Shown here in pieces: positions 1 through 64,000 of a stretch of 64,000 nucleotides of DNA. The stretch lies in assembly GCA_902763805.1 (NCBI GenBank), contig CACWTN010000001.1:257069-321068 (forward strand), written 5' to 3'. The notes beneath the pieces were generated by a model that saw only the letters and a program-made list of their open reading frames with translations, had not been told where the DNA came from and searched no databases. The translations under genes were made by a program, and so were the position numbers. Within the stretch, counting starts at the first letter, position 1. Each line of letters starts with the position of its first letter. The stretch comes from an uncultured bacterium. GTDB taxonomy: Bacteria > Cyanobacteriota > Vampirovibrionia > Gastranaerophilales > Gastranaerophilaceae.

Positions 1-655
1 ATAATGAAGAATCTTCCGTTACTTTTACAGTCTGCAGGTTGTGTACCGCACTTTTAAAATTAGGAACCATTTTTTGTATCTGATCAACAAGCTTCGGACT
101 TACTATAATTGTGATGTTTTCTTTGTCATTTAAAAGTTTTATGGCATCTAAAGTAAGCTGATAAAGAACCTGAGGATTTAGCTTTATATGACAAACTTTA
201 TCTGCAATTGCCGTAACCAACTCCACAATATCTCTTGAAGCAGAATCAATAATATTTTTCTTCATATCAAAAGTAGAGCTTGCAAGCGTTTCCAGAGCTT
301 TTAATCCTTCTTCTGCGTCTTCATTAAACTTCTTCAGTCCGTCCAATCTGCCTTGTTCAAAGCCTTCATCATAACCCTGTTGTTTGATTGAGTCATATTC
401 GTTTTGAGCTTTTATTCTTGAATCTTCAATAATTCTGGTTGCTTCGTTACTTGCAGTCTGAACAATAATGGTAGATTTATTGCCTGCCGCATCAACCATC
501 TGCTGAGTTTTCTCACTTGTTTCTTCAAGTATTTTCTGTACTTTTGCTTCTGACTGCGTAACTTTAGACTGCTCAATCGGCAAAACATAACTTTCACCAA
601 ACTGAACATCTTTTCTTACTATTCTGTTATTATCACTACTATGTCCGCTACTCAA
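1..655 (-). CDS. fliH: Flagellar export-apparatus regulator FliH (C-terminus beyond window)
   Basis: FliH binds the flagellar type III ATPase FliI and docks it at the C-ring. I read about 218 codons in one open frame on the minus strand, running off the left edge. The protein has a polar N-terminus, a long charged helical stretch (residues about 40-115, containing KVQKILEETSEKTQQ and later GYDEGFEQGRLDGLKKF), and then a FliH/V-ATPase-E-like C-terminal part with VELVTAIADKV and NITIIVSPKL. The first usable start is a TTG at 655-653 that overlaps the 3' end of fliG by 8 bases, so translation is probably coupled. Order fliF-fliG-fliH is the standard flagellar order, which supports the call. The alternative, a V-type ATPase E subunit, is ruled out by context. 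Confidence 0.85.
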   Translation of the reverse strand, partial: MSSGHSSDNNRIVRKDVQFGESYVLPIEQSKVTQSEAKVQKILEETSEKTQQMVDAAGNKSTIIVQTASNEATRIIEDSRIKAQNEYDSIKQQGYDEGFEQGRLDGLKKFNEDAEEGLKALETLASSTFDMKKNIIDSASRDIVELVTAIADKVCHIKLNPQVLYQLTLDAIKLLNDKENITIIVSPKLVDQIQKMVPNFKSAVHNLQTVKVTEDSSL

Positions 656-1697
656 TTAATTCATCCTCAACACTAGCACGGGTAATTGTAATTTCACCTG
701 ATGCTTCAAGATTTCTAATCGCACTAACAACATTTGTCTGAGCATCCTGAACTTCTTTTGCACGGACAGGTCCAAGGTATTCCATATCATCCTGAAGCAT
801 TTGTCTGGCTCTTTCTGACATGTTATTGAATATTTTATCTTTGATTTCGTCTTTTGTACCTTTAAGAGCAATTGCAAGCTCTTTGGTATCGATTTCTCTG
901 AGAGTTCTCTGAATAGCACGGTCATCGAGGATAATGATGTCTTCAAATACGAACATCAAGTCACGAACCTGTTGTGCCATTTCCTGATTTTCAATATCAA
1001 GCCATTCCATAATATTCTTTTCTGTACCACGGTCGCAGCAGTTCAAGATATTTGCCAAAGACTCTACGCCGCCGGCATTTGAGAAGTCCTGAACCAGTAA
1101 GGCTGAAAATTTCCTTTCAACAATATCTTCGATTGTAGACAGAATTTCAGGGTTAGTAGGTGTCATATCCGCGATTTTCATTGATACAATCGCCTGTATA
1201 TCAGGGGGCAGGAATGAAAGAACCTGGGCTGCAAGTTCAGGCCTTATATATGCAAGAATAAGAGCCAGAAGCTGCGGATTTTCTGTTGCAAATGTGTTTG
1301 CCAGCTGCTGCGGGTCAGCTTCGTTCAGAAAATAGAACGGGTTTGTGTTAACCATTGAGTTAACTTTTTCAAGCATTTTTGCAGCTTCCGAATCACCGTA
1401 TGCCTGAGCAAGCAATTGTTTTGCGTAATTTACACCGCCTGATGCAACAAAGTTTTTAGCCTGAAATACCGCTTTGAACTCATTTAATACATCATTCAGG
1501 TCTTCATCAGGAACTTTACCAAGATTTGCAATATCCAGAGTTAACTGTTCCAATAAATCGTCGTCTTTAATATTTTTAAGAATTTCAGACGCCGTAGAAG
1601 GTCCAAGCGCAATAAGAAGTGCCGCCACCTTTTGGCTGGGACGTGTTATAACTTTTTTTGCCTCCTCTTTGGCTTTTTTTATCTCTTCTATACCCAT
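648..1697 (-). CDS. fliG: Flagellar motor switch protein FliG
   Basis: FliG is the C-ring protein that transmits torque from the stator and attaches to FliF. At 349 residues it is of normal length. The N-terminal domain (QKVAALLIALGPSTASEIL) is the FliF-binding part. The middle domain carries the EHPQ-like site as ENPQLLALILAYIRPE near residue 135. The C-terminal domain has FVFEDIIILDDRAIQRTLREID, the charged torque helix. ATG is preceded by AAGGA, and the gene starts 2 bases after the fliF stop, so it is co-transcribed with fliF and fliH. Confidence 0.97.
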   Translation of the reverse strand: MGIEEIKKAKEEAKKVITRPSQKVAALLIALGPSTASEILKNIKDDDLLEQLTLDIANLGKVPDEDLNDVLNEFKAVFQAKNFVASGGVNYAKQLLAQAYGDSEAAKMLEKVNSMVNTNPFYFLNEADPQQLANTFATENPQLLALILAYIRPELAAQVLSFLPPDIQAIVSMKIADMTPTNPEILSTIEDIVERKFSALLVQDFSNAGGVESLANILNCCDRGTEKNIMEWLDIENQEMAQQVRDLMFVFEDIIILDDRAIQRTLREIDTKELAIALKGTKDEIKDKIFNNMSERARQMLQDDMEYLGPVRAKEVQDAQTNVVSAIRNLEASGEITITRASVEDELIE

Positions 1698-1699
1698 GT

Positions 1700-3262
1700 T
1701 TAGTTATCCTTGATGTATGAAACAAGTAACTTCGCAGCTTCTTCAGGTGCTGTCATTACAGCCTCATTCAGTTCATTTATGCTTTGGTCTTTTTGTGACC
1801 TTATTTCTTTCTTATCCAGTACTATTGCAGGTGCATCTTCTTCAGGTTCACTCTCTTCAGCAGATGATTCCTGCAATTCTTCCATTCTTCTTTCTACACG
1901 TCTTCCTGTAGGTATTTTGCTGACAAAATTCTTCAGAATTAACAGAGCAAATCCGCCCATTAACAAGATAACTATAAGCGGTATAACAGAAGAACTGATA
2001 AAGTAAAGTATCTGCTGTTGTTCATATTGACGGTTAAATTCTTCCTGTGATTTTTTGTCTACCGTTACACCCTCAAATTGTAATCCTGAAACCGAAATTA
2101 CATCGCCTCTCGAATAATCAATGCCGGATGCGGATTGTATAAGATTTTTTATTTCTTCTTTTTCGGTATCTGTCAAAACTTTGTTTATTGCAACCGCAAT
2201 AGAAAGTCTTTTTACCGTACCCGGAGCATACACAACCTGCTTAACTTCTTTTGAAACACTGTAATTAACGGCTGTTTTTTGTTTTGTATAATTCAAATTC
2301 CTGTTAACCGTAACAGGCGGAGTTAAATTTTGTGAATTCTGAACATTATTCGGATTTTCGTAGGTTTCCGTTTCTGTCTGAGAACTGGTTATAACACCCG
2401 TGCCTTTATCGTCAGCCAGGGGTATATAGCTTTCTATTGTTGCTTTTGCTGAGTTAAAATCAATATCTGCACTAACCTGTACTGATACATTACCCTTTCC
2501 GACTATTTTTTCAAGCACAGATGAAACTTTTTTTGCTGTTTCTTTTTCTAAGTTGCTCTTGAAACTTTCCATATCAGTTGAGCTTTTAGATGCCTCGTCT
2601 GACAGACTGTTTCCGCTCTGGTCAGTAATAAATACCTGTTCGGGACTTAATCTCGGGACAGAATACGCAACCAGATTTTTAATCGCTTTTACCTGAGCGC
2701 TTTTAATTTTATATCCGGGTTCAAGAACCAAAACTACTGATGCCGAAGGTTTTTCGTCACTGTCCTCGAAAATTGAACGTTCAGGTTCAGCTAACTGAAC
2801 ACGTGCAAATTTAATACCCTGTATTTTTTCTATTGAACGGACAAGCTCGCCCTGAAAAATTCTTTGTTTTGTTAATTTATTCTTAAAATCAGTTGAGCCT
2901 AACTGCATATTGTCCAAAAGTTCAAAACCCATATCCTGATTTTTAATAAATCCGTTTTCAGCGACGAAAATACGCATTTCGTCACGCACATTTGAAGGAA
3001 CTAATACAGACTTGTGGTCTTCAGATACTTTATATCTGTAACCGTTCTTTTTCATACCTTCAACAATACTTATAGTATCGACTTCGTTTAAGTCTGAATA
3101 TAAAACCACCCAATCCGGCTCCATCGCTTTTGACAGAAAAAATGTTGCAGCGATTATGGTTAAAATTATCAGAATGAGCATGCCGAACTTTTGAGCCCCG
3201 TCAAGCCCGTTCCATAATTTCTTCATATCATTAGCCAAAAGTGCAAAATAATTGTTTTCCAT
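1700..3262 (-). CDS. fliF: Flagellar MS-ring protein FliF
   Basis: FliF forms the membrane ring on which the basal body and export gate assemble. It has an N-terminal membrane segment (residues about 25-45, FGMLILIILTIIAATFF), the YscJ/FliF domain with LYSDLNEVD and LVRSIEKIQGIKFARVQLAEPE, a C-terminal ring domain, a second membrane helix near residue 430 (VIPLIVILLMGGFALLIL), and an acidic tail ending in the FliG-binding region (AAKLLVSYI). I place the start at the ATG at 3262, giving MENNYF, because GGGGAG lies just upstream; an in-frame GTG five codons earlier is the alternative. First gene of the fliF-fliG-fliH run. Confidence 0.96.
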   Translation of the reverse strand: MENNYFALLANDMKKLWNGLDGAQKFGMLILIILTIIAATFFLSKAMEPDWVVLYSDLNEVDTISIVEGMKKNGYRYKVSEDHKSVLVPSNVRDEMRIFVAENGFIKNQDMGFELLDNMQLGSTDFKNKLTKQRIFQGELVRSIEKIQGIKFARVQLAEPERSIFEDSDEKPSASVVLVLEPGYKIKSAQVKAIKNLVAYSVPRLSPEQVFITDQSGNSLSDEASKSSTDMESFKSNLEKETAKKVSSVLEKIVGKGNVSVQVSADIDFNSAKATIESYIPLADDKGTGVITSSQTETETYENPNNVQNSQNLTPPVTVNRNLNYTKQKTAVNYSVSKEVKQVVYAPGTVKRLSIAVAINKVLTDTEKEEIKNLIQSASGIDYSRGDVISVSGLQFEGVTVDKKSQEEFNRQYEQQQILYFISSSVIPLIVILLMGGFALLILKNFVSKIPTGRRVERRMEELQESSAEESEPEEDAPAIVLDKKEIRSQKDQSINELNEAVMTAPEEAAKLLVSYIKDN

Positions 3263-3361
3263 TATCTCCCCACGCACTATTACTCAATAATAATGATAAC
3301 CTATCCTTATTACTATTTCAAATAGTTAAGATATTTTAAGCAGTTATTATCTTTTGACGTT

Positions 3362-4036
3362 TCAACCGTTCAGAACATTCGGTAATACGCCGTCAACGGG
3401 TATAACAGCCGGTATTTTTCCCGTCTCTCTTATTTGACGTTTAAATTCTTCAATATCAACTTTTATCGGGTCAAATGTGTTGTAATGCATAGGTATTACC
3501 ACAGTTGCCCGAAGCCATTCGGCAGCCTTTGCGGCATGCTCAATATCCATTGTATACTTTCCGCCAATTGGCAGCATAACAATTTCAGGAGAATAAAGTT
3601 CGCCGATAGTTTTCATTTCTGAGTTAAGACAGGTATCTCCCGCATGATATATTTTCCTGCCTTCTATTTCCATAACAACTCCGCAGGGGCATCCTCCATA
3701 CTGACCGTCAGGTGTTGTGCTTGAATGAAATGCGGGAACAAGAATTGCTCTTCCCCAGCTGTATTCTCTCCAGGAACCCAGTCCCATATCTATTGCGGAA
3801 GCTCCCTTTTTTGCACAATAGTTTGCAAGTTCAAAAATTGCGGTTATCGGTGCGCCCACTCGGGCTGATATCTCAACAGCACTGCCAAGATGATCTCCAT
3901 GCCCGTGAGTAACGAATATATCACTGATATTTTCCGGTCTGTAATTCGGTACACAAACCAAAAACGGGTCTATAAGTACCTTTTTGCCTTTAGTTATAAT
4001 CTCAAAAGCACTGTGTCCCAAATAGTGTATATCCAT
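3362..4036 (-). CDS. UPF0173 metal-dependent hydrolase
   Basis: Metallo-beta-lactamase-fold hydrolase of the UPF0173 (YtkL-like) family. The substrate is unknown. The metal motif HxHxDH reads THGHGDH near residue 45; later ligands are AFHSS, HAGDT and the terminal HYNTF. About 224 residues is normal for the family. The ATG at 4036 (MDIHYLGHSAFE) is chosen because it overlaps the TAA stop of the upstream hxlR gene (TAATG) and matches family N-termini; an upstream in-frame extension is poor. It ends in TGA, which shows that TGA is a stop in this genome. The pairing with an HxlR regulator suggests that expression responds to that regulator's signal. Confidence 0.9.
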   Translation of the reverse strand: MDIHYLGHSAFEIITKGKKVLIDPFLVCVPNYRPENISDIFVTHGHGDHLGSAVEISARVGAPITAIFELANYCAKKGASAIDMGLGSWREYSWGRAILVPAFHSSTTPDGQYGGCPCGVVMEIEGRKIYHAGDTCLNSEMKTIGELYSPEIVMLPIGGKYTMDIEHAAKAAEWLRATVVIPMHYNTFDPIKVDIEEFKRQIRETGKIPAVIPVDGVLPNVLNG

Positions 4037-4377
4037 TATCCGCCATACCTTTCCATAAGTTTTCTGAGCCGTCTGTACTCTTTTCCCCATTTTTGCATTG
4101 ATTCAATTACGGGTTTCAGAGTATAACCTATATCGGTTAAATAATATTCCACACGGTTTACCTCTTTTTCATCAACTTCCCTGATAATAAGTCCGTCTTC
4201 TTCCATTTCTTTAAGACAGGCTGTAAGAACTTTTGCCGTGCACCCTAATGATTTTTTAAGCTCACAAAATCTCATCTCTTTTTTTAAGAGATTTTTTACA
4301 ATAAGTATTTTCCACTTTGCTCCCACCAGCTGCAAAACAACCGCAACAGGATTTGATGATAAATCTTTGTAATCCAT
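4036..4377 (-). CDS. HxlR-family winged-helix transcriptional regulator
   Basis: Small (113 aa) winged-helix regulator. It shows the HxlR pattern: residues about 14-30 VLQLVGAKWKILIVKNL, then the recognition region RFCELKKSLGCTAKVLTACLKEMEEDGLIIREV and a wing VNRVEYYLTDIGYTLKPVI. HxlR proteins often sense reactive electrophiles or redox state and act on their own promoter. No Cys is visible at the extreme N-terminus; one Cys sits in the HTH (residue about 38) and another near 45. It is translated first in a two-gene unit with the UPF0173 hydrolase. Its start is 6 bases from a TATAAT box, so the mRNA is probably leaderless. Confidence 0.9.
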   Translation of the reverse strand: MDYKDLSSNPVAVVLQLVGAKWKILIVKNLLKKEMRFCELKKSLGCTAKVLTACLKEMEEDGLIIREVDEKEVNRVEYYLTDIGYTLKPVIESMQKWGKEYRRLRKLMERYGG

Positions 4378-4451
4378 AAAAGAATTATACCAAGGGTATT
4401 TGTTTAAGTAAATAAGTTTACTAAAATCCCTGCACTTGGTATAATCATATT
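4378..4451. promoter_or_regulatory. Divergent leaderless promoters with a central dyad (candidate HxlR operator)
   Basis: Two promoters face away from each other. On plus, TTTACT at 4417-4422, a 17-bp spacer, TATAAT at 4440-4445, then 6 bases to ATG at 4452. On minus, TTTACT at 4412-4407, 17 bp, TATAAT at 4389-4384, then 6 bases to ATG at 4377. The two -35 boxes form the dyad AGTAAA-TAAG-TTTACT in the centre, and the outer arms ATTATACCAAG / CTTGGTATAAT (4384-4394 and 4435-4445) are also complementary. HxlR regulators bind such dyads, so joint control of both genes is a reasonable inference. Confidence 0.75.
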
Positions 4452-5639
4452 ATGGGGAATGATATAGAAACACTACAGGAACTTTTAAAAGAAGATCCTT
4501 CTAACTTTCAGGCAAGGAGAGAATTGTCTATAATTCTTGTTAATCAGGGATTTAATGAAGAAGCGGAAGGAAATCTGGAATACCTTTGTAAATATTTTCC
4601 TGAGGATGCCGAACTTCACTATAACCTGGGAATTGTTTATGAAAAACTTAAAAAATTTGACAAAGCAAAGAAAGCTTACCAAAAAGCTATTTCAATTTCT
4701 CCGCAGGAAGATTTTTACTATAACCTCGGTGAAGTCCTTGTTGACTTAAAAGAATGGGATGAAGCGGAAAAATGTTTCAAAGAGGTCTTAAAGACAGATC
4801 CGAATGACTCAAATTGTTATTTTAATCTGGGTTTGTGTTATTACAATCGTGACGAAAAAAATAAAGCACTTGATAATTTTCAGAAAGCTGTTTCTATTAA
4901 TCCGAAGGATGTATATGCGTATTTTTATCTCGGATACATTTATCAGAATGACGGACTGACAAATTTTGCGGTAGAAAGTTACAAAAAAGTTCTTGAAGTT
5001 TCTCCTGATTACAGTTGGGCATATTTTAATCTCGGCTCTATTGCATTCAAAAACGGTAATGACGATGAAGCAAAAGAGTATTTAAAGAAAACTATTCAGT
5101 ATAATCCTGCAGATTATGAAGCGTATAAACTTCTTGTTAAAATTTGCCTGAAAGATAATGAAACGGAAGAAATTCTGGAGATTTTACACACTGCACTTGA
5201 ACAGGAAGAAAACGGAGATTTATTCTACTGTCTTGCAAGAGTGTATAAATTCATAGGCAATCTTGAAAACTATTATGATGCACTTAGAAATGCGCTCAGA
5301 AATCCTTATACACTGTCTTATTCAAAGAAAGCTGTCAAAGCCGAACTTGATTTTGTCGGAGAAAAAATCGGCAGACATGAAAATATTGAACCTGAACGCA
5401 CAGTTGAAGAATATAACGACACCGAAGAAACTTCTGATGCTGAAAGTAAACATGAAGATTATGACTATGAGGAGGAGGACGAAGAAGATGATGAAGAAAA
5501 CGGATACGAAGAATACGATAATTCTGATGAATCGGACGAATCCGATTGGGATGAAGATGGTGAAGAAGACGAGTTCGACGATGACGAAGAAGACTGGGAA
5601 GATGATGACGCTTCCGAAGAAGATAGTGATGAAGAGTAG
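4452..5639 (+). CDS. TPR-repeat protein with long acidic C-terminal tail
   Basis: 395 residues. Residues about 1-270 are tandem tetratricopeptide repeats, each with the W/Y-N-LG-Y-A-P pattern (for example AELHYNLGIVYEKLKKFDKAKKAYQKAISISP and NCYFNLGLCYYNRDEKNKALDNFQKAVSINP split over successive helices). From about residue 310 the chain is almost entirely Asp, Glu, Ser and Tyr, so it is probably disordered. No signal peptide, so it should be cytoplasmic. TPR arrays mediate protein-protein contacts; the partner is unknown. It lies directly upstream of recN, 10 bases apart, and diverges from hxlR. ATG is 6 bases from TATAAT, with no Shine-Dalgarno site. Confidence 0.85.
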   Translation: MGNDIETLQELLKEDPSNFQARRELSIILVNQGFNEEAEGNLEYLCKYFPEDAELHYNLGIVYEKLKKFDKAKKAYQKAISISPQEDFYYNLGEVLVDLKEWDEAEKCFKEVLKTDPNDSNCYFNLGLCYYNRDEKNKALDNFQKAVSINPKDVYAYFYLGYIYQNDGLTNFAVESYKKVLEVSPDYSWAYFNLGSIAFKNGNDDEAKEYLKKTIQYNPADYEAYKLLVKICLKDNETEEILEILHTALEQEENGDLFYCLARVYKFIGNLENYYDALRNALRNPYTLSYSKKAVKAELDFVGEKIGRHENIEPERTVEEYNDTEETSDAESKHEDYDYEEEDEEDDEENGYEEYDNSDESDESDWDEDGEEDEFDDDEEDWEDDDASEEDSDEE

Positions 5640-5649
5640 TATTTAAAAT

Positions 5650-7314
5650 ATGTTATCAAAGATTTTTATTAAGAATTACATTTTAATAGACGAGCTTGAA
5701 CTGGACTTATCCGAAGGATTAAATATTATCACCGGCGAAACCGGCGCAGGAAAAAGCATCCTTATTAACGCCATTGATATTGCTTTCGGCGGTGGTAAAG
5801 GCGGTAACAGAGAAATAATTAAAAGCGGTGCAGAAAAAGCTCTTATTGAAATTACTATCCTTAATAAAAAACAAGATGTTTCGGCTTTTTTTGAAGAATA
5901 CGGTATTGAAAACTACGGTGAAGAAATAATTTTATCAAGAGAAATTACCCCGACTTCAAGCCGTGCAAGAGTTAACGGTTCGCTTGTTAATCAGGAATTT
6001 TTAAAAATTTTCAGGGAAATGTTTCTTGATATACACTCCCAACATCAGACTTATTCATTCTTGCAGCCAAAATATCATATTGCACTATTGGATGCTTATA
6101 CAAAAAATACCTGCGGAAACTTGTTAGAAGAATATCACTCGGAATATGAAAAATACAAAAAAATGTTATCTGAGCTTGAAGAACTGAAAAATTCCGCAAA
6201 TAAAACCGAAGACCAGATAGAGTTTCTTCGTTTTCAGACCGAAGAAATAGAAGGTGCCGAAGTAAATGACATTAATGAAGATGAGAAACTTAATAATGAG
6301 TTAGCCGTTTTAGAAAACGTTGAAAAGCTCAAAGAGCTTACAGGTTCTTCTTATTGGTCAATATCAGGCGACGACGGTTCCATTCTTGAAGGGCTTTTAC
6401 AGATAAAGCAAAACCTTTCAAAAGCTTCAGGCATGGATTCTTCGCTTGAACAAACAGAAAGCGATTTAATCGGTGCTATTGATTCACTTAAAGGGATTTC
6501 ATCATATTTAAGAGATTATTCTTCTTTGCTTGAAAACGATGAAGAAAGAATGAATACCATTCAGGAACGCCTGTTTTTGCTTGATAAGCTTAAACGCAAA
6601 TACGGCGGAACGCTGGAAAATGTTATAAAAGAAGGTGAAAAACTTCGCAAAGAACTTGACGGAATAGAGTTTTCAACCCAAAATATTGAAGATTTGGAAT
6701 TACAAACAGAAAAACAACACAGCTTGCTTAAAGTTCTTGCTGAAAAACTCTCTGAAGAACGTAAAAAGTATGGAGAAGTGTTATCTTCTTTGATAGTTGA
6801 AAAACTTGAAAAATTAGAGCTTCCCAAAGTTAAGTTTACTATTGACATCCAACCCTGCGAACTCAATCAGAACGGGTGTGATAAGGTTGAATTCTTAATC
6901 TCAACAAATATTTCGGAAGGGCTTAAACCGCTTGCAAAAGTTGCATCAGGCGGTGAAATTTCAAGAGTAATGCTTGCAATAAAAACAATTTTTGCCGAAA
7001 GCGATAATATTGATACTGTTATTTTTGATGAAATAGATACGGGTATTTCGGGCAAAACCTCTCAATCCGTTGCAGATGAAGTCAAAGAACTTTCAAAATA
7101 TATGCAGATTATTATGATTACTCATCAGGCAATCATAGCTTCAAAATCTGACAGACACATTTATGTATCCAAAACTCAGGACAATACGACAAATGTCACT
7201 ATCTCGGTTCTTGAAGGAGAAACAAAACTCAAAGCTATTGCAGAACTTGCAGGCGGAGATGTTAATGAAGAATCGCTTAAGTTTGCAGAAATGCTGGTGG
7301 GAGGACAGGTATAA
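5650..7314 (+). CDS. recN: DNA repair protein RecN
   Basis: RecN is an SMC-like ATPase recruited to DNA double-strand breaks. 554 residues is the usual length. Walker A is GETGAGKSIL near residue 30, followed by the family motif LFLDIHSQHQTYSFLQP-like segment (residues about 127-140). A coiled coil occupies about 160-370. The signature VASGGEISRVMLAIK is near residue 435 and Walker B VIFDEIDTGISG near 457. The start MLSKIFIKNY matches RecN N-termini. It follows the TPR gene closely without an obvious ribosome-binding site, and its stop overlaps the next gene's ATG (TAATG). Confidence 0.97.
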   Translation: MLSKIFIKNYILIDELELDLSEGLNIITGETGAGKSILINAIDIAFGGGKGGNREIIKSGAEKALIEITILNKKQDVSAFFEEYGIENYGEEIILSREITPTSSRARVNGSLVNQEFLKIFREMFLDIHSQHQTYSFLQPKYHIALLDAYTKNTCGNLLEEYHSEYEKYKKMLSELEELKNSANKTEDQIEFLRFQTEEIEGAEVNDINEDEKLNNELAVLENVEKLKELTGSSYWSISGDDGSILEGLLQIKQNLSKASGMDSSLEQTESDLIGAIDSLKGISSYLRDYSSLLENDEERMNTIQERLFLLDKLKRKYGGTLENVIKEGEKLRKELDGIEFSTQNIEDLELQTEKQHSLLKVLAEKLSEERKKYGEVLSSLIVEKLEKLELPKVKFTIDIQPCELNQNGCDKVEFLISTNISEGLKPLAKVASGGEISRVMLAIKTIFAESDNIDTVIFDEIDTGISGKTSQSVADEVKELSKYMQIIMITHQAIIASKSDRHIYVSKTQDNTTNVTISVLEGETKLKAIAELAGGDVNEESLKFAEMLVGGQV

Positions 7315-8186
7315 TGAACTATTATAAAAAGTATACTCCGTATTTGTTTTTGCTTCCCGCAGCTGCAGTTTTAATCGTGTTCTTCTTTATACCGTTTTTT
7401 CAAACCTTCGGACTGAGCTTTTTTGATTATTCATCAAGTATTTATAATCCGACGTTTAACGGTCTGGATAATTACGCAAAACTTTTCAGAGAACCGATTT
7501 TTTACAAGGTTATGTTTAATACTTTTATGTACCTTGTAATTGCAGTTCCGTTTTTGGTAACATTCCCACTGTTTCTTGCAATTCTAATTAACCAAAAAAT
7601 AAGAGGTATAACGCTTTATAAAATCCTTTTATATCTGCCGGTAATCGTTTCCATAGTTGTTGCGGCAATTGCTTTCAAGTGGCTTTATGCCGGTCAGGGT
7701 ATTTTAAATTATGTACTATCATTAATTAACATACCTCCGATAAACTGGCTTGTTGATACGCACTGGGCATTGTTTTCGGTTGCTGTTGTAACTATATGGA
7801 AAGGTATCGGATATTACATGATGATTTACCTTGCTTCTCTGATGAGCGTTCCTCAGGAGCTTTATGAAGCTTGTGATATAGACGGTGCAAACTTTTTAAC
7901 AAAACACCTTACGGTCACAATTCCGCATATAATGCCGACAATTGCACTTGTTTCAACTATAAGTACAATATCTGCTATGAAAGTTTTTGCAGAAATTTAC
8001 GTTATGACAAAAGGCGGACCTTTGGATTCTACAAAAACCATTGTTTATTATATTTACGAACGTGCTTTTGAAAACCTTGATTTAGGCTATGCTTCAGCAC
8101 TTGCGGTTGTTCTTTTGGTTATTGTAATGATTTTCTCTCTAATCAACATCCTTTGTTTTGAAAAAAATAAATACAGCGATATATAA
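7314..8186 (+). CDS. Sugar ABC transporter permease, MalF/UgpA type
   Basis: Inner-membrane permease of a CUT1-type carbohydrate importer, 290 residues with six predicted membrane spans. The EAA loop, which contacts the ATPase, is YEACDIDGANFLTKHLTVTIP near residue 180-200. The ATG overlaps the recN stop by one base, an odd partnership for a transporter. No binding protein, second permease or ATPase lies beside it, so its partners must be elsewhere. A second MalF-type permease occurs at 42926-43771, also alone. The sugar cannot be inferred. Confidence 0.88.
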   Translation: MNYYKKYTPYLFLLPAAAVLIVFFFIPFFQTFGLSFFDYSSSIYNPTFNGLDNYAKLFREPIFYKVMFNTFMYLVIAVPFLVTFPLFLAILINQKIRGITLYKILLYLPVIVSIVVAAIAFKWLYAGQGILNYVLSLINIPPINWLVDTHWALFSVAVVTIWKGIGYYMMIYLASLMSVPQELYEACDIDGANFLTKHLTVTIPHIMPTIALVSTISTISAMKVFAEIYVMTKGGPLDSTKTIVYYIYERAFENLDLGYASALAVVLLVIVMIFSLINILCFEKNKYSDI

Positions 8187-8243
8187 AAATTCCCTCTCGC
8201 AAAAGGAAAAGGTCAGGATGAAGTCAAAACTTTTATAAATATA

Positions 8244-8276
8244 AAGGTGGGCACGCTTTTCAGCTTTGCCCACCTT
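8244..8276. terminator. Bidirectional terminator between the permease and fusA
   Basis: AAGGTGGGCA (8244-8253) pairs with TGCCCACCTT (8267-8276) around a 13-base loop. A T-rich stretch follows on both strands. It lies between two convergent genes and can end both. The rest of 8187-8390 holds no gene that I can see. Confidence 0.7.
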
Positions 8277-8390
8277 ACTTTTATTATATTTTTGTTATTC
8301 CCTACTTAGCAGCTCCCGCTGTCTTGGTCGCTCGCGTTAAACGGCAACGCATTTTGCCGGCATAATTCTCATTACTTGGCAAAATTGCTT

Positions 8391-10481
8391 TTAGCCTTTG
8401 CTCGCTCCCGCTTTTTCGATAATTTCTTTTTCGATGTTAGCTGGAACTTGTTCGTATTTCTGGAATTCCATAGAGAATGTACCACGACCCTGAGTATTAG
8501 ATCTCAGGTCAGTAGCGTAACCGAACATGTTAGCCAAAGGAACAACTGCTCTAACAATTACGTTACCTGTGTTACCCTGTGGTTCCTGACCTTCAACACG
8601 ACCACGTCTTCTTGAAATATCACCGATGATTGTACCTGTGAATTCATCAGGAATTTCGATTTCAACCTTCATCATAGGTTCAAGGATACATGGCTGAGCT
8701 TTCTTACAACCATCTTTGATTGCCATAGAACCGGCAATTTTGAACGCCATTTCTGAAGAGTCGACTTCGTGGTAAGAACCGTCATAAAGTTCAACCTTAA
8801 CGTCTATCATCGGATAGCCTGCTAAGATACCGCCTTCAAGAGCTTCTTCCATACCTTTTCTTGCAGGTTCGATGTATTCCTTAGGAATAGCACCACCGAC
8901 GATTTTGTTTTCAAATACAAAACCTTCGTTTTCGCCTGCAGGCATGATTCTGACTTTACAGTGACCGTACTGACCTTTACCACCTGACTGACGGATAAAT
9001 TTAGAATCCTGATCAGCAGTTCCTCTGATAGTTTCACGGTAAGCAACCTGCGGTTTACCAATGTTAGCTTCGACTTTGAATTCTCTTAACATACGGTCAA
9101 CGATGATATCAAGGTGAAGTTCGCCCATACCTGAAATAATTGTCTGACCTGTTTCTGTATCAGATTTAACTCTGAATGAAGGATCTTCTTCAGCAAGTTT
9201 CTGAAGAGCGATACCCATCTTATCCTGGTCAGCTTTTGTTTTTGGTTCAATAGCAACCGAGATAACCGGTTCAGGGAAGTTAATTTTTTCTAAGATAATA
9301 GGTGCTTTTTCATCACAAAGCGTATCACCTGTTGTAGTATCTTTAAGACCTACAGCAGCGCAGATATCACCTGCGTAAACTTCAGTTTCTTCAAGTCTCT
9401 GGTCAGCATACATACGAACCAATCTTGAAATTCTTTCTTTCTTACCGTTAGAAGCGTTAAGAACGTAAGAACCTGAAGTGATAACACCTGAGTATATTCT
9501 CATAAATGTTAAACGACCAACGAACGGGTCTGTCATAACTTTGAATGCCAAAGATGAGAACGGTTCATCATCAGATGAATGTCTTTCAACTTTAGTACCG
9601 TCTTCAAGTTCACCTTCGATAGCTTTAACATCAACAGGGCTTGGCATATAGTAAACAACGTTGTCTAACAATAACTGAACACCTTTGTTCTTGAATGCTG
9701 TACCGCAGCATACAGGAACGATTTTGTTGTTACATACTGCTTTTCTTAAGCCTGCTCTGAGTTCATCAACAGTGATTGAATCAGGATCTTCAAAGAATTT
9801 TTCCATCAAATCATCATCTTCACCTGCGATAGCTTCAACCATAGCATCATGGTATTCTTTAGCTTTTGCCTGTAAATCTGCAGGAATTTCTTCTTCTTTA
9901 ATATCAGTACCTAAATCGTTAGTGTAGATTTCAGCTTTCATAGTCATAAGGTCAACCAAACCTGTAAACTTGTCTTCTGCACCGATAGGTAACTGGATAG
10001 GAACAGCATTTCCGCCTAATCTGTTTTTAATTTGGTCAACTACACGGTAGAAGTCTGCACCTGTTCTGTCCATTTTGTTAACGAATACCATACGAGGTAC
10101 TTCATATCTGTTAGCTTGTCTCCAAACTGTTTCAGACTGTGATTGAACACCACCTACTGCACAGAATACAGCGATTACACCGTCTAATACACGGAGTGAA
10201 CGTTCAACTTCGATAGTGAAGTCAACGTGCCCGGGGGTGTCAATAATGTTAATTTGGTGTCCTTTCCATTGAGCAGTAACAGCTGCTGATTGGATTGTGA
10301 TACCTCTTTCTCTTTCTTGTTCCATAAAGTCGGTAACAGCTGCACCATCGTGAACTTCACCTAATTTATGAGTTTTACCTGTATAAAACAGGATACGTTC
10401 AGTTGTAGTGGTTTTACCTGCGTCGATGTGAGCGGCAATACCAATATTTCTGATTTTCTCTAATGGAGTTTTTCTAGCCAT
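8391..10481 (-). CDS. fusA: Elongation factor G
   Basis: EF-G is the GTPase that drives ribosome translocation. 696 residues, full length. G1 is [18 protein letters not shown] near residue 14; G2 has [10 protein letters not shown]3 is [22 protein letters not shown]4 is NKMD near residue 140; G5 is [10 protein letters not shown]-like. Domains II-V are complete, including [12 protein letters not shown] and [16 protein letters not shown]. It has an AAGGA ribosome-binding site. It stands alone rather than in the classic rpsL-rpsG-fusA-tuf operon, with the 0.9-kb structured region upstream. Confidence 0.98.
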
Positions 10482-10506
10482 TTTTCTTTTTCCTTCTATT
10501 TTTATT

Positions 10507-10526
10507 GTCGGTTTAGTAAGACCGAC
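10507..10526. other. Small hairpin in the fusA leader
   Basis: GTCGGT (10507-10512) pairs with ACCGAC (10521-10526) about 25 bases upstream of the fusA ribosome-binding site on the minus strand. It could be a 5'-UTR stem that modulates translation. No known regulatory RNA was recognised. Confidence 0.35.
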
Positions 10527-10644
10527 CTACTACTATTTATACTTTTTGTGCAAAAATGCACACTACGATTATGCTGTTTTTACCAGCTAATTTTATTCTC
10601 TCATGAACATGGGTAAATGCAAACATGGTGTAAAATTTTACATA

Positions 10645-10670
10645 CATCAAAATAAGCATTTTGATGTGTA
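10645..10670. repeat. Left 26-bp terminal inverted palindrome
   Basis: A hairpin with arms CATCAAAAT / ATTTTGATG and loop AAGC, followed by GTGTA. The full 26 bp recurs exactly, in inverted orientation, at 11307-11332. The two copies bracket the structured gene-free region. Confidence 0.9.
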
Positions 10671-11306
10671 GTATTATTTTATTTATATGTAACTTTCTTT
10701 ATCATTAAAGAAAGTTACCAAAGAAACTGCCCAAGCAAACACTACGCTCACTAATCAATTGTAATGTTCGACCTGAGCAAGTGAACTCAGGACATTAGTG
10801 GGTAAATGTACTATTTTAAGTAAACATACAAGATTTATTTAAAACAGACATTTACTCCACATAAGTCCTTCAGACAGAACTTGCTCTGTTACTGTCTCAC
10901 TAACATTGATTGTTCGCTTCGTAAGGCTTGGGGAACAACAGCAATAAAAAATTAAAACATAAGGGGTTCGGGGCACAACGGAATGAGCAAAAATTCTTGG
11001 TGAAGCAATAACAAAGAGAGTGCTGTTTGAGGAACAGGCGGGTTGTAAATTCGCTATTCTATTTAAACTACAAAGTATCTTTTTTATAAAGAATTTACCC
11101 CGAATGTTCCGAGTTCACTCTATTAGGCTGAACCAAAGAATTGTTTAGCGAATGAAGTTACAGCCCTGAGAGTTTCTTTTGCCTCTTTCTTTGCGGTCAA
11201 AGAAAGGGGCATAATAAAAAGTATTATAGATTTTTCGGCACTTTGTTAATGTAAAAAATAAAAAAAATAAAACATTTTGTCTAAAAAAGACGATAAAAAA
11301 CTATTT
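10671..11306. repeat. Structured non-coding element: four diverged copies of one module in head-to-head pairs
   Basis: No gene is visible in this stretch. By eye it contains two head-to-head module pairs. Each pair has a 54-base centre that begins GTAAAT and ends ATTTAC (10802-10855 and 11045-11098, offset 243). Going outwards, the arms share blocks such as GTyCyGAGTTCACT...AGG..GAAC, a TTAGxGA block, and AGTTTCTTT followed by a CTTTCTTT/AAAGAAAG hairpin (10689-10718 and about 11183-11207). The outer arms are the best matched to each other; the inner arms (about 10856-10945 and 10960-11040) match each other around GTyCCTxCA.ACAG.ACT. It is not an ORF remnant that I can identify. It could be a MITE-like element, a structured RNA, or both. 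Confidence 0.6.
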
Positions 11307-11332
11307 TACACATCAAAATGCTTATTTTGATG
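11307..11332. repeat. Right 26-bp terminal inverted palindrome
   Basis: Exact reverse complement of 10645-10670, again a 9-bp hairpin with a 4-base loop. It lies about 80 bases upstream of mscL. Confidence 0.9.
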
Positions 11333-11410
11333 CAAATATATTCATAAATTTTGCCTTGTAATCTTTTTTTAAATTTGATAATATAACTTTGTAAAGAAAA
11401 GGAGTTTATT

Positions 11411-11875
11411 ATGTTTAAAAATTTAGGAAAAGAACTGCGTGACTTTATTTTACGCGGTAACGTAATGGACATGGCAGTCGGTATCATTATAGGTGCTGCA
11501 TTCGGTAAAATTGTTGATTCACTTGTTAAAGACATTATTATGCCGCCAATCGGATTTGTTTTGGGAAAAGTAGATTTTTCAAACCTGTACTTTACACTTT
11601 ATCCGCTGGGTGAAAAATATGATTCGCTTGATGCAGCAGCAAAAGCAGGTGCCGTAACTATTAACTACGGTTTGTTCATTAATACGGTTATCAGCTTTTT
11701 AATCGTTGCATGTGCAATTTTTGCTTTAATCAAAATTGTTAATACGATTAAAAATACGGCTTGTAAAGAAGAAGCCGCTGAAGAAGCTGCTACAGAAAAA
11801 ACTTGTCCGTTCTGCTGTACTCAAATTCCTATCAATGCTAAAAAATGCCCGCATTGTACATCTGAGTTAGGCTAG
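11411..11875 (+). CDS. mscL: Large-conductance mechanosensitive channel MscL
   Basis: MscL opens under membrane tension to release solutes during osmotic down-shock. 154 residues. The N-terminal amphipathic helix and first membrane segment are clear (RDFILRGNVMDMAVGIIIGAAFGKIVDSLVKDIIMPPIG), followed by a periplasmic loop and TM2 (residues about 75-100, GLFINTVISFLIVACAIFALI). The C-terminus is unusual: after an acidic, Ala-rich linker it ends in a zinc-ribbon-like CPFC-x-CxxxxPINAKKCPHC. An AAAGGAG site precedes the ATG. A terminator follows. Confidence 0.96.
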   Translation: MFKNLGKELRDFILRGNVMDMAVGIIIGAAFGKIVDSLVKDIIMPPIGFVLGKVDFSNLYFTLYPLGEKYDSLDAAAKAGAVTINYGLFINTVISFLIVACAIFALIKIVNTIKNTACKEEAAEEAATEKTCPFCCTQIPINAKKCPHCTSELG

Positions 11876-11893
11876 CAGATAAATAAAATTATT

Positions 11894-11927
11894 AAAAAGC
11901 GTTCAGAAAAATTCTGAGCGCTTTTTT
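11894..11927 (+). terminator. Rho-independent terminator of mscL
   Basis: AAAAAGCGTTCAGAA pairs with TTCTGAGCGCTTTTT (one wobble pair) and is followed by a T-run. It lies 18 bases after the mscL stop. Confidence 0.85.
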
Positions 11928-11969
11928 GTTTAAGAAATATTTTCATCCTGCCTATTTTTTCTCTTATTT

Positions 11970-12548
11970 TTAATCAGTCTTAAATCCTATTTTTGAAGGT
12001 TTTGTTCTATTCATTAATAAATCTATTGCTTCATATATTTTTTGCTTATCGTTTTCGTTGTCTTTACAATATTGCATAAAATACTGTTCTAATTCGGTAA
12101 ACCGTTTTGTTAAATCCTTATGTTCAAGTACATAGTGACGAACTTGTACAAAGGTATTCATTATTTGAATATTTATTTGAATTGCTTTTTTAGAACGAAG
12201 AACGGAAGATAACATTGCCACTCCTTGTTCCGTAAAAACAAATGGTAACTTTTGTCTGCCGCCCCTTTTTTTAACGTGCGGAGTCGTTTGGCTAAGCTTT
12301 GTTAAATTACATTTACCCCTTTTTTCTTCCGAATTTTTTGAAATCACATTTTGTGATATCAAAGTTTGAAATTCCTCTTGTGTCAGTTGAAACATAAAAC
12401 TAATCGGAAATCTTTCAATGTTACGTTTAACAGCCTGATTTAAAGTTCTGGTTTCTGTTTCATACAACATGGCAAGGTCACTGTCGAGCATAACCCGTTG
12501 ACCTCGTATAACATATATTAGGTTTTGGATTTGTACTAAATCATTCAT
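11970..12548 (-). CDS. ORF6N-domain protein (phage antirepressor-type)
   Basis: 192 residues. Residues about 8-95 match the ORF6N domain: IRGQRVMLDSDLAMLYETETRTLNQAVKRNIERFP, then FMFQLTQEEF and FTEQGVAMLSSVL near residue 105. The C-terminal part is a charged helix (ELEQYFMQYCKDNENDKQKIYEAID). ORF6N proteins come from large DNA phages and prophages, where they act as DNA-binding antirepressors, but they are also common as single chromosomal genes in gut bacteria. Nothing else phage-like is nearby, so this is either a domesticated gene or the remains of an old insertion. Confidence 0.85.
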   Translation of the reverse strand: MNDLVQIQNLIYVIRGQRVMLDSDLAMLYETETRTLNQAVKRNIERFPISFMFQLTQEEFQTLISQNVISKNSEEKRGKCNLTKLSQTTPHVKKRGGRQKLPFVFTEQGVAMLSSVLRSKKAIQINIQIMNTFVQVRHYVLEHKDLTKRFTELEQYFMQYCKDNENDKQKIYEAIDLLMNRTKPSKIGFKTD

Positions 12549-12624
12549 AAAATTATTTTAATATATTTTCAAACTTTTGTCTATCTTACATTAAGTTTAA
12601 TGTAAACATCTGCTTGAGATTACT

Positions 12625-12654
12625 AAAAAAGAGGATGACCAAATGGTCATCCTC
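12625..12654 (-). terminator. Rho-independent terminator of the SLH gene
   Basis: On the minus strand, GAGGATGACC / GGTCATCCTC (12654-12645 and 12640-12631) forms a 10-bp stem with a 4-base loop, followed by a run of T (12630-12625). It lies just after the SLH gene stop. Confidence 0.92.
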
Positions 12655-12681
12655 TCCGATTAACTTTTTTATATTCAGTTA

Positions 12682-14106
12682 TTAGAACTGGATAGTTAAT
12701 ACTTCATCAGGATTCAATGCAGAATCGTTAGTTGTGTTAGGTACGATGATGTACTTAAGTTCATCAACTAATTCATAGCATACACCGAATACACCTGTTG
12801 TTGTAGTTTTAACGATATTTGTAGTACCTTTACCTACTGCAATAACACCGCTTGACAAGTCTTTAAGACCTTTGAGCGGGTGTAAGCAGAATGTATCAGA
12901 TACTGCATCACCTACGTTATCAACAACTTCTTCAGTTCCGTTAGAAATTACGTTACCAACAGTAGAAACTGTTCTGCCTGAAACGCCAGCTGTTCTGCCA
13001 ACGAATTCAACAGGAGCAGAAAGTAATCTTGCTGCAATGTTCGGATTTTTCTTAACATCAACTGATGCGCTTGTTGCATATTTCGGGAATGAAGCCTTCA
13101 TACCATTGCCCTTGATTTCTTTGAATGATACTTCAATGTAACCAGGGTTCTTAACGCCAGGTCTTACAACACCTGTTACAACACCCTTAACAGTTGAACC
13201 TGCAGGGAATGTAACACCTTCAACTACAGCTGATTCTGTAGTCTTAGCTGTGAATGTATCACCTACGTTAGAAGTTCTAGCTGAAAGTCTTTCACTCAAC
13301 TTGATAGTTACCTGAGTTGGCATATAAGCTGTAGCACAGCCTTCAGCACCCTTAGATGTATCAATGTGGAATTTAGCTTTCATAGCTGCAATCATGTATG
13401 CAACCTGTTCTCTTGTTAAGTATTCAGCTGAAACAATTTTGTCCTGTTCAGGAAGTGCTTCTAAGATACCTGAAGCAATAACTTCATTTGAGCAGCCAAT
13501 TGCCCAGTTAGGAATGTATTTAACTTCCTGACCGTTGTAAACAGGAGTTGCTGATGCATCGTGGTTTACAACCATTAACTTAGCAAATGTAGCGAATACT
13601 TCTGCCTTTGTAATTGCCTGATCAGGTTTGAATGTATTATCAGGATAACCAATCATAACGTCTGCTGCCAAAGCTTTGTCGATTTCAGATTTAGCCCAGT
13701 AAGTATCAGCTAAGTCAGTATATTTGTTAGCTGCTTCCTGGCTGAAGCCTAAACCTGTAACGATTTGCCAAGCAAGTTCTGAACGAAGAATAGCTGACTT
13801 AACATCATAAGCTGCAGCTCTCTTTGTATCCATTGAATTCTTCATATCAGATAAAGCTTGTTTTGCAGCTTTTCCGATAATAACATTTTCTTTTCCTGTA
13901 ATTGTTTTAGCAGTAGCAGGTTTAAATACCTTTGCACCTGTAGTAACTGCATCTGTGTCACCTGTTAAAAGTGAGTGACCTTGTGTACTAAATAATGTAG
14001 GATGCGCATATGCTTGAACATCTCCTGTAGGAGCGCTTGCGAATGCAATTCCTGAAGACAAACATACAACACCAAGTGTTGCTAAAATTTCTTTAGATAG
14101 TCTCAT
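12682..14106 (-). CDS. Secreted SLH-domain envelope protein
   Basis: Exported protein, 474 residues from the ATG at 14106, chosen because AAAGGAG lies 4 bases upstream. The signal peptide is MRLSKEILATLGVVCLSSGIAFA. S-layer-homology motifs lie at about residues 100-240 (AILRSELAWQIVTGLGF; ADVMIGYPDNTFKPDQAITKAEVFATFAKL; EYLTREQVAYMIAAMK), which anchor proteins to wall polysaccharide. The C-terminal half is beta-rich (TVKGVVTGVVRPGVKNPGYIEVSFKEIKG) with a final segment naming no known domain. Cyanobacteria and relatives use SLH domains in outer-membrane proteins. Own promoter region and terminator suggest strong single-gene expression. Confidence 0.85.
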   Translation of the reverse strand: MRLSKEILATLGVVCLSSGIAFASAPTGDVQAYAHPTLFSTQGHSLLTGDTDAVTTGAKVFKPATAKTITGKENVIIGKAAKQALSDMKNSMDTKRAAAYDVKSAILRSELAWQIVTGLGFSQEAANKYTDLADTYWAKSEIDKALAADVMIGYPDNTFKPDQAITKAEVFATFAKLMVVNHDASATPVYNGQEVKYIPNWAIGCSNEVIASGILEALPEQDKIVSAEYLTREQVAYMIAAMKAKFHIDTSKGAEGCATAYMPTQVTIKLSERLSARTSNVGDTFTAKTTESAVVEGVTFPAGSTVKGVVTGVVRPGVKNPGYIEVSFKEIKGNGMKASFPKYATSASVDVKKNPNIAARLLSAPVEFVGRTAGVSGRTVSTVGNVISNGTEEVVDNVGDAVSDTFCLHPLKGLKDLSSGVIAVGKGTTNIVKTTTTGVFGVCYELVDELKYIIVPNTTNDSALNPDEVLTIQF

Positions 14107-14194
14107 ACTTCTCCTTTCGTATAATTTCCACATCTATTTTACTACAAATATGAAAAAATGTAACATGTTTTTTTAAATATTTCCAACTTTAGTA

Positions 14195-15190
14195 TTACTT
14201 TTTAGGCATCAAATAAGCCTGAGGATAGCAGTAATCTTCTCTGAAACCTATTCTGCGATAGAGTTTCAATGCTTTATAATTATTTGTTTCGGTTGTAACA
14301 TTTACTTCCGTAAAATATCTTTTATTAAGTTTTGTCCAATCAACAATTGTTTTTATTGAACGGTTAAGCAGATGTTCGGAAAATCCTTTGCCTCTGTGGT
14401 TTTTATCTATTGCAACAAGAGGAACGTTCGCAATAGTGCCTCCCGTAACATTTGAAAGCGCAAAACCGACCGGCAAATCGTTGTACAGCAGAACTGACGT
14501 TACTTCCGGCAAAAATTCACCATAAATATTATCTACAACTTTGTTAATGATGTCTTTTGTACCTTCAAATGACTTAAATCTCGGGTCAAAAAGAGCATCC
14601 TGAGAATCCTTGAAAGATTCGTGAATAACTTTTATCAAATCTTCGCGGTACAGGTCGCTGTAACCTACAACTTTATATCCTTCCGGCAGCTCGTTTAATT
14701 TCATATTCTCAAGTATTCTTTCTGACGATGCATTTCCCATAAAGAAACGCATAACAGCAAGTCCGACAAATTTGAACCCGAATTTTGCCACGTCAGACGT
14801 GAATACAGATTGATGTCCAAGCATCGGGTATGTAACAACTTTTGACATTCTTTCAGCTTCCGTAAGCGCCATAAACTGTTCTATCAGAAGCTTGATTTTT
14901 GTAATCTCGTCTTCTGTTCCGAGGCAGTGAATAATATTTAGTTCTATTGCCTCTGAAATTGAAGTTGTATAAACAAGGAATGCCGTCGGAATTTCATTTT
15001 CTTTTAAAACAATACAGCTCAAATATTTTTGCTCTACAGCCTCTATAAATTCTTCATATTCAAGCGGAGCAAGTTCAAACTTATATTCTTCAACCGCTTT
15101 TGATTTAAAATCGGTATAAACCCCTTTAAAAATTCTGTAAGAGTCTTTTTCTAATAATTCTACTTTGTAATTGTTCTCTTTTTCTGACAT
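14195..15190 (-). CDS. GNAT-family N-acetyltransferase
   Basis: About 331 residues. The C-terminal GNAT domain is clear: LPVGFALSNVTGG, then the acetyl-CoA loop DKNHRGKGFSEHLL (R/Q-x-x-G-x-G/A), and NNYKALKLYRRIGFRED. The N-terminal half (residues about 1-170) also has a GNAT-like layout (YLSCIVLKENEIPTAFLVY) and may be a degenerate second domain. The start is put at 15190 (MSEKENN) because GAGG lies 6 bases upstream; an ATG at 15202 overlapping the ribBA stop is the alternative. It follows ribBA without a gap, so it is likely co-transcribed. The acceptor is unknown. Confidence 0.82.
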   Translation of the reverse strand: MSEKENNYKVELLEKDSYRIFKGVYTDFKSKAVEEYKFELAPLEYEEFIEAVEQKYLSCIVLKENEIPTAFLVYTTSISEAIELNIIHCLGTEDEITKIKLLIEQFMALTEAERMSKVVTYPMLGHQSVFTSDVAKFGFKFVGLAVMRFFMGNASSERILENMKLNELPEGYKVVGYSDLYREDLIKVIHESFKDSQDALFDPRFKSFEGTKDIINKVVDNIYGEFLPEVTSVLLYNDLPVGFALSNVTGGTIANVPLVAIDKNHRGKGFSEHLLNRSIKTIVDWTKLNKRYFTEVNVTTETNNYKALKLYRRIGFREDYCYPQAYLMPKK

Positions 15191-15198
15191 TATTAACC

Positions 15199-16413
15199 TC
15201 ATAGTATATGGTGCATTTTTTCGCGTTTTGTTTCCATATATCGTTTATTGTATTTTGTTTCTTCGGATTTAATATTAATATTTTCATGCATAGTTAAACC
15301 GTACCCTTTAAGACCGATAATCTTTTTGGGGTTATTGGTAATAAGATTAAAGTTATTAAATCCCAAATCCAGTATAATCTGAGCTCCGACACCGTAATTT
15401 CTCAAATCCGGCGCAAAACCCAATGATACATTAGCTTCAACCGTATCCTGTCCCTGTTCCTGAAGCTTGTATGCTTTCAATTTATTTATTAAACCGATTC
15501 CTCTGCCTTCGTGGTCACGAATATAAATAACGGCACCTTTTCCGTACTCTGATATCATTTTAAGAGCTGCATGCAGCTGCCAGTTACAATCACACTTCAG
15601 ACTGTGGAACACATCACCAGTCAGGCATTCACTGTGAACTCTGATTAACGGAATTTTCTCAGAGCCGTCATCTTTGACCATTGCAACGTGTTCACATCCT
15701 GTTATCGTATCTGTATACCCGATTATGTTAAAATCACCGAATTTTGTCGGCAAAAATACTTCAACTTCTCTTTTTACAAACCTTTCGCTTCTAAGCCTGT
15801 ATGCAATAAGGTCTGCAACAGTAATTATTTTAAAACCGTGTTCACGCGCAAACTTAAACAAGTCATCACGACGAGCCATTGTTCCGTCGTCTTTCATAAT
15901 TTCGCACATAATACCTGCAGGTCTGTGACCGCAGAGTTTAGCCAAATCGACAACAGCTTCCGTATGCCCGCAGCGTTTAAGCACTCCGCCTTTTCTTGCA
16001 ACACACGGGAATAAGTGTCCGGGGCGGCGCAAATCCGACGGCTGGGCATCTGGTGCAATTGCAACTTCAATGGTTTTTGCTCTGTCATACGCAGAAACAC
16101 CCGTTGTCACACCGTACTTCTGGCTTGCGTCAATACTCAGAGAGAATGCTGTCTGCATTGATTCGGTATTTCTTTCAACCATCTGAGGCAAATCAAGCTG
16201 TTTTGCTATTTCATCAGAGATAGCAAGGCAAACTATTCCTCTGCATTCTTTGGTAATAAAATTAACAAGCTCCGGCGTTACAAACTGTGCAGAACAAATC
16301 AAATCGCCTTCGTTTTCTCTGTCCTCATCGTCAGCAACAACAAGAGGTTTTCCTAATTTAAAATCCTCTAATGCTTCCTCTATCGTATTAAATTGATTTG
16401 TGTTTGACGTCAT
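15199..16413 (-). CDS. ribBA: Bifunctional 3,4-dihydroxy-2-butanone-4-phosphate synthase / GTP cyclohydrolase II
   Basis: Fusion enzyme that makes both precursors of riboflavin. Residues about 1-205 are RibB, with DDEDRENEGDL and the later RPGHLFPCVARKGGVLKRCGHTEAVVDL segments. Residues about 206-404 are RibA, with the zinc cysteines ECLTGDVFHSLKCDC and the catalytic RDHEGRGIGLINKLKAY. Length 404 is normal for RibBA. It starts 3 bases after the ribE stop and ends in TGA overlapping the acetyltransferase start region. No ribD or ribH is nearby. Confidence 0.97.
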   Translation of the reverse strand: MTSNTNQFNTIEEALEDFKLGKPLVVADDEDRENEGDLICSAQFVTPELVNFITKECRGIVCLAISDEIAKQLDLPQMVERNTESMQTAFSLSIDASQKYGVTTGVSAYDRAKTIEVAIAPDAQPSDLRRPGHLFPCVARKGGVLKRCGHTEAVVDLAKLCGHRPAGIMCEIMKDDGTMARRDDLFKFAREHGFKIITVADLIAYRLRSERFVKREVEVFLPTKFGDFNIIGYTDTITGCEHVAMVKDDGSEKIPLIRVHSECLTGDVFHSLKCDCNWQLHAALKMISEYGKGAVIYIRDHEGRGIGLINKLKAYKLQEQGQDTVEANVSLGFAPDLRNYGVGAQIILDLGFNNFNLITNNPKKIIGLKGYGLTMHENINIKSEETKYNKRYMETKREKMHHIL

Positions 16414-16416
16414 CTC

Positions 16417-17043
16417 TTAAAATCCATGCCGAGCCAGGAATTCCATGGTTATTCCTGATTTATTATCACCCGTTGATAAAAATTTTTCAACATATTTTGC
16501 CAAAATATCCGTTTCAATATTTACAAAATTACCTGTTTGTAAATATTTAAGATTTGTATTTTCAAAGGTATGCGGAATAACTGCAATTGTAATTTTGTTA
16601 TTCTCAATCTCAGCAACCGTAAGGCTTATACCGTTAATCGTTACTGAACCTTTTTTTACAACATACTTTGCAAGTTCGGAAGTAAGTTCAAACGTTAGCC
16701 TGAAAAATTCTCCGTCCTTTTTGATATTTACACTTCTTCCGACACCGTCTGTGTGTCCTGTAACAATATGACCGCCAAAGCGTCCGTTAAGCTGAATTGC
16801 CCGTTCCAGATTTACGCAGGAATCCGATTTCAACTCTTTTAGCGCAGTAACTTTCATTGTTTCGGGAGATACATCAGCATCAAAATAATCATGTCCCATA
16901 CCCGTTACAGTAAGGCACACACCGTTTACGGAAATACTGTCGCCAAGTTTTGTTCCTTCAAGAACTGTTTTGGCAAAAATCGTAATTTTATCACTTGTGA
17001 TAGCTTTTACTCTGCCTGTTTCTTCTATAATCCCTGTGAACAT
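16417..17043 (-). CDS. ribE: Riboflavin synthase alpha chain
   Basis: Converts two 6,7-dimethyl-8-ribityllumazine molecules into riboflavin. 208 residues with two lumazine-binding repeats: MFTGIIEETGRV at the start and GGHIVTGHTDGVG near residue 97, plus GDSISVNGVCLTV and GSVTINGISLTV at equivalent places in each half. It heads the ribE-ribBA-acetyltransferase unit. No FMN riboswitch fits upstream, because TATAAT is only 6 bases before ATG. Confidence 0.97.
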   Translation of the reverse strand: MFTGIIEETGRVKAITSDKITIFAKTVLEGTKLGDSISVNGVCLTVTGMGHDYFDADVSPETMKVTALKELKSDSCVNLERAIQLNGRFGGHIVTGHTDGVGRSVNIKKDGEFFRLTFELTSELAKYVVKKGSVTINGISLTVAEIENNKITIAVIPHTFENTNLKYLQTGNFVNIETDILAKYVEKFLSTGDNKSGITMEFLARHGF

Positions 17044-17055
17044 AAGTCAATTATA
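17044..17055 (-). promoter_or_regulatory. Leaderless-type -10 box of ribE
   Basis: TATAAT at 17055-17050 on the minus strand is followed by TGACTT and then the ATG of ribE. The start of transcription should fall on or next to the ATG. The -35 is weak. Confidence 0.6.
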
Positions 17056-17102
17056 ACATGGGTTTGGGGTAAATAGATGAGATGTGAAAATTTTGTAACA
17101 TT

Positions 17103-17954
17103 TTAGATTGTTGAATTTTGCCAGCTCAACATCGCCTGATATGAACTTCTTACCAGCGGACCTATCTGATAATTTTTAAATCCGATTTTTTTAGCAAGTT
17201 TTTTCAGTTCTTCAAACTCATCTAACGTATAATATTTTGCAACTTCAAGGTGAGCTTTAGAGGGTTGAATGTATTGTCCTATGGTAATTATATCAACTCC
17301 TGCTCTTTTTAAATCCTCAAGAGTTTCTTCTATTTCATTTATTTCTTCACCAAGACCTACCATAAGACCCGACTTTGTAATTATGTCAGAATTTTCTTTT
17401 ATATATTTTAAAACATTTATTGATAAATCATAATTCCCCTGAGGTCTTGCAGTTTTGAACAGTTCTTTAACTGTTTCAATATTATGATTAAAAACCTCGG
17501 GATGTGATTTGATAATAATATCCAAAGCTGAAGATTTGCCTTTGAAATCCGGAGTTAAAATCTCAATTTTTGAGTTGCAGACTTTCCTGATTTCTTCAAT
17601 ACAGTTTTTGAAATGCTCCGCGCCGCCGTCAGACAAATCATCCCGTGTAACAGAAGTTATAACCGCATATTTTAACCCAAGCTCTTTAACAGCCTGAGCT
17701 ATTCGTTTTGGTTCTTCAATATCCAAAGGTTCGGGTCTTGCGGTTGATATATTGCAATACCTGCAATTCCTTGTGCAGACATTTCCCATAACAAGAAAAG
17801 TCGCAGTATTTCTTGCATAACACTCACTTTTATTTGGACATCTTGCACCTTCGCATACGGTATTAAGACATTTATCTTTTAAAATATGCCTTACCGTTTT
17901 TGTTTTTTCCGTATCAATAATCGGACGCTTTAAATATTCGGGAAGCCTTGGCAA
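17103..17954 (-). CDS. lipA: Lipoyl synthase
   Basis: Radical-SAM enzyme that inserts two sulfurs into octanoyl-protein to make lipoyl cofactor. 283 residues. The auxiliary cluster cysteines are in CLNTVCEGARCPNKSEC, the radical-SAM cluster in CTRNCRYCN, and the C-terminal RSSY motif is LVRSSYQA. The start is a TTG, four bases after the accA stop; no ATG fits the family N-terminus better. Likely co-transcribed with accD and accA. Confidence 0.95.
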   Translation of the reverse strand: MPRLPEYLKRPIIDTEKTKTVRHILKDKCLNTVCEGARCPNKSECYARNTATFLVMGNVCTRNCRYCNISTARPEPLDIEEPKRIAQAVKELGLKYAVITSVTRDDLSDGGAEHFKNCIEEIRKVCNSKIEILTPDFKGKSSALDIIIKSHPEVFNHNIETVKELFKTARPQGNYDLSINVLKYIKENSDIITKSGLMVGLGEEINEIEETLEDLKRAGVDIITIGQYIQPSKAHLEVAKYYTLDEFEELKKLAKKIGFKNYQIGPLVRSSYQAMLSWQNSTI

Positions 17955-17958
17955 GTTA

Positions 17959-18915
17959 TTATCCCTCTAAAAATCTGCCCATTTTTCTGAACTTGTCGTA
18001 TCTCTGAACCCTGAGTTCTTCAGCAGACATTTTCGATAAATTGTCCAAAGCTTTTTCAATAGCTTTTTTCATAGACAAAGCTGTTTCCTGATGGTCAGTA
18101 TGCGCACCGCCAAGCGGTTCAGGAATTTCTTCATCTATAATACCGAGTTCAAGCAAATCTTTTGATGTAATTTTAAGTGCTTCAGCCGCATCAGCAAATT
18201 TTGCCGAATCTCTCCAGAGAATTGATGCACAACCTTCAGGTGAAATAACTGTGTAATAAGCATGTTCCAGCATCATAACAGTGTTTGCAACAGCCAATCC
18301 CAAAGCACCGCCGCTGCAGCCTTCACCTGTAATAATTGCAATAATCGGAACAGAAAGTTTTGACATTTCTCTGAGGTTCATTGCAATTGCCGCACCCTGA
18401 CCCGTTTCTTCGGCTTTGATACCCGGATATGCCCCCGGAGTATCTATTATCGTAATGATAGGCATTTTAAACTTGTTTGCGTGCTTAAACAAACGGAGAG
18501 CCTTTCTGTAACCCTGAGGCTGAGGCATACCAAAGTTATATTCAAGATTTTCCTTTGTGCTTTTGCCTTTCTGAATACCTATTATCATAACAGGTTTTCC
18601 GTTAAACTTAGCAATACCGCCGATTATGGCTCTGTCATCCATCCCCTCTCTGTCACCGTGAAGTTCGATAAAATCTTCACACATCAGATTGACGTAATCC
18701 AAAAATTTTGGTCTTTCGGGATGTCTTGATATTTGTAATTTCTGTGAAGGTTTCAATGTTGAATACAACTCCTTTTTCTTGTCTTCCGCTTGTTTTTCAA
18801 ATGATTCTATCTGTTCCTGTAAATCCAATCCTGATTTTTCACTTAATAGTCTTAGTTCTTCTATTTTGTTTTGTATATCTATAATCGGTTTTTCAAAATC
18901 TAATACTGTTGCCAT
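17959..18915 (-). CDS. accA: Acetyl-CoA carboxylase carboxyltransferase subunit alpha
   Basis: Alpha subunit of the carboxyltransferase that makes malonyl-CoA for fatty-acid synthesis. 318 residues. The N-terminal coiled coil (IDIQNKIEELRLLSEKSG) is followed by the crotonase-like core with GDREGMDDRAIIGGIAKF, IDTPGAYPGIKAEETGQGAAIA and GEGCSGGALGLAVANTVMMLEHAYYTVISPEGCASILW. It follows accD on the same strand; the two subunits form an alpha2beta2 complex. Confidence 0.98.
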   Translation of the reverse strand: MATVLDFEKPIIDIQNKIEELRLLSEKSGLDLQEQIESFEKQAEDKKKELYSTLKPSQKLQISRHPERPKFLDYVNLMCEDFIELHGDREGMDDRAIIGGIAKFNGKPVMIIGIQKGKSTKENLEYNFGMPQPQGYRKALRLFKHANKFKMPIITIIDTPGAYPGIKAEETGQGAAIAMNLREMSKLSVPIIAIITGEGCSGGALGLAVANTVMMLEHAYYTVISPEGCASILWRDSAKFADAAEALKITSKDLLELGIIDEEIPEPLGGAHTDHQETALSMKKAIEKALDNLSKMSAEELRVQRYDKFRKMGRFLEG

Positions 18916-18951
18916 TTGTCTCCTGCCTTTTGGTTGGGTTTTGTAAATCCC

Positions 18952-19818
18952 CTATGCCTCATGCATTTCTAATATATTTGCCAGTGTTTTTCTTAAGTTC
19001 TTTCTCTTTGAAACTATATCAACCTGACCGTACTTGAGCAAATATTCCGCTGTCTGGAAGTCTTCAGGAAGTTTTTGTCTTATAGTTTGTTCAATAACCC
19101 TTCTTCCTGCAAACCCTATTCTTGCACCCTGTTCGGCAATAATAATATCGCCCAGAGTACCGAAACTTGCGGTAATACCGCCGAATGTCGGCTCTGTAAG
19201 AAGGTTAATGTACAAAATACCTGCTTCATCAAGTTTTCCTGCAGCACAAGAAGTTTTTGCCATCTGCATAAGAGATAATGCGCTTTCCTGCATTCTTGCT
19301 CCGCCTGATGATGTAACAGCAAGCATCGGAATTTTAAGTTCAAGAGCTTTTTCCATCATTCTTGTAACTTTTTCTCCGACAACACTGCCCATTGAACCGC
19401 CCATAAACTCAAAATCCATAACTGCAATAGCTATTTTGTGTCCGCAGATTTCTCCTGTACCTGTTATAACCGCATCATTAAGCCCTGTTTTTGTCTGAGC
19501 TTTTTTCAGCCTGTCTGCGTATGATTCCGAATCAAAGAACCCGAGCGGGTCAGTCGGTTTTATATCTTTAAATAATTCTTCAAAAGAATCTTCGTCAAGA
19601 AGTTGTTTAATTCTTTTTCTTGCACTTATTTTATAATGATAGTCACAATGCGGACATACCATCATATTGTCTTCCAAATCTGTTTTAAGAAGCTGGGTTT
19701 CACAATGAACGCATTTTGTCCAAAGCTCCGGAGCATCGTTTTCTACACCCTTAATTTCTTTAGCTCTGCGCTCAATTTGAGCCTCTTTTCTTTTTTCAAA
19801 CCACTCTTGAATACTCAT
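18952..19818 (-). CDS. accD: Acetyl-CoA carboxylase carboxyltransferase subunit beta
   Basis: Beta subunit of the carboxyltransferase, 288 residues. The N-terminal zinc ribbon is CVHCETQLLKTDLEDNMMVCPHCDYHY (four Cys, residues about 36-59). The core includes GTGEICGHKIAIAVMDFEFMGGSMGSVVGEK, SSGGARMQESALSLMQMAK and PTFGGITASFGTLGDIIIAEQGARIGFAGRRVIEQT. The accD-accA-lipA order couples fatty-acid and lipoate synthesis. Confidence 0.98.
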   Translation of the reverse strand: MSIQEWFEKRKEAQIERRAKEIKGVENDAPELWTKCVHCETQLLKTDLEDNMMVCPHCDYHYKISARKRIKQLLDEDSFEELFKDIKPTDPLGFFDSESYADRLKKAQTKTGLNDAVITGTGEICGHKIAIAVMDFEFMGGSMGSVVGEKVTRMMEKALELKIPMLAVTSSGGARMQESALSLMQMAKTSCAAGKLDEAGILYINLLTEPTFGGITASFGTLGDIIIAEQGARIGFAGRRVIEQTIRQKLPEDFQTAEYLLKYGQVDIVSKRKNLRKTLANILEMHEA

Positions 19819-19999
19819 ATATATTTAATCAGCTTAACGCTGTCCTTTTCTTAGTTCTACTGCGATTGAGATAATACATTTACCCCTGCACTTTAACATT
19901 CTACACCAAACATATAAAAATAACCTTTGTCGTTACATTTTGTAAAAAATAAGGAATGAAACATGTCAATTTCTGAAGTTTAATTGTTTTTATATAAAT

Positions 20000-20638
20000 A
20001 TGAGGATAGACGATATTTTTACACTGAAAAATTATGACGTTATGCCATTCGTTTCTGATTTTAAGATTAAAGCAGAAACCGAATTGCCTGTTTTTTCAGT
20101 CCCTGATGAAGTAGAGGGCGATTTTGATACGTTTGAACCCGTAATTACACCTCAGGGAGTGAAAGATAAAGCCTTTTTAAAATATGCACCCGACCCGAAT
20201 ATTAAAATTGCGGGAGAAAACAAAAAAGCCGGAATCATTGTAGATATAAAATCAAATGTTTTATACAGATACGATAAAGACGGAAATCCGATAAATGCAT
20301 ACCTTATTGCAAGCGGAAAGAAAAGCACTCCGACAGACAGAGGGGTCAGAATAGTTACACATACAGAAAAATCTCCATACAGAAGTGCTATAGGTACTAA
20401 AAGAAAAAGAAATCCTGAAAATTACGGACCTTTTGCTATAATTTTAAAAAAGATTGATACCAAAACCGGGAATCAATCTAACACAGGTGAATTTATTCAC
20501 GGTTGCAAAAAATACGAAGATACTTTTGAATCAGACCCGGGCAGATATGTATCAGGCGGCTGTATGAGAATGGATAACAGTGTAATCGAAAAACTTGCAC
20601 TAAATGTTAAAAAGGGCGAGATTGTTATTATTAAGTAA
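20000..20638 (+). CDS. L,D-transpeptidase (YkuD domain)
   Basis: 212 residues. The YkuD domain (residues about 75-212) begins GIIVDIKSNVLYRY and has the catalytic HG...S.GC.R pattern as EFIHGCKK and then YVSGGCMRMDN. L,D-transpeptidases cross-link peptidoglycan or attach proteins to it in the periplasm. The N-terminal 70 residues have no signal peptide or membrane helix, which is odd for an enzyme acting outside the cytoplasm. The upstream sequence offers no in-frame extension with a signal. The ATG lies in an AT-rich run without a clear ribosome-binding site. Confidence 0.85.
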   Translation: MRIDDIFTLKNYDVMPFVSDFKIKAETELPVFSVPDEVEGDFDTFEPVITPQGVKDKAFLKYAPDPNIKIAGENKKAGIIVDIKSNVLYRYDKDGNPINAYLIASGKKSTPTDRGVRIVTHTEKSPYRSAIGTKRKRNPENYGPFAIILKKIDTKTGNQSNTGEFIHGCKKYEDTFESDPGRYVSGGCMRMDNSVIEKLALNVKKGEIVIIK

Positions 20639-20643
20639 TATTG

Positions 20644-20656
20644 TATAATATAAATC
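20644..20656 (+). promoter_or_regulatory. Leaderless-type -10 box of rluD
   Basis: TATAAT at 20644-20649 is followed by 7 bases and then the ATG at 20657. TTGTTA at 20623-20628 can serve as -35 at 15-bp spacing, which is short. It overlaps the end of the L,D-transpeptidase gene. Confidence 0.5.
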
Positions 20657-21556
20657 ATGAAAATTGTTATTGATGATTTATGCGAAGAAAAACGACTTGA
20701 TGCTTATCTTGCAGAGTATCTGCAGGATTTTTCACGCTCAAAACTTGCTAATGAAATCAAAAAAGGGTCTGTTTTGGTTAACTCCAAAACCTCAAAACCG
20801 TCTTACACAATAAAAAGCGGTGATGTTATCGAACTGAATATTCAGGATACGGTTTTAAAAATTGAACCCGAAAATATTCCGCTTGATATAGTATATGAAG
20901 ACGAAAATATGGCTGTCATAAATAAACCGTCAGGAATGCTCACTCACCCGACAACAACGGAAACAAGCGGAACTCTCGTTAATGCTCTTTTATATAAATT
21001 TGGTAATAATTTATCCGATATAAACGGTGAGTTCAGACGCGGAATCATCCACCGGCTTGACCGAAATACTTCAGGACTTTTAATGGTTGCTAAAAACAAC
21101 AAATCTCATGAATATTTGACTGAAAAAATGAAAAATCACGAGATTTCAAAAAAATATCTTGCAGTAGTTAAAGGTGTTATTGATGAAGATGAGTTTGTGA
21201 TAAATAAACCCATAGGCAGAAACCCGAATAAACCCGAAAAAATGGGAGTTTTTGATAACGGAAAAGAAAGTATTTCAGAAGTCGAAGTTCTTAAACGGTT
21301 TAAAGATGCAACGCTTATTGAAGTACATCTTATAACAGGAAGAACACATCAAATCAGAGTTCATCTGTCATCCATCGGGCATCCCGTATATAATGATACC
21401 CTTTACGGCTTCGGCAAAATGAAAATCAAAACGGAAGAACAGGTTTTGCAGTCTTATAAACTTTCATTCCCAAAGCCGTTTAACGGTGAAACATTGTCTT
21501 TTGAAATCGAACCCGATGAAAAAGTAAAAAAAGTGCTGTCGTTTTTGGGAAAATAA
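20657..21556 (+). CDS. RluD-family 23S rRNA pseudouridine synthase
   Basis: 299 residues. The N-terminal S4 RNA-binding domain (residues about 10-70, RLDAYLAEYLQDFSRSKLANEIKKGSVLVNSK) precedes the catalytic domain with HRLDRNTSGLLMVAKN, whose Asp is the nucleophile, and RTHQIRVHLSSIGHPVYND. This matches RluA/RluD pseudouridine synthases; RluD in the usual sense modifies helix 69 of 23S rRNA, but the exact target cannot be read from the sequence. Confidence 0.93.
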   Translation: MKIVIDDLCEEKRLDAYLAEYLQDFSRSKLANEIKKGSVLVNSKTSKPSYTIKSGDVIELNIQDTVLKIEPENIPLDIVYEDENMAVINKPSGMLTHPTTTETSGTLVNALLYKFGNNLSDINGEFRRGIIHRLDRNTSGLLMVAKNNKSHEYLTEKMKNHEISKKYLAVVKGVIDEDEFVINKPIGRNPNKPEKMGVFDNGKESISEVEVLKRFKDATLIEVHLITGRTHQIRVHLSSIGHPVYNDTLYGFGKMKIKTEEQVLQSYKLSFPKPFNGETLSFEIEPDEKVKKVLSFLGK

Positions 21557-21560
21557 ATCT

Positions 21561-21788
21561 CTAATTTAAAAATTCCCAATCGTTACCCATTTTCATAATA
21601 TTTAAACGCAGGCGGTATGATAACTTTGATAACAAAACTACCAAATTCGGCAAATCTGTCGGTTTTAAATTGTCATCTCCGTTTTCTATAAATTCCTGAA
21701 TTATTCTTGATAAACAATCAACATAAACACTGTAAAATGTTATTTTCTTAATATGCATTTCCATTGCTTGTATCTTTTTTATATTCAT
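21561..21788 (-). CDS. Hypothetical 75-aa helical protein
   Basis: Not recognised. Mostly helical, without Cys or membrane segments. AAAGGAG lies upstream of its ATG, so it is probably real. It is convergent with rluD, 4 bases away, and diverges from the small HTH protein; the two may share the AT-rich 21789-21918 control region. Confidence 0.6.
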   Translation of the reverse strand: MNIKKIQAMEMHIKKITFYSVYVDCLSRIIQEFIENGDDNLKPTDLPNLVVLLSKLSYRLRLNIMKMGNDWEFLN

Positions 21789-21905
21789 ATAAACTCCTTT
21801 GTAAAGATTTATTACTTTATAATCAATTCTATTGTTGATTAATTAATTATATAATTAATGGTTTTATTATAAATCTATTTATTAGTCAAGTTATCAACTG
21901 ATTAG

Positions 21906-21918
21906 TATAATTATTAAT
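21906..21918 (+). promoter_or_regulatory. Leaderless-type -10 box of the 71-aa HTH gene
   Basis: TATAAT at 21906-21911 is 7 bases before the ATG at 21919. The -35 candidate TAGTCA at 21883-21888 has 17-bp spacing. Confidence 0.5.
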
Positions 21919-22134
21919 ATGAGTATAAAAGTCAGAGAACAAATAAAATCATTGCTCGGAGCAAAAGGTGTAACTATGAAAGAAGTTGCACAAATGCTTG
22001 CTGATAAAACATCAAAAAATTATTCGTTAGCAAATTTATCATCAAAATTAAAACGGGGAACTTTGACATACAATGAAGTTTTGATGATAATAGATTTCTT
22101 AGGTTATGATATAGAATTTAAAGAAAAATTATAA
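21919..22134 (+). CDS. Small helix-turn-helix protein, 71 aa
   Basis: An XRE-like HTH: VREQIKSLLGAKGVTMKEVAQMLADKTSKNYSLANLSSKLKRGTLTYNEVLMIIDFLGYDIEF, in which the first helix pair and the recognition-like helix SLANLSSKLKRGTL can be seen. Similar small proteins are frequent singletons in gut bacteria. It probably binds DNA; its target is unknown, possibly the adjacent divergent hypothetical gene. Confidence 0.75.
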   Translation: MSIKVREQIKSLLGAKGVTMKEVAQMLADKTSKNYSLANLSSKLKRGTLTYNEVLMIIDFLGYDIEFKEKL

Positions 22135-22171
22135 ATTTTATCCTAATATTTACTTAACCCTTCACCCCTGA

Positions 22172-22183
22172 TATAATCAAGGT
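22172..22183 (+). promoter_or_regulatory. Leaderless-type promoter of mazG
   Basis: TTTACT at 22149-22154, a 17-bp spacer, TATAAT at 22172-22177, then CAAGGT and ATG at 22184. The layout is the same as for the HxlR and TPR genes at 4.4 kb. Confidence 0.7.
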
Positions 22184-22960
22184 ATGAAGTATCCGAATTT
22201 AGAAAAACTTGTAGATATTATAGCGATTTTGAGGAGTGAAAACGGCTGTCCGTGGGACAGGGAACAAACCCATAAAACCCTCAGGCCGAATATGCTGGAG
22301 GAAGCTTATGAAGCCGTTGATGCAATAGATGACGGTGATATTGCCAACCTGAGAGAAGAACTCGGTGATGTTCTTTTACAGGTTGTTCTTCACGCACAAA
22401 TCGCAAAAGACAACAATGAATTTGATATTGAAGACGTTGCAAAAGAACTTTCCGACAAACTTATTCACCGCCATCCGCACGTTTTCGGAAATGCTCATGT
22501 TGATTCCGCAAACGATGTTGTTGTTAACTGGGATAAATTAAAACAGGAAGAAAAAACCTACAGAAAATCAATTTTAGACGGGATTTCAAAATCCCAATCA
22601 GCTTTAATGTCGGCACAAAAAATAAGCAAAAAAGTTGTTAAAGTCGGGTTTGAGTGGGAAAATGTTGAAAGCCTGAAAGACTGCATAAAATCCGAGTACA
22701 AAGAGTTTGAGGAAGCGGTTGAAAGCGGTGATAAAGACAGAATGGAAGATGAAATGGGCGATATTTTCTTTGCAACGGTAAATCTTGCCCGCTGGTATAA
22801 AATTGATGCCGAACAGGCACTTTTAAGCGCAAATAAAAAATTTACAAAACGGTTTAAAAAAATGGAAGAACTGAAAACTAAGCCGTTTGAAGATTACTCT
22901 TTTGAGGAGTTCAACGATTTGTGGAAACAGGCTAAAATTGAATTGGAAAAAGGAAATTAA
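22184..22960 (+). CDS. mazG: Nucleoside triphosphate pyrophosphohydrolase MazG
   Basis: MazG hydrolyses NTPs and dNTPs to monophosphates plus pyrophosphate, cleaning the pool and affecting ppGpp. 258 residues with two MazG domains. The first has CPWDREQTHKTLRPNMLEEAYEAVDAI and LREELGDVLLQVVLHAQIA with the ExxE...ExxD metal ligands; the second has EYKEFEEAVESGDKDRMEDEMGDIFFATVNLA. A parvulin gene follows 3 bases later. Confidence 0.95.
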   Translation: MKYPNLEKLVDIIAILRSENGCPWDREQTHKTLRPNMLEEAYEAVDAIDDGDIANLREELGDVLLQVVLHAQIAKDNNEFDIEDVAKELSDKLIHRHPHVFGNAHVDSANDVVVNWDKLKQEEKTYRKSILDGISKSQSALMSAQKISKKVVKVGFEWENVESLKDCIKSEYKEFEEAVESGDKDRMEDEMGDIFFATVNLARWYKIDAEQALLSANKKFTKRFKKMEELKTKPFEDYSFEEFNDLWKQAKIELEKGN

Positions 22961-22962
22961 CA

Positions 22963-23325
22963 ATGAAAAAATTTATATGGTTAATATTTTTGTCACTTAT
23001 AATTGCAATCCCTGTAAAAGCGTACATGGGAAGCAGTTTTGAAGAACCTATTAATGTATGTGCAAGCCACATACTTGTTCCCGATGAAATTACCGCGGAA
23101 AGACTTAAACTTGAAATCAAGAATTACGAAGATTTTCAACAGCTTGCCCAAATTTATTCACAATGTCCGTCAGGAAGAAAAGGCGGATATTTGGGGTGTT
23201 TCGGCAAGGGACAAATGGTAAAAGAATTTGAAAAAGCTGCGTGGAGTGCAAATACAAATGAAGTTATCGGACCTGTTAAAACACAGTTCGGATATCATTT
23301 GATTTGGGTTAACAGAAAATACTGA
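22963..23325 (+). CDS. Exported parvulin-type peptidyl-prolyl isomerase
   Basis: 120 residues. The signal peptide MKKFIWLIFLSLIIAIPVKA is followed by a rotamase domain: ASHILV at its start, then FQQLAQIYSQCPSGRKGGYLGCFGKGQMVKEFEKAAW and TQFGYHLIWV at the end. It probably acts on proteins outside the cytoplasm. Translation follows mazG directly. It ends in TGA and is 9 bases from the next gene. Confidence 0.93.
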   Translation: MKKFIWLIFLSLIIAIPVKAYMGSSFEEPINVCASHILVPDEITAERLKLEIKNYEDFQQLAQIYSQCPSGRKGGYLGCFGKGQMVKEFEKAAWSANTNEVIGPVKTQFGYHLIWVNRKY

Positions 23326-23334
23326 TTAAAATAA

Positions 23335-24228
23335 ATGAAAAATAAACTGACAGCAAATTTGGCATTGTTTATGACGGCACTTATATGGGGGCTTTCTTTT
23401 GTTGCCCAGAGAGCGGGGATGGAATACATTGAACCGTTCACGTTTAATATGGTAAGAAGTTTTTTGGGCGGATTAAGTTTAATTCCTGTTATTTTGTGGG
23501 TAAAGGCATCCGTTCCCGATACAAGAACAGAAAGAAGAAGACACGCACAGCACATAAATCTTGTACGTGCCGGTATAGCCTGCGGAGTTGTTTTATTTCT
23601 TGCTATGTCAGTTCAGCAGTACTGCATGTTATTCGTAGGTGCAGGAAAAGCCGGTTTTATTACTGCACTATACATTGTTTTTGTTCCGATTATATCGATT
23701 TTGCTTGGTGACAGACTGAAAAAAGAAATAATTATCAGTGTAATACTTGCTGTTACTGGTTTATATCTTCTTTGTTACAAGGCAAACACAGGGTTTGATA
23801 TATGGGATTTGTTAATATTATTAAGCGCCTTTTTCTATGCTGTACATATTATGCTTGTCAACTATTATTCAAGGATGGTTAATCCGGTAAAAGCATCCTG
23901 TTTTCAGTTTTTTGTTGTCGGACTGTTATCCATAATACTTGTTTCTTTGTTTGAAACACCAAATGTTAACGCTATAATAGCGTGCAAAATTCCGATTTTG
24001 TACGCAGGTATTTTAACCTGCGGAGTTGCATATACTCTGCAGATTTACGGTCAAAAATATACACTTCCTGTTCTGGCATCCCTGATTTTTGCACTTGAAG
24101 CAGTATTTGCCGTAATCGGAGGAGTGCTTATTCTTGGTGAAACTCTCAGTTTAAAAGAGTTTATGGGATGTATTTTTATGATATCAGGAGTTATTTTGTC
24201 AAATTTACATTCGGACAAACGAAAATAA
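23335..24228 (+). CDS. DMT-superfamily (EamA) transporter
   Basis: 297 residues with about ten membrane spans and two EamA repeats, starting LTANLALFMTALIWGLSFVAQRAGMEYIEPFTFNMVR and ending SLIFALEAVFAVIGGVLILGETLSLKEFMGCIFMISGVIL. These carriers export metabolites such as amino acids; the substrate is unknown. It is downstream of the mazG-parvulin pair on the same strand. Confidence 0.92.
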   Translation: MKNKLTANLALFMTALIWGLSFVAQRAGMEYIEPFTFNMVRSFLGGLSLIPVILWVKASVPDTRTERRRHAQHINLVRAGIACGVVLFLAMSVQQYCMLFVGAGKAGFITALYIVFVPIISILLGDRLKKEIIISVILAVTGLYLLCYKANTGFDIWDLLILLSAFFYAVHIMLVNYYSRMVNPVKASCFQFFVVGLLSIILVSLFETPNVNAIIACKIPILYAGILTCGVAYTLQIYGQKYTLPVLASLIFALEAVFAVIGGVLILGETLSLKEFMGCIFMISGVILSNLHSDKRK

Positions 24229-24262
24229 TTTATTGTTTTTCTAATGTAAAAGAATGATTTTA

Positions 24263-24292
24263 TTGGCAAAATAAATAAATTATTGTTATAAT
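24263..24292 (+). promoter_or_regulatory. Promoter of the fliL-fliM-fliN unit
   Basis: TTGGCA at 24263-24268, an 18-bp spacer and TATAAT at 24287-24292, which is a sigma-70-type promoter. A 35-base leader with GGGGAAAAG follows, then fliL. Confidence 0.65.
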
Positions 24293-24327
24293 AGGATTGG
24301 ATATTAATATTTATTGGGGAAAAGAAG

Positions 24328-24927
24328 ATGGCTGATAATAATCAAATTGGAAGTGACAGCAAGCAGGAAATGACTAAATTTCTTATAATGATGATAGCAT
24401 CAGTAGTCATAATGCTTATAGTTTCAATAGTTATAAACTATGTAGTAGTAGAAAATATTATTACTCAAAAACTCAGCAATCTTCAGATAAATTCTGAAGA
24501 AGTCGCTGATGATGAAGGTGACAGTGATGAAGTTCAAAAAGGCATAATAGTTGACCTTGGTGATTTCATTCTGAACCTTTGTGATGAAAATGCAAAGAAA
24601 TTCTTAAAAGTTAACGTTGCAATAGAAGTAAGCAAAAAAGATACCGATTTTCCGAAAGAAGAACCTGCTAAAGGCGGCGGACACGGACACGGTGAAGCGG
24701 CACCTGCTGCAGATCCTTTAGCAGCAATTCAGGCAGAAATGAATCAGTATAAACCTGCTATAAGGGATGCTGTTATAACTAATCTTTCAAGCAAGACTTC
24801 TGCTGAGCTTTCAACAGCTGCAGGAAAAGAACTTGCTAAAGAACAGATTACAAATGATGTTAACTCAATACTTGGCGGAGAAAGAGAAGTTTTAAGAGTA
24901 AGCTTCGGACAATTCATTATTCAATAG
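24328..24927 (+). CDS. fliL: Flagellar basal-body protein FliL
   Basis: 199 residues. One N-terminal membrane helix (residues about 17-42, FLIMMIASVVIMLIVSIVINYVVVE) is followed by a periplasmic domain with VDLGDFILNLCDENAKKFLKVNVAIEVS, the FliL core, and a C-terminal LGGEREVLRVSFGQFIIQ. A His/Gly-rich insert (GGGHGHGEAAPAADP) sits in the middle. FliL surrounds the stator and affects motor torque. fliM follows 6 bases later. Confidence 0.92.
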   Translation: MADNNQIGSDSKQEMTKFLIMMIASVVIMLIVSIVINYVVVENIITQKLSNLQINSEEVADDEGDSDEVQKGIIVDLGDFILNLCDENAKKFLKVNVAIEVSKKDTDFPKEEPAKGGGHGHGEAAPAADPLAAIQAEMNQYKPAIRDAVITNLSSKTSAELSTAAGKELAKEQITNDVNSILGGEREVLRVSFGQFIIQ

Positions 24928-24933
24928 GGTAAG

Positions 24934-25920
24934 ATGGCAAACAATAACAGTTTAGACAGTATAACAGAAAAAGAAAATCTGGAAAATTTTGAAGACGAAT
25001 CTGATGAACATAAAAGTTATAAACTTTACAACTTCAGACGTCCTGATAAGTTTTCAAAAGATAATTTAAGAGCCTTAAGAGATATTCACAGAGAATTTTC
25101 TAAGGCTATATCTCTTATCCTGAGCGGTTATCTGCGTATGAGAGTTGAGATAGAAATAGTTTCTGTTGACCAGCTGACTTACGAAGAATTTGTTCGTTCA
25201 ATGCCTTCTCCTATAAGTGTCGGTGTATTTGAGTTTGAACCTTTGTCAGGTCAGATTCTTTTAGGTATAAGTTTTGAAGTTATATCCTGTATTGTTAACA
25301 GAATGCTTGGAGGTGTCGGTTCTATAGACCCTCAGTCAAGAGAGTTAACCGATATAGAAAAAGCTTTGGCAAAGAAAGTTATCAATATTATTATTAAATC
25401 ACTTGAAGATTCATGGAATACCATAGTTCCTGTTACGGGAAAATTTATCAGTCTGGATGATAATTATCAATCCATTCAGGTTGCAACTGCAGGTGAAATC
25501 GTTGCGTTACTGACATTTGAAGTTCAGATATCAGGAAAACATTTCGGATTATTCAGTATATGTTTCCCATATCCTGTTCTGGAAACTGTTTTGACACATT
25601 TAAGCACTCAGCACATTTTCCAGACAAAAGGTCTTGTTGCAACAAATGACGAACGTATGAAAATGATATCAAAATTGAATTTATCACTTGCGGATGTGAG
25701 AGTTCAGTTTGGTACCTGTAACATCACACTGGACGACTTTATGCAGTTGTCAGAGGGTGATATCATTAAGCTCGATAACAAGATTCAGGATGATTTAATC
25801 GTAAAGGTTAACGGTGAAAAGAAGTTTTTTGCACGACCCGGAACATTAAAAAATCAGGTTTGTGTTAAAATAACGGATGTATATGATGAAATGCACGAAG
25901 TATTGAGAAATTATTTTTAG
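24934..25920 (+). CDS. fliM: Flagellar motor switch protein FliM
   Basis: 328 residues. The C-ring protein that takes the CheY-P signal. The middle CheC-like domain starts about residue 45 (LRALRDIHREFSKAISLILSGYLRMRVEIEIVSVDQLTYEEFVRSMPSPISVGVFEF) with GQILLGISFEVISCIVNRMLGG. The C-terminal SpoA domain has LSEGDIIKLDNKI and VNGEKKFFARPGTLKNQVCVKI. The N-terminus carries an acidic segment instead of a clear LSQxEID CheY-binding motif. Confidence 0.95.
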   Translation: MANNNSLDSITEKENLENFEDESDEHKSYKLYNFRRPDKFSKDNLRALRDIHREFSKAISLILSGYLRMRVEIEIVSVDQLTYEEFVRSMPSPISVGVFEFEPLSGQILLGISFEVISCIVNRMLGGVGSIDPQSRELTDIEKALAKKVINIIIKSLEDSWNTIVPVTGKFISLDDNYQSIQVATAGEIVALLTFEVQISGKHFGLFSICFPYPVLETVLTHLSTQHIFQTKGLVATNDERMKMISKLNLSLADVRVQFGTCNITLDDFMQLSEGDIIKLDNKIQDDLIVKVNGEKKFFARPGTLKNQVCVKITDVYDEMHEVLRNYF

Positions 25921-25932
25921 AGAGGTCTTTCT

Positions 25933-26466
25933 ATGTTTGATGATGATGACGATATAAATGAAGAATCAGGATTAGGTGAAGAAAATACAGCTGATGAAGA
26001 CGCTTCAGGCGAAAGTACTGAAGAAGTATCTCAGCCGGCAAGTCCTGCTGAATTTGAAAATTTCAATAATGAAAAACCTGCTGAAGAAGAAGAAAAAGAA
26101 GAAGAAAAACCGGATCCTAATACGGTAACCGTTCAGCCTGTTCAGTTTGCGTCATTTGAAGACTTAGATCAGGTTCAGGGACCTCAGAACCAAAACTTAA
26201 ATATACTTCTTGATGTAAAACTCCAGTTATCTGTAGAACTCGGTAAAGCCGAACTTCCGATTAAAAAAGTACTGGAACTTACAAAGGGTTCTATTGTATC
26301 ACTTAATAAAGCTGCAGGTGAACCTGTTGAACTTTATGCAAACGGAAAACTTATTGCATACGGTGAAGTTGTAGTTATTGAAGATAACTTTGGTTTAAGA
26401 ATTACTCATATTACAGACCCTGTAAAACGTCTTAACACAATTAACGGCGCTGCAAGAGAAGACTAG
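25933..26466 (+). CDS. fliN: Flagellar motor switch protein FliN
   Basis: 177 residues. The C-terminal SpoA domain (about 95-170) reads LLDVKLQLSVELGKAELPIKKVLELTKGSIVSLNKAAGEPVELYANGKLIAYGEVVVIEDNFGLRI, the FliN consensus. The first 90 residues are an acidic, probably disordered extension, longer than in most FliN proteins. Third gene of fliL-fliM-fliN. Confidence 0.95.
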   Translation: MFDDDDDINEESGLGEENTADEDASGESTEEVSQPASPAEFENFNNEKPAEEEEKEEEKPDPNTVTVQPVQFASFEDLDQVQGPQNQNLNILLDVKLQLSVELGKAELPIKKVLELTKGSIVSLNKAAGEPVELYANGKLIAYGEVVVIEDNFGLRITHITDPVKRLNTINGAARED

Positions 26467-26470
26467 TATT

Positions 26471-26528
26471 CGGTAAATATATTCTTATAGATTTAACAAG
26501 ACTTGTTGATAAATCCAGGATATTACCG
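26471..26528. terminator. Nested hairpin after fliN
   Basis: CGGTAAATAT (26471-26480) pairs with ATATTACCG (26520-26528) with one bulge, and inside it ATTTAACAAG pairs with TTGTTGATAAAT. It lies between convergent genes and may terminate transcription from one or both sides; the T-run is weak. Confidence 0.4.
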
Positions 26529-26533
26529 AGATT

Positions 26534-27259
26534 TTATCCTATGCCTTCAAAATTTGTAAACTTAGAAGGGTCAATTTGCACATCTAAATGATCTTTTTCT
26601 ATTAATATATGACTAAAATATCCTGTTGCATCTAATTTTGCCGCAAAATCCTTCGGATTACCGCAAATTCTTATATCAAGTTTTGGATTATCTGCATTAT
26701 GGTGACTATCATAACCTTTTTTCTTGTGAGGATTATTTGGATGGCCGGTACCCAGGGCAGATGTTATAACTATTTCTTCTCCAATTATGTTTGATACTTT
26801 TTCAAGTATTGCACTTGTACCTTTTTTCGCAAAAGGTATGTCTGTTTTAAATGATTTAGCAGAAACAGACCAACTTTTTCCCCCTGTTAAACGTTCAAGA
26901 TTACTGTCTTTTTCAGCTTGTTTTTCTGCTTCGTCTTTGGATAAGGATATGTATTTGTTATTAATTTTTAGATTATTATTAATTAAATTTTTATTATATG
27001 AAATTTTTGGCGGGGTAAGTTTTGGGGTTTTTTCTTCAGGTGTGGTTTTCAAACTGTTTATTAATACATTATTAAAAGAATAATTAATCGGAGGAAAATA
27101 TAATTGCGGCATAAAAAACATAGGCTTAAAATTAAAGTTTTTCAATAAAAAACTAAAATCATAAAATCCCGGTGATGTACAAACATTTTGAAAATTATAA
27201 TTGTACATAAAACTGTTTGTATTAAATATTAAATTTTGACCAATATCTAAACTGCTCAT
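26534..27259 (-). CDS. M15-like metallopeptidase-domain protein
   Basis: 241 residues. The C-terminal 120 residues have the arrangement of D-Ala-D-Ala carboxypeptidase M15-type enzymes: EIVITSALGTGHP, then GYDSHHNADNPKLDIRICG (Ser-x-His ... Asp metal ligands) and HLDVQID near the end (third His). The N-terminal half is low-complexity, rich in Asn, Phe and Tyr, and lacks a signal peptide. A role in peptidoglycan cutting for flagellum assembly would fit its place next to fliN, but that is inference. Similar domains occur in phage endolysins. Confidence 0.55.
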   Translation of the reverse strand: MSSLDIGQNLIFNTNSFMYNYNFQNVCTSPGFYDFSFLLKNFNFKPMFFMPQLYFPPINYSFNNVLINSLKTTPEEKTPKLTPPKISYNKNLINNNLKINNKYISLSKDEAEKQAEKDSNLERLTGGKSWSVSAKSFKTDIPFAKKGTSAILEKVSNIIGEEIVITSALGTGHPNNPHKKKGYDSHHNADNPKLDIRICGNPKDFAAKLDATGYFSHILIEKDHLDVQIDPSKFTNFEGIG

Positions 27260-27656
27260 ATCCCAAAAAATCCCTTATATTTATAAAGTCGATAAATACT
27301 GTAAGATTGACAGATTTGTTACATAACTTAACTTTTATACAATATTTATTACATCCCTACTTCGTTACAAAACTTTACTTCTTTTCTAACTTGCAAAACA
27401 TGCTGATAACATGCTTTTTCATGGTTTAAATCTCTAAAAACGTTTATTAACAGCATTTTTTAAAGTTGTAAAATCTGAATACCAATAGATAATAGTATTT
27501 AAATATCATTTAAAAAAACTTAACAAATGTATATATTCGTCTTGTAAATGAGTTCTCAACTTATATAATAAGAATATGGGTTGAGAGTATTTGGGGAATA
27601 GTTCTCAATTTTGGATTAGTTGACAATTATCAGAAAATAATTTTTGGAGGATATAA
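27260..27656. promoter_or_regulatory. Gene-free control region with promoter and dyad operator for the 71-aa gene
   Basis: No gene is visible. TTGTAA (27542-27547) and TATAAT (27564-27569) form a promoter. TCTCAAC (27554-27560) and GTTGAGA (27580-27586) flank the -10 as a dyad, and GTTCTCAA recurs at 27601-27608. Upstream, TTAAAAA-AACT-TAACAAA (27510-27527) resembles the repeat at 48996 and 53552. A GGAGG site precedes the GTG start. The left part is AT-rich with scattered GTTACAAAACTTTACTT-like words. Confidence 0.55.
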
Positions 27657-27872
27657 GTGTTTAAGAGTCGTGATATGGGGAGAGCGATAGCCGTAAAAAG
27701 ATGGACTCCGACAGCATTAGAATGTTATAAAAGAGGTTGTGTATGTGACGGTTGCTTTTATAGTGACTTCTTTAGTGCAACAGCTCAAAAATGTCAGATG
27801 AAAGCGGCGGTTCTTGAACTCGTGCGTACAATAGGCGCTCCAAGCGTTGATTTACCGCAGATTATAGACTAG
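27657..27872 (+). CDS. Hypothetical small protein with a Cys cluster, 71 aa
   Basis: Not recognised as a named family. It begins with a GTG after a strong GGAGG site. The N-terminus is basic (KSRDMGRAIAVKRWTPTAL) and is followed by CYKRGCVCDGCFYSDFF and a further Cys at TAQKCQM, giving five Cys in 35 residues, enough for a zinc or iron-sulfur site. Basic residues plus a metal knuckle suggest nucleic-acid or protein binding. It has its own regulated-looking promoter. Confidence 0.65.
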   Translation: MFKSRDMGRAIAVKRWTPTALECYKRGCVCDGCFYSDFFSATAQKCQMKAAVLELVRTIGAPSVDLPQIID

Positions 27873-27931
27873 TTAACATAATAAAATTTTACACTTACTT
27901 TATTGTATCTGATTTTTAGTTTTTCAGATAC

Positions 27932-28011
27932 TTGACAAGCATGTAAAATATGTGGTATAAAGTAAGTGGGGTAAATGTATATTTTTGAGTCTTGCACACT
28001 TTGCAAGACTT
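27932..28011 (+). promoter_or_regulatory. Promoter and leader hairpin of the ACT-domain gene
   Basis: TTGACA (27932-27937), an 18-bp spacer and TATAAA (27956-27961) form a strong promoter. In the leader, AGTCTTGCA (27989-27997) pairs with TGCAAGACT (28003-28011), followed by a short T-rich run, then TTGGAGA and ATG at 28034. The stem could be an attenuator. Another hairpin, TATCTGA/TCAGATA (27906-27930), lies just upstream of the promoter. Confidence 0.6.
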
Positions 28012-28033
28012 TCCTTTTGTTTGGAGAAAATTT

Positions 28034-28312
28034 ATGGACGATTTTAAGATTATTATTACAGTATCAGGAACTGATAAAGTAGGTATAGTTGCAAGTATTG
28101 CAAATATTTTGGCTAAATATAAAGTTAATATAGAAGATATTAAACAAACGCTTATGCAGGGGCATTTTGTAATGTTTATGCTTTGTGATATTGAAAAATC
28201 CGAACTTAATTTTAAAGAGCTTAAAAATGCACTAATAGAAGAAGGTAACAAAATGGAAGTTGAAGTTTGGGTTCAGAAAAAGGGTATTTTTGAAAAAATG
28301 CATACGGTGTAA
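28034..28312 (+). CDS. ACT-domain protein (UPF0237 type)
   Basis: 92 residues from the ATG at 28034, selected because TTGGAGA lies upstream. A single ACT domain: FKIIITVSGTDKVGIVASIANILAKYKVNIEDIKQTLMQGHFVMFMLCDIEKSELNFKEL, close to the UPF0237 group (GcvR-like). ACT domains bind amino acids or similar ligands. With no catalytic domain it may act as a sensor or regulatory subunit. Followed by a TPR gene 3 bases later. Confidence 0.9.
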   Translation: MDDFKIIITVSGTDKVGIVASIANILAKYKVNIEDIKQTLMQGHFVMFMLCDIEKSELNFKELKNALIEEGNKMEVEVWVQKKGIFEKMHTV

Positions 28313-28314
28313 CT

Positions 28315-28779
28315 TTGTCTGATAAAGATAAAATAATAAAAGAAATTACTGACAGTATACAGAGAATAAACAGTAAATTTATGCTGCTTAAATTAATTAC
28401 CGAAGCTAAGTATGAATATGATAAATATGATTATGAGGCAGGCAGAAGGTCTTTAATTGAGGCATATTTGATTGATAAAAAAAGTCCTGTTGTACTTAGA
28501 GGTTTGGGGTGTATAAACCAATACAAAGGTAAATATAATCTGGCTGAAAAATTTTTTAAAAAAGCTTTGAGATACTCAGAAAAGAAAGAAGTCGAATATA
28601 CTCTTTTGGGTGTTTTATTTTATGTGCAGAACAAACTTGATGAAGCAATAAAATATTTTAATCTTGCAATTGACAGTAATGATGATTATGACTACGCTTA
28701 TGAAGGCAGAAATCAGGCATTATTGGAAAATCATATAAGGATATCTGACTTGCAGGATTCTTTAAAAAATATGTTTTAA
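28315..28779 (+). CDS. TPR-repeat protein, 154 aa
   Basis: Starts at a TTG directly after the ACT gene. TPR motifs are visible from about residue 55: GLGCINQYKGKYNLAEKFFKKALRYS and YTLLGVLFYVQNKLDEAIKYFNLAIDSND. The N-terminus is a charged helix. No signal peptide. It is co-transcribed with the ACT-domain gene and its partner is unknown. Confidence 0.8.
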   Translation: MSDKDKIIKEITDSIQRINSKFMLLKLITEAKYEYDKYDYEAGRRSLIEAYLIDKKSPVVLRGLGCINQYKGKYNLAEKFFKKALRYSEKKEVEYTLLGVLFYVQNKLDEAIKYFNLAIDSNDDYDYAYEGRNQALLENHIRISDLQDSLKNMF

Positions 28780-28892
28780 AATTATAAGATTTTCAATATT
28801 ATTCTCTTAAATTATATTCAAGGTATTTTTATCTCTTTTTATGCGTTTTAATATAATTTTCGGATAAAAAACAACTTCTTCGGGAGATAAAA

Positions 28893-29552
28893 ATGGGTAT
28901 AAAAATATTACTTGCAGAAGATCAGAAATTAATGAGAATAGGTATAAAATCTTTATTCAATGATTATCCTGAAATGGAGATTATAGGTGAAGCCGTAAAC
29001 GGAAAAGAGACGGTTGAAAAGGCTAAACTTATAAAGCCTGATATAGTTCTTATGGATATAGGATTTCCTGATATTTCAGGTATAGAAGCAACAAAGCAGA
29101 TTCTGGAAAATAACGGTAATATAAAAATTATTATTCTTACTTCTCATATAACAGAAGAAGAACTAAATGCATCATTGGAAGCCGGAGCAAATGCTTACAT
29201 TATAAAAGACATAAGTACGGAGTTTCTGATGAGCGTTATAAAAATGGTTAAGTCAGGTGCAATGTGGATTGACCCTCATGTAGTTCCGTTTATAAGAGAA
29301 AAAAATAACGGTATAATACCTTCACGCCAGGTTTCAAGAAGCGTTTTCAGACAAAATCATTCAAATCTCACGCAGAGAGAATATGAAGTTTTAAAACTTG
29401 TAGTTGACGGACAGTCAAACAGCCAGATAGCTAAAACTTTAACTATAAGCGAGCATACTGCAAAGGCGCACGTTTGTAATATAATCCAAAAACTTGTGGT
29501 TGATGACAGAACTCAGGCAGCTGTAAAAGCTTTAAAAGAAGGTTTGGTTTAA
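28893..29552 (+). CDS. NarL/LuxR-type response regulator
   Basis: 219 residues. The receiver domain (1-120) has acidic pocket AEDQKLM, phosphorylated Asp in DIVLMDIGFPDISGIEATKQI and the Thr/Lys pair IILTSH and YIIKD. The C-terminal LuxR HTH reads LTQREYEVLKLVVDGQSNSQIAKTLTISEHTAKAHVCNIIQKL. No kinase is adjacent. TATAAT upstream at about 28852 and GGGAG before ATG. Confidence 0.94.
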   Translation: MGIKILLAEDQKLMRIGIKSLFNDYPEMEIIGEAVNGKETVEKAKLIKPDIVLMDIGFPDISGIEATKQILENNGNIKIIILTSHITEEELNASLEAGANAYIIKDISTEFLMSVIKMVKSGAMWIDPHVVPFIREKNNGIIPSRQVSRSVFRQNHSNLTQREYEVLKLVVDGQSNSQIAKTLTISEHTAKAHVCNIIQKLVVDDRTQAAVKALKEGLV

Positions 29553-29947
29553 TTAAAATTTATCCAATTTTTTTCCAAAAATTTTCCCTAAATTTTTAAA
29601 TATTTTTCTTATATTTTTTATTAATAATTATATATTTATATATAAAAAATAATAACAATAATAATAAGCTCAAATAAATTGTATAAAACAGTCTGGAATA
29701 TTTAATTTTATTGAGTTTTTACTGTTAAAAAGATTGTTCAAAACTTGTTAAAAATGTTGTAATTTTATACATCTTTGAACAATAAAAATAAAAAAAATAA
29801 AATAAAAAAATTTTTATGTAAAAACATGTTCAAAACAGCAAGACTTTTCTACATCTTTTCTACAATCTTTTGAACAATCAAAATAAATAATTTTATTTTA
29901 TTTTTCTTTATTGTATAATCTCTTTATACTTTTATGAGGAGATACAA
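29553..29947. repeat. AT-rich intergenic region with two tandem palindromic units and the thrB promoter
   Basis: No gene is visible. TTGTTCAAA (29734-29742) ... TTTGAACAA (29774-29782) and ATGTTCAAAA (29826-29835) ... TTTTGAACAA (29868-29877) are two similar units, about 93 bases apart, each capable of a long-range stem. The rest is simple A/T sequence. TATAAT (29914-29919) and GAGGAG before the ATG at 29948 form the thrB promoter and ribosome-binding site. Confidence 0.55.
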
Positions 29948-30889
29948 ATGAAAGTTACCGTAAAAGTGCCGGCTACATCGGCAAATCTGGGCCCCGGATT
30001 TGATTGTTTGGGTTTGGCATTGCCGATATATAATACATTAACAATAGAAGAAACAGTTTTACCAGGAACAGGGGTAGAAATAAATTTGATGTCCGAAGGT
30101 GATAATATCGATGAAATGATTTTCGATAATGTTCCGAAAGATGAAAACAGTATTGTATATAAAGCAGTAGAAATGTTATACAATTCTATCGGTCAGGAGC
30201 CTTCCGAACTCAGAATAAATATTCAGTCACAAATCCCTATAACAAGAGGACTTGGAAGTTCGGCATCAGTTGTTGTAGGCGGACTTATTGCAGCAAATAA
30301 ATTACTCGGCTCGCCTGCAGATACAACAGCACTTCTTTCTATAGCAACTGAAGTTGAAGGTCATCCTGATAATGTTGCTCCTGCAATTTTAGGTGGATTT
30401 GTAATGTCTTCAAGAGAAGATGACGGTTCTATTATTACCGAAAAATTGAACTGGCCTGAAGAATGGGATATAACAGTTTGTATTCCTGATTTTGAACTTT
30501 CAACAAATATTGCACGCTCTGTTCTTCCTGAATCAGTACCGCTTCAGGATGCCGTTTTTAATGCAAAACATCTTGCAATGCTTATTCAGGCTATTAATAC
30601 AAAAGATGTTAAATTAATGAAAAATGCACTCCATGACAGACTTCATCAGCCATACAGAGAAAAATTAATCCCCGGTATGAAGGAAATAATGGAAGCATTT
30701 ATACACGAAGATAACGTAATAGGAACAGTTCTTTCAGGTGCAGGTCCTTCTATACTTGTTATTTCTCACAAATATGATTTGGATAAGATTAAATCAACAG
30801 TAAGAAGTATATGGGAAAGCCTAAGTATAAAATCAGATATCCGCACTTTAAAAATAGAAAATAACGGTGCTGAAATTATTGAGGGATAA
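29948..30889 (+). CDS. thrB: Homoserine kinase
   Basis: GHMP kinase that phosphorylates homoserine on the way to threonine. 313 residues. Starts VKVPATSANLGPGFDCLGLALPIYN, the homoserine-kinase N-terminus; the ATP-binding loop is PITRGLGSSASVVVGGLIAAN near residue 97, and the third motif is GTVLSGAGPSILVI near residue 260. It has a good ribosome-binding site and stands alone: thrC and hom are not in the window. Confidence 0.95.
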   Translation: MKVTVKVPATSANLGPGFDCLGLALPIYNTLTIEETVLPGTGVEINLMSEGDNIDEMIFDNVPKDENSIVYKAVEMLYNSIGQEPSELRINIQSQIPITRGLGSSASVVVGGLIAANKLLGSPADTTALLSIATEVEGHPDNVAPAILGGFVMSSREDDGSIITEKLNWPEEWDITVCIPDFELSTNIARSVLPESVPLQDAVFNAKHLAMLIQAINTKDVKLMKNALHDRLHQPYREKLIPGMKEIMEAFIHEDNVIGTVLSGAGPSILVISHKYDLDKIKSTVRSIWESLSIKSDIRTLKIENNGAEIIEG

Positions 30890-30892
30890 ATA

Positions 30893-31315
30893 TTAAATAC
30901 CCATGCTTGTTATTTCATTATAAGCTGCAAGAATTCTGTTTCTTACCTGTACTGCCATCTGCATGCTTAAAGAAGCTTTTTCAGCAGCAATCATTGCATC
31001 GTGAATATTTGTATTTCCGCCCATAGCCAAATCTTCCTGCATTCTGTCGGCTTCTAATCTTGCATTATTTACGGCATTTAAACTGTTTGAAAAAGCTGCA
31101 CCGAATTGATTTGCAAAATTACCCAAACCATCATCAGTTTTGTCTTTTAATGCATAATTTCTGGTTGCAGTATCCAATGTTTTTTCAAAATCTGTTGAAA
31201 TAGTATCATCAAATTGAAATGATGAATTATTCTTTAAAAAATTATTATAATTTTCTACAGCGTCAAACTGAAAAGTTCTGTCAAAATTAGTTGATATTCC
31301 TGTTGAAAATTCCAT
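30893..31315 (-). CDS. fliE: Flagellar hook-basal body protein FliE
   Basis: FliE links the MS ring to the proximal rod. 140 residues. The conserved C-terminus is present: IAAEKASLSMQMAVQVRNRILAAYNEITSMGI. The N-terminal part is variable, as usual, but longer than in many FliE proteins. Last gene of flgB-flgC-fliE, 23 bases after flgC. Confidence 0.93.
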   Translation of the reverse strand: MEFSTGISTNFDRTFQFDAVENYNNFLKNNSSFQFDDTISTDFEKTLDTATRNYALKDKTDDGLGNFANQFGAAFSNSLNAVNNARLEADRMQEDLAMGGNTNIHDAMIAAEKASLSMQMAVQVRNRILAAYNEITSMGI

Positions 31316-31338
31316 TTCTTACCTCTTTACCCAAGTTC

Positions 31339-31845
31339 CTAAATATTCATCGCACTCTGCATCATAGTTTTAACGTTTTCCGCAACTGTTGCGTTAGCCT
31401 GATAAGCTTTAGAAGCAGAAATCATACCTACCATTTCTTCTACAACATTAATATTCGGTAAATCAACATAACCGTCTTCGTCAGCGTCAGGATGAGAAGG
31501 GTCATAAACAGTTTTTACGCCGTTTTCTTTATCATATATTTCATCAACTTCAACACCGCCTGTCAGTACACCGTTATTAAGTGCTACGTTGGCATTTATA
31601 TGTAAATTACCTGTTCTCGGGTCAAACTGAGCATTCGGACTGTTGCTCTGAAAGTTTGAAAAACCTCTGTTTAACTGGTCTTCATATATTGTTCTGAAGG
31701 TTACATCTTTTCTTATGTAAACACCTTTAGAACCGTCAGGACGGCGTGTTGTATTAATGTTTGCAATGTTACTTGCAATCGTGTCCATTTTTACTCTCTG
31801 AGCAGTCATACCGGAACCTGCTATATCAAAAATATTAAAACTCAT
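31339..31845 (-). CDS. flgC: Flagellar basal-body rod protein FlgC
   Basis: Proximal rod subunit exported through the flagellar type III system. 168 residues. The N-terminus IFDIAGSGMTAQRVKMDTIASNIANINT and the C-terminus EEMVGMISASKAYQANATVAENVKTMMQSAMNI are the paired rod motifs. Between flgB and fliE. Confidence 0.95.
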   Translation of the reverse strand: MSFNIFDIAGSGMTAQRVKMDTIASNIANINTTRRPDGSKGVYIRKDVTFRTIYEDQLNRGFSNFQSNSPNAQFDPRTGNLHINANVALNNGVLTGGVEVDEIYDKENGVKTVYDPSHPDADEDGYVDLPNINVVEEMVGMISASKAYQANATVAENVKTMMQSAMNI

Positions 31846-31855
31846 TTATTCTCTC

Positions 31856-32344
31856 CTATTGTCCCGTGCCCCGGATAACTTCACTTAACATTGAAAACTG
31901 ACGTCTTTCCAGATTTGATAAAACCATGTATTTAGTACCTGTTTTTGATAAATCCATCATTTCACGTTCAAGTTCAACGTTATTTCCCTGATGGTCAGTA
32001 CCGCTGAATACGTCAGTTACAAGCTGTGGTCTGAACTGATCGTACACATTTGACTGCAGGTATGCCTTTTCCTGGAGCGTCGGTATACGGTATTTGTGGA
32101 CTTCACCGGTGAAAACATCAAGCATAGGCGGTTTGTATTCAACGCTGTTAAGACCTTTAATATAATCTTTCAAGTCTTCTTTTTCCTGAATTTCCGCTAA
32201 CTGATTTTCAAACGCAACTTCTTTTCTCTGATACCCAGGCGTATTTACGTTTGCAATATTACTTGCAATAGAGTGCTGGCGGTCCATAAGACCGTTCATA
32301 CCAAGATGAGTAATTTCTATTGTTCTGTTTGTAATCAAGTCCAT
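31856..32344 (-). CDS. flgB: Flagellar basal-body rod protein FlgB
   Basis: Proximal rod subunit, 162 residues. N-terminal rod motif IEITHLGMNGLMDRQHSIASNIANVNTPGYQRKEVAFE and C-terminal LSKTGTKYMVLSNLERRQFSMLSEVIRG. It starts 2 bases after the stop of the upstream histidine kinase, so kinase and rod genes share a transcript. Confidence 0.95.
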   Translation of the reverse strand: MDLITNRTIEITHLGMNGLMDRQHSIASNIANVNTPGYQRKEVAFENQLAEIQEKEDLKDYIKGLNSVEYKPPMLDVFTGEVHKYRIPTLQEKAYLQSNVYDQFRPQLVTDVFSGTDHQGNNVELEREMMDLSKTGTKYMVLSNLERRQFSMLSEVIRGTGQ

Positions 32345-32346
32345 AA

Positions 32347-33597
32347 TTATCCGACTTTCGCAATTTTTATGGCAAATATAACTTCTTCATCCGTATTTTT
32401 TTCAAGTTCAAGTTTGCCATACATTTCCTCAATTGATTTTTTGCAAATCACTAACCCAAGTCCGGAGCCTGATGATTTTGTAGTAAATCCTTCTCTGAAA
32501 ATATTTTCGGGATTTTTTATTTTCCCTGCATTGTTTGAAATTTTGACTACCGCAAAATCATTCTCATCTTCCGTCTTAATTTTTACATACGGTTTTTCAC
32601 CGTTACTTACCACCTCAAGGACATCGCCTTCTTTATTAAATGCTTCACTTGCATTTTTTACCAAATTAATTACTGCTGCAATGAATTTATTTTCATCAAC
32701 AGGTATTTTTACATCAGTATCATTTTCCACTATGCATTCAACATTCTGACCTTCAAAGTATACTTTCGTCAAATCTGAGGCAGAATTGATAAGCTCTTTT
32801 AATTTATATGGCTTAATAACTGATTTTTCTGTTGATTTTAATGCAATAAGCGAATTTCCAGCCATTTTTACCGCTTTTGACAAACACTTAACTGCATTTA
32901 AAATACCTTCATTATCAATATTATTTTTGGCACAGGTCTTTTTAATAATCTCAGTATACAAGTCGCAAATAGAAAGCTGATTTTTAATTTCATGTGCTAC
33001 AGCTCTTGTATTCTGACTTATTTCTTCTTCCTCTTTTTCAGATTGAATTTGAGCAAAACCCAAAACAGCATCTTTTGCCGCTTCATCAAAGTTTTCTGCC
33101 AGTTTTCTTATAGATACATTTAACAACGGGTTATCACGTCTGTCAGGTTTAAATCTTTCCTGAAAATCTTTGATATCAACGTCAGTGTTTCTGTCTATAA
33201 TATCAAGAGCTTCGTTCTGAACTCTTGAGTTAAAAATTGTGTAATATCTTACAAAATTTTTATTCTCGGTTTTGTTATCCCAGATGATTATCGCAACAAA
33301 TCTGTGCGTAAGTACACAAAGAAACTCTGTATTTGCCCAGACTTTTTCTTTTAAATGTCCGCCTTCATCCGTAAAATCAAAAGAAGGTACAGAAGAAAAT
33401 TCAAGCCTTTTAATAAGTCCCATAATCCCTGATTTATTTTCTATTCTGTGTAAAACAACTCCTTCTTCGGGTTCATTAACCAAAGGCTCTAAGACAGCTC
33501 TCATCATGCATTTAAGAGCAGATTTTGAAAGAATCGGATTAGCCTGAGATTCTATAAGTTCTTTTAAATAATTTTGCTGTCTTACGATTTTCTTCAT
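32347..33597 (-). CDS. Histidine kinase in the flgB operon
   Basis: 416 residues, no membrane segments, so a cytoplasmic sensor. N-terminal residues 1-200 form an unidentified input domain. The H-box is VAHEIKNQLSICDLYTEII near residue 215; the ATPase domain has FIAAVINLVKNASEAF (N-box), a weak G1 (VVKISNNAGKI) and SGSGLGLVICKKSIEEMYG (G2). Its stop is 2 bases before flgB. A LuxR-type response regulator lies just upstream. Placement suggests control of flagellar gene expression, by analogy with FleS/FlgS kinases; that is inference. Confidence 0.88.
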   Translation of the reverse strand: MKKIVRQQNYLKELIESQANPILSKSALKCMMRAVLEPLVNEPEEGVVLHRIENKSGIMGLIKRLEFSSVPSFDFTDEGGHLKEKVWANTEFLCVLTHRFVAIIIWDNKTENKNFVRYYTIFNSRVQNEALDIIDRNTDVDIKDFQERFKPDRRDNPLLNVSIRKLAENFDEAAKDAVLGFAQIQSEKEEEEISQNTRAVAHEIKNQLSICDLYTEIIKKTCAKNNIDNEGILNAVKCLSKAVKMAGNSLIALKSTEKSVIKPYKLKELINSASDLTKVYFEGQNVECIVENDTDVKIPVDENKFIAAVINLVKNASEAFNKEGDVLEVVSNGEKPYVKIKTEDENDFAVVKISNNAGKIKNPENIFREGFTTKSSGSGLGLVICKKSIEEMYGKLELEKNTDEEVIFAIKIAKVG

Positions 33598-33653
33598 TTT
33601 GTTTCCTTGTGTTATTACATTAATTTTTAATACTGTTCAACCGATCAAATAAT

Positions 33654-34361
33654 CTATACTGCAATTTTGTTCTTGGTTAAGAAACCGTTGTTTATTGCGT
33701 ATAAAACAGCCTGTGTTCTGTCAGAAACCTGAAGCTTTTGGAAAATATTATTTACGTGAGTTTTAACAGTTGTTTCAGAGATAAATAATTTTCCTGCAAC
33801 ACCTTTATAAGTGATACCCTGTGTGAGAAGCTGAAGAACTTCTTCTTCACGGGGAGTAAGTGCATCAAGTAAGTTTTCTTCATCGTAAGCTGCTTCTTTT
33901 CTCTGATTTTCTTCTCTGAATGATTGCTGGAAGTATTCAAAGAAACGGGAAGATAATGCAAGCGGTAAATAAATCTTGCCGTTTAATACTTCTTCAATAG
34001 CATAAATAAGCTGAGCAGAAGCCATGGTTTTAAGAACGTAACCTTTAGCACCGATTTTCATAGCTCTGAAAATCAAATCAGCATCATCATAACCTGATAA
34101 AGCTAATACTTTTGTGTTCAAACCTAATTTAGATATTTCAATAATGCCCTGTAAACCGTCTTTTTCAGGCATATTCATATCTAATAAAACAATGTCCGGC
34201 TGATACTTCTTAATCAAATTCAACCCCAAAGAAACGTTTGTAGCTATCCCTACAACATCAAAAGTTCCTTCCAAATTCAAAAGTTCTCTGATACCGTTAA
34301 GATGATCATAATTGTCATCAATTAACAAAACTCTTGATTTTTTCTTAAACTCATGTCTCAT
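33654..34361 (-). CDS. NarL/LuxR-type response regulator
   Basis: 235 residues. Receiver domain with LLIDDNYDHL, phospho-Asp in DIVLLDMNMPEKDGLQGIIEI and VLKTMASA. LuxR HTH: LTPREEEVLQLLTQGITYKGVAGKLFISETTVKTHVNNIFQKLQVSDRTQAVL. It lies 56 bases upstream of the histidine kinase and the flagellar rod genes. NarL-type regulators normally pair with HisKA_3 kinases, while the neighbouring kinase has a HisKA-type H-box, so pairing is likely from position but not certain. GGGGAGAG lies before the ATG. Confidence 0.93.
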   Translation of the reverse strand: MRHEFKKKSRVLLIDDNYDHLNGIRELLNLEGTFDVVGIATNVSLGLNLIKKYQPDIVLLDMNMPEKDGLQGIIEISKLGLNTKVLALSGYDDADLIFRAMKIGAKGYVLKTMASAQLIYAIEEVLNGKIYLPLALSSRFFEYFQQSFREENQRKEAAYDEENLLDALTPREEEVLQLLTQGITYKGVAGKLFISETTVKTHVNNIFQKLQVSDRTQAVLYAINNGFLTKNKIAV

Positions 34362-34788
34362 ACTCTCTTCTCTCCCCTATATTATTAATTGTAAATTTTT
34401 GTTACTCTCTCCACTATTTATATTACCTATGTATAGAGGATATTTTCATCAACAGAATGGTTTATTTTACTATGTTTAGGCTAGATATAAAGATATAGAC
34501 CACATGGTCTAGAAGAAGGTGCAAATGCACAATTGGTCTTTATTTGGGGTTTCGTCAAGGCATCCTCAAAATTTAAGACATAAAGAGTAGTCTAATTGAG
34601 GTAAAAAACTGAGTACATCATACATTCGGGGTAGAGCGATATATATATAAAAAGTCGGGTTTGGAATTTCCAAACCCGACTTTAATATTATTAAATTTAT
34701 ACGTTTCTGTTTTATTTCCGCCGGCTATGTACGAAAAGTTTTTCGTTTCCTTTTTGAAAAAAGGAAGAAATCATTTTTTATTTACCCC
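34362..34788. other. Intergenic region with several short palindromes
   Basis: No gene is visible. On the plus strand TAGACC-ACAT-GGTCTA (about 34495-34511) and GTGCA-AA-TGCAC (about 34517-34530) are short dyads. The left part contains the untranslated leader of the response regulator. I do not recognise a riboswitch. Confidence 0.4.
34651..34683 (-). terminator. Terminator downstream of secF
   Basis: AAAGTCGGGTTTGGAA pairs with TTCCAAACCCGACTTT over a single central base, a nearly perfect 33-base palindrome. It lies about 105 bases downstream of secF. Confidence 0.8.
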
Positions 34789-35748
34789 TTAAGCCACAGC
34801 AGGGCTTGCAGAGTTCTTTTTATCTTCCCAGATATCGATAAGTACTGAGCAGAAGAATATGCTTGAATATGTACCAATTGCGATACCGAGAATCATAGCG
34901 AGAACGAAATCTTTGGTTGTAACTCCGCCGAGGAAGTACAGTGCAAACAGTGTTATCAGGGTTGATAACGAGGTGTTAATACTTCTTGTAAGAGTTTGGT
35001 TAATACTTGAGTTCATTATTTCGCTGAATGACATTTTCTTACCGTAGTATTTAAGGTTTTCACGTACACGGTCGAAAACAACGATGGTATCGTGAACAGA
35101 TGCACCGATAACTGTCAGAACTGCGGTTACAAAGAGTGCATCAACCTGAACGTTAAAGAATAATCCGAGTATTGAGAAAACACCGATAACGAACAGTGAG
35201 TCGTGAACCAGACCGAGTATTGCAGCGAGTGCATAATTGAACTGGAATTGGAATGTCAGATATGCGATAATACCCAATAATGCCAGCGATAGTGCTATTA
35301 AAGAGTTTTTAAACAGCTCTTTACCCAAAGTAGGTCCTACTGATGTTACAGAAACAAGTTCTGAGTTCGGAAAGCTTTTTTCAACGACTGCTGTAATTTT
35401 ATCCTGGTCATTTGAACCTTCTTCAATAAATTTTGTTCTTATGGAAAGAATGGATTTCAAATCAGAATCGGTATTATCGTTAACGTGAATAATCTGTAAA
35501 TAAGGATTTTCAATTCCGTTTTGTGCAAGTTCCGTCCTGACTGAAGCCATTTTTTCGTTGGTAATATCCTCTTTCACACCGTACTGTGTAGTTGTACCGC
35601 CGGTATAGTCAATACCGACCTTAAGCGGTGCGTGAGTAGGATAAGTTATTGATGAATAAATCATCGCAATTATTCCCGGTGTCAGCAGACATGCTGAAAT
35701 TGCCAGGCATAAAAATCTGTATTTTACTATATCTAATTTAAGTTTCAT
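34789..35748 (-). CDS. secF: Protein translocase subunit SecF
   Basis: SecF works with SecD to pull exported proteins through SecYEG using proton-motive force. About 319 residues from the ATG at 35748, which has GGGGAGGA upstream; a longer in-frame start overlaps secD and is less likely. The periplasmic domain has KVGIDYTGGTTTQYGV, and the membrane part has LTVIGASVHDTIVVFDRVREN and RSINTSLSTLITLFALYFLGG. Confidence 0.95.
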   Translation of the reverse strand: MKLKLDIVKYRFLCLAISACLLTPGIIAMIYSSITYPTHAPLKVGIDYTGGTTTQYGVKEDITNEKMASVRTELAQNGIENPYLQIIHVNDNTDSDLKSILSIRTKFIEEGSNDQDKITAVVEKSFPNSELVSVTSVGPTLGKELFKNSLIALSLALLGIIAYLTFQFQFNYALAAILGLVHDSLFVIGVFSILGLFFNVQVDALFVTAVLTVIGASVHDTIVVFDRVRENLKYYGKKMSFSEIMNSSINQTLTRSINTSLSTLITLFALYFLGGVTTKDFVLAMILGIAIGTYSSIFFCSVLIDIWEDKKNSASPAVA

Positions 35749-35764
35749 TATTATCTGTCCTCCC

Positions 35765-37075
35765 CTAGTCCAAAATACCAAACTTAGCTTTTTCACGTTT
35801 AGTTTCAACAGCCTGATATTCCTGGTCTATTTCTTCCTGAGTTAAACCGAATAACCATGGTTTTTCAAGTTTGCCCGTGCCGAATACAAGGTGCATAAAG
35901 TTTCTTGTAATCGTAATAGCAGAGAACATAGAAACAATAACACCAATAGCAAGTGTCAGGGCAAACCCTTTAACTATACTTGTTCCTAAGCAATAAAGGA
36001 TTGCACAGGTAATAATAGTTGTCATATTTGAGTCAAAAATACTTGTGAATGCTCTGTCAAAACCTGAATTGATAGCCGTAAACAGCGTTCTGCCGGCTCT
36101 CAGTTCTTCTTTGGTTCTTTCAAAAATTAATATGTTGGCATCAACCGCCATACCAATTGAAAGAATAAACCCTGCAATACCTGCAAGTGTAAGAGTTACA
36201 GGAACTGCTTTAAATATTGCAAACAAGAATAAACCGTATAAGCAGAGAGCAATGTCAGCGATAGCACCCGGAGCTCTGTAGTATAAAATCATGAATAACA
36301 TTACAAATCCAAGACCTATAGCTCCGGCAACTTTTGATTTCGCAATTGAATCAGCACCGAGAGTAGGTCCTACGGTATTTTCTTCAATGATTTTAGCCGG
36401 AACAGGAAGTGCGCCTGCGTTTAACAGGTCAGCCATTTGTTTTGCTTCCTGAGGACTGAAACCGTCATTTCCGCCGGAAATCTGAGCATTACCGCTTGTA
36501 ATAGGTTCTCTGATAACTGGTGCTGACTGAAGTTCGCCGTTAAAGAAGATTGCCATCGGCTGATTAACCAGTCTTTTTGTTAAATTGCCGAACAGTTTTG
36601 TACCTTCCATATCGAATTCAAGGTCAACAACAAATTGTCCGGTTTGTCCGCTTGTCTTGAATTCAGCTTTATTAAGCTGTTTACCTGTCAAACCTGTAGA
36701 TTTCCAGCCGATAATTTCGCCTGAAGCATCTTTTACAGGTTCTTTAAATTCAAGCTCTGCTGTTTCACCCAGGTATGCTTTTGCCTGATTTAAGTCTGAA
36801 ACATCAGGAATTTCAACAACAAGCCTTCTGTCGCCTGCTCTCTGAACAACAGTTTCAGCTACACCAAGTTTGTTAACACGATTTTCGATAGCAAACTGCA
36901 AGCTTGACATCATATCAGGTGTAACTTCTCCGCCATTAATCGGTTGAGCTTCAAGAACAAGTCTTGATCCGCCGACAAGGTCCAAACCAAGTTTTGTAGG
37001 CTTTGTGCAGATTACTACTACAGATATTATAGCAAGTGCAACAATCACCCAGAACAGAATAAGTTTATTCTTCAT
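35765..37075 (-). CDS. secD: Protein translocase subunit SecD
   Basis: 436 residues, of the shorter SecD type. N-terminal TM, then GLDLVGGSRLVLEA, periplasmic P1 region, the segment AILDGELQSAPVI-like (AIFFNGELQSAPVIREPITSG), and the six-helix part with LAGIAGFILSIGMAVDANILIFERTKEELR and GFALTLAIGVIVSMFSAITITRNFM. Start has AAAGGAG. Directly upstream of secF, as usual. Confidence 0.96.
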   Translation of the reverse strand: MKNKLILFWVIVALAIISVVVICTKPTKLGLDLVGGSRLVLEAQPINGGEVTPDMMSSLQFAIENRVNKLGVAETVVQRAGDRRLVVEIPDVSDLNQAKAYLGETAELEFKEPVKDASGEIIGWKSTGLTGKQLNKAEFKTSGQTGQFVVDLEFDMEGTKLFGNLTKRLVNQPMAIFFNGELQSAPVIREPITSGNAQISGGNDGFSPQEAKQMADLLNAGALPVPAKIIEENTVGPTLGADSIAKSKVAGAIGLGFVMLFMILYYRAPGAIADIALCLYGLFLFAIFKAVPVTLTLAGIAGFILSIGMAVDANILIFERTKEELRAGRTLFTAINSGFDRAFTSIFDSNMTTIITCAILYCLGTSIVKGFALTLAIGVIVSMFSAITITRNFMHLVFGTGKLEKPWLFGLTQEEIDQEYQAVETKREKAKFGILD

Positions 37076-37173
37076 CTATTTACTCCTTTATATCCTATGT
37101 TCTTATTGTATATCAAACATAATGAATGTGAATAAGTGAACAGGTGAATTGGTGAATAAATTTGTTTTTCTTC

Positions 37174-38052
37174 TTAAATAGCATCAAGTGTAAAGAATAA
37201 ATCAGCTTTTTCTGCTTTGGTAAGCTCAACAAGCGGACGTCTTACGTATTCTTCAATTAAGTCTTTATATGCGAGAGCTGCTTTAACAGGAACCGGGTTC
37301 GGTGCCATAAACAGTTTTTTAAATATCGGGTAAAGTTTTCTGTGCATATTGCCGGCAGTTAAAGCGTCGCCTGTTTTAAAGTTTCTTATCATAGATTTTA
37401 TTTCTGTTCCGAACAGATGTGATGCAACTGATACAACACCGTGTGCGCCAACAGAAAGCATAGGAAGCGTAAGACTGTCATCACCTGAATATATAGCAAA
37501 ATCGCTCGGACAGCTTAATTTTAGCTCGGTAATAACATCCAAATCGCCAAAGCTTTGTTTAAGTGCGACAATATTTTTGTATTTTCTTGCAAGAGTTTTT
37601 ACCGTTTCAACAGACATATTTACTCCTGTTCTTGAAGGGATATTGTATAAAATTACCGGCAAATCGGTTGCTTCCGCAACAGCAGAAAAGTGTTCTATCA
37701 TACCTGCCTGTGAAGGTTTGTTATAATATGGGACAACAGTCAGAATAGCATCAGCACCTTCCTTTTCAGCTCTTTTTGCTGTTATAACAGCCGTTTCAGT
37801 AGAGTTAGATCCTGTGCCCATAATAACTTTGCCTTTTCCGGAAACTGCACGTTTAGCACTTGAAAGAACTTCAAGTTCTTCATCAAAAGACAAAGTCGGT
37901 GATTCTCCTGTTGTAGCAGTAACCAGTACTGCATCTGAACCGTTGTTTACGAGATAATTAGCCAAAAATTCCACTTTATCGTAGTCAACTTCTCTTTTTT
38001 CGTTGAATGGTGTTACCATTGCCGTAATAACTTCGCCTGCATCATATCTCAT
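37174..38052 (-). CDS. dapA: 4-hydroxy-tetrahydrodipicolinate synthase
   Basis: Condenses aspartate semialdehyde with pyruvate in lysine and diaminopimelate synthesis. 292 residues, TIM-barrel. MVTPFNEKREVDYDKVEFLANYLVNNGSDAVLVTATTGESPTLSFDEE gives the substrate loop (TTGES); the catalytic Tyr lies in LYNIPSRTGV and the Schiff-base Lys in NIVALKQSFGD, where most homologues have KEASGD. It has its own promoter. Confidence 0.95.
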   Translation of the reverse strand: MRYDAGEVITAMVTPFNEKREVDYDKVEFLANYLVNNGSDAVLVTATTGESPTLSFDEELEVLSSAKRAVSGKGKVIMGTGSNSTETAVITAKRAEKEGADAILTVVPYYNKPSQAGMIEHFSAVAEATDLPVILYNIPSRTGVNMSVETVKTLARKYKNIVALKQSFGDLDVITELKLSCPSDFAIYSGDDSLTLPMLSVGAHGVVSVASHLFGTEIKSMIRNFKTGDALTAGNMHRKLYPIFKKLFMAPNPVPVKAALAYKDLIEEYVRRPLVELTKAEKADLFFTLDAI

Positions 38053-38084
38053 AAATTATCCCCTTATTCTAAATTTATTTACCA

Positions 38085-38090
38085 ATTATA
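38085..38090 (-). promoter_or_regulatory. -10 box of dapA
   Basis: TATAAT on the minus strand, 32 bases before the dapA ATG, with AAGGGGATAA in the leader. It overlaps the end of the upstream gene. Confidence 0.5.
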
Positions 38091-38942
38091 CTATAATATT
38101 TCTCTAAATTCATGTACTTCAATAGAGCTGTCGTTTCCGTGAAAAATTCCGACACTTTCTGTTCCGAATGCGTGCGATTTGTTACATTTATATCTCAGTA
38201 ATGTATCCGCACAGAATATTATTTTACCAAAACCTTGTAAATGTGCCAATTTTTTTAACTGTGCAATATTATCTCCTGCCTGAACACAGATTGCGTAATC
38301 AAGAGGCGAGGAGGATTTTTTTATCTTAAATAATATGTCAAGAATATTGTCGATTTTGTTAAAATCAGAAAAACGATATAAAAATCCGCCTTCAAAATCT
38401 TCAAAGTGGATATTTGTTTTTTTGTACAAAATATCATTCATGGAATTATTCAGGTCAGGTACATTAAATTTATCTTTACTGTTAATGAATTTCTTTTGTA
38501 ATCTTGTATGAATTAAAATCATATATTCGAAGATTTGTTGTTCATGTACAATAACATTATTTTTTAAATTTCTGTTAAACTCTTTTTCTATGGCTTTTTT
38601 GTGTGCAATATGCATGTTTTCATAAGAATCTCTGAAATTATTAATACCTTCAAGCAAAAATCTCAAAACCACCATTAAACACATTAATAAAACCATAGCA
38701 ACAATAAATTTGCCGTCTAAATTGTTGCCTCCCAAAGCAAAAGAGAATGGAAAAATATTGTTGGCAAAATTCAGTAAAGCATCCATGGAAGGTTTTATAA
38801 AATTCAGCCAATTCCATTGTGCTTTGAAAATACTTTCCAGCCAGTAAATAACTGTTGTCATTATGTAAAAAGAGCAAATAAGACTCAGAGTTTGTCCTAT
38901 GTTGTTCAAGTTATTAAAAAACCACATAATTATTTTATGCAT
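38091..38942 (-). CDS. Hypothetical membrane protein, 283 aa
   Basis: Not recognised. Two N-terminal membrane segments (residues about 14-35 and 63-90) are followed by a soluble, charged C-terminal region of about 190 residues that contains RLQKKFINSKDKFNVPDLN and IDNILDILFKIKKSSSPLDYAICVQAGDN. The end reads HAFGTESVGIFHGNDSSIEVHEFREIL. It lies between panC and dapA on the same strand, 15 bases after panC. Confidence 0.75.
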   Translation of the reverse strand: MHKIIMWFFNNLNNIGQTLSLICSFYIMTTVIYWLESIFKAQWNWLNFIKPSMDALLNFANNIFPFSFALGGNNLDGKFIVAMVLLMCLMVVLRFLLEGINNFRDSYENMHIAHKKAIEKEFNRNLKNNVIVHEQQIFEYMILIHTRLQKKFINSKDKFNVPDLNNSMNDILYKKTNIHFEDFEGGFLYRFSDFNKIDNILDILFKIKKSSSPLDYAICVQAGDNIAQLKKLAHLQGFGKIIFCADTLLRYKCNKSHAFGTESVGIFHGNDSSIEVHEFREIL

Positions 38943-38956
38943 TTATAAACTCCAAA

Positions 38957-39811
38957 TTATTTAAGATAGATATTATCAATCAATCTTACATTTTCAACCC
39001 TGCAGGCAATAAGAGCAATAGAATTCTCGTCTGCTTTAGTTTTGTTTTCAAGAGTATTTCTGTCAACGATTTCCAAATATTCCATGTCGTGCTTATCTGT
39101 TAAAAAGCTGTAAGCAGTTTCTTTCAGAGCTTCAACATCCGTAATGCCTTTTTCGTAACAGGATTTAATATTATTTAAGATTTTGCTCAAAACAAGCGCA
39201 TCTTTTTTACCTTGTTCTGAAAGGTATTTGTTTCTTGAGCTTAGCGCAAGTCCTGATTCTTCTCTGACTATCGGACACTGGATAATTTGAATGGGAACAT
39301 TAAGGTCTTTAACCATTTTTTTAATGATTATTACCTGTTGAGCATCTTTTTGTCCGAAGAATGCGTAATCAGGCTGAACAATGTTAAACAGCTTAAGTAC
39401 AACCGTGCAAACTCCGTCAAAGTGTCCTGTTCTTGTTTTTCCGCAGAGCGTGTTTACGTAGAAAAACGGCGGACAAACGTAAGTCAGAGTATCGTTTGAA
39501 AGTCTTCGACCTTCGCCGTACATTTCGTCAGCTGAAGGAGCAAAAACGATATCAACACCTTCTTTGCTGCAAAGCTCCATATCAGCATCTAGGGTTCTCG
39601 GATATTTATCAAAATCTTCTGACGGCCCGAATTGAATAGGATTAACAAAATCCGAAACGACAACTTTGTCGCAAGTTTCTTTTGCTTTTTTGATTAAACT
39701 CAAATGTCCTGCGTGAAGCGCCCCCATTGTGGGAACCAGCCCTACGGTTAAACCCTCTTTCTTCCATTTCAGAACTTCTGTTCTGACTTCTTCTATTTTA
39801 TGAAATAACAT
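38957..39811 (-). CDS. panC: Pantothenate synthetase
   Basis: Joins pantoate and beta-alanine with ATP to make vitamin B5. About 284 residues from the ATG at 39811 (AGAGGGA upstream; a TATAAT lies 26 bases before it). Motifs: VPTMGALHAGHLSLIKKAK (HIGH-like), DFVNPIQFGPSEDFDKYPRTLDADMELC, TGHFDGVCTVVLKLFNIVQPDYAFFGQKDAQQ, and REESGLALSSRNKYLS. Confidence 0.97.
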   Translation of the reverse strand: MLFHKIEEVRTEVLKWKKEGLTVGLVPTMGALHAGHLSLIKKAKETCDKVVVSDFVNPIQFGPSEDFDKYPRTLDADMELCSKEGVDIVFAPSADEMYGEGRRLSNDTLTYVCPPFFYVNTLCGKTRTGHFDGVCTVVLKLFNIVQPDYAFFGQKDAQQVIIIKKMVKDLNVPIQIIQCPIVREESGLALSSRNKYLSEQGKKDALVLSKILNNIKSCYEKGITDVEALKETAYSFLTDKHDMEYLEIVDRNTLENKTKADENSIALIACRVENVRLIDNIYLK

Positions 39812-39892
39812 TTTAAATCCCTCTTTTGACAAGGTAATTATACCATACAAAAACACCAAAATATATATTATGATGTATAAATGTACTTGTGT

Positions 39893-40720
39893 TTATGAAA
39901 AAAGTTTTTCTTTTTCTTCTTTATTCAGTTCAAAAGACTCTTTATCAGAAGGAAATAAACCTTCTTTAACTTCCTGTTTATAAGCTAAAACTCCCTTCAT
40001 AATATCGTCGTGAAGGTTTGCATATTTTTTAACAAATTTAGGTGTAAAATCGGTAAATTTACCTAAAATATCATCAATAACAACAATCTGACCGGAACAA
40101 TTTACTCCTGCCCCGATTCCTATTGTCGGAATATTCAGATTTTCTGTAATATATTTTGCACTGTCAGCCGGCATAAGTTCGAGTACAATGCCGAAACAAC
40201 CTGCTTCTTCAAGTTTCTTTGCGCTTTCTAAAATTGCTTCAATTTTATCCGAAGTTTTTCCCTGAATTTTGTGTCCGCCCAAAGCGTTCATCAACTGCGG
40301 AGTAAATCCCAGATGACCGAGAACGGGAATGCCTGATTCGGTGCATCTTTTAATCAGATTTATTATATGGTCGTTACAACCCTCAAGTTTAACGGCATTT
40401 GCTCCCGCTTTAATCATTTTGCCTGCGTTTTCAAGTCCCTGAGCAACAGAAAGGTTATAGCTCATAAAAGGCATATCACCGATAATAAACGAGTTTTTTG
40501 CTCCTCTGGCAACAGCGCTTACAAAAATCAGCATCTCGTCAATGGTTATGTTATAAGTATTTTCGTGACCTAAAACAACCATAGCCAATGAATCGCCTAC
40601 CAAAATAGCATCAACTTCTGCCTTATCCAAAACCTGTGCTGTTGAATAATCATAGGCGGTAAGCATTGCTATTTTTTCATTGTTATTTTTTAAAGTTTGA
40701 AATGACGATACTGTTTTCAT
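39893..40720 (-). CDS. panB: 3-methyl-2-oxobutanoate hydroxymethyltransferase
   Basis: First enzyme of pantothenate synthesis. About 275 residues. The start MKTVSSFQTLKNNNEKIAMLTAYDYSTAQ is chosen over an upstream frame extension. Key segments are VDAILVGDSLAMVVLGHENT, GANAVKLEG, PVLGHLGFTPQ and IPTIGIGAGVNCSGQIVVIDDILG. It starts 5 bases after the yvcK stop. With panC this gives pantothenate from ketoisovalerate. Confidence 0.97.
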   Translation of the reverse strand: MKTVSSFQTLKNNNEKIAMLTAYDYSTAQVLDKAEVDAILVGDSLAMVVLGHENTYNITIDEMLIFVSAVARGAKNSFIIGDMPFMSYNLSVAQGLENAGKMIKAGANAVKLEGCNDHIINLIKRCTESGIPVLGHLGFTPQLMNALGGHKIQGKTSDKIEAILESAKKLEEAGCFGIVLELMPADSAKYITENLNIPTIGIGAGVNCSGQIVVIDDILGKFTDFTPKFVKKYANLHDDIMKGVLAYKQEVKEGLFPSDKESFELNKEEKEKLFS

Positions 40721-40725
40721 GATAG

Positions 40726-42045
40726 TTATTTCTTTAGTGACTTTCTGTACCAATAATGAATTGCTCTTGCCACGCGGTTAGAGGAATGACGCACAAGTCC
40801 TTCTTTGCTTTCCTGAATAAGTTTTTGTGAAACAATTTCTATTCCGATAGGGTTAATATTTTCCATATCCAGCCTTACAGGAATAGAACCCGATTTTGCG
40901 TATCCTTCGGAAATATTATCCGGCAGGTTGTTGTTAACAAGGACTGCGTCTACAATTTTCTTTCCTTTAGCGTGTTTAAATAATGCGTTAATATGGCTTG
41001 CAACGGTGTAATCTGTTGTTTCACCGGGTTGAGTCATAATATTGCAAACATATATTTTTCTTGCTTTTGATTTCATAATTGCGTCAACAATTCCGTTAAC
41101 AAGAAGGTTTGGAATAACGCTTGTATATAAACTTCCGGGACCAAGAATAATCAGGTCTGCATCGCCAATTGCATCAATAGCTTCAGGGAGAGCCTGACAG
41201 TCTTCCGGCTCGGTAAATAATCTTTTAATTTGACCTTGAGCTTCGGGGATGCTTGATTCACCGTGAACAATCCGTCCGTCTTCAAATTCCGCACCCAGCT
41301 TCATATCGTCTAATGTTGCGGGAAGAACAACGCCTCTGATGTTTAATACATTAGCGGATTCTTTAATTGCTTTAACCATATTTCCCGTAATTGAACAAAG
41401 GGCTGTAAGGAATAAATTACCAAAACTGTGTCCTTCAAGACCTTCACCTGTTTTAAATCTGTATTGAAAAAGTTCTGTAATTAAATCTTCATCATCACCT
41501 AATGCTGCAATACAGTTTCTTATATCTCCGGGAGGCAGAATACCCATTTCGTTTCTGAGCCTTCCTGAACTTCCTCCGTCGTCACCTACTGTAACAATAG
41601 CGGTAATATTACTGGTATATCTTTTTATACCTCTCAACAACATAGATAATCCTGTTCCGCCGCCTATTGCAACAACTTTTGCACCTCGGTTAAGCTTTCT
41701 TCTTCTGTATAATTTTTCTAAAACAGAGGAATTTCCTTTTGCGGAATCCATATCCATAATTGAAAGTGTGGTTTTTTGCCAGCCTTTAAAAAATATGATT
41801 GCACCAATTAAGATGAATACTGCTGCCAAAAAGTTAGACGGCAGGAATAATGCAGCCTGTCTTATAAGCTCAAGGGTTCTGTAAATAGGTCTGATATCTG
41901 CAAGTACCATAAACCCGAGAACAATCATTACCGAACCGAAGAAAATAAGCAAAAACCATCTTTTTACTTCCAGACCCGGAAGGAGCCAGCCTACTTCTTT
42001 TTTAACATTAACATTATCTTTTAAATCGTCTATATTAAATGCCAT
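40726..42045 (-). CDS. Gluconeogenesis factor YvcK / CofD-like protein
   Basis: 439 residues. The CofD-like domain starts near residue 115 with KVVAIGGGTGLSMLLRGIKRYTSNITAIVTVGDDGGSSGRLRNEMGILPPGDIRNCIAAL and later ADLIILGPGSLYTSVIPNLLVNGI. YvcK-type proteins bind UDP-sugars and affect peptidoglycan synthesis and cell shape. The N-terminus is an added segment with two membrane helices (residues about 30-95), seen in cyanobacterial-type homologues. It leads panB. Confidence 0.9.
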   Translation of the reverse strand: MAFNIDDLKDNVNVKKEVGWLLPGLEVKRWFLLIFFGSVMIVLGFMVLADIRPIYRTLELIRQAALFLPSNFLAAVFILIGAIIFFKGWQKTTLSIMDMDSAKGNSSVLEKLYRRRKLNRGAKVVAIGGGTGLSMLLRGIKRYTSNITAIVTVGDDGGSSGRLRNEMGILPPGDIRNCIAALGDDEDLITELFQYRFKTGEGLEGHSFGNLFLTALCSITGNMVKAIKESANVLNIRGVVLPATLDDMKLGAEFEDGRIVHGESSIPEAQGQIKRLFTEPEDCQALPEAIDAIGDADLIILGPGSLYTSVIPNLLVNGIVDAIMKSKARKIYVCNIMTQPGETTDYTVASHINALFKHAKGKKIVDAVLVNNNLPDNISEGYAKSGSIPVRLDMENINPIGIEIVSQKLIQESKEGLVRHSSNRVARAIHYWYRKSLKK

Positions 42046-42081
42046 CTTAAATACCTTCTATAAATTTGCTAATAATTACTC

Positions 42082-42876
42082 CTAATCTACCCAGCCTGAT
42101 AATTTTGCATTATTGTAATTGATAGGAGCCGGTGTAATCAATCTTTTAGCTTCTTTTATCAAATCCAAAGAGTTATTGTATTTGTTTGAGAAGTGAATAG
42201 TGTTAACTTCACACATACTCATTCCGCCTAAATTGTTGCGGATTTGCGAGGTGTGAAGCAGGTGCTGCAATCTTTTTATCATGTCGTAATTATTTGTATT
42301 ATCAGGGATTGCATAATCTACCGTCAAATCAGGATTATAAGTTTTTTCCAGACAGAGTTCCTGTGCAACGGGAATACAAACATAGTCGCCGACTTTTGAA
42401 ATTATGTCACCCATCGGACCATAGAAAACCAGCCAATCTGAGCATTTTTTAATGGCTTTTGCTACAGCTGAAGCGAATGTAAAATCTTCTCCGCAGGCTT
42501 TGTACATAGCACCGTGAGGTCTTACGTGTTCAATACTTAAACCGTAAGCCTTCGCAAAAGACATAATTGCGCTTACCTGATAAACAACAAGTGCTTCAAG
42601 CTCATCTTCTTTAAGCTCAACAGGTCTGTATCCAAATCCCTGAATGTCATTGAAACCGATATGAGCGCCGATTGCAACATTCTTTTCTTTTGCTTTTAAC
42701 AGCGCATCTTTAATTGTTATCGGGTCGCCTGCGTGAAATCCGCACGATATGTTGACTGAGCTTACGTAATCAAGAAGTTCAAACTCCTGATTGTTTCGGT
42801 AAACGCCGTATGCTTGCGCCAAATCACAGTTGAAATCTATATTTTTAATTGATTTTTTTTCTAATACTTCTTGCAT
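42082..42876 (-). CDS. pxpA: LamB/YcsF family protein (5-oxoprolinase subunit A-like)
   Basis: About 264 residues from the ATG at 42876, which has AAGGAG 6 bases upstream. Motifs: IDFNCDLAQAYGVYRN, SVNISCGFHAGDPITIKDALLKAKEKNVAIGAHIGFND and EHVRPHGAMYK. PxpA works with PxpB and PxpC to open 5-oxoproline; those genes are not in the window, and the family name alone does not prove the reaction. TATAAT at 42903-42898 gives its promoter. Confidence 0.85.
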   Translation of the reverse strand: MQEVLEKKSIKNIDFNCDLAQAYGVYRNNQEFELLDYVSSVNISCGFHAGDPITIKDALLKAKEKNVAIGAHIGFNDIQGFGYRPVELKEDELEALVVYQVSAIMSFAKAYGLSIEHVRPHGAMYKACGEDFTFASAVAKAIKKCSDWLVFYGPMGDIISKVGDYVCIPVAQELCLEKTYNPDLTVDYAIPDNTNNYDMIKRLQHLLHTSQIRNNLGGMSMCEVNTIHFSNKYNNSLDLIKEAKRLITPAPINYNNAKLSGWVD

Positions 42877-42925
42877 TAAAAACTCCTTTTTATTCAGATT
42901 ATACAATAAAAAAAAGAAATAAATC

Positions 42926-43771
42926 TTATATTAAATCAGTTTTTGAAATTTTCCTTTGCAGAACGGCAAGTATAAATATTATAATAAATAATACATAAGC
43001 CAAAGCACAGGCTTTTCCTACATCAAAATATTCAAAAGCATATTTATAAACAGAATAGACAATGATATTTGTGGCATCCTGAGGGCCGCCTTCCGTCATA
43101 ACATAAATTAAGTCAAAAACCTGAAAAGAAGAAATCAGCGTTACAAGCATAACAAAATAGGTTGTAGGTTTTAAAAGCGGAAGGGTTATTTTAAAGAATG
43201 TATCGCCGGCTCCGGCGCCGTCAATTTTTGCAGCTTCATACAGGCTGTTATCAATAGTTGAAAAACCTGTTAAGAATAAAACAACATTGTATCCGACAAG
43301 TTTCCATACGGATACAAAAATTAAAACGGGCATAGCAAGCCTTGTGTCAAACAGCCAGGTTAAATGAGTTCTTAATAAAGTGTTTACCGCACCGATATTA
43401 GGGTCAAAAATCCACCCCCAAACTATTGCAATTACAACAGCAGGAGTAATAAACGGAAGAAAATAAATTGCCTTAAATGCTTCGCTTCCCCTGATTTTTG
43501 TATTCAGAGCGGATGCCGTAACAAGCGGAATAATTACCGCAAAAACAGTTGTTGAAATTGCATAAACAAAAGTATTAACCAAAATCTGCAAAAATCCGCC
43601 CTGTGTCAAAATTGCTTTATAATTATCAAATCCGACAAATTTTATTTCATTGAGCAAATCCCAGTCCGTAAAACTTAGCGCAAATGAGCAGAAAATCGGA
43701 ATAATAATAAATACAAAAGTTCCGATTAGTGCAGGTAATATAAATAAATATTCGCTTTGTTTTTTATCCAT
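42926..43771 (-). CDS. Sugar ABC transporter permease, MalF/UgpA type
   Basis: About 281 residues, six membrane spans, with EAA loop SLYEAAKIDGAGAGDTFFKITLPLLKP. The start is the ATG at 43771 (MDKKQSEYLF), 6 bases from TATAAT. As with the permease at 7314, no binding protein, MalG-type permease or ATPase is adjacent. The two are paralogues within the same subfamily rather than partners, because a transporter needs one MalF and one MalG type. Confidence 0.88.
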   Translation of the reverse strand: MDKKQSEYLFILPALIGTFVFIIIPIFCSFALSFTDWDLLNEIKFVGFDNYKAILTQGGFLQILVNTFVYAISTTVFAVIIPLVTASALNTKIRGSEAFKAIYFLPFITPAVVIAIVWGWIFDPNIGAVNTLLRTHLTWLFDTRLAMPVLIFVSVWKLVGYNVVLFLTGFSTIDNSLYEAAKIDGAGAGDTFFKITLPLLKPTTYFVMLVTLISSFQVFDLIYVMTEGGPQDATNIIVYSVYKYAFEYFDVGKACALAYVLFIIIFILAVLQRKISKTDLI

Positions 43772-43783
43772 AATAATATTATA
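43772..43783 (-). promoter_or_regulatory. Leaderless-type -10 box of the permease
   Basis: TATAAT at 43783-43778 on the minus strand, followed by ATTATT and the ATG at 43771. The -35 is weak (TTGTGT at 19 bp). Confidence 0.5.
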
Positions 43784-43862
43784 TAGAAATGGCAAAAAAG
43801 GTACACAAAAATTTATTTATGCTAATATTTTGTTAAGAAGATAAATATAATAAGGAGATAAA

Positions 43863-45356
43863 ATGTTAGATACATCAGCTTTTGGTAAAAATGATATCAG
43901 GGGAATTTACGGTGAAAATGTAACTGAAGAACTTTTTTATTATGCAGGACGCGGTTTTGTGCAGTATCTTGTGAAAGAATCAAGACGTGTTCCTTCTGAA
44001 ATTTGGATTACGGTTTGCAGAGATGCAAGACTTCATTCACCTGCGCTTTCAAAATCATTAATTGAAGGTATTCGTTCCTGCGGAGCTAACGTTGTGGATA
44101 TGGGACTTGCTCCTACGCCAATAGGATATTATTCAGAAGCAGCAGGGCTTCCGCATTATCTGACAAAATATCTTCCTGTTACGGGTGCGCTTGTTATCAC
44201 GGCAAGCCACAATCCGAGTCAGTATAACGGTATGAAGATGACTTATGCAAAACAAACTCTTGGCGAAGAACAGATAAAAGTTGTTAAGGCTTTAACGGAA
44301 GAAGAATATAAACTTCAGATTCCGCCTGTTGGATTTGGTCAGCTTGTTGAATATGATTTGATACCAGATTATATAAATGATATGAAAAACAGATTCGGAA
44401 GAATCGGTGAAGGAATAAAAGTTGTAGTGGATTCTGCTAACGGTACGGGCGGTGTTGTCGGTCCAAAATTATACAGAGCATTAGGATGCGAAGTTATTGA
44501 GCTTTATTCGCTTCCTGACGGAAGATTTCCTCACCACCATCCAAATCCGAGCGATGAAAAAACACTTAATGATATTAAAAAAGCAGTCGTTGCAAATAAA
44601 GCCGACTTAGGTATTGCTTTTGACGGCGACAGTGACAGAATAGGCGTTATTGATTCAAACGGAAACTCAATGACAGGTGATAAATTACTTTTAATCTATT
44701 CCGAAGATATTATCAAAGAATACAATAAAAAAGACATAAAACCTGTAATTGTATCCGAAGTAAAATGCTCACAGGTTCTCTATGACACCATAAACGCTAA
44801 CGGCGGTATTGCAGTTATGTGCAAAACAGGTCACGGCTACATAAAAGCAAAAATGCGCGAAACAGGTGCGGTTCTTGCGGGTGAAATGAGCGGACACACA
44901 TTCTTTAAAGATACTTATTACGGTTTTGATGATGCAATTTATGCAGGATGCAGAATTATTGAAATTATTGCAAACAGAAAAAAACAAAATCCTGAGTTCA
45001 AGATTACAGATATGCTGAAACCGTTTGAATCAGTATTCAGCTCTCAGGAAGTAAGACTTGCCTGCCCGAACTCGCTGAAAGCTCCGACTTTGGAAAGTTT
45101 TCAGGCAGTAATAGCTGAAAATCCCGATTTCTTCGGAAGAAAAATTGAAGACATTATTACAATAGACGGTATGAGAATAGTATTTGCTGATGGCGGCGGA
45201 TTTGCGCTAATCAGACAAAGCAATACCGAACCGGTATTTACACTGAGATTTGAAGCAGATTCAAAAGAATACGCACAGAAATATGAAGAGCTGATGGTTA
45301 ACAAACTTTTGGAAATTATCCAAAACTTTTCAAAAAATCTTGCCGGTGTAAACTAG
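43863..45356 (+). CDS. Phosphomannomutase/phosphoglucomutase
   Basis: Alpha-D-phosphohexomutase, 497 residues, four domains. Phosphoserine loop VITASHNPSQYNGMKM (residues about 117-132), metal loop AFDGDSDRIGVID near residue 255, sugar-binding loop GEMSGHTFFKD and phosphate-binding RQSNTEPVFTLRFEAD at the C-terminus. Makes sugar-1-phosphates for envelope polysaccharides. GGAG precedes ATG. Confidence 0.94.
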   Translation: MLDTSAFGKNDIRGIYGENVTEELFYYAGRGFVQYLVKESRRVPSEIWITVCRDARLHSPALSKSLIEGIRSCGANVVDMGLAPTPIGYYSEAAGLPHYLTKYLPVTGALVITASHNPSQYNGMKMTYAKQTLGEEQIKVVKALTEEEYKLQIPPVGFGQLVEYDLIPDYINDMKNRFGRIGEGIKVVVDSANGTGGVVGPKLYRALGCEVIELYSLPDGRFPHHHPNPSDEKTLNDIKKAVVANKADLGIAFDGDSDRIGVIDSNGNSMTGDKLLLIYSEDIIKEYNKKDIKPVIVSEVKCSQVLYDTINANGGIAVMCKTGHGYIKAKMRETGAVLAGEMSGHTFFKDTYYGFDDAIYAGCRIIEIIANRKKQNPEFKITDMLKPFESVFSSQEVRLACPNSLKAPTLESFQAVIAENPDFFGRKIEDIITIDGMRIVFADGGGFALIRQSNTEPVFTLRFEADSKEYAQKYEELMVNKLLEIIQNFSKNLAGVN

Positions 45357-45374
45357 AAAAAAGAATAAAAAAAA

Positions 45375-45403
45375 AGAGGTTCTGTTAACTAAACAGAACC
45401 TCT
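45375..45403. terminator. Bidirectional terminator
   Basis: AGAGGTTCTGTT (45375-45386) pairs with AACAGAACCTCT (45392-45403); A-run on the left and T-run on the right, so it can end both the mutase gene and the convergent 108-aa gene. Confidence 0.95.
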
Positions 45404-45418
45404 TTTTTATGTTAAATC

Positions 45419-45745
45419 TTAAGCGTTCGGACTTTCGTATTCAATGCCCATTCCTTTAAGCGCACCGATAAATCTTTCTGCGCATGCATACTGAACTTCA
45501 GGCGGAACAACACGCAAAATTTCAACAGTTTTTGAAATAATCGGGTCTTTGTCATACCATCTTGCGCCGTTAACAGGTTTTACCAAATCGTAGAATCTGT
45601 CCAATGCTTCTTTTGATACTTTTTCTTCCAGTTTATCCAAAAAAACTACCGCATGTTCTCTGAGTTCATCCTGATAGTTCTTTAATAATTCTATAACTTC
45701 TAACAACTTAGGGTCATGGTCATACCACCTTTTATACGTTGCCAT
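45419..45745 (-). CDS. Hypothetical protein with duplicated WYDxDP motif, 108 aa
   Basis: Not recognised. Two internal repeats are visible: YKRWYDHDPKLLEVIELLKNY near the start and GARWYDKDPIISKTVEILRVV near residue 60, each followed by a helical segment. No Cys cluster, no signal peptide. It overlaps the murA stop (TAATG), so it is translationally coupled to murA. Confidence 0.8.
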   Translation of the reverse strand: MATYKRWYDHDPKLLEVIELLKNYQDELREHAVVFLDKLEEKVSKEALDRFYDLVKPVNGARWYDKDPIISKTVEILRVVPPEVQYACAERFIGALKGMGIEYESPNA

Positions 45746-47070
45746 TACAATATCCCCCTTATATTCATACCAGAAGAAGCAGTTCCCTCTGTTATATTTT
45801 CATCATTATATCTTTTAATTTTAGCACCGAGTGCTGATAATTTTTGTTCAAATTCTTCATATCCTCTGTCGATATGGTGAAGCTTTTCGACAATGGTTTC
45901 ACCGTTAGCCATAAGCCCGGCAATAACGAGTGCTGCACCTGCTCTGAGGTCGCTTGCCGCAACAGTAGCGCCCGTAAGGTTTTTAACCCCTTTGATAATA
46001 GCGTGATTTCTGTCCTGATGGATATCAGCGCCCATTCTTCTGAGGTCAGGAACCTGCATAAATCTGTTTTCGTAAAGGCTTTCCGTGATAATTCCGACAC
46101 CGTTTGCGGTTGTCAAAAGTGTCATTGCAATAGCCTGTAAGTCTGTCGGAAATCCAGGATACGGCTGAGTTACAAAATTTATTGAGTTCAGTCTGTTTTT
46201 ACAGCTTACTTCAATTGTTGTCGGCTCAACAAGTTTAATGCTTGCACCCATTTTAATTAATTTGTCGTTAAAGAATGTAAGATGAGCCGGATAAACATTT
46301 TTTATTATGGCTTTTCCCCTTGTCGCAACAACTGCTGCCATAAAAGAACCTGCTTCAATTCTGTCGGGAATGGTTGTGTATTCTGCCGGGTGCAGACTGT
46401 CAAGTTTAACACCGTTAATAACGATTTCAGAAGTTCCCGCACCTGAAATATCAGCGCCTAAAGTATTCAGGAAGTTTGCCAAATCAACGATTTCAGGTTC
46501 CTGAGCTGCATTTTGAATACGTGTTGAACCTTCCGCTGTTACTGAAGCCAGCATAAGATTTTCTGTTGCACCAACTGACGGGATATCAAGATAAATATCT
46601 GTTCCGACAAGTTTTGATGCTTTTGCGTGAACGTATCCGTTTTCGATTTTAATTTTTGCTCCGAGAGCTTCAAGACCTTTGATATGAAAATCAACCCTTC
46701 TTTCACCGATAGCACAGCCACCCGGAAGTGCAACAATTGCTTCACGGCAGCGTGACATCAGAGCTCCGAGGATTATGAATGATGCTCTCATTTTGCTGAC
46801 AAGTTCGTATTTTGCGGTAATTGATGATATGTCGCTTGCATCAACAATAACGGATTTTTCCGCTCTGTTATAAACGCAATGAGCGCCTAAGTCCGTTAAA
46901 ACATTGAGCATAATCTCAACATCGGTAAGACGGGGTACGTTATAAATTTTTGTCGAACCCTTAACAAGAATAGTTGCGGCAAGCAGCTTTAAAACAGCAT
47001 TTTTTGCACCGCCTATTGATACTTCACCCTTTAATGTTTCACCGCCAATTATTTTGAACTTCTCAGCCAA
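45745..47070 (-). CDS. murA: UDP-N-acetylglucosamine 1-carboxyvinyltransferase
   Basis: First committed step of peptidoglycan synthesis. 441 residues. Begins FKIIGGETLKGEVSIGGAKNAVLKLLAATIL; the catalytic Cys lies in ALPGGCAIGERRVDFHIKGLEALGA near residue 118; later DRIEAGSFMAAVVATRG and PGFPTDLQAIAM, RADLRAGAALVIAGL-like (ASDLRAGAALVIAGLMANG). The start is a TTG with GGAGGAGA upstream. The 108-aa gene follows with a one-base overlap. Confidence 0.96.
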   Translation of the reverse strand: MAEKFKIIGGETLKGEVSIGGAKNAVLKLLAATILVKGSTKIYNVPRLTDVEIMLNVLTDLGAHCVYNRAEKSVIVDASDISSITAKYELVSKMRASFIILGALMSRCREAIVALPGGCAIGERRVDFHIKGLEALGAKIKIENGYVHAKASKLVGTDIYLDIPSVGATENLMLASVTAEGSTRIQNAAQEPEIVDLANFLNTLGADISGAGTSEIVINGVKLDSLHPAEYTTIPDRIEAGSFMAAVVATRGKAIIKNVYPAHLTFFNDKLIKMGASIKLVEPTTIEVSCKNRLNSINFVTQPYPGFPTDLQAIAMTLLTTANGVGIITESLYENRFMQVPDLRRMGADIHQDRNHAIIKGVKNLTGATVAASDLRAGAALVIAGLMANGETIVEKLHHIDRGYEEFEQKLSALGAKIKRYNDENITEGTASSGMNIRGIL

Positions 47071-47155
47071 GGTCTCCTCCAGTTCTAACTAAATAATACT
47101 ATTAATCAAAACTCTTGTAAAGTGGTTAAATTTTTGTTATCGCCAGCGTATGTGA

Positions 47156-47167
47156 TATAATATTCTT
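47156..47167 (+). promoter_or_regulatory. Leaderless-type promoter of the kinase gene
   Basis: TTGTTA at 47134-47139, a 16-bp spacer, TATAAT at 47156-47161, then 6 bases to ATG at 47168. Confidence 0.65.
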
Positions 47168-48814
47168 ATGGGGAAGTTTGATTTATTTAATAAGTTTACA
47201 ACGCCGGTCATTATTATTGGGGAAAATAAAGAAACTGTTTTTACCAATAATACTTTTAAACGTATTTTCAGGGACTTTGATAATATAAAAAAGTTTTCTC
47301 ATAAACTTGATTATGATGCGGTTGCGCTGGAGATTGACAGTACGATGGTCTTTTCTCCTGTTTTTCAGGCTTACAGCTCAAAAGAAGATTTTGTTACGCA
47401 CGTAAAATATCAGACGGCAACAAATGAATACCTGTATTTTGATATGAATTCAACCAAGAAAGGCAAGTATACCGTAATTTTTCTGAAAGACGTTACTGCG
47501 GAAGTAAAACTTGCAAATCTTCAGAAGCAAAACCAAAGTTATCAGAAAAAAATCAGCACGCTTTCGGAAGAAAATGCTTCTATGTCCAAAATTAAACTTC
47601 AGGCACAATCTCAGGCAATGAAGCTTTTATTATTAAATAAAATATCTAATATTATAAGAGAATCAATAAATACTTCGGTAATTTTAAAATCTGCGCTCAG
47701 AGAATTATCGGAAATGTTTGGAGCTTTCAGAGCGTATTATGCAGCTGCCGTTGATGAAGGATTTGTCATAAAGGAATCAACAGATAAAAAAGATATTAAT
47801 AAAACAATTTCTTTTGACAAGTCGGTAAATGATTTTATCGCAGAAAGGAAAGTATCCTGTATAACCTGCAGAAAAGAATACAAAGAAGCTGAACCGTTCA
47901 GGGAAAACGTTCAGAGAATAGTAATGCCAATTTATCACCTTAATAACTTGCTGGGTGTAATAGTTCTTTCCACTAAACAAAAAATTAAACTAGATGATAC
48001 TCTTGAGGTTTTGGAAGGGGTATCTTCACAGCTGGGTAACGCAATAAATCAGGCAGAACTTTACAAGAAAAACGAACAAATGGTTGTGGATTTGAAAAAA
48101 GCTTTGAAAGAGTTAAAGGAAACCCAGTTACAGCTTATTAATTCCGAAAAGATGGCATCTTTGGGTCAGCTTGTTGCAGGTGTTGCACACGAAATAAATA
48201 CTCCGCTTGCGGCGATTAAGTCTAATAATGAGGTTGCAAAAAAATTAATTGAACAGATAGAAGATATTGATTTGAAAGACCTTCTGAAAGAAACAAACGG
48301 CATTGATTCAGAGGCAATAGAAAGAATAAATCTTTTGGTGGTTTCTCTGAGAAAATATGTAAGACTTGATGAGGCAGAGCTTCAGGAAGCCGATATTAAT
48401 CAGGAGATGGACTTAACGCTTGAACTTTTGCGTCATGAAACAAAAAACAGGATAGAGATAGTAAAAAATTACGGGAAAATTCCGCCCGTTAAATGTTATC
48501 CGAATATGCTTAATCAGGTATTTACAAATATCCTGCAAAACGCAATACACGCAATAAAAGACAAGGGGACAATAACTATTGACACAAGTTACAAAAACAA
48601 ACGCCTGACAGTCAAAATAAAAGACGACGGGTGCGGAATAAAAGAACCGCAAAAAATCTTTGACATGGGGTATACGACAAAAGGCGTCGGCGTCGGTACG
48701 GGCATGGGGCTTGCAATTTCGCAAAAAATCATAGAAAAACACAAGGGAAAAATAGACGTAAAAACAAAAATAAATAAGGGCAGCGAGTTCAGTGTTACTA
48801 TCCCTGGTGAGTAA
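47168..48814 (+). CDS. Soluble sensor histidine kinase (PAS-like, GAF-like)
   Basis: 548 residues, no membrane segments. Residues about 1-110 look PAS-like (FTTPVIIIGENKETVFTNNTFKRIF), 115-160 are coiled coil, and 160-300 GAF-like (LSEMFGAFRAYYAA...LLGVIVLSTKQKI). The H-box is GQLVAGVAHEINTPLAAIKSNNEVAKK near residue 343. The ATPase domain has LNQVFTNILQNAIHAIKDKG, KIKDDGCGI and GVGTGMGLAISQKIIEKHKGKI. No response regulator is adjacent. Confidence 0.92.
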   Translation: MGKFDLFNKFTTPVIIIGENKETVFTNNTFKRIFRDFDNIKKFSHKLDYDAVALEIDSTMVFSPVFQAYSSKEDFVTHVKYQTATNEYLYFDMNSTKKGKYTVIFLKDVTAEVKLANLQKQNQSYQKKISTLSEENASMSKIKLQAQSQAMKLLLLNKISNIIRESINTSVILKSALRELSEMFGAFRAYYAAAVDEGFVIKESTDKKDINKTISFDKSVNDFIAERKVSCITCRKEYKEAEPFRENVQRIVMPIYHLNNLLGVIVLSTKQKIKLDDTLEVLEGVSSQLGNAINQAELYKKNEQMVVDLKKALKELKETQLQLINSEKMASLGQLVAGVAHEINTPLAAIKSNNEVAKKLIEQIEDIDLKDLLKETNGIDSEAIERINLLVVSLRKYVRLDEAELQEADINQEMDLTLELLRHETKNRIEIVKNYGKIPPVKCYPNMLNQVFTNILQNAIHAIKDKGTITIDTSYKNKRLTVKIKDDGCGIKEPQKIFDMGYTTKGVGVGTGMGLAISQKIIEKHKGKIDVKTKINKGSEFSVTIPGE

Positions 48815-48990
48815 TAATCGTTAATTTTTGTAAACGTCTGTTTTTTAATATATATCTTAATCATAGCCAAATCACAAATATAATAATAATTAACTTTTGT
48901 AAAAAAATATAGAAGACCAGACACAAAAATGTAAAAATATGATATATTAATAAAGCTAAGATTAAGTGTAAAAATTACATTAATTAATTT

Positions 48991-49014
48991 GAATGTAACA
49001 AAAACTTAACAAAT
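48991..49014 (+). promoter_or_regulatory. 24-bp repeat upstream of the HEAT gene (Pho-box-like)
   Basis: Contains the direct repeat TAACAAA-AACT-TAACAAA (48996-49013), that is, two 7-mers with an 11-bp period. The same 24 bp occurs exactly at 53547-53570. The rest of 48815-49105 is an AT-rich non-coding leader. Confidence 0.5.
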
Positions 49015-49105
49015 CCGAAAGATAAAGCAATTTTAGAAAACAACAATACTTTATATAACTGTGTAGAAGTTAGATAACCATGTTTACATTTGGAGGTAAA
49101 GTAGT

Positions 49106-49960
49106 ATGACAATTACAGTAAACAGCAAAAAGAAACAAGTAAAGAAAACTTTTCAGGAACTTATTAACGACCTGATGGGTTCAAGTTCCGAAAAAGTTCG
49201 TTATAATGCTGCCCGTGTTTTAGGTGAAATGGGCGACTCAAAAGCTGTTGAACCGTTAATCAATGTATTAAAGAATGATAAAAACGGTTCTGTTCGTTTA
49301 TATGCTGCCCGTGCGTTAGGTGAACTCGGCGACAGCAAAGCTACTGAACACTTAATCGAATCATTACGTGAAGACAGAAATGTTGATGTAAGAGTTCGTG
49401 CAGCAAGAGCATTAGGCAGATTAGGCGGTAAGATTGTAGTTGAACCGCTTGTTGAAGCTTTAAACGATGAAAACTCTCAGGTTTGTATCACAGCAACTGA
49501 TGCGTTAATTGAAATCGGTGACGTTGCTACAGATGCTTTAATGAAGTCTTTAGACCACGAAAAAGTTAACGTAAGATGTGATGCTACCAGAGCTTTGGGC
49601 GAAATCGGAAACAAAAAATGCGTTGATAAGATTATCAACATGTTATATGACGAATGGGTTAACGTAAGAATTTATGCAGTAACTTCTTTGGGTAAATTAA
49701 ACGATACAAAGGCAGTTCCTGCATTAATTGATGTTATGAAGAACCGTTCTGAAAATGATTTGGTAAGAGCAGGTGCAGCAGCAGCTTTAGGTGTACTTCG
49801 CGACCAGAGAGCACTGCTTCCGTTAAGAGAATTGATTATGGAAGCTGAAGAACTTGGTGAACTCGAAGATACAGCACTTAAATCATTTAAGAAAATTATG
49901 GCTGCTAACTGGCAGGCTATCCCCGGAGCAACTCAGCAGAAAAAACCTGCAGCAGTTTAA
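49106..49960 (+). CDS. HEAT-repeat protein (PBS-lyase type)
   Basis: 284 residues, almost entirely HEAT repeats of about 31 residues: VRYNAARVLGEMGDSKAVEPLINVLKN, VRLYAARALGELGDSKATEHLIESL, VRVRAARALGRLGGKIVVEPLVEAL and so on, about seven in total. Such proteins serve as scaffolds or, in cyanobacteria, phycobilin lyase relatives; no lyase role is claimed. The ribosome-binding site TTTGGAGG is strong and the codon use looks optimised, suggesting high expression. A terminator follows. Confidence 0.9.
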   Translation: MTITVNSKKKQVKKTFQELINDLMGSSSEKVRYNAARVLGEMGDSKAVEPLINVLKNDKNGSVRLYAARALGELGDSKATEHLIESLREDRNVDVRVRAARALGRLGGKIVVEPLVEALNDENSQVCITATDALIEIGDVATDALMKSLDHEKVNVRCDATRALGEIGNKKCVDKIINMLYDEWVNVRIYAVTSLGKLNDTKAVPALIDVMKNRSENDLVRAGAAAALGVLRDQRALLPLRELIMEAEELGELEDTALKSFKKIMAANWQAIPGATQQKKPAAV

Positions 49961-49980
49961 GGTTATAAATAATTGATAAA

Positions 49981-50010
49981 AAGAACCGCTTTTTAAGCGG
50001 TTCTTTTTTT
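49981..50010 (+). terminator. Terminator of the HEAT gene
   Basis: AAGAACCGCTT (49981-49991) pairs with AAGCGGTTCTT (49995-50005) around TTT; a T-run follows. Confidence 0.95.
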
Positions 50011-50055
50011 TGTGTTTGATTGACAAAAAATTTTTTTAGTGTTTTTATATTCAAT

Positions 50056-50664
50056 ATGAGAACGGACAGTATAAGTTTCGGTGCAAAACCAATTAACAAT
50101 CCGATAAGAAAAATCTTTGATAGGAAAAGTATAAAATATACAGACTTGCCTGCAGAATTTGTTAAGCTTGAACATACTGATATCAAAGCAATCGACAGTA
50201 TTGCAGAAACTTGGGAAAATGCTCAGTATGCCAAAAAGATAGCAACAGCATCACATTGGATGCAATCATTGCCGATAGAGATATATGCACTAACGGGACA
50301 AAAAGATAATTTTCACAAACTTGATCCAACAAAAATATTTGCTCTTGCTGTGATGAAGCCGGATGATAAGCGAAAAGGGTTTAAGTGGCTTTATTATTTA
50401 CAGGTAAAACCAGAGATGATAAATGTAGATAATAACGGAAGAAAATTCTATAGACATACCGGTACGGCTATGCTTAATTCTCTAAAAAGGATTTATAGCA
50501 AGATATCATTGTATTCAACCGAAAGTAAAAATGTAAAGGCATTTTATGAAAATAACGGCTTCGTAGAAGATTATACCGGGGAAAATCATTATATATGGAC
50601 TTCCAATATAATATCCCGATTGAAACTTAAGTTAGAAAAAATGATGATTAAATTTGGGTTATAA
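50056..50664 (+). CDS. GNAT-like acetyltransferase with SFGAK N-terminus
   Basis: 202 residues from the ATG at 50056. GNAT-type C-terminal part: RHTGTAMLNSLKRIYSKISLYSTESKNVKAFYENNGFVEDYTG. The N-terminus MRTDSISFGAKP resembles the SFGA(K) N-terminal motif that I associate with proteins of the Gastranaerophilales lineage. No ribosome-binding site is seen; TTGACA at 50020 and an AT-rich -10 about 7 bases before the ATG suggest another leaderless mRNA, less clearly than elsewhere. The acceptor is unknown. Confidence 0.75.
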   Translation: MRTDSISFGAKPINNPIRKIFDRKSIKYTDLPAEFVKLEHTDIKAIDSIAETWENAQYAKKIATASHWMQSLPIEIYALTGQKDNFHKLDPTKIFALAVMKPDDKRKGFKWLYYLQVKPEMINVDNNGRKFYRHTGTAMLNSLKRIYSKISLYSTESKNVKAFYENNGFVEDYTGENHYIWTSNIISRLKLKLEKMMIKFGL

Positions 50665-50693
50665 AATCGTTTGTTTATTAGACAAATTTTAGT

Positions 50694-50705
50694 TATAATT
50701 TTGGT
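50694..50705 (+). promoter_or_regulatory. Leaderless-type promoter of the TPR lipoprotein gene
   Basis: TTGTTT at 50671-50676, a 17-bp spacer, TATAAT at 50694-50699, then 6 bases to ATG at 50706. Confidence 0.7.
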
Positions 50706-51275
50706 ATGAAAAAGTTTATTATACTATCAATCATACTTTTAAATTGTCTTGGCTGTATAGCTGGCAGTTCCGAGCTTTCCAAACAGGCAACCGCATTTTA
50801 CAGTGATAATAATCAGGTTAAAACAATGGATTTAATCCTGCAAATAAACGAAAAGGACAGAAAGGCTCAGGATTGGCTTTTGTTAGGGAATGTTATGGCA
50901 GATTCTCTGAAAATGGAAGATGCCGCTTATATGTATAAAAAGGCAATAGAAAAAGACAAAAAATGTTACAGAGCATATTATAATCTTGGTAATTATTATT
51001 TTGACCACGGCAGATTTGCTGAAGCATTAGAAAATTATTCAAAAGCGTACAAGCTAAGTCCTGAAAATCCTTATATTTGTTATAATCTTGGCTGTGCGGC
51101 ATTAAAACTCGGCGATTTGAACAAAGCAAAGCTGTATTTTTACAAGGCTGTAATGTTTGATTCTAATGTTCCTGAGTTTCATTACAATTTAGCTTATGTA
51201 TATAAAAAATTAAACAAAGAAAAACTGGCTCAGCCGTATTTGGATAACTATAACAAGCTGATGGAAAACAGATAA
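50706..51275 (+). CDS. TPR-repeat lipoprotein
   Basis: 189 residues. N-terminal signal ends in a lipobox-like LGC (MKKFIILSIILLNCLGCIAGS), so it is probably lipid-anchored outside the cytoplasm. TPR units follow, for example YRAYYNLGNYYFDHGRFAEALENYSKAYKLSPE and YICYNLGCAALKLGDLNKAKLYFYKAVMFD. Its stop overlaps the ATG of the phosphoesterase gene (TAATG). Confidence 0.88.
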   Translation: MKKFIILSIILLNCLGCIAGSSELSKQATAFYSDNNQVKTMDLILQINEKDRKAQDWLLLGNVMADSLKMEDAAYMYKKAIEKDKKCYRAYYNLGNYYFDHGRFAEALENYSKAYKLSPENPYICYNLGCAALKLGDLNKAKLYFYKAVMFDSNVPEFHYNLAYVYKKLNKEKLAQPYLDNYNKLMENR

Positions 51276-52027
51276 TGTATATAACGGCAGGAATTTTTTT
51301 AATATTATTTATCTGGGGATTTTTTATTGAACCTGAGCTTTTGACTGTAAAACGATATAAAGCTAAAAATTTATCGGGGAAAAAAATAGTTTTTGTAAGT
51401 GATTTTCACGTCGGGAAAGGTGATATTTCACGCCTCAGAAGAATAGTAAAAACAATAAATGAGCTAAAACCTGACCTTGTTTTATCCGGGGGTGATTATA
51501 TAAAAGGACATTCAGGAAGATTTTCAATGCCTGTGGAAAAAATAGCAGGAGAATTGAGGAATATAGAGGCTCCTGTTGTGTCGGTTCTTGGTAATCATGA
51601 TATTAATTTTGATAAATTTTCGGTAAAAAATGCGCTGGAACAAAACGGTATAAAGGTTTTGGATAATTCCTGTATAAATATGGAAGGGATTTGGATTGCC
51701 GGTGTCGGCGGAAAAAGTGTTGAATCTTCTCAGATAGAACTTGCGCTTGAAAATGCAGCACGACCGAATATTTTTATATCACATACGCCTGATGTTTATT
51801 ATGACGTGAAAGAAGATGTTGACCTGATTCTTGCAGGTCATGTTCACGGCGGTCAGGTAAGAATACCGTTTTGGGGGGCGTTAATTTGTCCGTCAAAATA
51901 CGGTGTAAAATTTTCCTGCGGAGATTTTAAAGAAACCCAAAACAGAATGATTGTAACAAAAGGACTGGGAACAAGCCTTTTGACGGTTCGTTTTTGTGAC
52001 CTTCCCGAAATTGTGGTTATTGAATAA
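51275..52027 (+). CDS. Membrane-anchored metallophosphoesterase (YkuE-like)
   Basis: 250 residues. One N-terminal membrane helix, then calcineurin-type motifs: FVSDFHVG (D-x-H), LVLSGGDYI (GD), VLGNHDIN (GNHD), FISHTPDV and LAGHVHGGQVRIP (GHxH). Family members hydrolyse phosphoesters such as UDP-sugar lipids. Translationally coupled to the TPR lipoprotein. Confidence 0.92.
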   Translation: MYITAGIFLILFIWGFFIEPELLTVKRYKAKNLSGKKIVFVSDFHVGKGDISRLRRIVKTINELKPDLVLSGGDYIKGHSGRFSMPVEKIAGELRNIEAPVVSVLGNHDINFDKFSVKNALEQNGIKVLDNSCINMEGIWIAGVGGKSVESSQIELALENAARPNIFISHTPDVYYDVKEDVDLILAGHVHGGQVRIPFWGALICPSKYGVKFSCGDFKETQNRMIVTKGLGTSLLTVRFCDLPEIVVIE

Positions 52028-52094
52028 TTAAATATATATATTTAGATTGAAAAATGTGTTAATATTAATACGGAAACAGAGAGAAAGAGTTTAT

Positions 52095-53174
52095 ATGTTT
52101 TGGAAAAAAGAACAGACAAATATGGAATCGGAAATTATCGAGCAGAAGAAGATAATTCCTTATATTTTGATGAAGTATATTAACCCTGAAACAGGCGAGA
52201 TTAAAATTGATTTGCCGCAAAATATCAGAAAAATAGTTCTTGTGGCAAGCGGTTCTTCTTATCATTGCGCACGTTTTGCGGTAGATTTGCTTGAAAAATT
52301 TTCAGGAATTGAATCAAGGGCAATTTATTCAAGCGAGTTTTTGCTCAAAAGTGTTATTCCGCACGATGAAAATACTCTGTATATTTTTATTACTCAATCA
52401 GGTGAAACGAGTGACACGGTTAAATCTGTTGAAAAGGTTAAAAATTCAACATCTCTTGCAACTCTTTGTATTACAAATAATGAAAACTCGACAATCTGGA
52501 AAATGTGTGACTATCAGGTTGCCTGTTTTGCGGGAGTTGAGCACGGTATTGCCGCGACAAAATCGTTTACTTCGCAAATGCTGTGCCTGATTTTAATATC
52601 ATTAAAATTGGTTGAAAATGTACACGGAAGTGAGGCAACAAAAGCTTACAAAGAATCTTTGATACATCTTCCTGTTATTCTGGAAAAGGCGCTTGCAAGA
52701 AGGACTGAAATAAAGAAACTTGCGTCGGTTCTTGCAAAAGAAAACAATATTATAATAACAGCAGACGGTATATCTTATTCGTTAGCAAAGGAAGCTGCAT
52801 TAAAAACAAAGGAAACATCTTACAAAAATATAAGTGCGGCAATTTTGGGCGAGTTTATGCACGGTCACGTTGCCGTTCTGAACAATAAATCAACCCTTAT
52901 GTATATTGCTGTTGATAAGATTTCGGAACGTTCGGTATCTAACCTTAATAAGATTAAAGCTGATTATAATCCGAAACTTGTTATAATAGGTCCTTCTGAT
53001 GAAAGATTAAACCCGGATTATCATATTTATATTGAGTGTGAAAATGAAATACAGCAAATGTTCGCGGATGTTCTTGTATGTCAGCAGACAGCTCTTGAAG
53101 TTGCGCTCAGACTTAAACGCAACGTTGACCATCCGAAAGGTTTGCATAAGGTGGTTAAGGATAACAACATATAA
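52095..53174 (+). CDS. SIS-domain protein (GlmS isomerase-like, without glutaminase)
   Basis: 359 residues from the ATG at 52095. Two SIS domains. The first has VLVASGSSYHCARFAVDLL-like and FITQSGETSDTVKSVEKVK, then GIAATKSFTSQM. The second has SYSLAKEAALKTKETSYKNISAAILGEFMHGHVAVL and ends GLHKVVKDNN, corresponding to the GlmS C-terminus. The N-terminal glutamine amidotransferase half of GlmS is absent, so this acts as an amino-sugar isomerase or deaminase of the AgaS/FrlB kind. Substrate unknown. Confidence 0.88.
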   Translation: MFWKKEQTNMESEIIEQKKIIPYILMKYINPETGEIKIDLPQNIRKIVLVASGSSYHCARFAVDLLEKFSGIESRAIYSSEFLLKSVIPHDENTLYIFITQSGETSDTVKSVEKVKNSTSLATLCITNNENSTIWKMCDYQVACFAGVEHGIAATKSFTSQMLCLILISLKLVENVHGSEATKAYKESLIHLPVILEKALARRTEIKKLASVLAKENNIIITADGISYSLAKEAALKTKETSYKNISAAILGEFMHGHVAVLNNKSTLMYIAVDKISERSVSNLNKIKADYNPKLVIIGPSDERLNPDYHIYIECENEIQQMFADVLVCQQTALEVALRLKRNVDHPKGLHKVVKDNNI

Positions 53175-53203
53175 AAAAGCGGTGCAATTTGCACCGCTTT
53201 TTT
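53173..53203. terminator. Bidirectional terminator
   Basis: GCGGTGCA (53179-53186) pairs with TGCACCGC (53190-53197), with A-run before and T-run after. It separates the SIS gene from the convergent 76-aa gene. Confidence 0.95.
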
Positions 53204-53234
53204 AATCTTACTTATATTTCAGCCTGTTAAAAAT

Positions 53235-53465
53235 CTATGCGGATTTAGTTCTGTATCTTGCTTTTGCGTTAATTGCATAACACGTTGAATAAAGTTTTTG
53301 CGAAAGCATAAACATATTTTTCTGAATTTCAGCAACATCATTCATTGCTTCTAACATTTTTTGAGGATCAACCATCGATTCTACTGCATCATGGTTATCT
53401 ACTTTTTCATCTGCGTATTTTTTTACCAACAATTTGTCGATATAATCTCTTGCCCCTACTGCCAT
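53235..53465 (-). CDS. Hypothetical helical protein, 76 aa
   Basis: Not recognised. Short, helical and hydrophilic (DPQKMLEAMNDVAEIQKNMFMLSQKLYSTCYAINAKARY), with a basic C-terminus. It has a GGAG site before its ATG. Small proteins of this kind can be secretion-system or flagellar accessory proteins, but nothing here proves it. Confidence 0.65.
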   Translation of the reverse strand: MAVGARDYIDKLLVKKYADEKVDNHDAVESMVDPQKMLEAMNDVAEIQKNMFMLSQKLYSTCYAINAKARYRTKSA

Positions 53466-53546
53466 AACTATTTCTCCATTTTTCTTACTTTATTTCCCTT
53501 ATATACATGAAAACAATTTTTTTGGAAAAATTGCGTTTTTTGAGCA

Positions 53547-53570
53547 GAATGTAACAAAAACTTAACAAAT
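53547..53570. promoter_or_regulatory. 24-bp repeat (Pho-box-like), second copy
   Basis: Identical to 48991-49014. TAACAAA-AACT-TAACAAA lies at 53552-53569. It is about 85 bases upstream of the 76-aa gene (minus strand), in the opposite orientation relative to that gene compared with the HEAT gene copy. Confidence 0.5.
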
Positions 53571-54119
53571 TTAATCTAAAAGATGAATATTTGAACCGCT
53601 GTCATATCCGTAATAATCAGATTTGTACTTTCTTCCGAAAGGTGAACCATATTCTGTGTAAGAGTTCTTTTCATAGGGGTAAAAATTATCGATGTAAGAA
53701 TTATTTAACTGAGGAGTGAACCCTGTTAACTGCCCGTTAAGAAAATTACTCAACCCTCTTAAAAAAGAGGTTTTGTAATTGGGTTTGGGTCTTGAAAGGA
53801 TAGCGTTTCTGACATTATCGTAACGGGTATAAATATCTCCTTCCTGAACAGCGCCGAAGGCAAGCGTTTCTAGCCGTTCTAATCTTGTCTGGTCGTTGTC
53901 TTTTGCGAAGTTTTTGTTCATAGCGTACATTTCAAGGTCGTTTATGTCAGAAAATACTGAGCGGTTTTTTGTATACCTTTTTTGCGGAACATAATTTCCG
54001 CCATAATATGCCTGAGGTGCGTAATAAGGGTTATAATACGGAGCCCGGGTTATAACTATTTCAGCGGAAACGGGTATTATTACAGATGATAAAATAAATA
54101 GAACAAAAAAACGATACAT
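53571..54119 (-). CDS. Exported hypothetical protein, Tyr/Asn-rich, 182 aa
   Basis: Signal peptide MYRFFVLFILSSVIIPVSA. Then a Tyr/Pro-rich segment (YYNPYYAPQAYYGGNYVPQ). The middle has LEMYAMNKNFAKDNDQTRLERLETLAFGAVQEGDIYTRYDNVRNAIL, a motif of the LxRLExLxFG type that I have seen in proteins of this lineage. AAGGAGG precedes ATG. Function unknown, presumably envelope-associated. Confidence 0.75.
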   Translation of the reverse strand: MYRFFVLFILSSVIIPVSAEIVITRAPYYNPYYAPQAYYGGNYVPQKRYTKNRSVFSDINDLEMYAMNKNFAKDNDQTRLERLETLAFGAVQEGDIYTRYDNVRNAILSRPKPNYKTSFLRGLSNFLNGQLTGFTPQLNNSYIDNFYPYEKNSYTEYGSPFGRKYKSDYYGYDSGSNIHLLD

Positions 54120-54211
54120 AAATCCTCCTTAACATATTTATTAAATATCTGATAATCACATTGAATATTGCCTTACGGAGTTATTTTAACGGGTAGTTTT
54201 TGAATACAAAA

Positions 54212-54240
54212 TTGACTATGGCCTTTGGTTTTAATATGAT
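54212..54240 (+). promoter_or_regulatory. Promoter of the PLP-enzyme gene
   Basis: TTGACT (54212-54217), a 17-bp spacer and TATGAT (54235-54240). The start of transcription would be near 54247, which excludes an upstream in-frame start at 54200 and supports the ATG at 54272. Confidence 0.7.
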
Positions 54241-54271
54241 TTTGGTATTGGCAGATAAAGGGAAATTTATT

Positions 54272-55495
54272 ATGTATTACGATTTTAAGAAGGCTGAAAA
54301 AGAGCTGGAAAAAGAGTTTGATTATATAAATGAGGTCAGAGATTATAACCAGAGAAAAGTTTTAGAGGCTTTTTATGATAACAGGGTTGCTCCGGAGCAT
54401 TTTTATACTGTTTCCGGTTATGGTCATGATGATTTGGGCAGAGAAGTTTTGGATAAAACTTTTGCTCAGGTGTTTAAGGCAGAAAAGGCACTTGTAAGAA
54501 TTCATTTTGCGTCGGGAACGCATACGCTTGCGTGCGCTTTGTTTGGGAATTTAAGACCGGGGGATAAGTTAGTATCTGTTGCGGGCGCTCCTTATGATAC
54601 GATGCAGGAGGTTATCGGGACTGCTGGAGATAAAGAAACAAAACGCTCGTCGCTTATCGGACAGGGTGTTTTGTATGATGAAGTTCCGCTTTTGAACGGA
54701 AGTGATGTTGATTATGACAAACTCGAACAGATGATAGATGAAACAGTTACAATGGTTCTTATTCAGCGTTCTAAAGGGTATTCGACAAGAAAATCACTTT
54801 CGATTGACGATATTGAAAGGATTTGCAAAATTGTTAAATCAAAGAATCCTGAATGTATTTGCTTTGTGGATAACTGTTACGGTGAATTTGTTGATAAAAG
54901 AGAGCCTTTGGAAGTCGGTGCGGATTTAATCGGCGGTTCGCTGATTAAAAATCCTGGCGGCGGAATTGTAGAAGCCGGCGGATATATTGCAGGCAAGGAA
55001 TTATATGTTGAACGTGCTGCAAACAGATTAACGGCTCCTGGGATTGGTTCAGAAGGCGGTGCTATGTTTAATCAGCACAGATTGATTTTTCAGGGCTTGT
55101 TTATGGCACCTTCTGTTGTTTCAGAGGCGGTTAAGGGAGCGGTTTTGGCAGCAAAAGTTTTTGAGGATATAGGATTTAACTCTATTCCAAAACATGATGA
55201 AAAGAGAACTGATATTATCCAGAATATAATATTTGGCGAGGCGGAAAAATTAGAGGAATTTTGCCGTACAATTCAGTCGCTTTCTCCTGTAAACGGATAT
55301 GTAACACCTATACCTGAGTATATTCCGGGTTATGAAGATAAGGTAATTATGGCAGGCGGAACATTTATAGAGGGTTCAACGATAGAGCTTTCGGCGGATG
55401 GTCCGATGAGAGCGCCTTATGCAGTGTATATGCAGGGCGGACTAAATTATGCGCATGTCAAGATTTGCCTGGAAGAAATGGTTAAGAAGCTGTAG
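54272..55495 (+). CDS. Methionine gamma-lyase family protein (aluminium resistance protein type)
   Basis: 407 residues. PLP enzyme of fold type I: FASGTHTLACALFGNLRPGDKLVSVAGAPYDTMQEVIG, CFVDNCYGEFVD (Asp that contacts the pyridine N) and GGSLIKNPGGGI with the PLP-binding Lys. The family is annotated as aluminium-resistance or methionine gamma-lyase-like; the true reaction is poorly known. Typical neighbours such as glnA or hfq are absent. Confidence 0.9.
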   Translation: MYYDFKKAEKELEKEFDYINEVRDYNQRKVLEAFYDNRVAPEHFYTVSGYGHDDLGREVLDKTFAQVFKAEKALVRIHFASGTHTLACALFGNLRPGDKLVSVAGAPYDTMQEVIGTAGDKETKRSSLIGQGVLYDEVPLLNGSDVDYDKLEQMIDETVTMVLIQRSKGYSTRKSLSIDDIERICKIVKSKNPECICFVDNCYGEFVDKREPLEVGADLIGGSLIKNPGGGIVEAGGYIAGKELYVERAANRLTAPGIGSEGGAMFNQHRLIFQGLFMAPSVVSEAVKGAVLAAKVFEDIGFNSIPKHDEKRTDIIQNIIFGEAEKLEEFCRTIQSLSPVNGYVTPIPEYIPGYEDKVIMAGGTFIEGSTIELSADGPMRAPYAVYMQGGLNYAHVKICLEEMVKKL

Positions 55496-55601
55496 ATATA
55501 ACTGTTACAGAATAACGGGGGGTGTCAAATAAAATAAATTTAGTTAAACCCCTTTACAAAAAAAAATCAGCATGTATTATTAAACATGTTGATGAACCCG
55601 T

Positions 55602-55677
55602 GGGGGTTTAGCTCAGCTGGTAGAGCATCTGCTTTGCACGCAGAGGGTCAGGAGTTCGAATCTCCTAACCTCCACCA
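55602..55677 (+). tRNA. tRNA-Ala (UGC)
   Basis: Full cloverleaf of 76 bases with encoded CCA. Acceptor GGGGGTT pairs with AACCTCC (one G-T), D-arm GCTC/GAGC, anticodon stem TCTGC/GCAGA with loop TTTGCAC (anticodon TGC), T-arm GGAG-TTCGAAT-CTCC. The integrase gene points at its 3' end, so the 3' half of the tRNA is the probable attB/attL core. Confidence 0.97.
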
Positions 55678-55681
55678 ATTA

Positions 55682-55707
55682 AAGCCTTGATTATCAAGGC
55701 TTTTTTT
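55682..55707 (+). terminator. Terminator after tRNA-Ala
   Basis: AAGCCTTGA (55682-55690) pairs with TCAAGGCTT (55694-55702) around TTA, then T-run. It overlaps the integrase stop codon. Confidence 0.9.
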
Positions 55708-56797
55708 CTTGTGCATTTTTTGCTATGCTCATATTTTGCTCATTTTTTGAATTATTTAGTATTTCCATAGCCATAACAGAAGCACTTGGCAAAACATGAG
55801 AATAAACTTTTAACAAGGTTTCTGCATTGGAGTGTCCTAATTGCTGTTGCAGATATTTAATCGGAACACCTTTTGATAGCAAATAAGTTGTATAAGTATG
55901 TCTAAGAGAATGAAAAGTAAATTCTTCATGTCCTAAATATTTCATAACTTTTTTAAACCAATTCTTTATAAAAGGTTCTCTTTTCATATATTTATGGGTA
56001 TTTCCACTAAAAACAACCTTGCTTAGAACCTTTGATTCATTTTTCAATGAAGTTAATACATCAATAACTATATCAGGAACATCAATAATTCTGCAAGATG
56101 AATAAGTTTTTGTAGAAGTTACGACATTATTCATAACTTGTTTATTTATACTTATTTTCTTATAGCTAAAGTCAATATCTGACCACTCCAAAGCCAATAA
56201 CTCACCAATTCTCATGCCAGTTTTAATTGCTGTTAATAATGCAGCTTGTTTTGTTATTGGAAATGTCTTGATATATTCAGTAAATGTATCTATTTCATCT
56301 TCATTAAGATACTGTACCTTATTTTTTATTTGTGGCAGTTTTTCTACATCTTTTGTAGGGTTATTGCTGAATAATTTGTTTTTTATACCAAAGTTAAAAA
56401 CCGAACTTACAAACATTAATATGCAGTTAATAGTTTTATTTGCCATGTCAGCTTCTTTTAATGTAATGACAATTTTATCAATATCACTTTTTCTTATATC
56501 TCTGGCTTTTTTATCGTGTAGCTGTTGCAAGTTGCAGTTTAAATATCTTTTATAGCGAACAACAGAACTGTCTTTACACCGAAGAGTCCTTGTAAAAAGA
56601 TACTCTTCTGCTAAATTTTTAAAAGAAATAGAACTATTTAAAGTTTTGGTTACATTTGGTAAGTCATTTTGTGCATCTTGTCTTGTTTTATAACCACTTT
56701 TCCTGTATAGTTTGCCATCAACGTAATATGTGATTTCATAAGAAAATTTTGGCTGTCCACCTTTAGTTGTTCAAGTTTTTTTGCGTATGCCTGCCAT
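55694..56797 (-). pseudogene. int: Tyrosine-recombinase integrase with in-frame TGA at codon 9
   Basis: Read from the ATG at 56797, the frame gives MAGIRKKT, then TGA (56773-56771), then TTKGGQPKFSYEITYYVDGK and an otherwise uninterrupted integrase of about 367 residues. Integrases of this type have Trp at that place (KRTWTT-like), so TGG to TGA is a one-base change. The catalytic residues are intact: GMRIGELLALEW (Arg), HSLRHTYTTYLL (His-x-x-Arg), LGHSNAETLLKVYSHVL (His, Tyr). The ATG overlaps the excisionase stop by one base, which confirms this start. The next possible start, a TTG at 56530, would lose the arm-binding domain. So it is either inactivated or depends on readthrough. Confidence 0.8.
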
Positions 56798-57063
56798 TAT
56801 ACCGCTACCTTTCTTGTTTCTTTTGAATTTTCTATTAATGCTTTTACTTCAGAGAGTTTATAATATACACCTCCACCAATCTTATATGCATCAATCAATC
56901 CTGCTTTTACCCAGTTACTATATGTTGCAGGTGATGTGCCAACAAATATTTCTGACAGTTCTTTTGCTCTAATCATTTTGTCATTAAATTCTTCTGACTT
57001 ATTTTGGTTAATGCTAATTACATTATTATCTGCTAATTCATTTATTTGTTGAAAATTATCCAT
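56797..57063 (-). CDS. Excisionase-like HTH protein
   Basis: 88 residues. A MerR/excisionase-type HTH: MIRAKELSEIFVGTSPATYSNWVKAGLIDAYKIGGGVYYKLSEVKALIENSKE, in which the wing GGGVYYKLSEV is typical of Xis/AlpA-like proteins. The N-terminal 30 residues are polar. Overlaps int (TAATG) and the small gene upstream, so the three are co-translated. It may be a regulator rather than a true excisionase. Confidence 0.85.
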   Translation of the reverse strand: MDNFQQINELADNNVISINQNKSEEFNDKMIRAKELSEIFVGTSPATYSNWVKAGLIDAYKIGGGVYYKLSEVKALIENSKETRKVAV

Positions 57064-57217
57064 AAAATTCCTTTCTATATTTATTTATATCTATTTTCTT
57101 TTTTATATGATTAGCAGTACCATTATTCATAATTATAATGTATCTGTCTTTTGATTTCAAGTACTGCTTTTCTAATATCATATTGTTACCTTCATTTTTA
57201 CTAACTAATAAAATCAT
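57056..57217 (-). CDS. Small basic protein upstream of the excisionase gene, 53 aa
   Basis: ATG with GAGGTG 4 bases upstream. The protein begins MILLVSKNEGNN and is basic in its second half (NHIKKKIDINKYRKE). Its stop overlaps the excisionase start by 8 bases, so it is likely the first gene of a coupled unit. Function unknown; its overlap suggests a leader or a small control protein. Confidence 0.6.
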   Translation of the reverse strand: MILLVSKNEGNNMILEKQYLKSKDRYIIIMNNGTANHIKKKIDINKYRKEFYG

Positions 57218-57290
57218 TTTTCACCTCTTTCTTTTTTTATTTTGTATTACACCCTAATTAAGCCGTAATTTACTATTTATAACATTTTCA

Positions 57291-57377
57291 TCACCTCCAA
57301 TATCTAAAAATTTGTAGCACAATAAAGGCTATAATTAGCCAATACAAAATCACAGCAATATAAACAATGATAAACAT
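57291..57377 (-). CDS. Possible 28-aa hydrophobic peptide
   Basis: ATG at 57377, 28 codons, TGA. The chain is a single hydrophobic helix (IIVYIAVILYWLIIAF) with a basic end (FRYWR). A GGAGGTG site lies at its 3' end. The start has no good ribosome-binding site. AT-rich sequence readily yields such frames, so I mark it as tentative. Confidence 0.3.
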   Translation of the reverse strand: MFIIVYIAVILYWLIIAFIVLQIFRYWR

Positions 57378-58083
57378 TGTCTTATGCTAAATAATTTAAT
57401 GATTAGATTGTGTTAATTAATCTAATATTTTTTATTATATTTTTCTATATAATTCATACTTTTATAATAGCATATTTTTTTAAATAAATCAAGAGGGTAA
57501 TGCAGTATCCATCAATATTCCAGCCATTTTTATAAAATTCTCTGAAACTATTTCTACGACATGATTTGAGGCTGTTATAGGTAATGTACTAGTATATAAA
57601 TTCTTGTGATATAGTTAATCCCCAAAATACTATATATAATATAACAAATGTAATACTAGATATAGGTATAAACATGGCATTATTATTTATTTTCAGCTAT
57701 TTAACACTTGATTTACTATATTAATAATTAAGTTATTAGTGGTTAAAAGTACTCTAATGTTTGATTTATAAACATTACCTAATCACCACACATCAATAAT
57801 TTTAGTTAAAAGCACTACCCCCTATCATTCTTATTCAAGTATTTAGCTATATTATGGACTTCTATCATCTTTTTTTAATAAGTGTAGTTATAAATTTGTT
57901 TTATATTTGGTGCTGTCTATAACAGTAATGTAAAAACTTTATATTTTATCCATGCCAGCCAACGTGATTATTTATAAGGTTTCAAACATAAAAATTACAG
58001 GATTATAACAAAGTTTTATACAAGTATATTTTAATCCTGTAATGGCTACATAAAAGTAGCCTTTTTACTTAAAAAGGATAAAA
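57378..58083. other. Gene-free AT-rich stretch
   Basis: No convincing gene; the short hydrophobic frames present are what chance gives in AT-rich DNA. ACAATG/CATTGT (57365-57380) and ATTAGATT/AATCTAAT followed by T-run (57402-57435, terminator-like on the plus strand) lie at the left end. The right end carries the HNH leader hairpins. Confidence 0.5.
57994..58066 (+). promoter_or_regulatory. Two tandem hairpins in the HNH leader, the second terminator-like
   Basis: ATTACAGGATTA (57994-58005) pairs with TAATCCTGTAAT (58032-58043). Immediately next, GGCTAC (58044-58049) pairs with GTAGCC (58056-58061) and is followed by T-run. The HNH ATG is 18 bases further on. This is the layout of an attenuator; it could also be the end of an upstream non-coding RNA. 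Confidence 0.55.
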
Positions 58084-58977
58084 ATGTACTACACAAACCA
58101 AAAATATAATAGTGATGTTAATATAGAAATTTGTATAGAAAATGAAGACAACAGTTATTTTTTATATGTACATTATGATTATTTAGAAGTAGTTCATTTT
58201 TCTTTAGAACCAATATTTACACGTGGTAAAAAATATTTTAAATTTAATCCGAATATTGATTTACAATATTGTCCGAGATTATTTGAGGCAGTATTAAAGT
58301 TTAATGCAGGTAGTAAATATCAATGCTTTTTACATAGATTTATTTATGTGCTAAAAAACCAAAAAGTAATAAAATCGAATCAAGTAATACATCATATGGA
58401 TTTTAATGCAGAAAATAATCACCCTGATAATTTAATTGCAATGGATAAAAAAGAACATGATTTATTACATAAAATTAAAAGAGAAAAAGACATAAAAATC
58501 TTTCAAGAATTAAACGGATTTAATCTTAACAAAGAACCAAAAACTAAAAGATATAGAACCCCTAAAATATCAAAAGAAACTAAAAATAAAGTTATTATGG
58601 CTTTACAAAATCATATGACATATAGAGAGATACAAAAAAAATACAACGTTTCACAAAAATACATATCGAAAGTAAAAAAAGAATTTGCAGAAAGCAGTGA
58701 AGAACTGGTTTTAAAGCCGTTAAAGGTTAGCAAACGTAAAAAAGAAAATAATATAAATGAGGTTAAAAGCGTTGATAATCAAAGCATACAGGCATGGTCA
58801 CAAAAAGATAAAAAAGTATTAAAATCAAATATTGATAAGGGGTTATATAATGTATACAAAATAATCAATAATGTACTTATCTATTTTCATCAAGTATGTA
58901 AACATATGAGTAAAGAATGGGTATATCTTCAACCAAAAATCCCTAAATATGCTTTATATTTATTAGGTGTACCCTAA
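58084..58977 (+). CDS. HNH endonuclease with helix-turn-helix
   Basis: 297 residues. The HNH motif lies near residues 95-135: VLKNQKVIKSNQVIHHMDFNAENNHPDNLIAMDKKEHDLLH, with the catalytic HH and Asn as in homing endonucleases. A helix-turn-helix follows at about 175-205 (MALQNHMTYREIQKKYNVSQKYISKVKKEF). The rest is basic. It resembles phage or intron-borne homing endonucleases but no interrupted host gene is visible. AAAAAGGATAAAA precedes ATG. Confidence 0.85.
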   Translation: MYYTNQKYNSDVNIEICIENEDNSYFLYVHYDYLEVVHFSLEPIFTRGKKYFKFNPNIDLQYCPRLFEAVLKFNAGSKYQCFLHRFIYVLKNQKVIKSNQVIHHMDFNAENNHPDNLIAMDKKEHDLLHKIKREKDIKIFQELNGFNLNKEPKTKRYRTPKISKETKNKVIMALQNHMTYREIQKKYNVSQKYISKVKKEFAESSEELVLKPLKVSKRKKENNINEVKSVDNQSIQAWSQKDKKVLKSNIDKGLYNVYKIINNVLIYFHQVCKHMSKEWVYLQPKIPKYALYLLGVP

Positions 58978-59036
58978 AAGTGAACAAAATCTATAATTAT
59001 TCGTTATAATAATAGGTAAAATAAGGAGTGTACCGA

Positions 59037-59285
59037 ATGAAAAAACTATGTAGCTTTTTGTTTGTATTACTAATGTTTATGAATGTATCTTTTGCCTCAA
59101 GTGATACATATGTTTTAAAGAATAAATATCATCAAAAAGTAGCTACATATAAAACTAATGGCAATAAAACAGTAGAATACAATAGGTATGGGCAAAAAAC
59201 TGCTACATATAAACAAAATAGTAATGGTACTGTTACAAAATACAATAGATACGGACAAAAAGTTGGTACTATTAAGAAAAAGTAA
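59037..59285 (+). CDS. Exported small protein with YNRYGQK repeats
   Basis: 82 residues from the ATG at 59037 (AAGGAG upstream; an in-frame GTG at 59028 is less likely). Signal peptide KKLCSFLFVLLMFMNVSFA. The mature part is repeats of the form Y(N/H)xYGQKxATYK, three in all, rich in Lys, Tyr, Asn and Thr. Function unknown; resembles repeat-bearing cell-surface peptides. Confidence 0.7.
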   Translation: MKKLCSFLFVLLMFMNVSFASSDTYVLKNKYHQKVATYKTNGNKTVEYNRYGQKTATYKQNSNGTVTKYNRYGQKVGTIKKK

Positions 59286-59286
59286 A

Positions 59287-59646
59287 CTATGAGTAATACT
59301 GTCTTAATTTTTCATAATTTGGGTTATTTTTCATTTCAGCTAAAGTGTACCATATAGAGTCTTTAGGCTGTTTCTTGATAAAATCATCAAAATCACTATC
59401 GGATATAAAATATATAATTTTCAAAATCTCTTTAAATCCTGTTATAGATATATTAGATTTGCTTATTAGTTTTCTTAAATTTTCTAACCAATTTACATCA
59501 TTACAGCTATACATTCTAACATTGTTTTTTATTCTAGCTGGTACAACAAGCATTTCTTCATCATAGGTTCTTAATCTATCAGCAGATATGTTTAACTGCT
59601 TTGCTACATTGCTAACGGTTAATATTGGTGAATTTTCATCTAACAT
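59287..59646 (-). CDS. MerR-like transcriptional regulator
   Basis: 119 residues. N-terminal HTH: LTVSNVAKQLNISADRLRTYDEEMLVVPARIKNNVRMYSCNDVNWLENLRKLI, the MerR layout in which a Tyr replaces the usual Trp. The C-terminus has no visible ligand Cys. Convergent with the repeat-peptide gene and divergent from the FxLYD gene, so it may control either. Confidence 0.8.
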   Translation of the reverse strand: MLDENSPILTVSNVAKQLNISADRLRTYDEEMLVVPARIKNNVRMYSCNDVNWLENLRKLISKSNISITGFKEILKIIYFISDSDFDDFIKKQPKDSIWYTLAEMKNNPNYEKLRQYYS

Positions 59647-59800
59647 AAATACCTCACTTTTAATAATATTTGTTTATTCAGTATGTTTCAATTTAGGTAT
59701 TTTATAATTAGATAATGTGTTTATAATATTTATTAATATTAGGTGTAAAAAGATTAGTTTTATGTTATACTCATGCTGGATATAAATAAAGGAGTTTAGC

Positions 59801-60559
59801 ATGAGTAAAGACAGGCATGGAGAAGATTTAAATTCAGAAAATATAGGGTTTTTATCTATAGGACTGGTTATATTATGCATTATTATTTTTACAATAGTAT
59901 CTAGTTATTATTCAAAAAATAAAGAATATGACGAAATGGTTAATTATGTTAATTCTAAACAATGGATTGAAGCAAAAGCAACATTGGATACATTAGGGAA
60001 TTGGAAAGATAGTGAAAAATACATATCAGATATTTATTATAACTATTACTTAATTAATGCTAATGAAGAATATAAAAATCAAAATTTAGAAAGTTCTTTA
60101 GATTTATATAAAAAAGCAAAAGAATATAACAGCAATGACAAAAACTTAGATGAAAAAATTAAAAATATTCAAAATAAAATAGACCAAATAAATAAAGAAA
60201 AAGAAAGATTAGCAGAAATTGAACGCAAAAAAGCAGAGCAAGAGAGGTTAAAAGCCGAACAGGAAAGAATTAGGTTAGAAAAATTAAAACCCAGTGTCAA
60301 TAAGCTACAAGTTATTTATAAAAAATTTGGTTATACAAAGTACGGTGAATTTGGTGTAGTCGGTCAAATAAAAAATAACAACCCAAAAGAAGTTTTTGCA
60401 CGTGCCGATATAGATTTGCTTGATTATGAAGGTGATGTTGTGGGTGATACATATACATATGATAAAATACCAGCTTATGGAACATGGAATTTTGAAGCTC
60501 CAATATTTAGTGATACAGTCGGAGCTGAACAAATTAGAATAAAATTGAGTATAGAATAA
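59801..60559 (+). CDS. Membrane-anchored FxLYD-like protein with coiled coil
   Basis: 252 residues. One membrane helix (about 20-40, FLSIGLVILCIIIFTIVSSYY), a helical TPR-like region, a coiled coil (130-165, QKEKERLAEIERKKAEQERLKAEQE-type) and a C-terminal beta domain (about 168-252) of FxLYD type, VVGQIKNNNPKEVFARADIDLLDYEGDVVGDTYTY. AAGGAG precedes ATG. Function unknown; envelope protein. Confidence 0.7.
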   Translation: MSKDRHGEDLNSENIGFLSIGLVILCIIIFTIVSSYYSKNKEYDEMVNYVNSKQWIEAKATLDTLGNWKDSEKYISDIYYNYYLINANEEYKNQNLESSLDLYKKAKEYNSNDKNLDEKIKNIQNKIDQINKEKERLAEIERKKAEQERLKAEQERIRLEKLKPSVNKLQVIYKKFGYTKYGEFGVVGQIKNNNPKEVFARADIDLLDYEGDVVGDTYTYDKIPAYGTWNFEAPIFSDTVGAEQIRIKLSIE

Positions 60560-60568
60560 AGGAGTGTT

Positions 60569-60919
60569 ATGGCAAAAGCAAAGAATAAAGTTATAGCAGG
60601 TCATTTAAATGGTGCAGATATAACAACATTTTTAGGTGACATACAAATATCATGTTTTAATGGCAATGCTTTTATAAAAAAATCAACAGTCGCAAATATA
60701 GAAGTAGTGACATCAGAAACAAAAAGAGATACTGGAAGTACCATAGCCAGAGGTTTAGTTGGTGGTGTATTGCTTGGACCAGTTGGTTTAGTTGGTGGAG
60801 CATTGCTAGGTAAAAATAACGATATACATACGTTATCTATAACATTTAAAGACGGAAAGAAAAGCCTTATAGAAGTAGATGATAAAATTTACAAGGATAT
60901 AATTAAAAAACTATATTAG
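60569..60919 (+). CDS. Small protein with a glycine-zipper segment, 116 aa
   Basis: Residues about 55-80 are Gly/Leu/Val-rich (ARGLVGGVLLGPVGLVGGALLG), like glycine-zipper helices that pack in membranes. It is flanked by beta-rich segments. No signal peptide. Starts 9 bases after the FxLYD gene. Function unknown. Confidence 0.65.
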   Translation: MAKAKNKVIAGHLNGADITTFLGDIQISCFNGNAFIKKSTVANIEVVTSETKRDTGSTIARGLVGGVLLGPVGLVGGALLGKNNDIHTLSITFKDGKKSLIEVDDKIYKDIIKKLY

Positions 60920-60927
60920 GAGTTTTT

Positions 60928-61680
60928 ATGAAAAAGATTTTTTTAGCATTAATTTTGTGTTTTATCTCTATTAGCTGTTACGCTAATGCAATAATAAAAG
61001 AAGATTACCTTGAAAATATCAGAGAATTTAAAAAATTTTTTGATACACTTAATATAGCTATAAGCATGTCTGAACATACACAAGATAATATCTCTTTCAA
61101 TGAAAGAACCACATCCGATATTATTAATAAATCATTTCTACCCCATATAAATATCAGTTCTACATTAAGTAATGGTTTTGTGACCAAAAATAATTGGATA
61201 GTTACCTTTAAAGAACTAAACGAAAAATGTGGGAATCCTCCCATTGTATCAGACCCAAGCTACAATACAGCTTGTGCTGAAATTACAGTTGATATTAATG
61301 GTATTAAATTTCCAAATAAATATACTACGGATTTGAATAATCCTAATGATAAATTTAAGGTTTTATTATATTCAAATGAAGTTGTTTTAATTCCAAATTC
61401 CATAGAAGAAAAACTCGTACAATTAATTGATATAAATGGTATAGAATTATATAGCATAAAACCATTAATTCTAACTGAAATCTATAATAGAAATAAAAAT
61501 AAAACAAAATTTGCAATAGAAATCAAATTTTATAATAATAAAAATGAACAAGTTTATAGTAAAGTTATAAGTGGTGAAGCTGAACCACAAAAACATACAC
61601 CAGTATATTATGAAATAGATTATAATGAATTACCAAAAGGTACTACATCATATAAAATAAATCTTGTTGAGGTATTATAA
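60928..61680 (+). CDS. Exported hypothetical protein, 250 aa
   Basis: Signal peptide MKKIFLALILCFISISCYA, with Cys near the cut site (ISC) that may make it a lipoprotein. The mature part is Asn- and Lys-rich with CGNPPIVSDPSYNTAC in the middle, probably a disulfide pair, and beta-rich. Function unknown. Eight bases after the glycine-zipper gene. Confidence 0.7.
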   Translation: MKKIFLALILCFISISCYANAIIKEDYLENIREFKKFFDTLNIAISMSEHTQDNISFNERTTSDIINKSFLPHINISSTLSNGFVTKNNWIVTFKELNEKCGNPPIVSDPSYNTACAEITVDINGIKFPNKYTTDLNNPNDKFKVLLYSNEVVLIPNSIEEKLVQLIDINGIELYSIKPLILTEIYNRNKNKTKFAIEIKFYNNKNEQVYSKVISGEAEPQKHTPVYYEIDYNELPKGTTSYKINLVEVL

Positions 61681-61682
61681 AT

Positions 61683-61910
61683 ATGTTTATTCGTAAAACA
61701 ATTATATTTTTAATATTGGTTGTTAGCTTTGTTTATTTAAGCCCTTCTTATGCTGATACAGTAGTTTATAATACCAAGACAGGAAAGTACCATTCAGCGA
61801 GCTGTGAATGGGCTAAAAAGTGTACTGTTAATTGTATCAAAATAGATAGAAGCGAAGCTGTTAAAAGAAACGGCGTACCATGTAAAATTTGTGGAGCAAA
61901 GCATAATTAA
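61683..61910 (+). CDS. Exported small protein with Cys motif of Ada-type zinc-binding kind
   Basis: 75 residues. Signal peptide to about residue 24 (SPSYA). Mature part: KYHSASCEWAKKCTVNCIKIDRSEAVKRNGVPCKICGAKHN, in which YHxxxC...C and CxxC resemble the zinc site seen at the C-terminus of some exported nucleases and Ada-like proteins. Two bases after the 250-aa gene, so co-transcribed. Confidence 0.7.
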   Translation: MFIRKTIIFLILVVSFVYLSPSYADTVVYNTKTGKYHSASCEWAKKCTVNCIKIDRSEAVKRNGVPCKICGAKHN

Positions 61911-61927
61911 TTAAAGCAACTTTATGG

Positions 61928-61933
61928 TATAAT
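61928..61933 (+). promoter_or_regulatory. -10 box of the small-peptide transcript
   Basis: TATAAT 17 bases after the 75-aa gene. A 70-base leader with nested hairpins (GGAAACACTG..., CACTG/CAGTG) leads to the small ORF. Confidence 0.5.
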
Positions 61934-62013
61934 AAATAGTGGAAACACTGTTTCAGTGCCCCTTCCTACACACAATAGTATAGTGGACTAAGGTATGGAA
62001 AGGAGGTGCGAAG

Positions 62014-62088
62014 TTGCTAAAGATACTAATAAAAATAGTAGCAACAATTATCGTGTTACTACTATTTTGTTCTTTAACTGCTTTATAA
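62014..62088 (+). CDS. Tiny hydrophobic membrane peptide, 24 aa (toxin-like)
   Basis: TTG start with AAAGGAGGTG (61999-62008) 5 bases upstream, close to full complementarity with 16S rRNA. The product is one hydrophobic helix with a short basic head (LKILIKIVATIIVLLLFCSL). Size, composition and the structured leader and 3' hairpin recall type I toxins, but no family match can be asserted from sequence alone. Confidence 0.55.
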   Translation: MLKILIKIVATIIVLLLFCSLTAL

Positions 62089-62135
62089 GGAACAGTGGGA
62101 AGTGTACAGTATTCGCAGTGCTGTGCACTTCTTCC
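62089..62135 (+). ncRNA. Long hairpin after the small peptide
   Basis: GAAGTGTACAG (about 62099-62109) pairs with CTGTGCACTTC (62121-62131) around a loop containing TTCGC; outer AAGG/CCTT can extend it with a bulge. It may be a terminator, a 3' stabiliser, or part of a regulatory RNA. Confidence 0.5.
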
Positions 62136-62215
62136 TTATATACACATTTTAACGTACTTATTTATTTTTTTCAAGTTTTTGTTTATTATAAGAATTAAGA
62201 AATGGAGTATTTGTT

Positions 62216-62428
62216 ATGCCTAGAGGTGGTAAAAGACAAAATGCTGGTAGAAAATCCACAGGAAGACAAACAACAAAAGTAAATGTTTTTATAGAGGATA
62301 GAGAATTGCTTAATAGCTATTCTAAAGAGTTTAATATGTCCGTTAATGGTTTTATATCCCAAATAGTAAATAATGAGAAATTTAGGGTATATGTTGATAA
62401 ATGTATGGCTAATGTAAAAAAAGACTAG
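62216..62428 (+). CDS. Small phage/plasmid-type protein, 70 aa
   Basis: N-terminus PRGGKRQNAGRKSTGRQTTKVNVFIED resembles the basic arm of phage terminase small subunits and mobilisation-type proteins; the rest, ELLNSYSKEFNMSVNGFISQIVNNEKFR, looks like a ribbon-helix-helix. Probably DNA-binding. GGAG precedes the ATG. Confidence 0.65.
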   Translation: MPRGGKRQNAGRKSTGRQTTKVNVFIEDRELLNSYSKEFNMSVNGFISQIVNNEKFRVYVDKCMANVKKD

Positions 62429-62477
62429 CTTGTGACATTTTTGTGACACAAAACCAACTATTTCTAAGCAATCTTTT

Positions 62478-64000
62478 TTACATTTTTTGAATAAACATTA
62501 GTCTATAACTATTATATAAATCATCATATGATAGAACTCTACATTGCAATCTATCACCAACTTTTATTTCATTATATTGTGCTTCTGAAAGGTTGTATAA
62601 TGCCTCATTTACAGCTAAAAAACCTTTATTCTGATTAAATGTAATTAGTATAGAATTTTTTTGAGCATAAACCACTTCTCCTTCAATAGTCTGATTAAAT
62701 AATTCTTCTTGCTCTTTTTTAAATGATTTAATACCTTCTATATAATCTATAGAACTTTGAAGATTATAATTATTAAAAATAACATCTTTTTTCAAATATA
62801 TTTCGGGATTTGAAAAATATCTTTTTCTATATTCTGACAAATAATTTAACATATCACCAGCCGTTAATATTTGATTAGATAAATCAAGATAATTATTTGT
62901 TTTTAATCTTTTAGCAATATTATCCATAACATCCGTATTTCTATACATTACTGCTTCTGCACAAGCAGCTAAATAGCTTACATTTTTTAATAAATTAACA
63001 TGTAAGCTTCCAGAAGGAGATATTTTTATTAAATCTTCATCTGAAACTTGTTCGTTTTGATTTTCTGTTAATATTAAACCTTTTTGTGCAAGTAAGTTTA
63101 TTTCTCTTAAAAGAATGCTTTCTTTATGTCCAAATAATTGAACTTCTTTAAGAAGAGTTTGAATTTTATGAAAACCCATAGTGTTATTAATGCCTAAAGT
63201 AGCTTTTCTATTTTTTAACCAAAATAATATATCAAGCCTTGCTAGTGGGTCAGGAAAATCGTCTTGGAAATCAGAAGCAAACAAATTTACAAAATTAGAA
63301 TTTGCCTCATTATAAAATTTACGATTTTTCCTAAGTAAAGCGTTCATTATTTTATAAGAATGTAATTCGTGCTTTGCCCCGAATATTCTTATACTGAATA
63401 TTTCTGATGTGTTAATATGTCCACTACGGCATAAATCCTCAAATAATTGTATTGCTCCTCTTATATCTCTATTTGTTAAACGATAAAAAATGTCTTTGGC
63501 CCAATCGTCATTCCTTATAACATGCACTATTTGACGATAATAATCAATAAGCTCTTGTGGTTTAATTTTTACTCTTATTGAATTTTCAAGAGTATAATGT
63601 GCATCTGGATTCGTTTTATTTAATCTTTCAATATATTCCAATCTTTTCATTAAAACTTTTAACAAGTCAGGTGGGTCTATTCTGAAAACTAAATCACGTA
63701 CAAATGTATCAAGCGGTGGATAGTCTTTATAAACATCATATGTAATATCACGCATAGGAAGCATTACAATACACTTGAATTGTTTCCTTACCCATTGTGC
63801 TACTTCAAACATTAATAGTTGCTTGTCTTTGTCCTTTTTATCACAATTATCAAAAACAATAATTGGTATTTTGTGTTCATTTGTTCTTAAATAATTAACA
63901 AATGCTTTTAATGTTTTATCTTTATCAGACTTTGCATTCACAATTAATTTATAAATTTCTTGGTTGTATAAAGCTAAATCATTTTCTATAAATTTACCTT
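62478..64000 (-). CDS. P-loop-type ATPase with C-terminal S1-like domain (N-terminus beyond window)
   Basis: Open to the right edge (start not seen). At about 25 residues after a possible internal GTG the chain has IPIIVFDNCDKKDKD, a Walker B, with VMLPMRDITYD, a sensor-1-like segment, next. A helical middle with RDIRGAIQLFEDLCRSG follows, and the last 70 residues (GEVVYAQKNSILITFNQNKGFLAVN ... VGDRLQCRVLSYD) look like an S1/OB fold. Walker A would be beyond the edge. Standalone ATPases of this kind in islands are often defence genes (STAND-like), but that is inference. Confidence 0.6.
   Translation of the reverse strand, partial: GKFIENDLALYNQEIYKLIVNAKSDKDKTLKAFVNYLRTNEHKIPIIVFDNCDKKDKDKQLLMFEVAQWVRKQFKCIVMLPMRDITYDVYKDYPPLDTFVRDLVFRIDPPDLLKVLMKRLEYIERLNKTNPDAHYTLENSIRVKIKPQELIDYYRQIVHVIRNDDWAKDIFYRLTNRDIRGAIQLFEDLCRSGHINTSEIFSIRIFGAKHELHSYKIMNALLRKNRKFYNEANSNFVNLFASDFQDDFPDPLARLDILFWLKNRKATLGINNTMGFHKIQTLLKEVQLFGHKESILLREINLLAQKGLILTENQNEQVSDEDLIKISPSGSLHVNLLKNVSYLAACAEAVMYRNTDVMDNIAKRLKTNNYLDLSNQILTAGDMLNYLSEYRKRYFSNPEIYLKKDVIFNNYNLQSSIDYIEGIKSFKKEQEELFNQTIEGEVVYAQKNSILITFNQNKGFLAVNEALYNLSEAQYNEIKVGDRLQCRVLSYDDLYNSYRLMFIQKM

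Follow-up and report, generated by a model that had tools for sequence, protein, structure and literature searches.

A gene-free, palindromic and mobile-like DNA element with many copies in relatives of a gut bacterium and a core motif found across bacterial phyla

Bacterial MITEs such as Nezha, RUP and NEMIS/Correia (listed in PMC3733652) are short, gene-free sequences with inverted ends that occur in many intergenic copies, fold into hairpins and, for known MITEs, are moved in trans. Known MITEs are restricted to a genus or so. REP, BIME and REPIN sequences, which are associated with RAYT transposases (PMC3733652, PMC2817692, PMC3116915), are palindromic, intergenic, arranged as inverted pairs and mosaic in structure, being built from GTAG- or CGTC-tagged REP hairpins of 20-40 bp. 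Moreover, the stem-loop sequence families of Petrillo et al. 2008 (PMC2267715) are repeated intergenic sequences predicted to fold, described there as species-level families, and the structured RNA families of Rfam 15 combine covarying stems with constant loops. Here we compare with these systems a 688-bp stretch of DNA, 10645-11332 of a 64,000-nt window (the whole stretch of DNA that was analysed), which a first-pass annotation had singled out from the sequence alone. Genomes and loci used for comparison are denoted by G and L numbers, respectively.

The observation made in that annotation is real and more than chance. An exact 26-bp inverted repeat bounds the stretch, extending to 36 bp at 89% when identity is relaxed, and each end is itself a palindrome, CATCAAAAT-AAGC-ATTTTGATG on the left and CATCAAAAT-GCTT-ATTTTGATG on the right, so that the 4-nt loops are reverse complements. 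The element lies between the divergent starts of fusA and mscL (Table 1) and contains no gene, as no ORF of 60 aa or more lies wholly inside it and the nine stop-to-stop frames that were translated gave no Pfam match (best E 0.14, far below the cut-off of that family). The two internal head-to-head pairs that had been described are present and their centres are 243 bases apart, as claimed. However, the unpaired centres measured here are 40 and 38 nt rather than the 54 bases given previously, a difference that depends on which block is taken as the arm. The folding energy is far beyond that of dinucleotide shuffles, with z of -10.1 as DNA and -12.8 and -11.9 as RNA on the two strands, and 0 of 20 shuffles were as good. 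The predicted fold of this giant quasi-palindrome comprises an end stem, two H hairpins, a closing stem AAAGAAAC/GTTTCTTT and two long arms. The possibility of a decayed gene or a chance arrangement is all but excluded by the absence of any protein match, by the folding energy and by the multicopy family described below, and we found nothing in its favour.

Table 1. Positions of the element, its parts and neighbouring genes within the window.
Feature	Position	Strand	Description
Whole element	10645-11332		688 bp, gene-free
Left terminal inverted repeat	10645-10670	+	palindrome with 9-bp arms and loop AAGC; exact 26-bp inverse of the right end
Left H hairpin (type A)	10689-10718	+	CTTTCTTT/AAAGAAAG hairpin; 13-bp perfect stem around TTTCTTT/AAAGAAA
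Inner AAAGAAAC block	10719-10736	+	pairs with GTTTCTTT at about 11171-11178 to close the two-arm part (sequence and predicted fold)
Left arm	10730-10933	+	long imperfect stem-loop (predicted fold); variable stem GAGCAAGTG/AACTTGCTC (10775-10783/10878-10886); apical loop AACTC...CAGACA split by a nested hairpin
Left nested hairpin	10790-10868	+	inside the left apical loop (GGACATTAGTGGGTAAATG ... CATTTACTCCACATAAGTCC); head-to-head pair 10790-10808/10849-10868
Right arm	10963-11167	-	diverged inverted counterpart of the left arm (predicted fold); apical loop also split
Right nested hairpin	11031-11110	+	inside the right apical loop (GGAACAGGCGGGTTGTAAATTC ... GAATTTACCCCGAATGTTCC); head-to-head pair 11031-11052/11091-11110
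Inner GTTTCTTT block	11171-11178	+	closing stem (predicted fold)
Right H hairpin (type B)	about 11180-11211	-	CTTTCTTT/AAAGAAAG hairpin; loop GCGGTC on the plus strand
Right terminal inverted repeat	11307-11332	+	palindrome with loop GCTT
fusA	start at 10481	-	
mscL	start at 11411	+	
ORF of 192 aa	11970-12548		close to the element; putative ORF6N-type DNA-binding protein, judged from its N-terminal sequence alone

To test whether the element is repeated, which had been named beforehand as a point on which the first-pass annotation could fail, we searched the same genome and its relatives. The window's genome has four recognisable copies, as counted from sequence searches, the other three being at C5:177378, C1:50058 and C1:70954 (contig and position), and BLASTN gave hits in 23 of 57 relatives. 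Short runs of N lie inside two own-genome copies (L038 1379-1384 and L040 1054-1069), where copies are most alike, and the assembly or masking there is therefore uncertain. A covariance model of the 92-nt end module (hairpin plus AAAGAAACT...ACTTCATTCGCTAAACAATTGTACGGTTCGACC) hit 64 of 146 genomes of the order, with 1-28 end modules each and 12 in the window's genome. Several contigs of relatives begin inside a copy, as expected of a repeat that breaks assemblies. In the window's genus the end palindrome class CANCAAAAT-N4-ATTTTGNTG, which bounds other copies in the genus, occurs 5-17 times per genome in nine genomes searched with up to 3 mismatches, whilst the reversed control pattern occurs 0 times. 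In G026, G027, G010 and G015 the right end carries a different long hairpin built of TTTTCTTTCTTTT-like repeats (L017 at about 1735-1800, L018 at about 1800-1860, and the right ends in L019 and L020).

Evidence of dispersal came from G158, a genome of another genus of the family, in which 12 copies are bounded by inverted TACATAAAAACTATT ends 396-663 bp apart. All 66 copy pairs match each other, two of them at 98.9% over 356 nt, whilst the flanks match mainly where a copy lies inside another repeat and long flank matches occur only there, so the family moves or has moved recently. One copy (L439, G158:C3:160922-161712) sits exactly in the middle of a second, smaller palindromic repeat with the same TACATAAAAACTA ends (arm GTGCCAAAGGCACGACA), a repeat that hosts copies of the element in its centre (also L432, L436 and L443) and is possibly a second family using the same enzyme. 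Most G158 copies are flanked by TT-TA ... TA-AA, which suggests TA-directed insertion, although these bases cannot be told from the end of the terminal repeat without an empty site. The window copy itself has TA on the left but CA on the right, and no target duplication was visible at terminal pairs in the window's genus. At the trmL site of this genus four species carry an element and others have a 46-85 bp gap without it. Gene order at fusA-mscL is not conserved, which precluded the same comparison there. Of two further apparent empty sites, L086/L099 matches only on one side and L083/L053 is a deletion remnant. Moreover, several solo palindromes, considered as pre-existing targets, proved on reading to be decayed or deleted copies (L081, L083 and L097) and are not evidence of a target. 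With no clean empty and filled site within one species, a target duplication is not proven.

The two ends agree within a copy and differ between copies. In the window's genus the 4-nt loop pairs are AAGC/GCTT, ATGC/GCAT, ACAA/TTGT, TAAT/ATTA, TTAT/ATAA, ATAC/GTAT, ATGT/ACAT, ATCT/AGAT and AGAC/GTCT, which are nearly always reverse complements (L305 is an exception with two differences), and H-hairpin loops occur in both orientations. Such concerted change is expected if the two ends must match for an enzyme, or if template switching between inverted repeats corrects them, and the data do not separate these alternatives. It is thus possible, though we consider it doubtful, that the matched ends and pairing stems are kept by mutational template switching (quasi-palindrome correction) with no selection on the fold, the element being passive repeat DNA. 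The lack of strand asymmetry described below is also in keeping with this. However, such a process does not explain dispersal, nor the recurrence of the same loop motif with the same companion hairpin in many phyla. The palindromic ends, with arms plus an asymmetric core in inverse orientation, also resemble a lox/dif-like site for site-specific recombination or inversion, and at the trmL site the element is in opposite orientation in G008 versus G009/G020. This reading is very unlikely, given the many copies per genome with different cores, the absence of a linked recombinase and the finding that in other genera the ends are ordinary inverted repeats without the palindrome.

We next sought the core of the element outside the order. 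In related copies the arm carries an uninterrupted apical loop AACTCGCTN(N)CGCTCAAACA (seen in L016 and L017), whilst in the window each loop is split by a nested hairpin between AACTC and CA(A/G)ACA. A GGGGTAAATG / CATTTACCCC motif of these nested hairpins recurs in intergenic DNA of this genus outside the element too, for example as repeated GCGGGGGTAAATGA units in the upstream region of L065, and is perhaps a separate short repeat that inserted into the loops. An exact scan of genome contigs with the apical-loop motif AACTCGCTNCGCTCARACA gave hits in at least Proteobacteria, Bacteroidetes, Firmicutes, Fusobacteria, Nitrospirae/Nitrospinae, Patescibacteria and Gastranaerophilales. The motif is enriched, with 87 stretches in viral contigs (which may include host flanks) against 1 and 1 for two permuted controls. 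The loop is constant in these sets by construction, but the pairing and the companion hairpin were not part of the search. In 119 distinct genome instances the flanks pair next to the loop over 8.9 bp on average against 2.6 for swapped flanks, the stem is 6 bp or more in 85% against 5%, and there are 84 different 10-mers among 95 such stems. An AAAGAAAG-type hairpin lies upstream in 55% against 7% of shuffles. In the viral-contig instances the pairing is weaker, with 46% having 6 bp or more against 11%. On a gapless alignment of 63 cross-phylum sequences all nine pairs tested have double changes, with 204 double-change cells versus 97.6+-8.3 and a covariation score of 0.572 against 0.207 shuffled (0 of 500 shuffles). 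Likewise, the H stem over 32 copies in the order shows 58 double-change cells versus 17.6+-3.4 (0 of 500). This covariation could in part come from template-switch correction of inverted repeats rather than from selection.

Complete double elements with the layout of the window were read in Haemophilus, Variovorax and Herminiimonas, and paired stem-loops in Marinobacter and Methylophaga. A version with other interior sequences was read in Paraburkholderia and in Pasteurella. In Paraburkholderia caribensis (L409, NZ_CP013104.1, 5500-6070) the same end hairpins surround a different giant palindrome, and at least 40 matches to the end hairpin lie on one replicon. In Pasteurella multocida (L408, NZ_CP020346.1, 4000-4412) a 412-bp copy lies between dapF and a DUF484/xerC gene pair, on a record called a plasmid that holds chromosomal-looking genes. 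Searches of plasmid and phage collections with the Gastranaerophilales module, of E. coli genomes with the Haemophilus copy and of phages with the Variovorax copy returned nothing.

Strong covariation, constant loops and an intergenic location could also point to a functional structured RNA, cis-regulatory or sRNA, that happens to be multicopy. We regard this as unlikely. Mismatches inside the apical stems are G.T 7 and A.C 8, whereas a selected RNA sense should favour G.U, and the fold is equally good on both strands. These numbers are small, but they lean towards DNA (cruciform or single-stranded) or towards mutational homogenisation. Moreover, 100 proteins neighbouring cross-phylum copies showed no recurrent family, and the element is placed at random among genes. 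No Rfam family reached its gathering score in the element or in 18 cross-phylum loci, and an E-value search of 12 relatives gave only sub-threshold noise apart from a tRNA. Searches of the open literature with sequence strings gave only unrelated primers, none of the stem-loop families of Petrillo et al. that we consulted has this cross-phylum layout, and we found no description of such an element, which does not exclude one elsewhere. The statement of the first-pass annotation that it knew no named element with this layout still holds after these Rfam and literature searches.

Lastly, we sought the enzyme responsible. A large REPIN/BIME-like element moved by a REP-associated tyrosine (Y1, RAYT) transposase was considered because of the paired inverted hairpins, and because element number correlates weakly with Y1 gene number in the genus (Spearman 0.43, p 0.012, not corrected for phylogeny). 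Y1 genes over the cut-off also occur in 28 of 43 motif-bearing genomes from other phyla, a figure without a background rate. However, no GTAG or CGTC tag was seen on reading the hairpins, the element is 400-700 bp rather than built of 20-40 bp units, none of 52 Y1 loci has the motif nearby, and Y1 genes are absent from the copy-rich genomes G154, G142 and G219 and from Haemophilus quentini. This origin is therefore improbable. IS630 transposase (DDE_3), the obvious candidate for TA targets, is absent from 15 element-bearing genomes, ruling against an IS630/Tc1-mariner-derived MITE on this feature. Nor did we find an autonomous element sharing the ends, as exact terminal pairs in G158 are 0.4-0.8 kb apart and none is long enough to hold a transposase. 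No related insertion sequence was found.

Taken together, these data are best explained, with reasonable though not full confidence, by one old copy of a non-autonomous, gene-free, MITE-like mobile element. What the analysis demonstrates is that the element is dispersed in many copies, has matched inverted ends, sits between unrelated genes and in relatives occurs as recent copies in different flanking DNA, and that what is conserved is shape plus a few short sequences, namely a hairpin at each end, an AAAGAAAG hairpin with a second AAAGAAA block just inside it, and two inverted stem-loops with a constant apical loop on freely changing but always pairing stems, which recur in many phyla. We infer, on the other hand, that an enzyme supplied in trans recognises the termini and/or the folded single-stranded or cruciform DNA and copies or moves the element, that the lack of strand asymmetry means the fold acts as DNA and not as one sense of RNA, and that in this genus a secondary hairpin was inserted in each apical loop, giving the four modules; the enzyme, the transposition intermediate and any host benefit are not among the things shown. 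MITE membership in the strict sense is not established, because no autonomous partner was found and the target duplication is unproven. In comparison with the MITEs listed above, the ends are palindromes that vary between copies but match within a copy, and the predicted fold is much larger and multi-branched, with a loop recurring across phyla. The interpretation offered in the first-pass annotation is thus partly supported. Its view of an internally duplicated, structured and MITE-like element rather than a decayed gene is borne out by many copies, different flanks, matched ends and covariation, its suggestion of a repeated structured RNA is not favoured, and its suggestion of a recombination or replication site has no support. 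The results that would have counted against it did not occur, and that the layout is shared across phyla could not be seen from the sequence alone.

In summary, the stretch is one copy of a gene-free, giant-hairpin element whose core looks like an overlooked and very widespread kind of jumping or copied DNA. A more far-reaching reading, which remains tentative, is that of a cross-phylum class of gene-free selfish DNA defined by a folded DNA shape (end hairpin, AAAGAAAG hairpin and two inverted stem-loops with the apical loop AACTCGCTNCGCTCARACA on free stems) and propagated through a single-stranded or cruciform intermediate by a widely distributed host or mobile-element enzyme not yet connected with it. 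Small repeats such as MITEs and REPs are thought to be lineage-specific. A gene-free element with the same loop and layout in Gastranaerophilales-like bacteria, Haemophilus, Variovorax, Bacteroidetes, Clostridia and Fusobacteria implies either very old persistence or wide lateral spread of something without genes, and also a recognition machinery common enough to serve it in all of them, for which the motif provides a concrete and searchable handle. Moreover, given that several contigs here end inside a copy, the element may also explain many intergenic, often mis-annotated stretches and assembly breaks.
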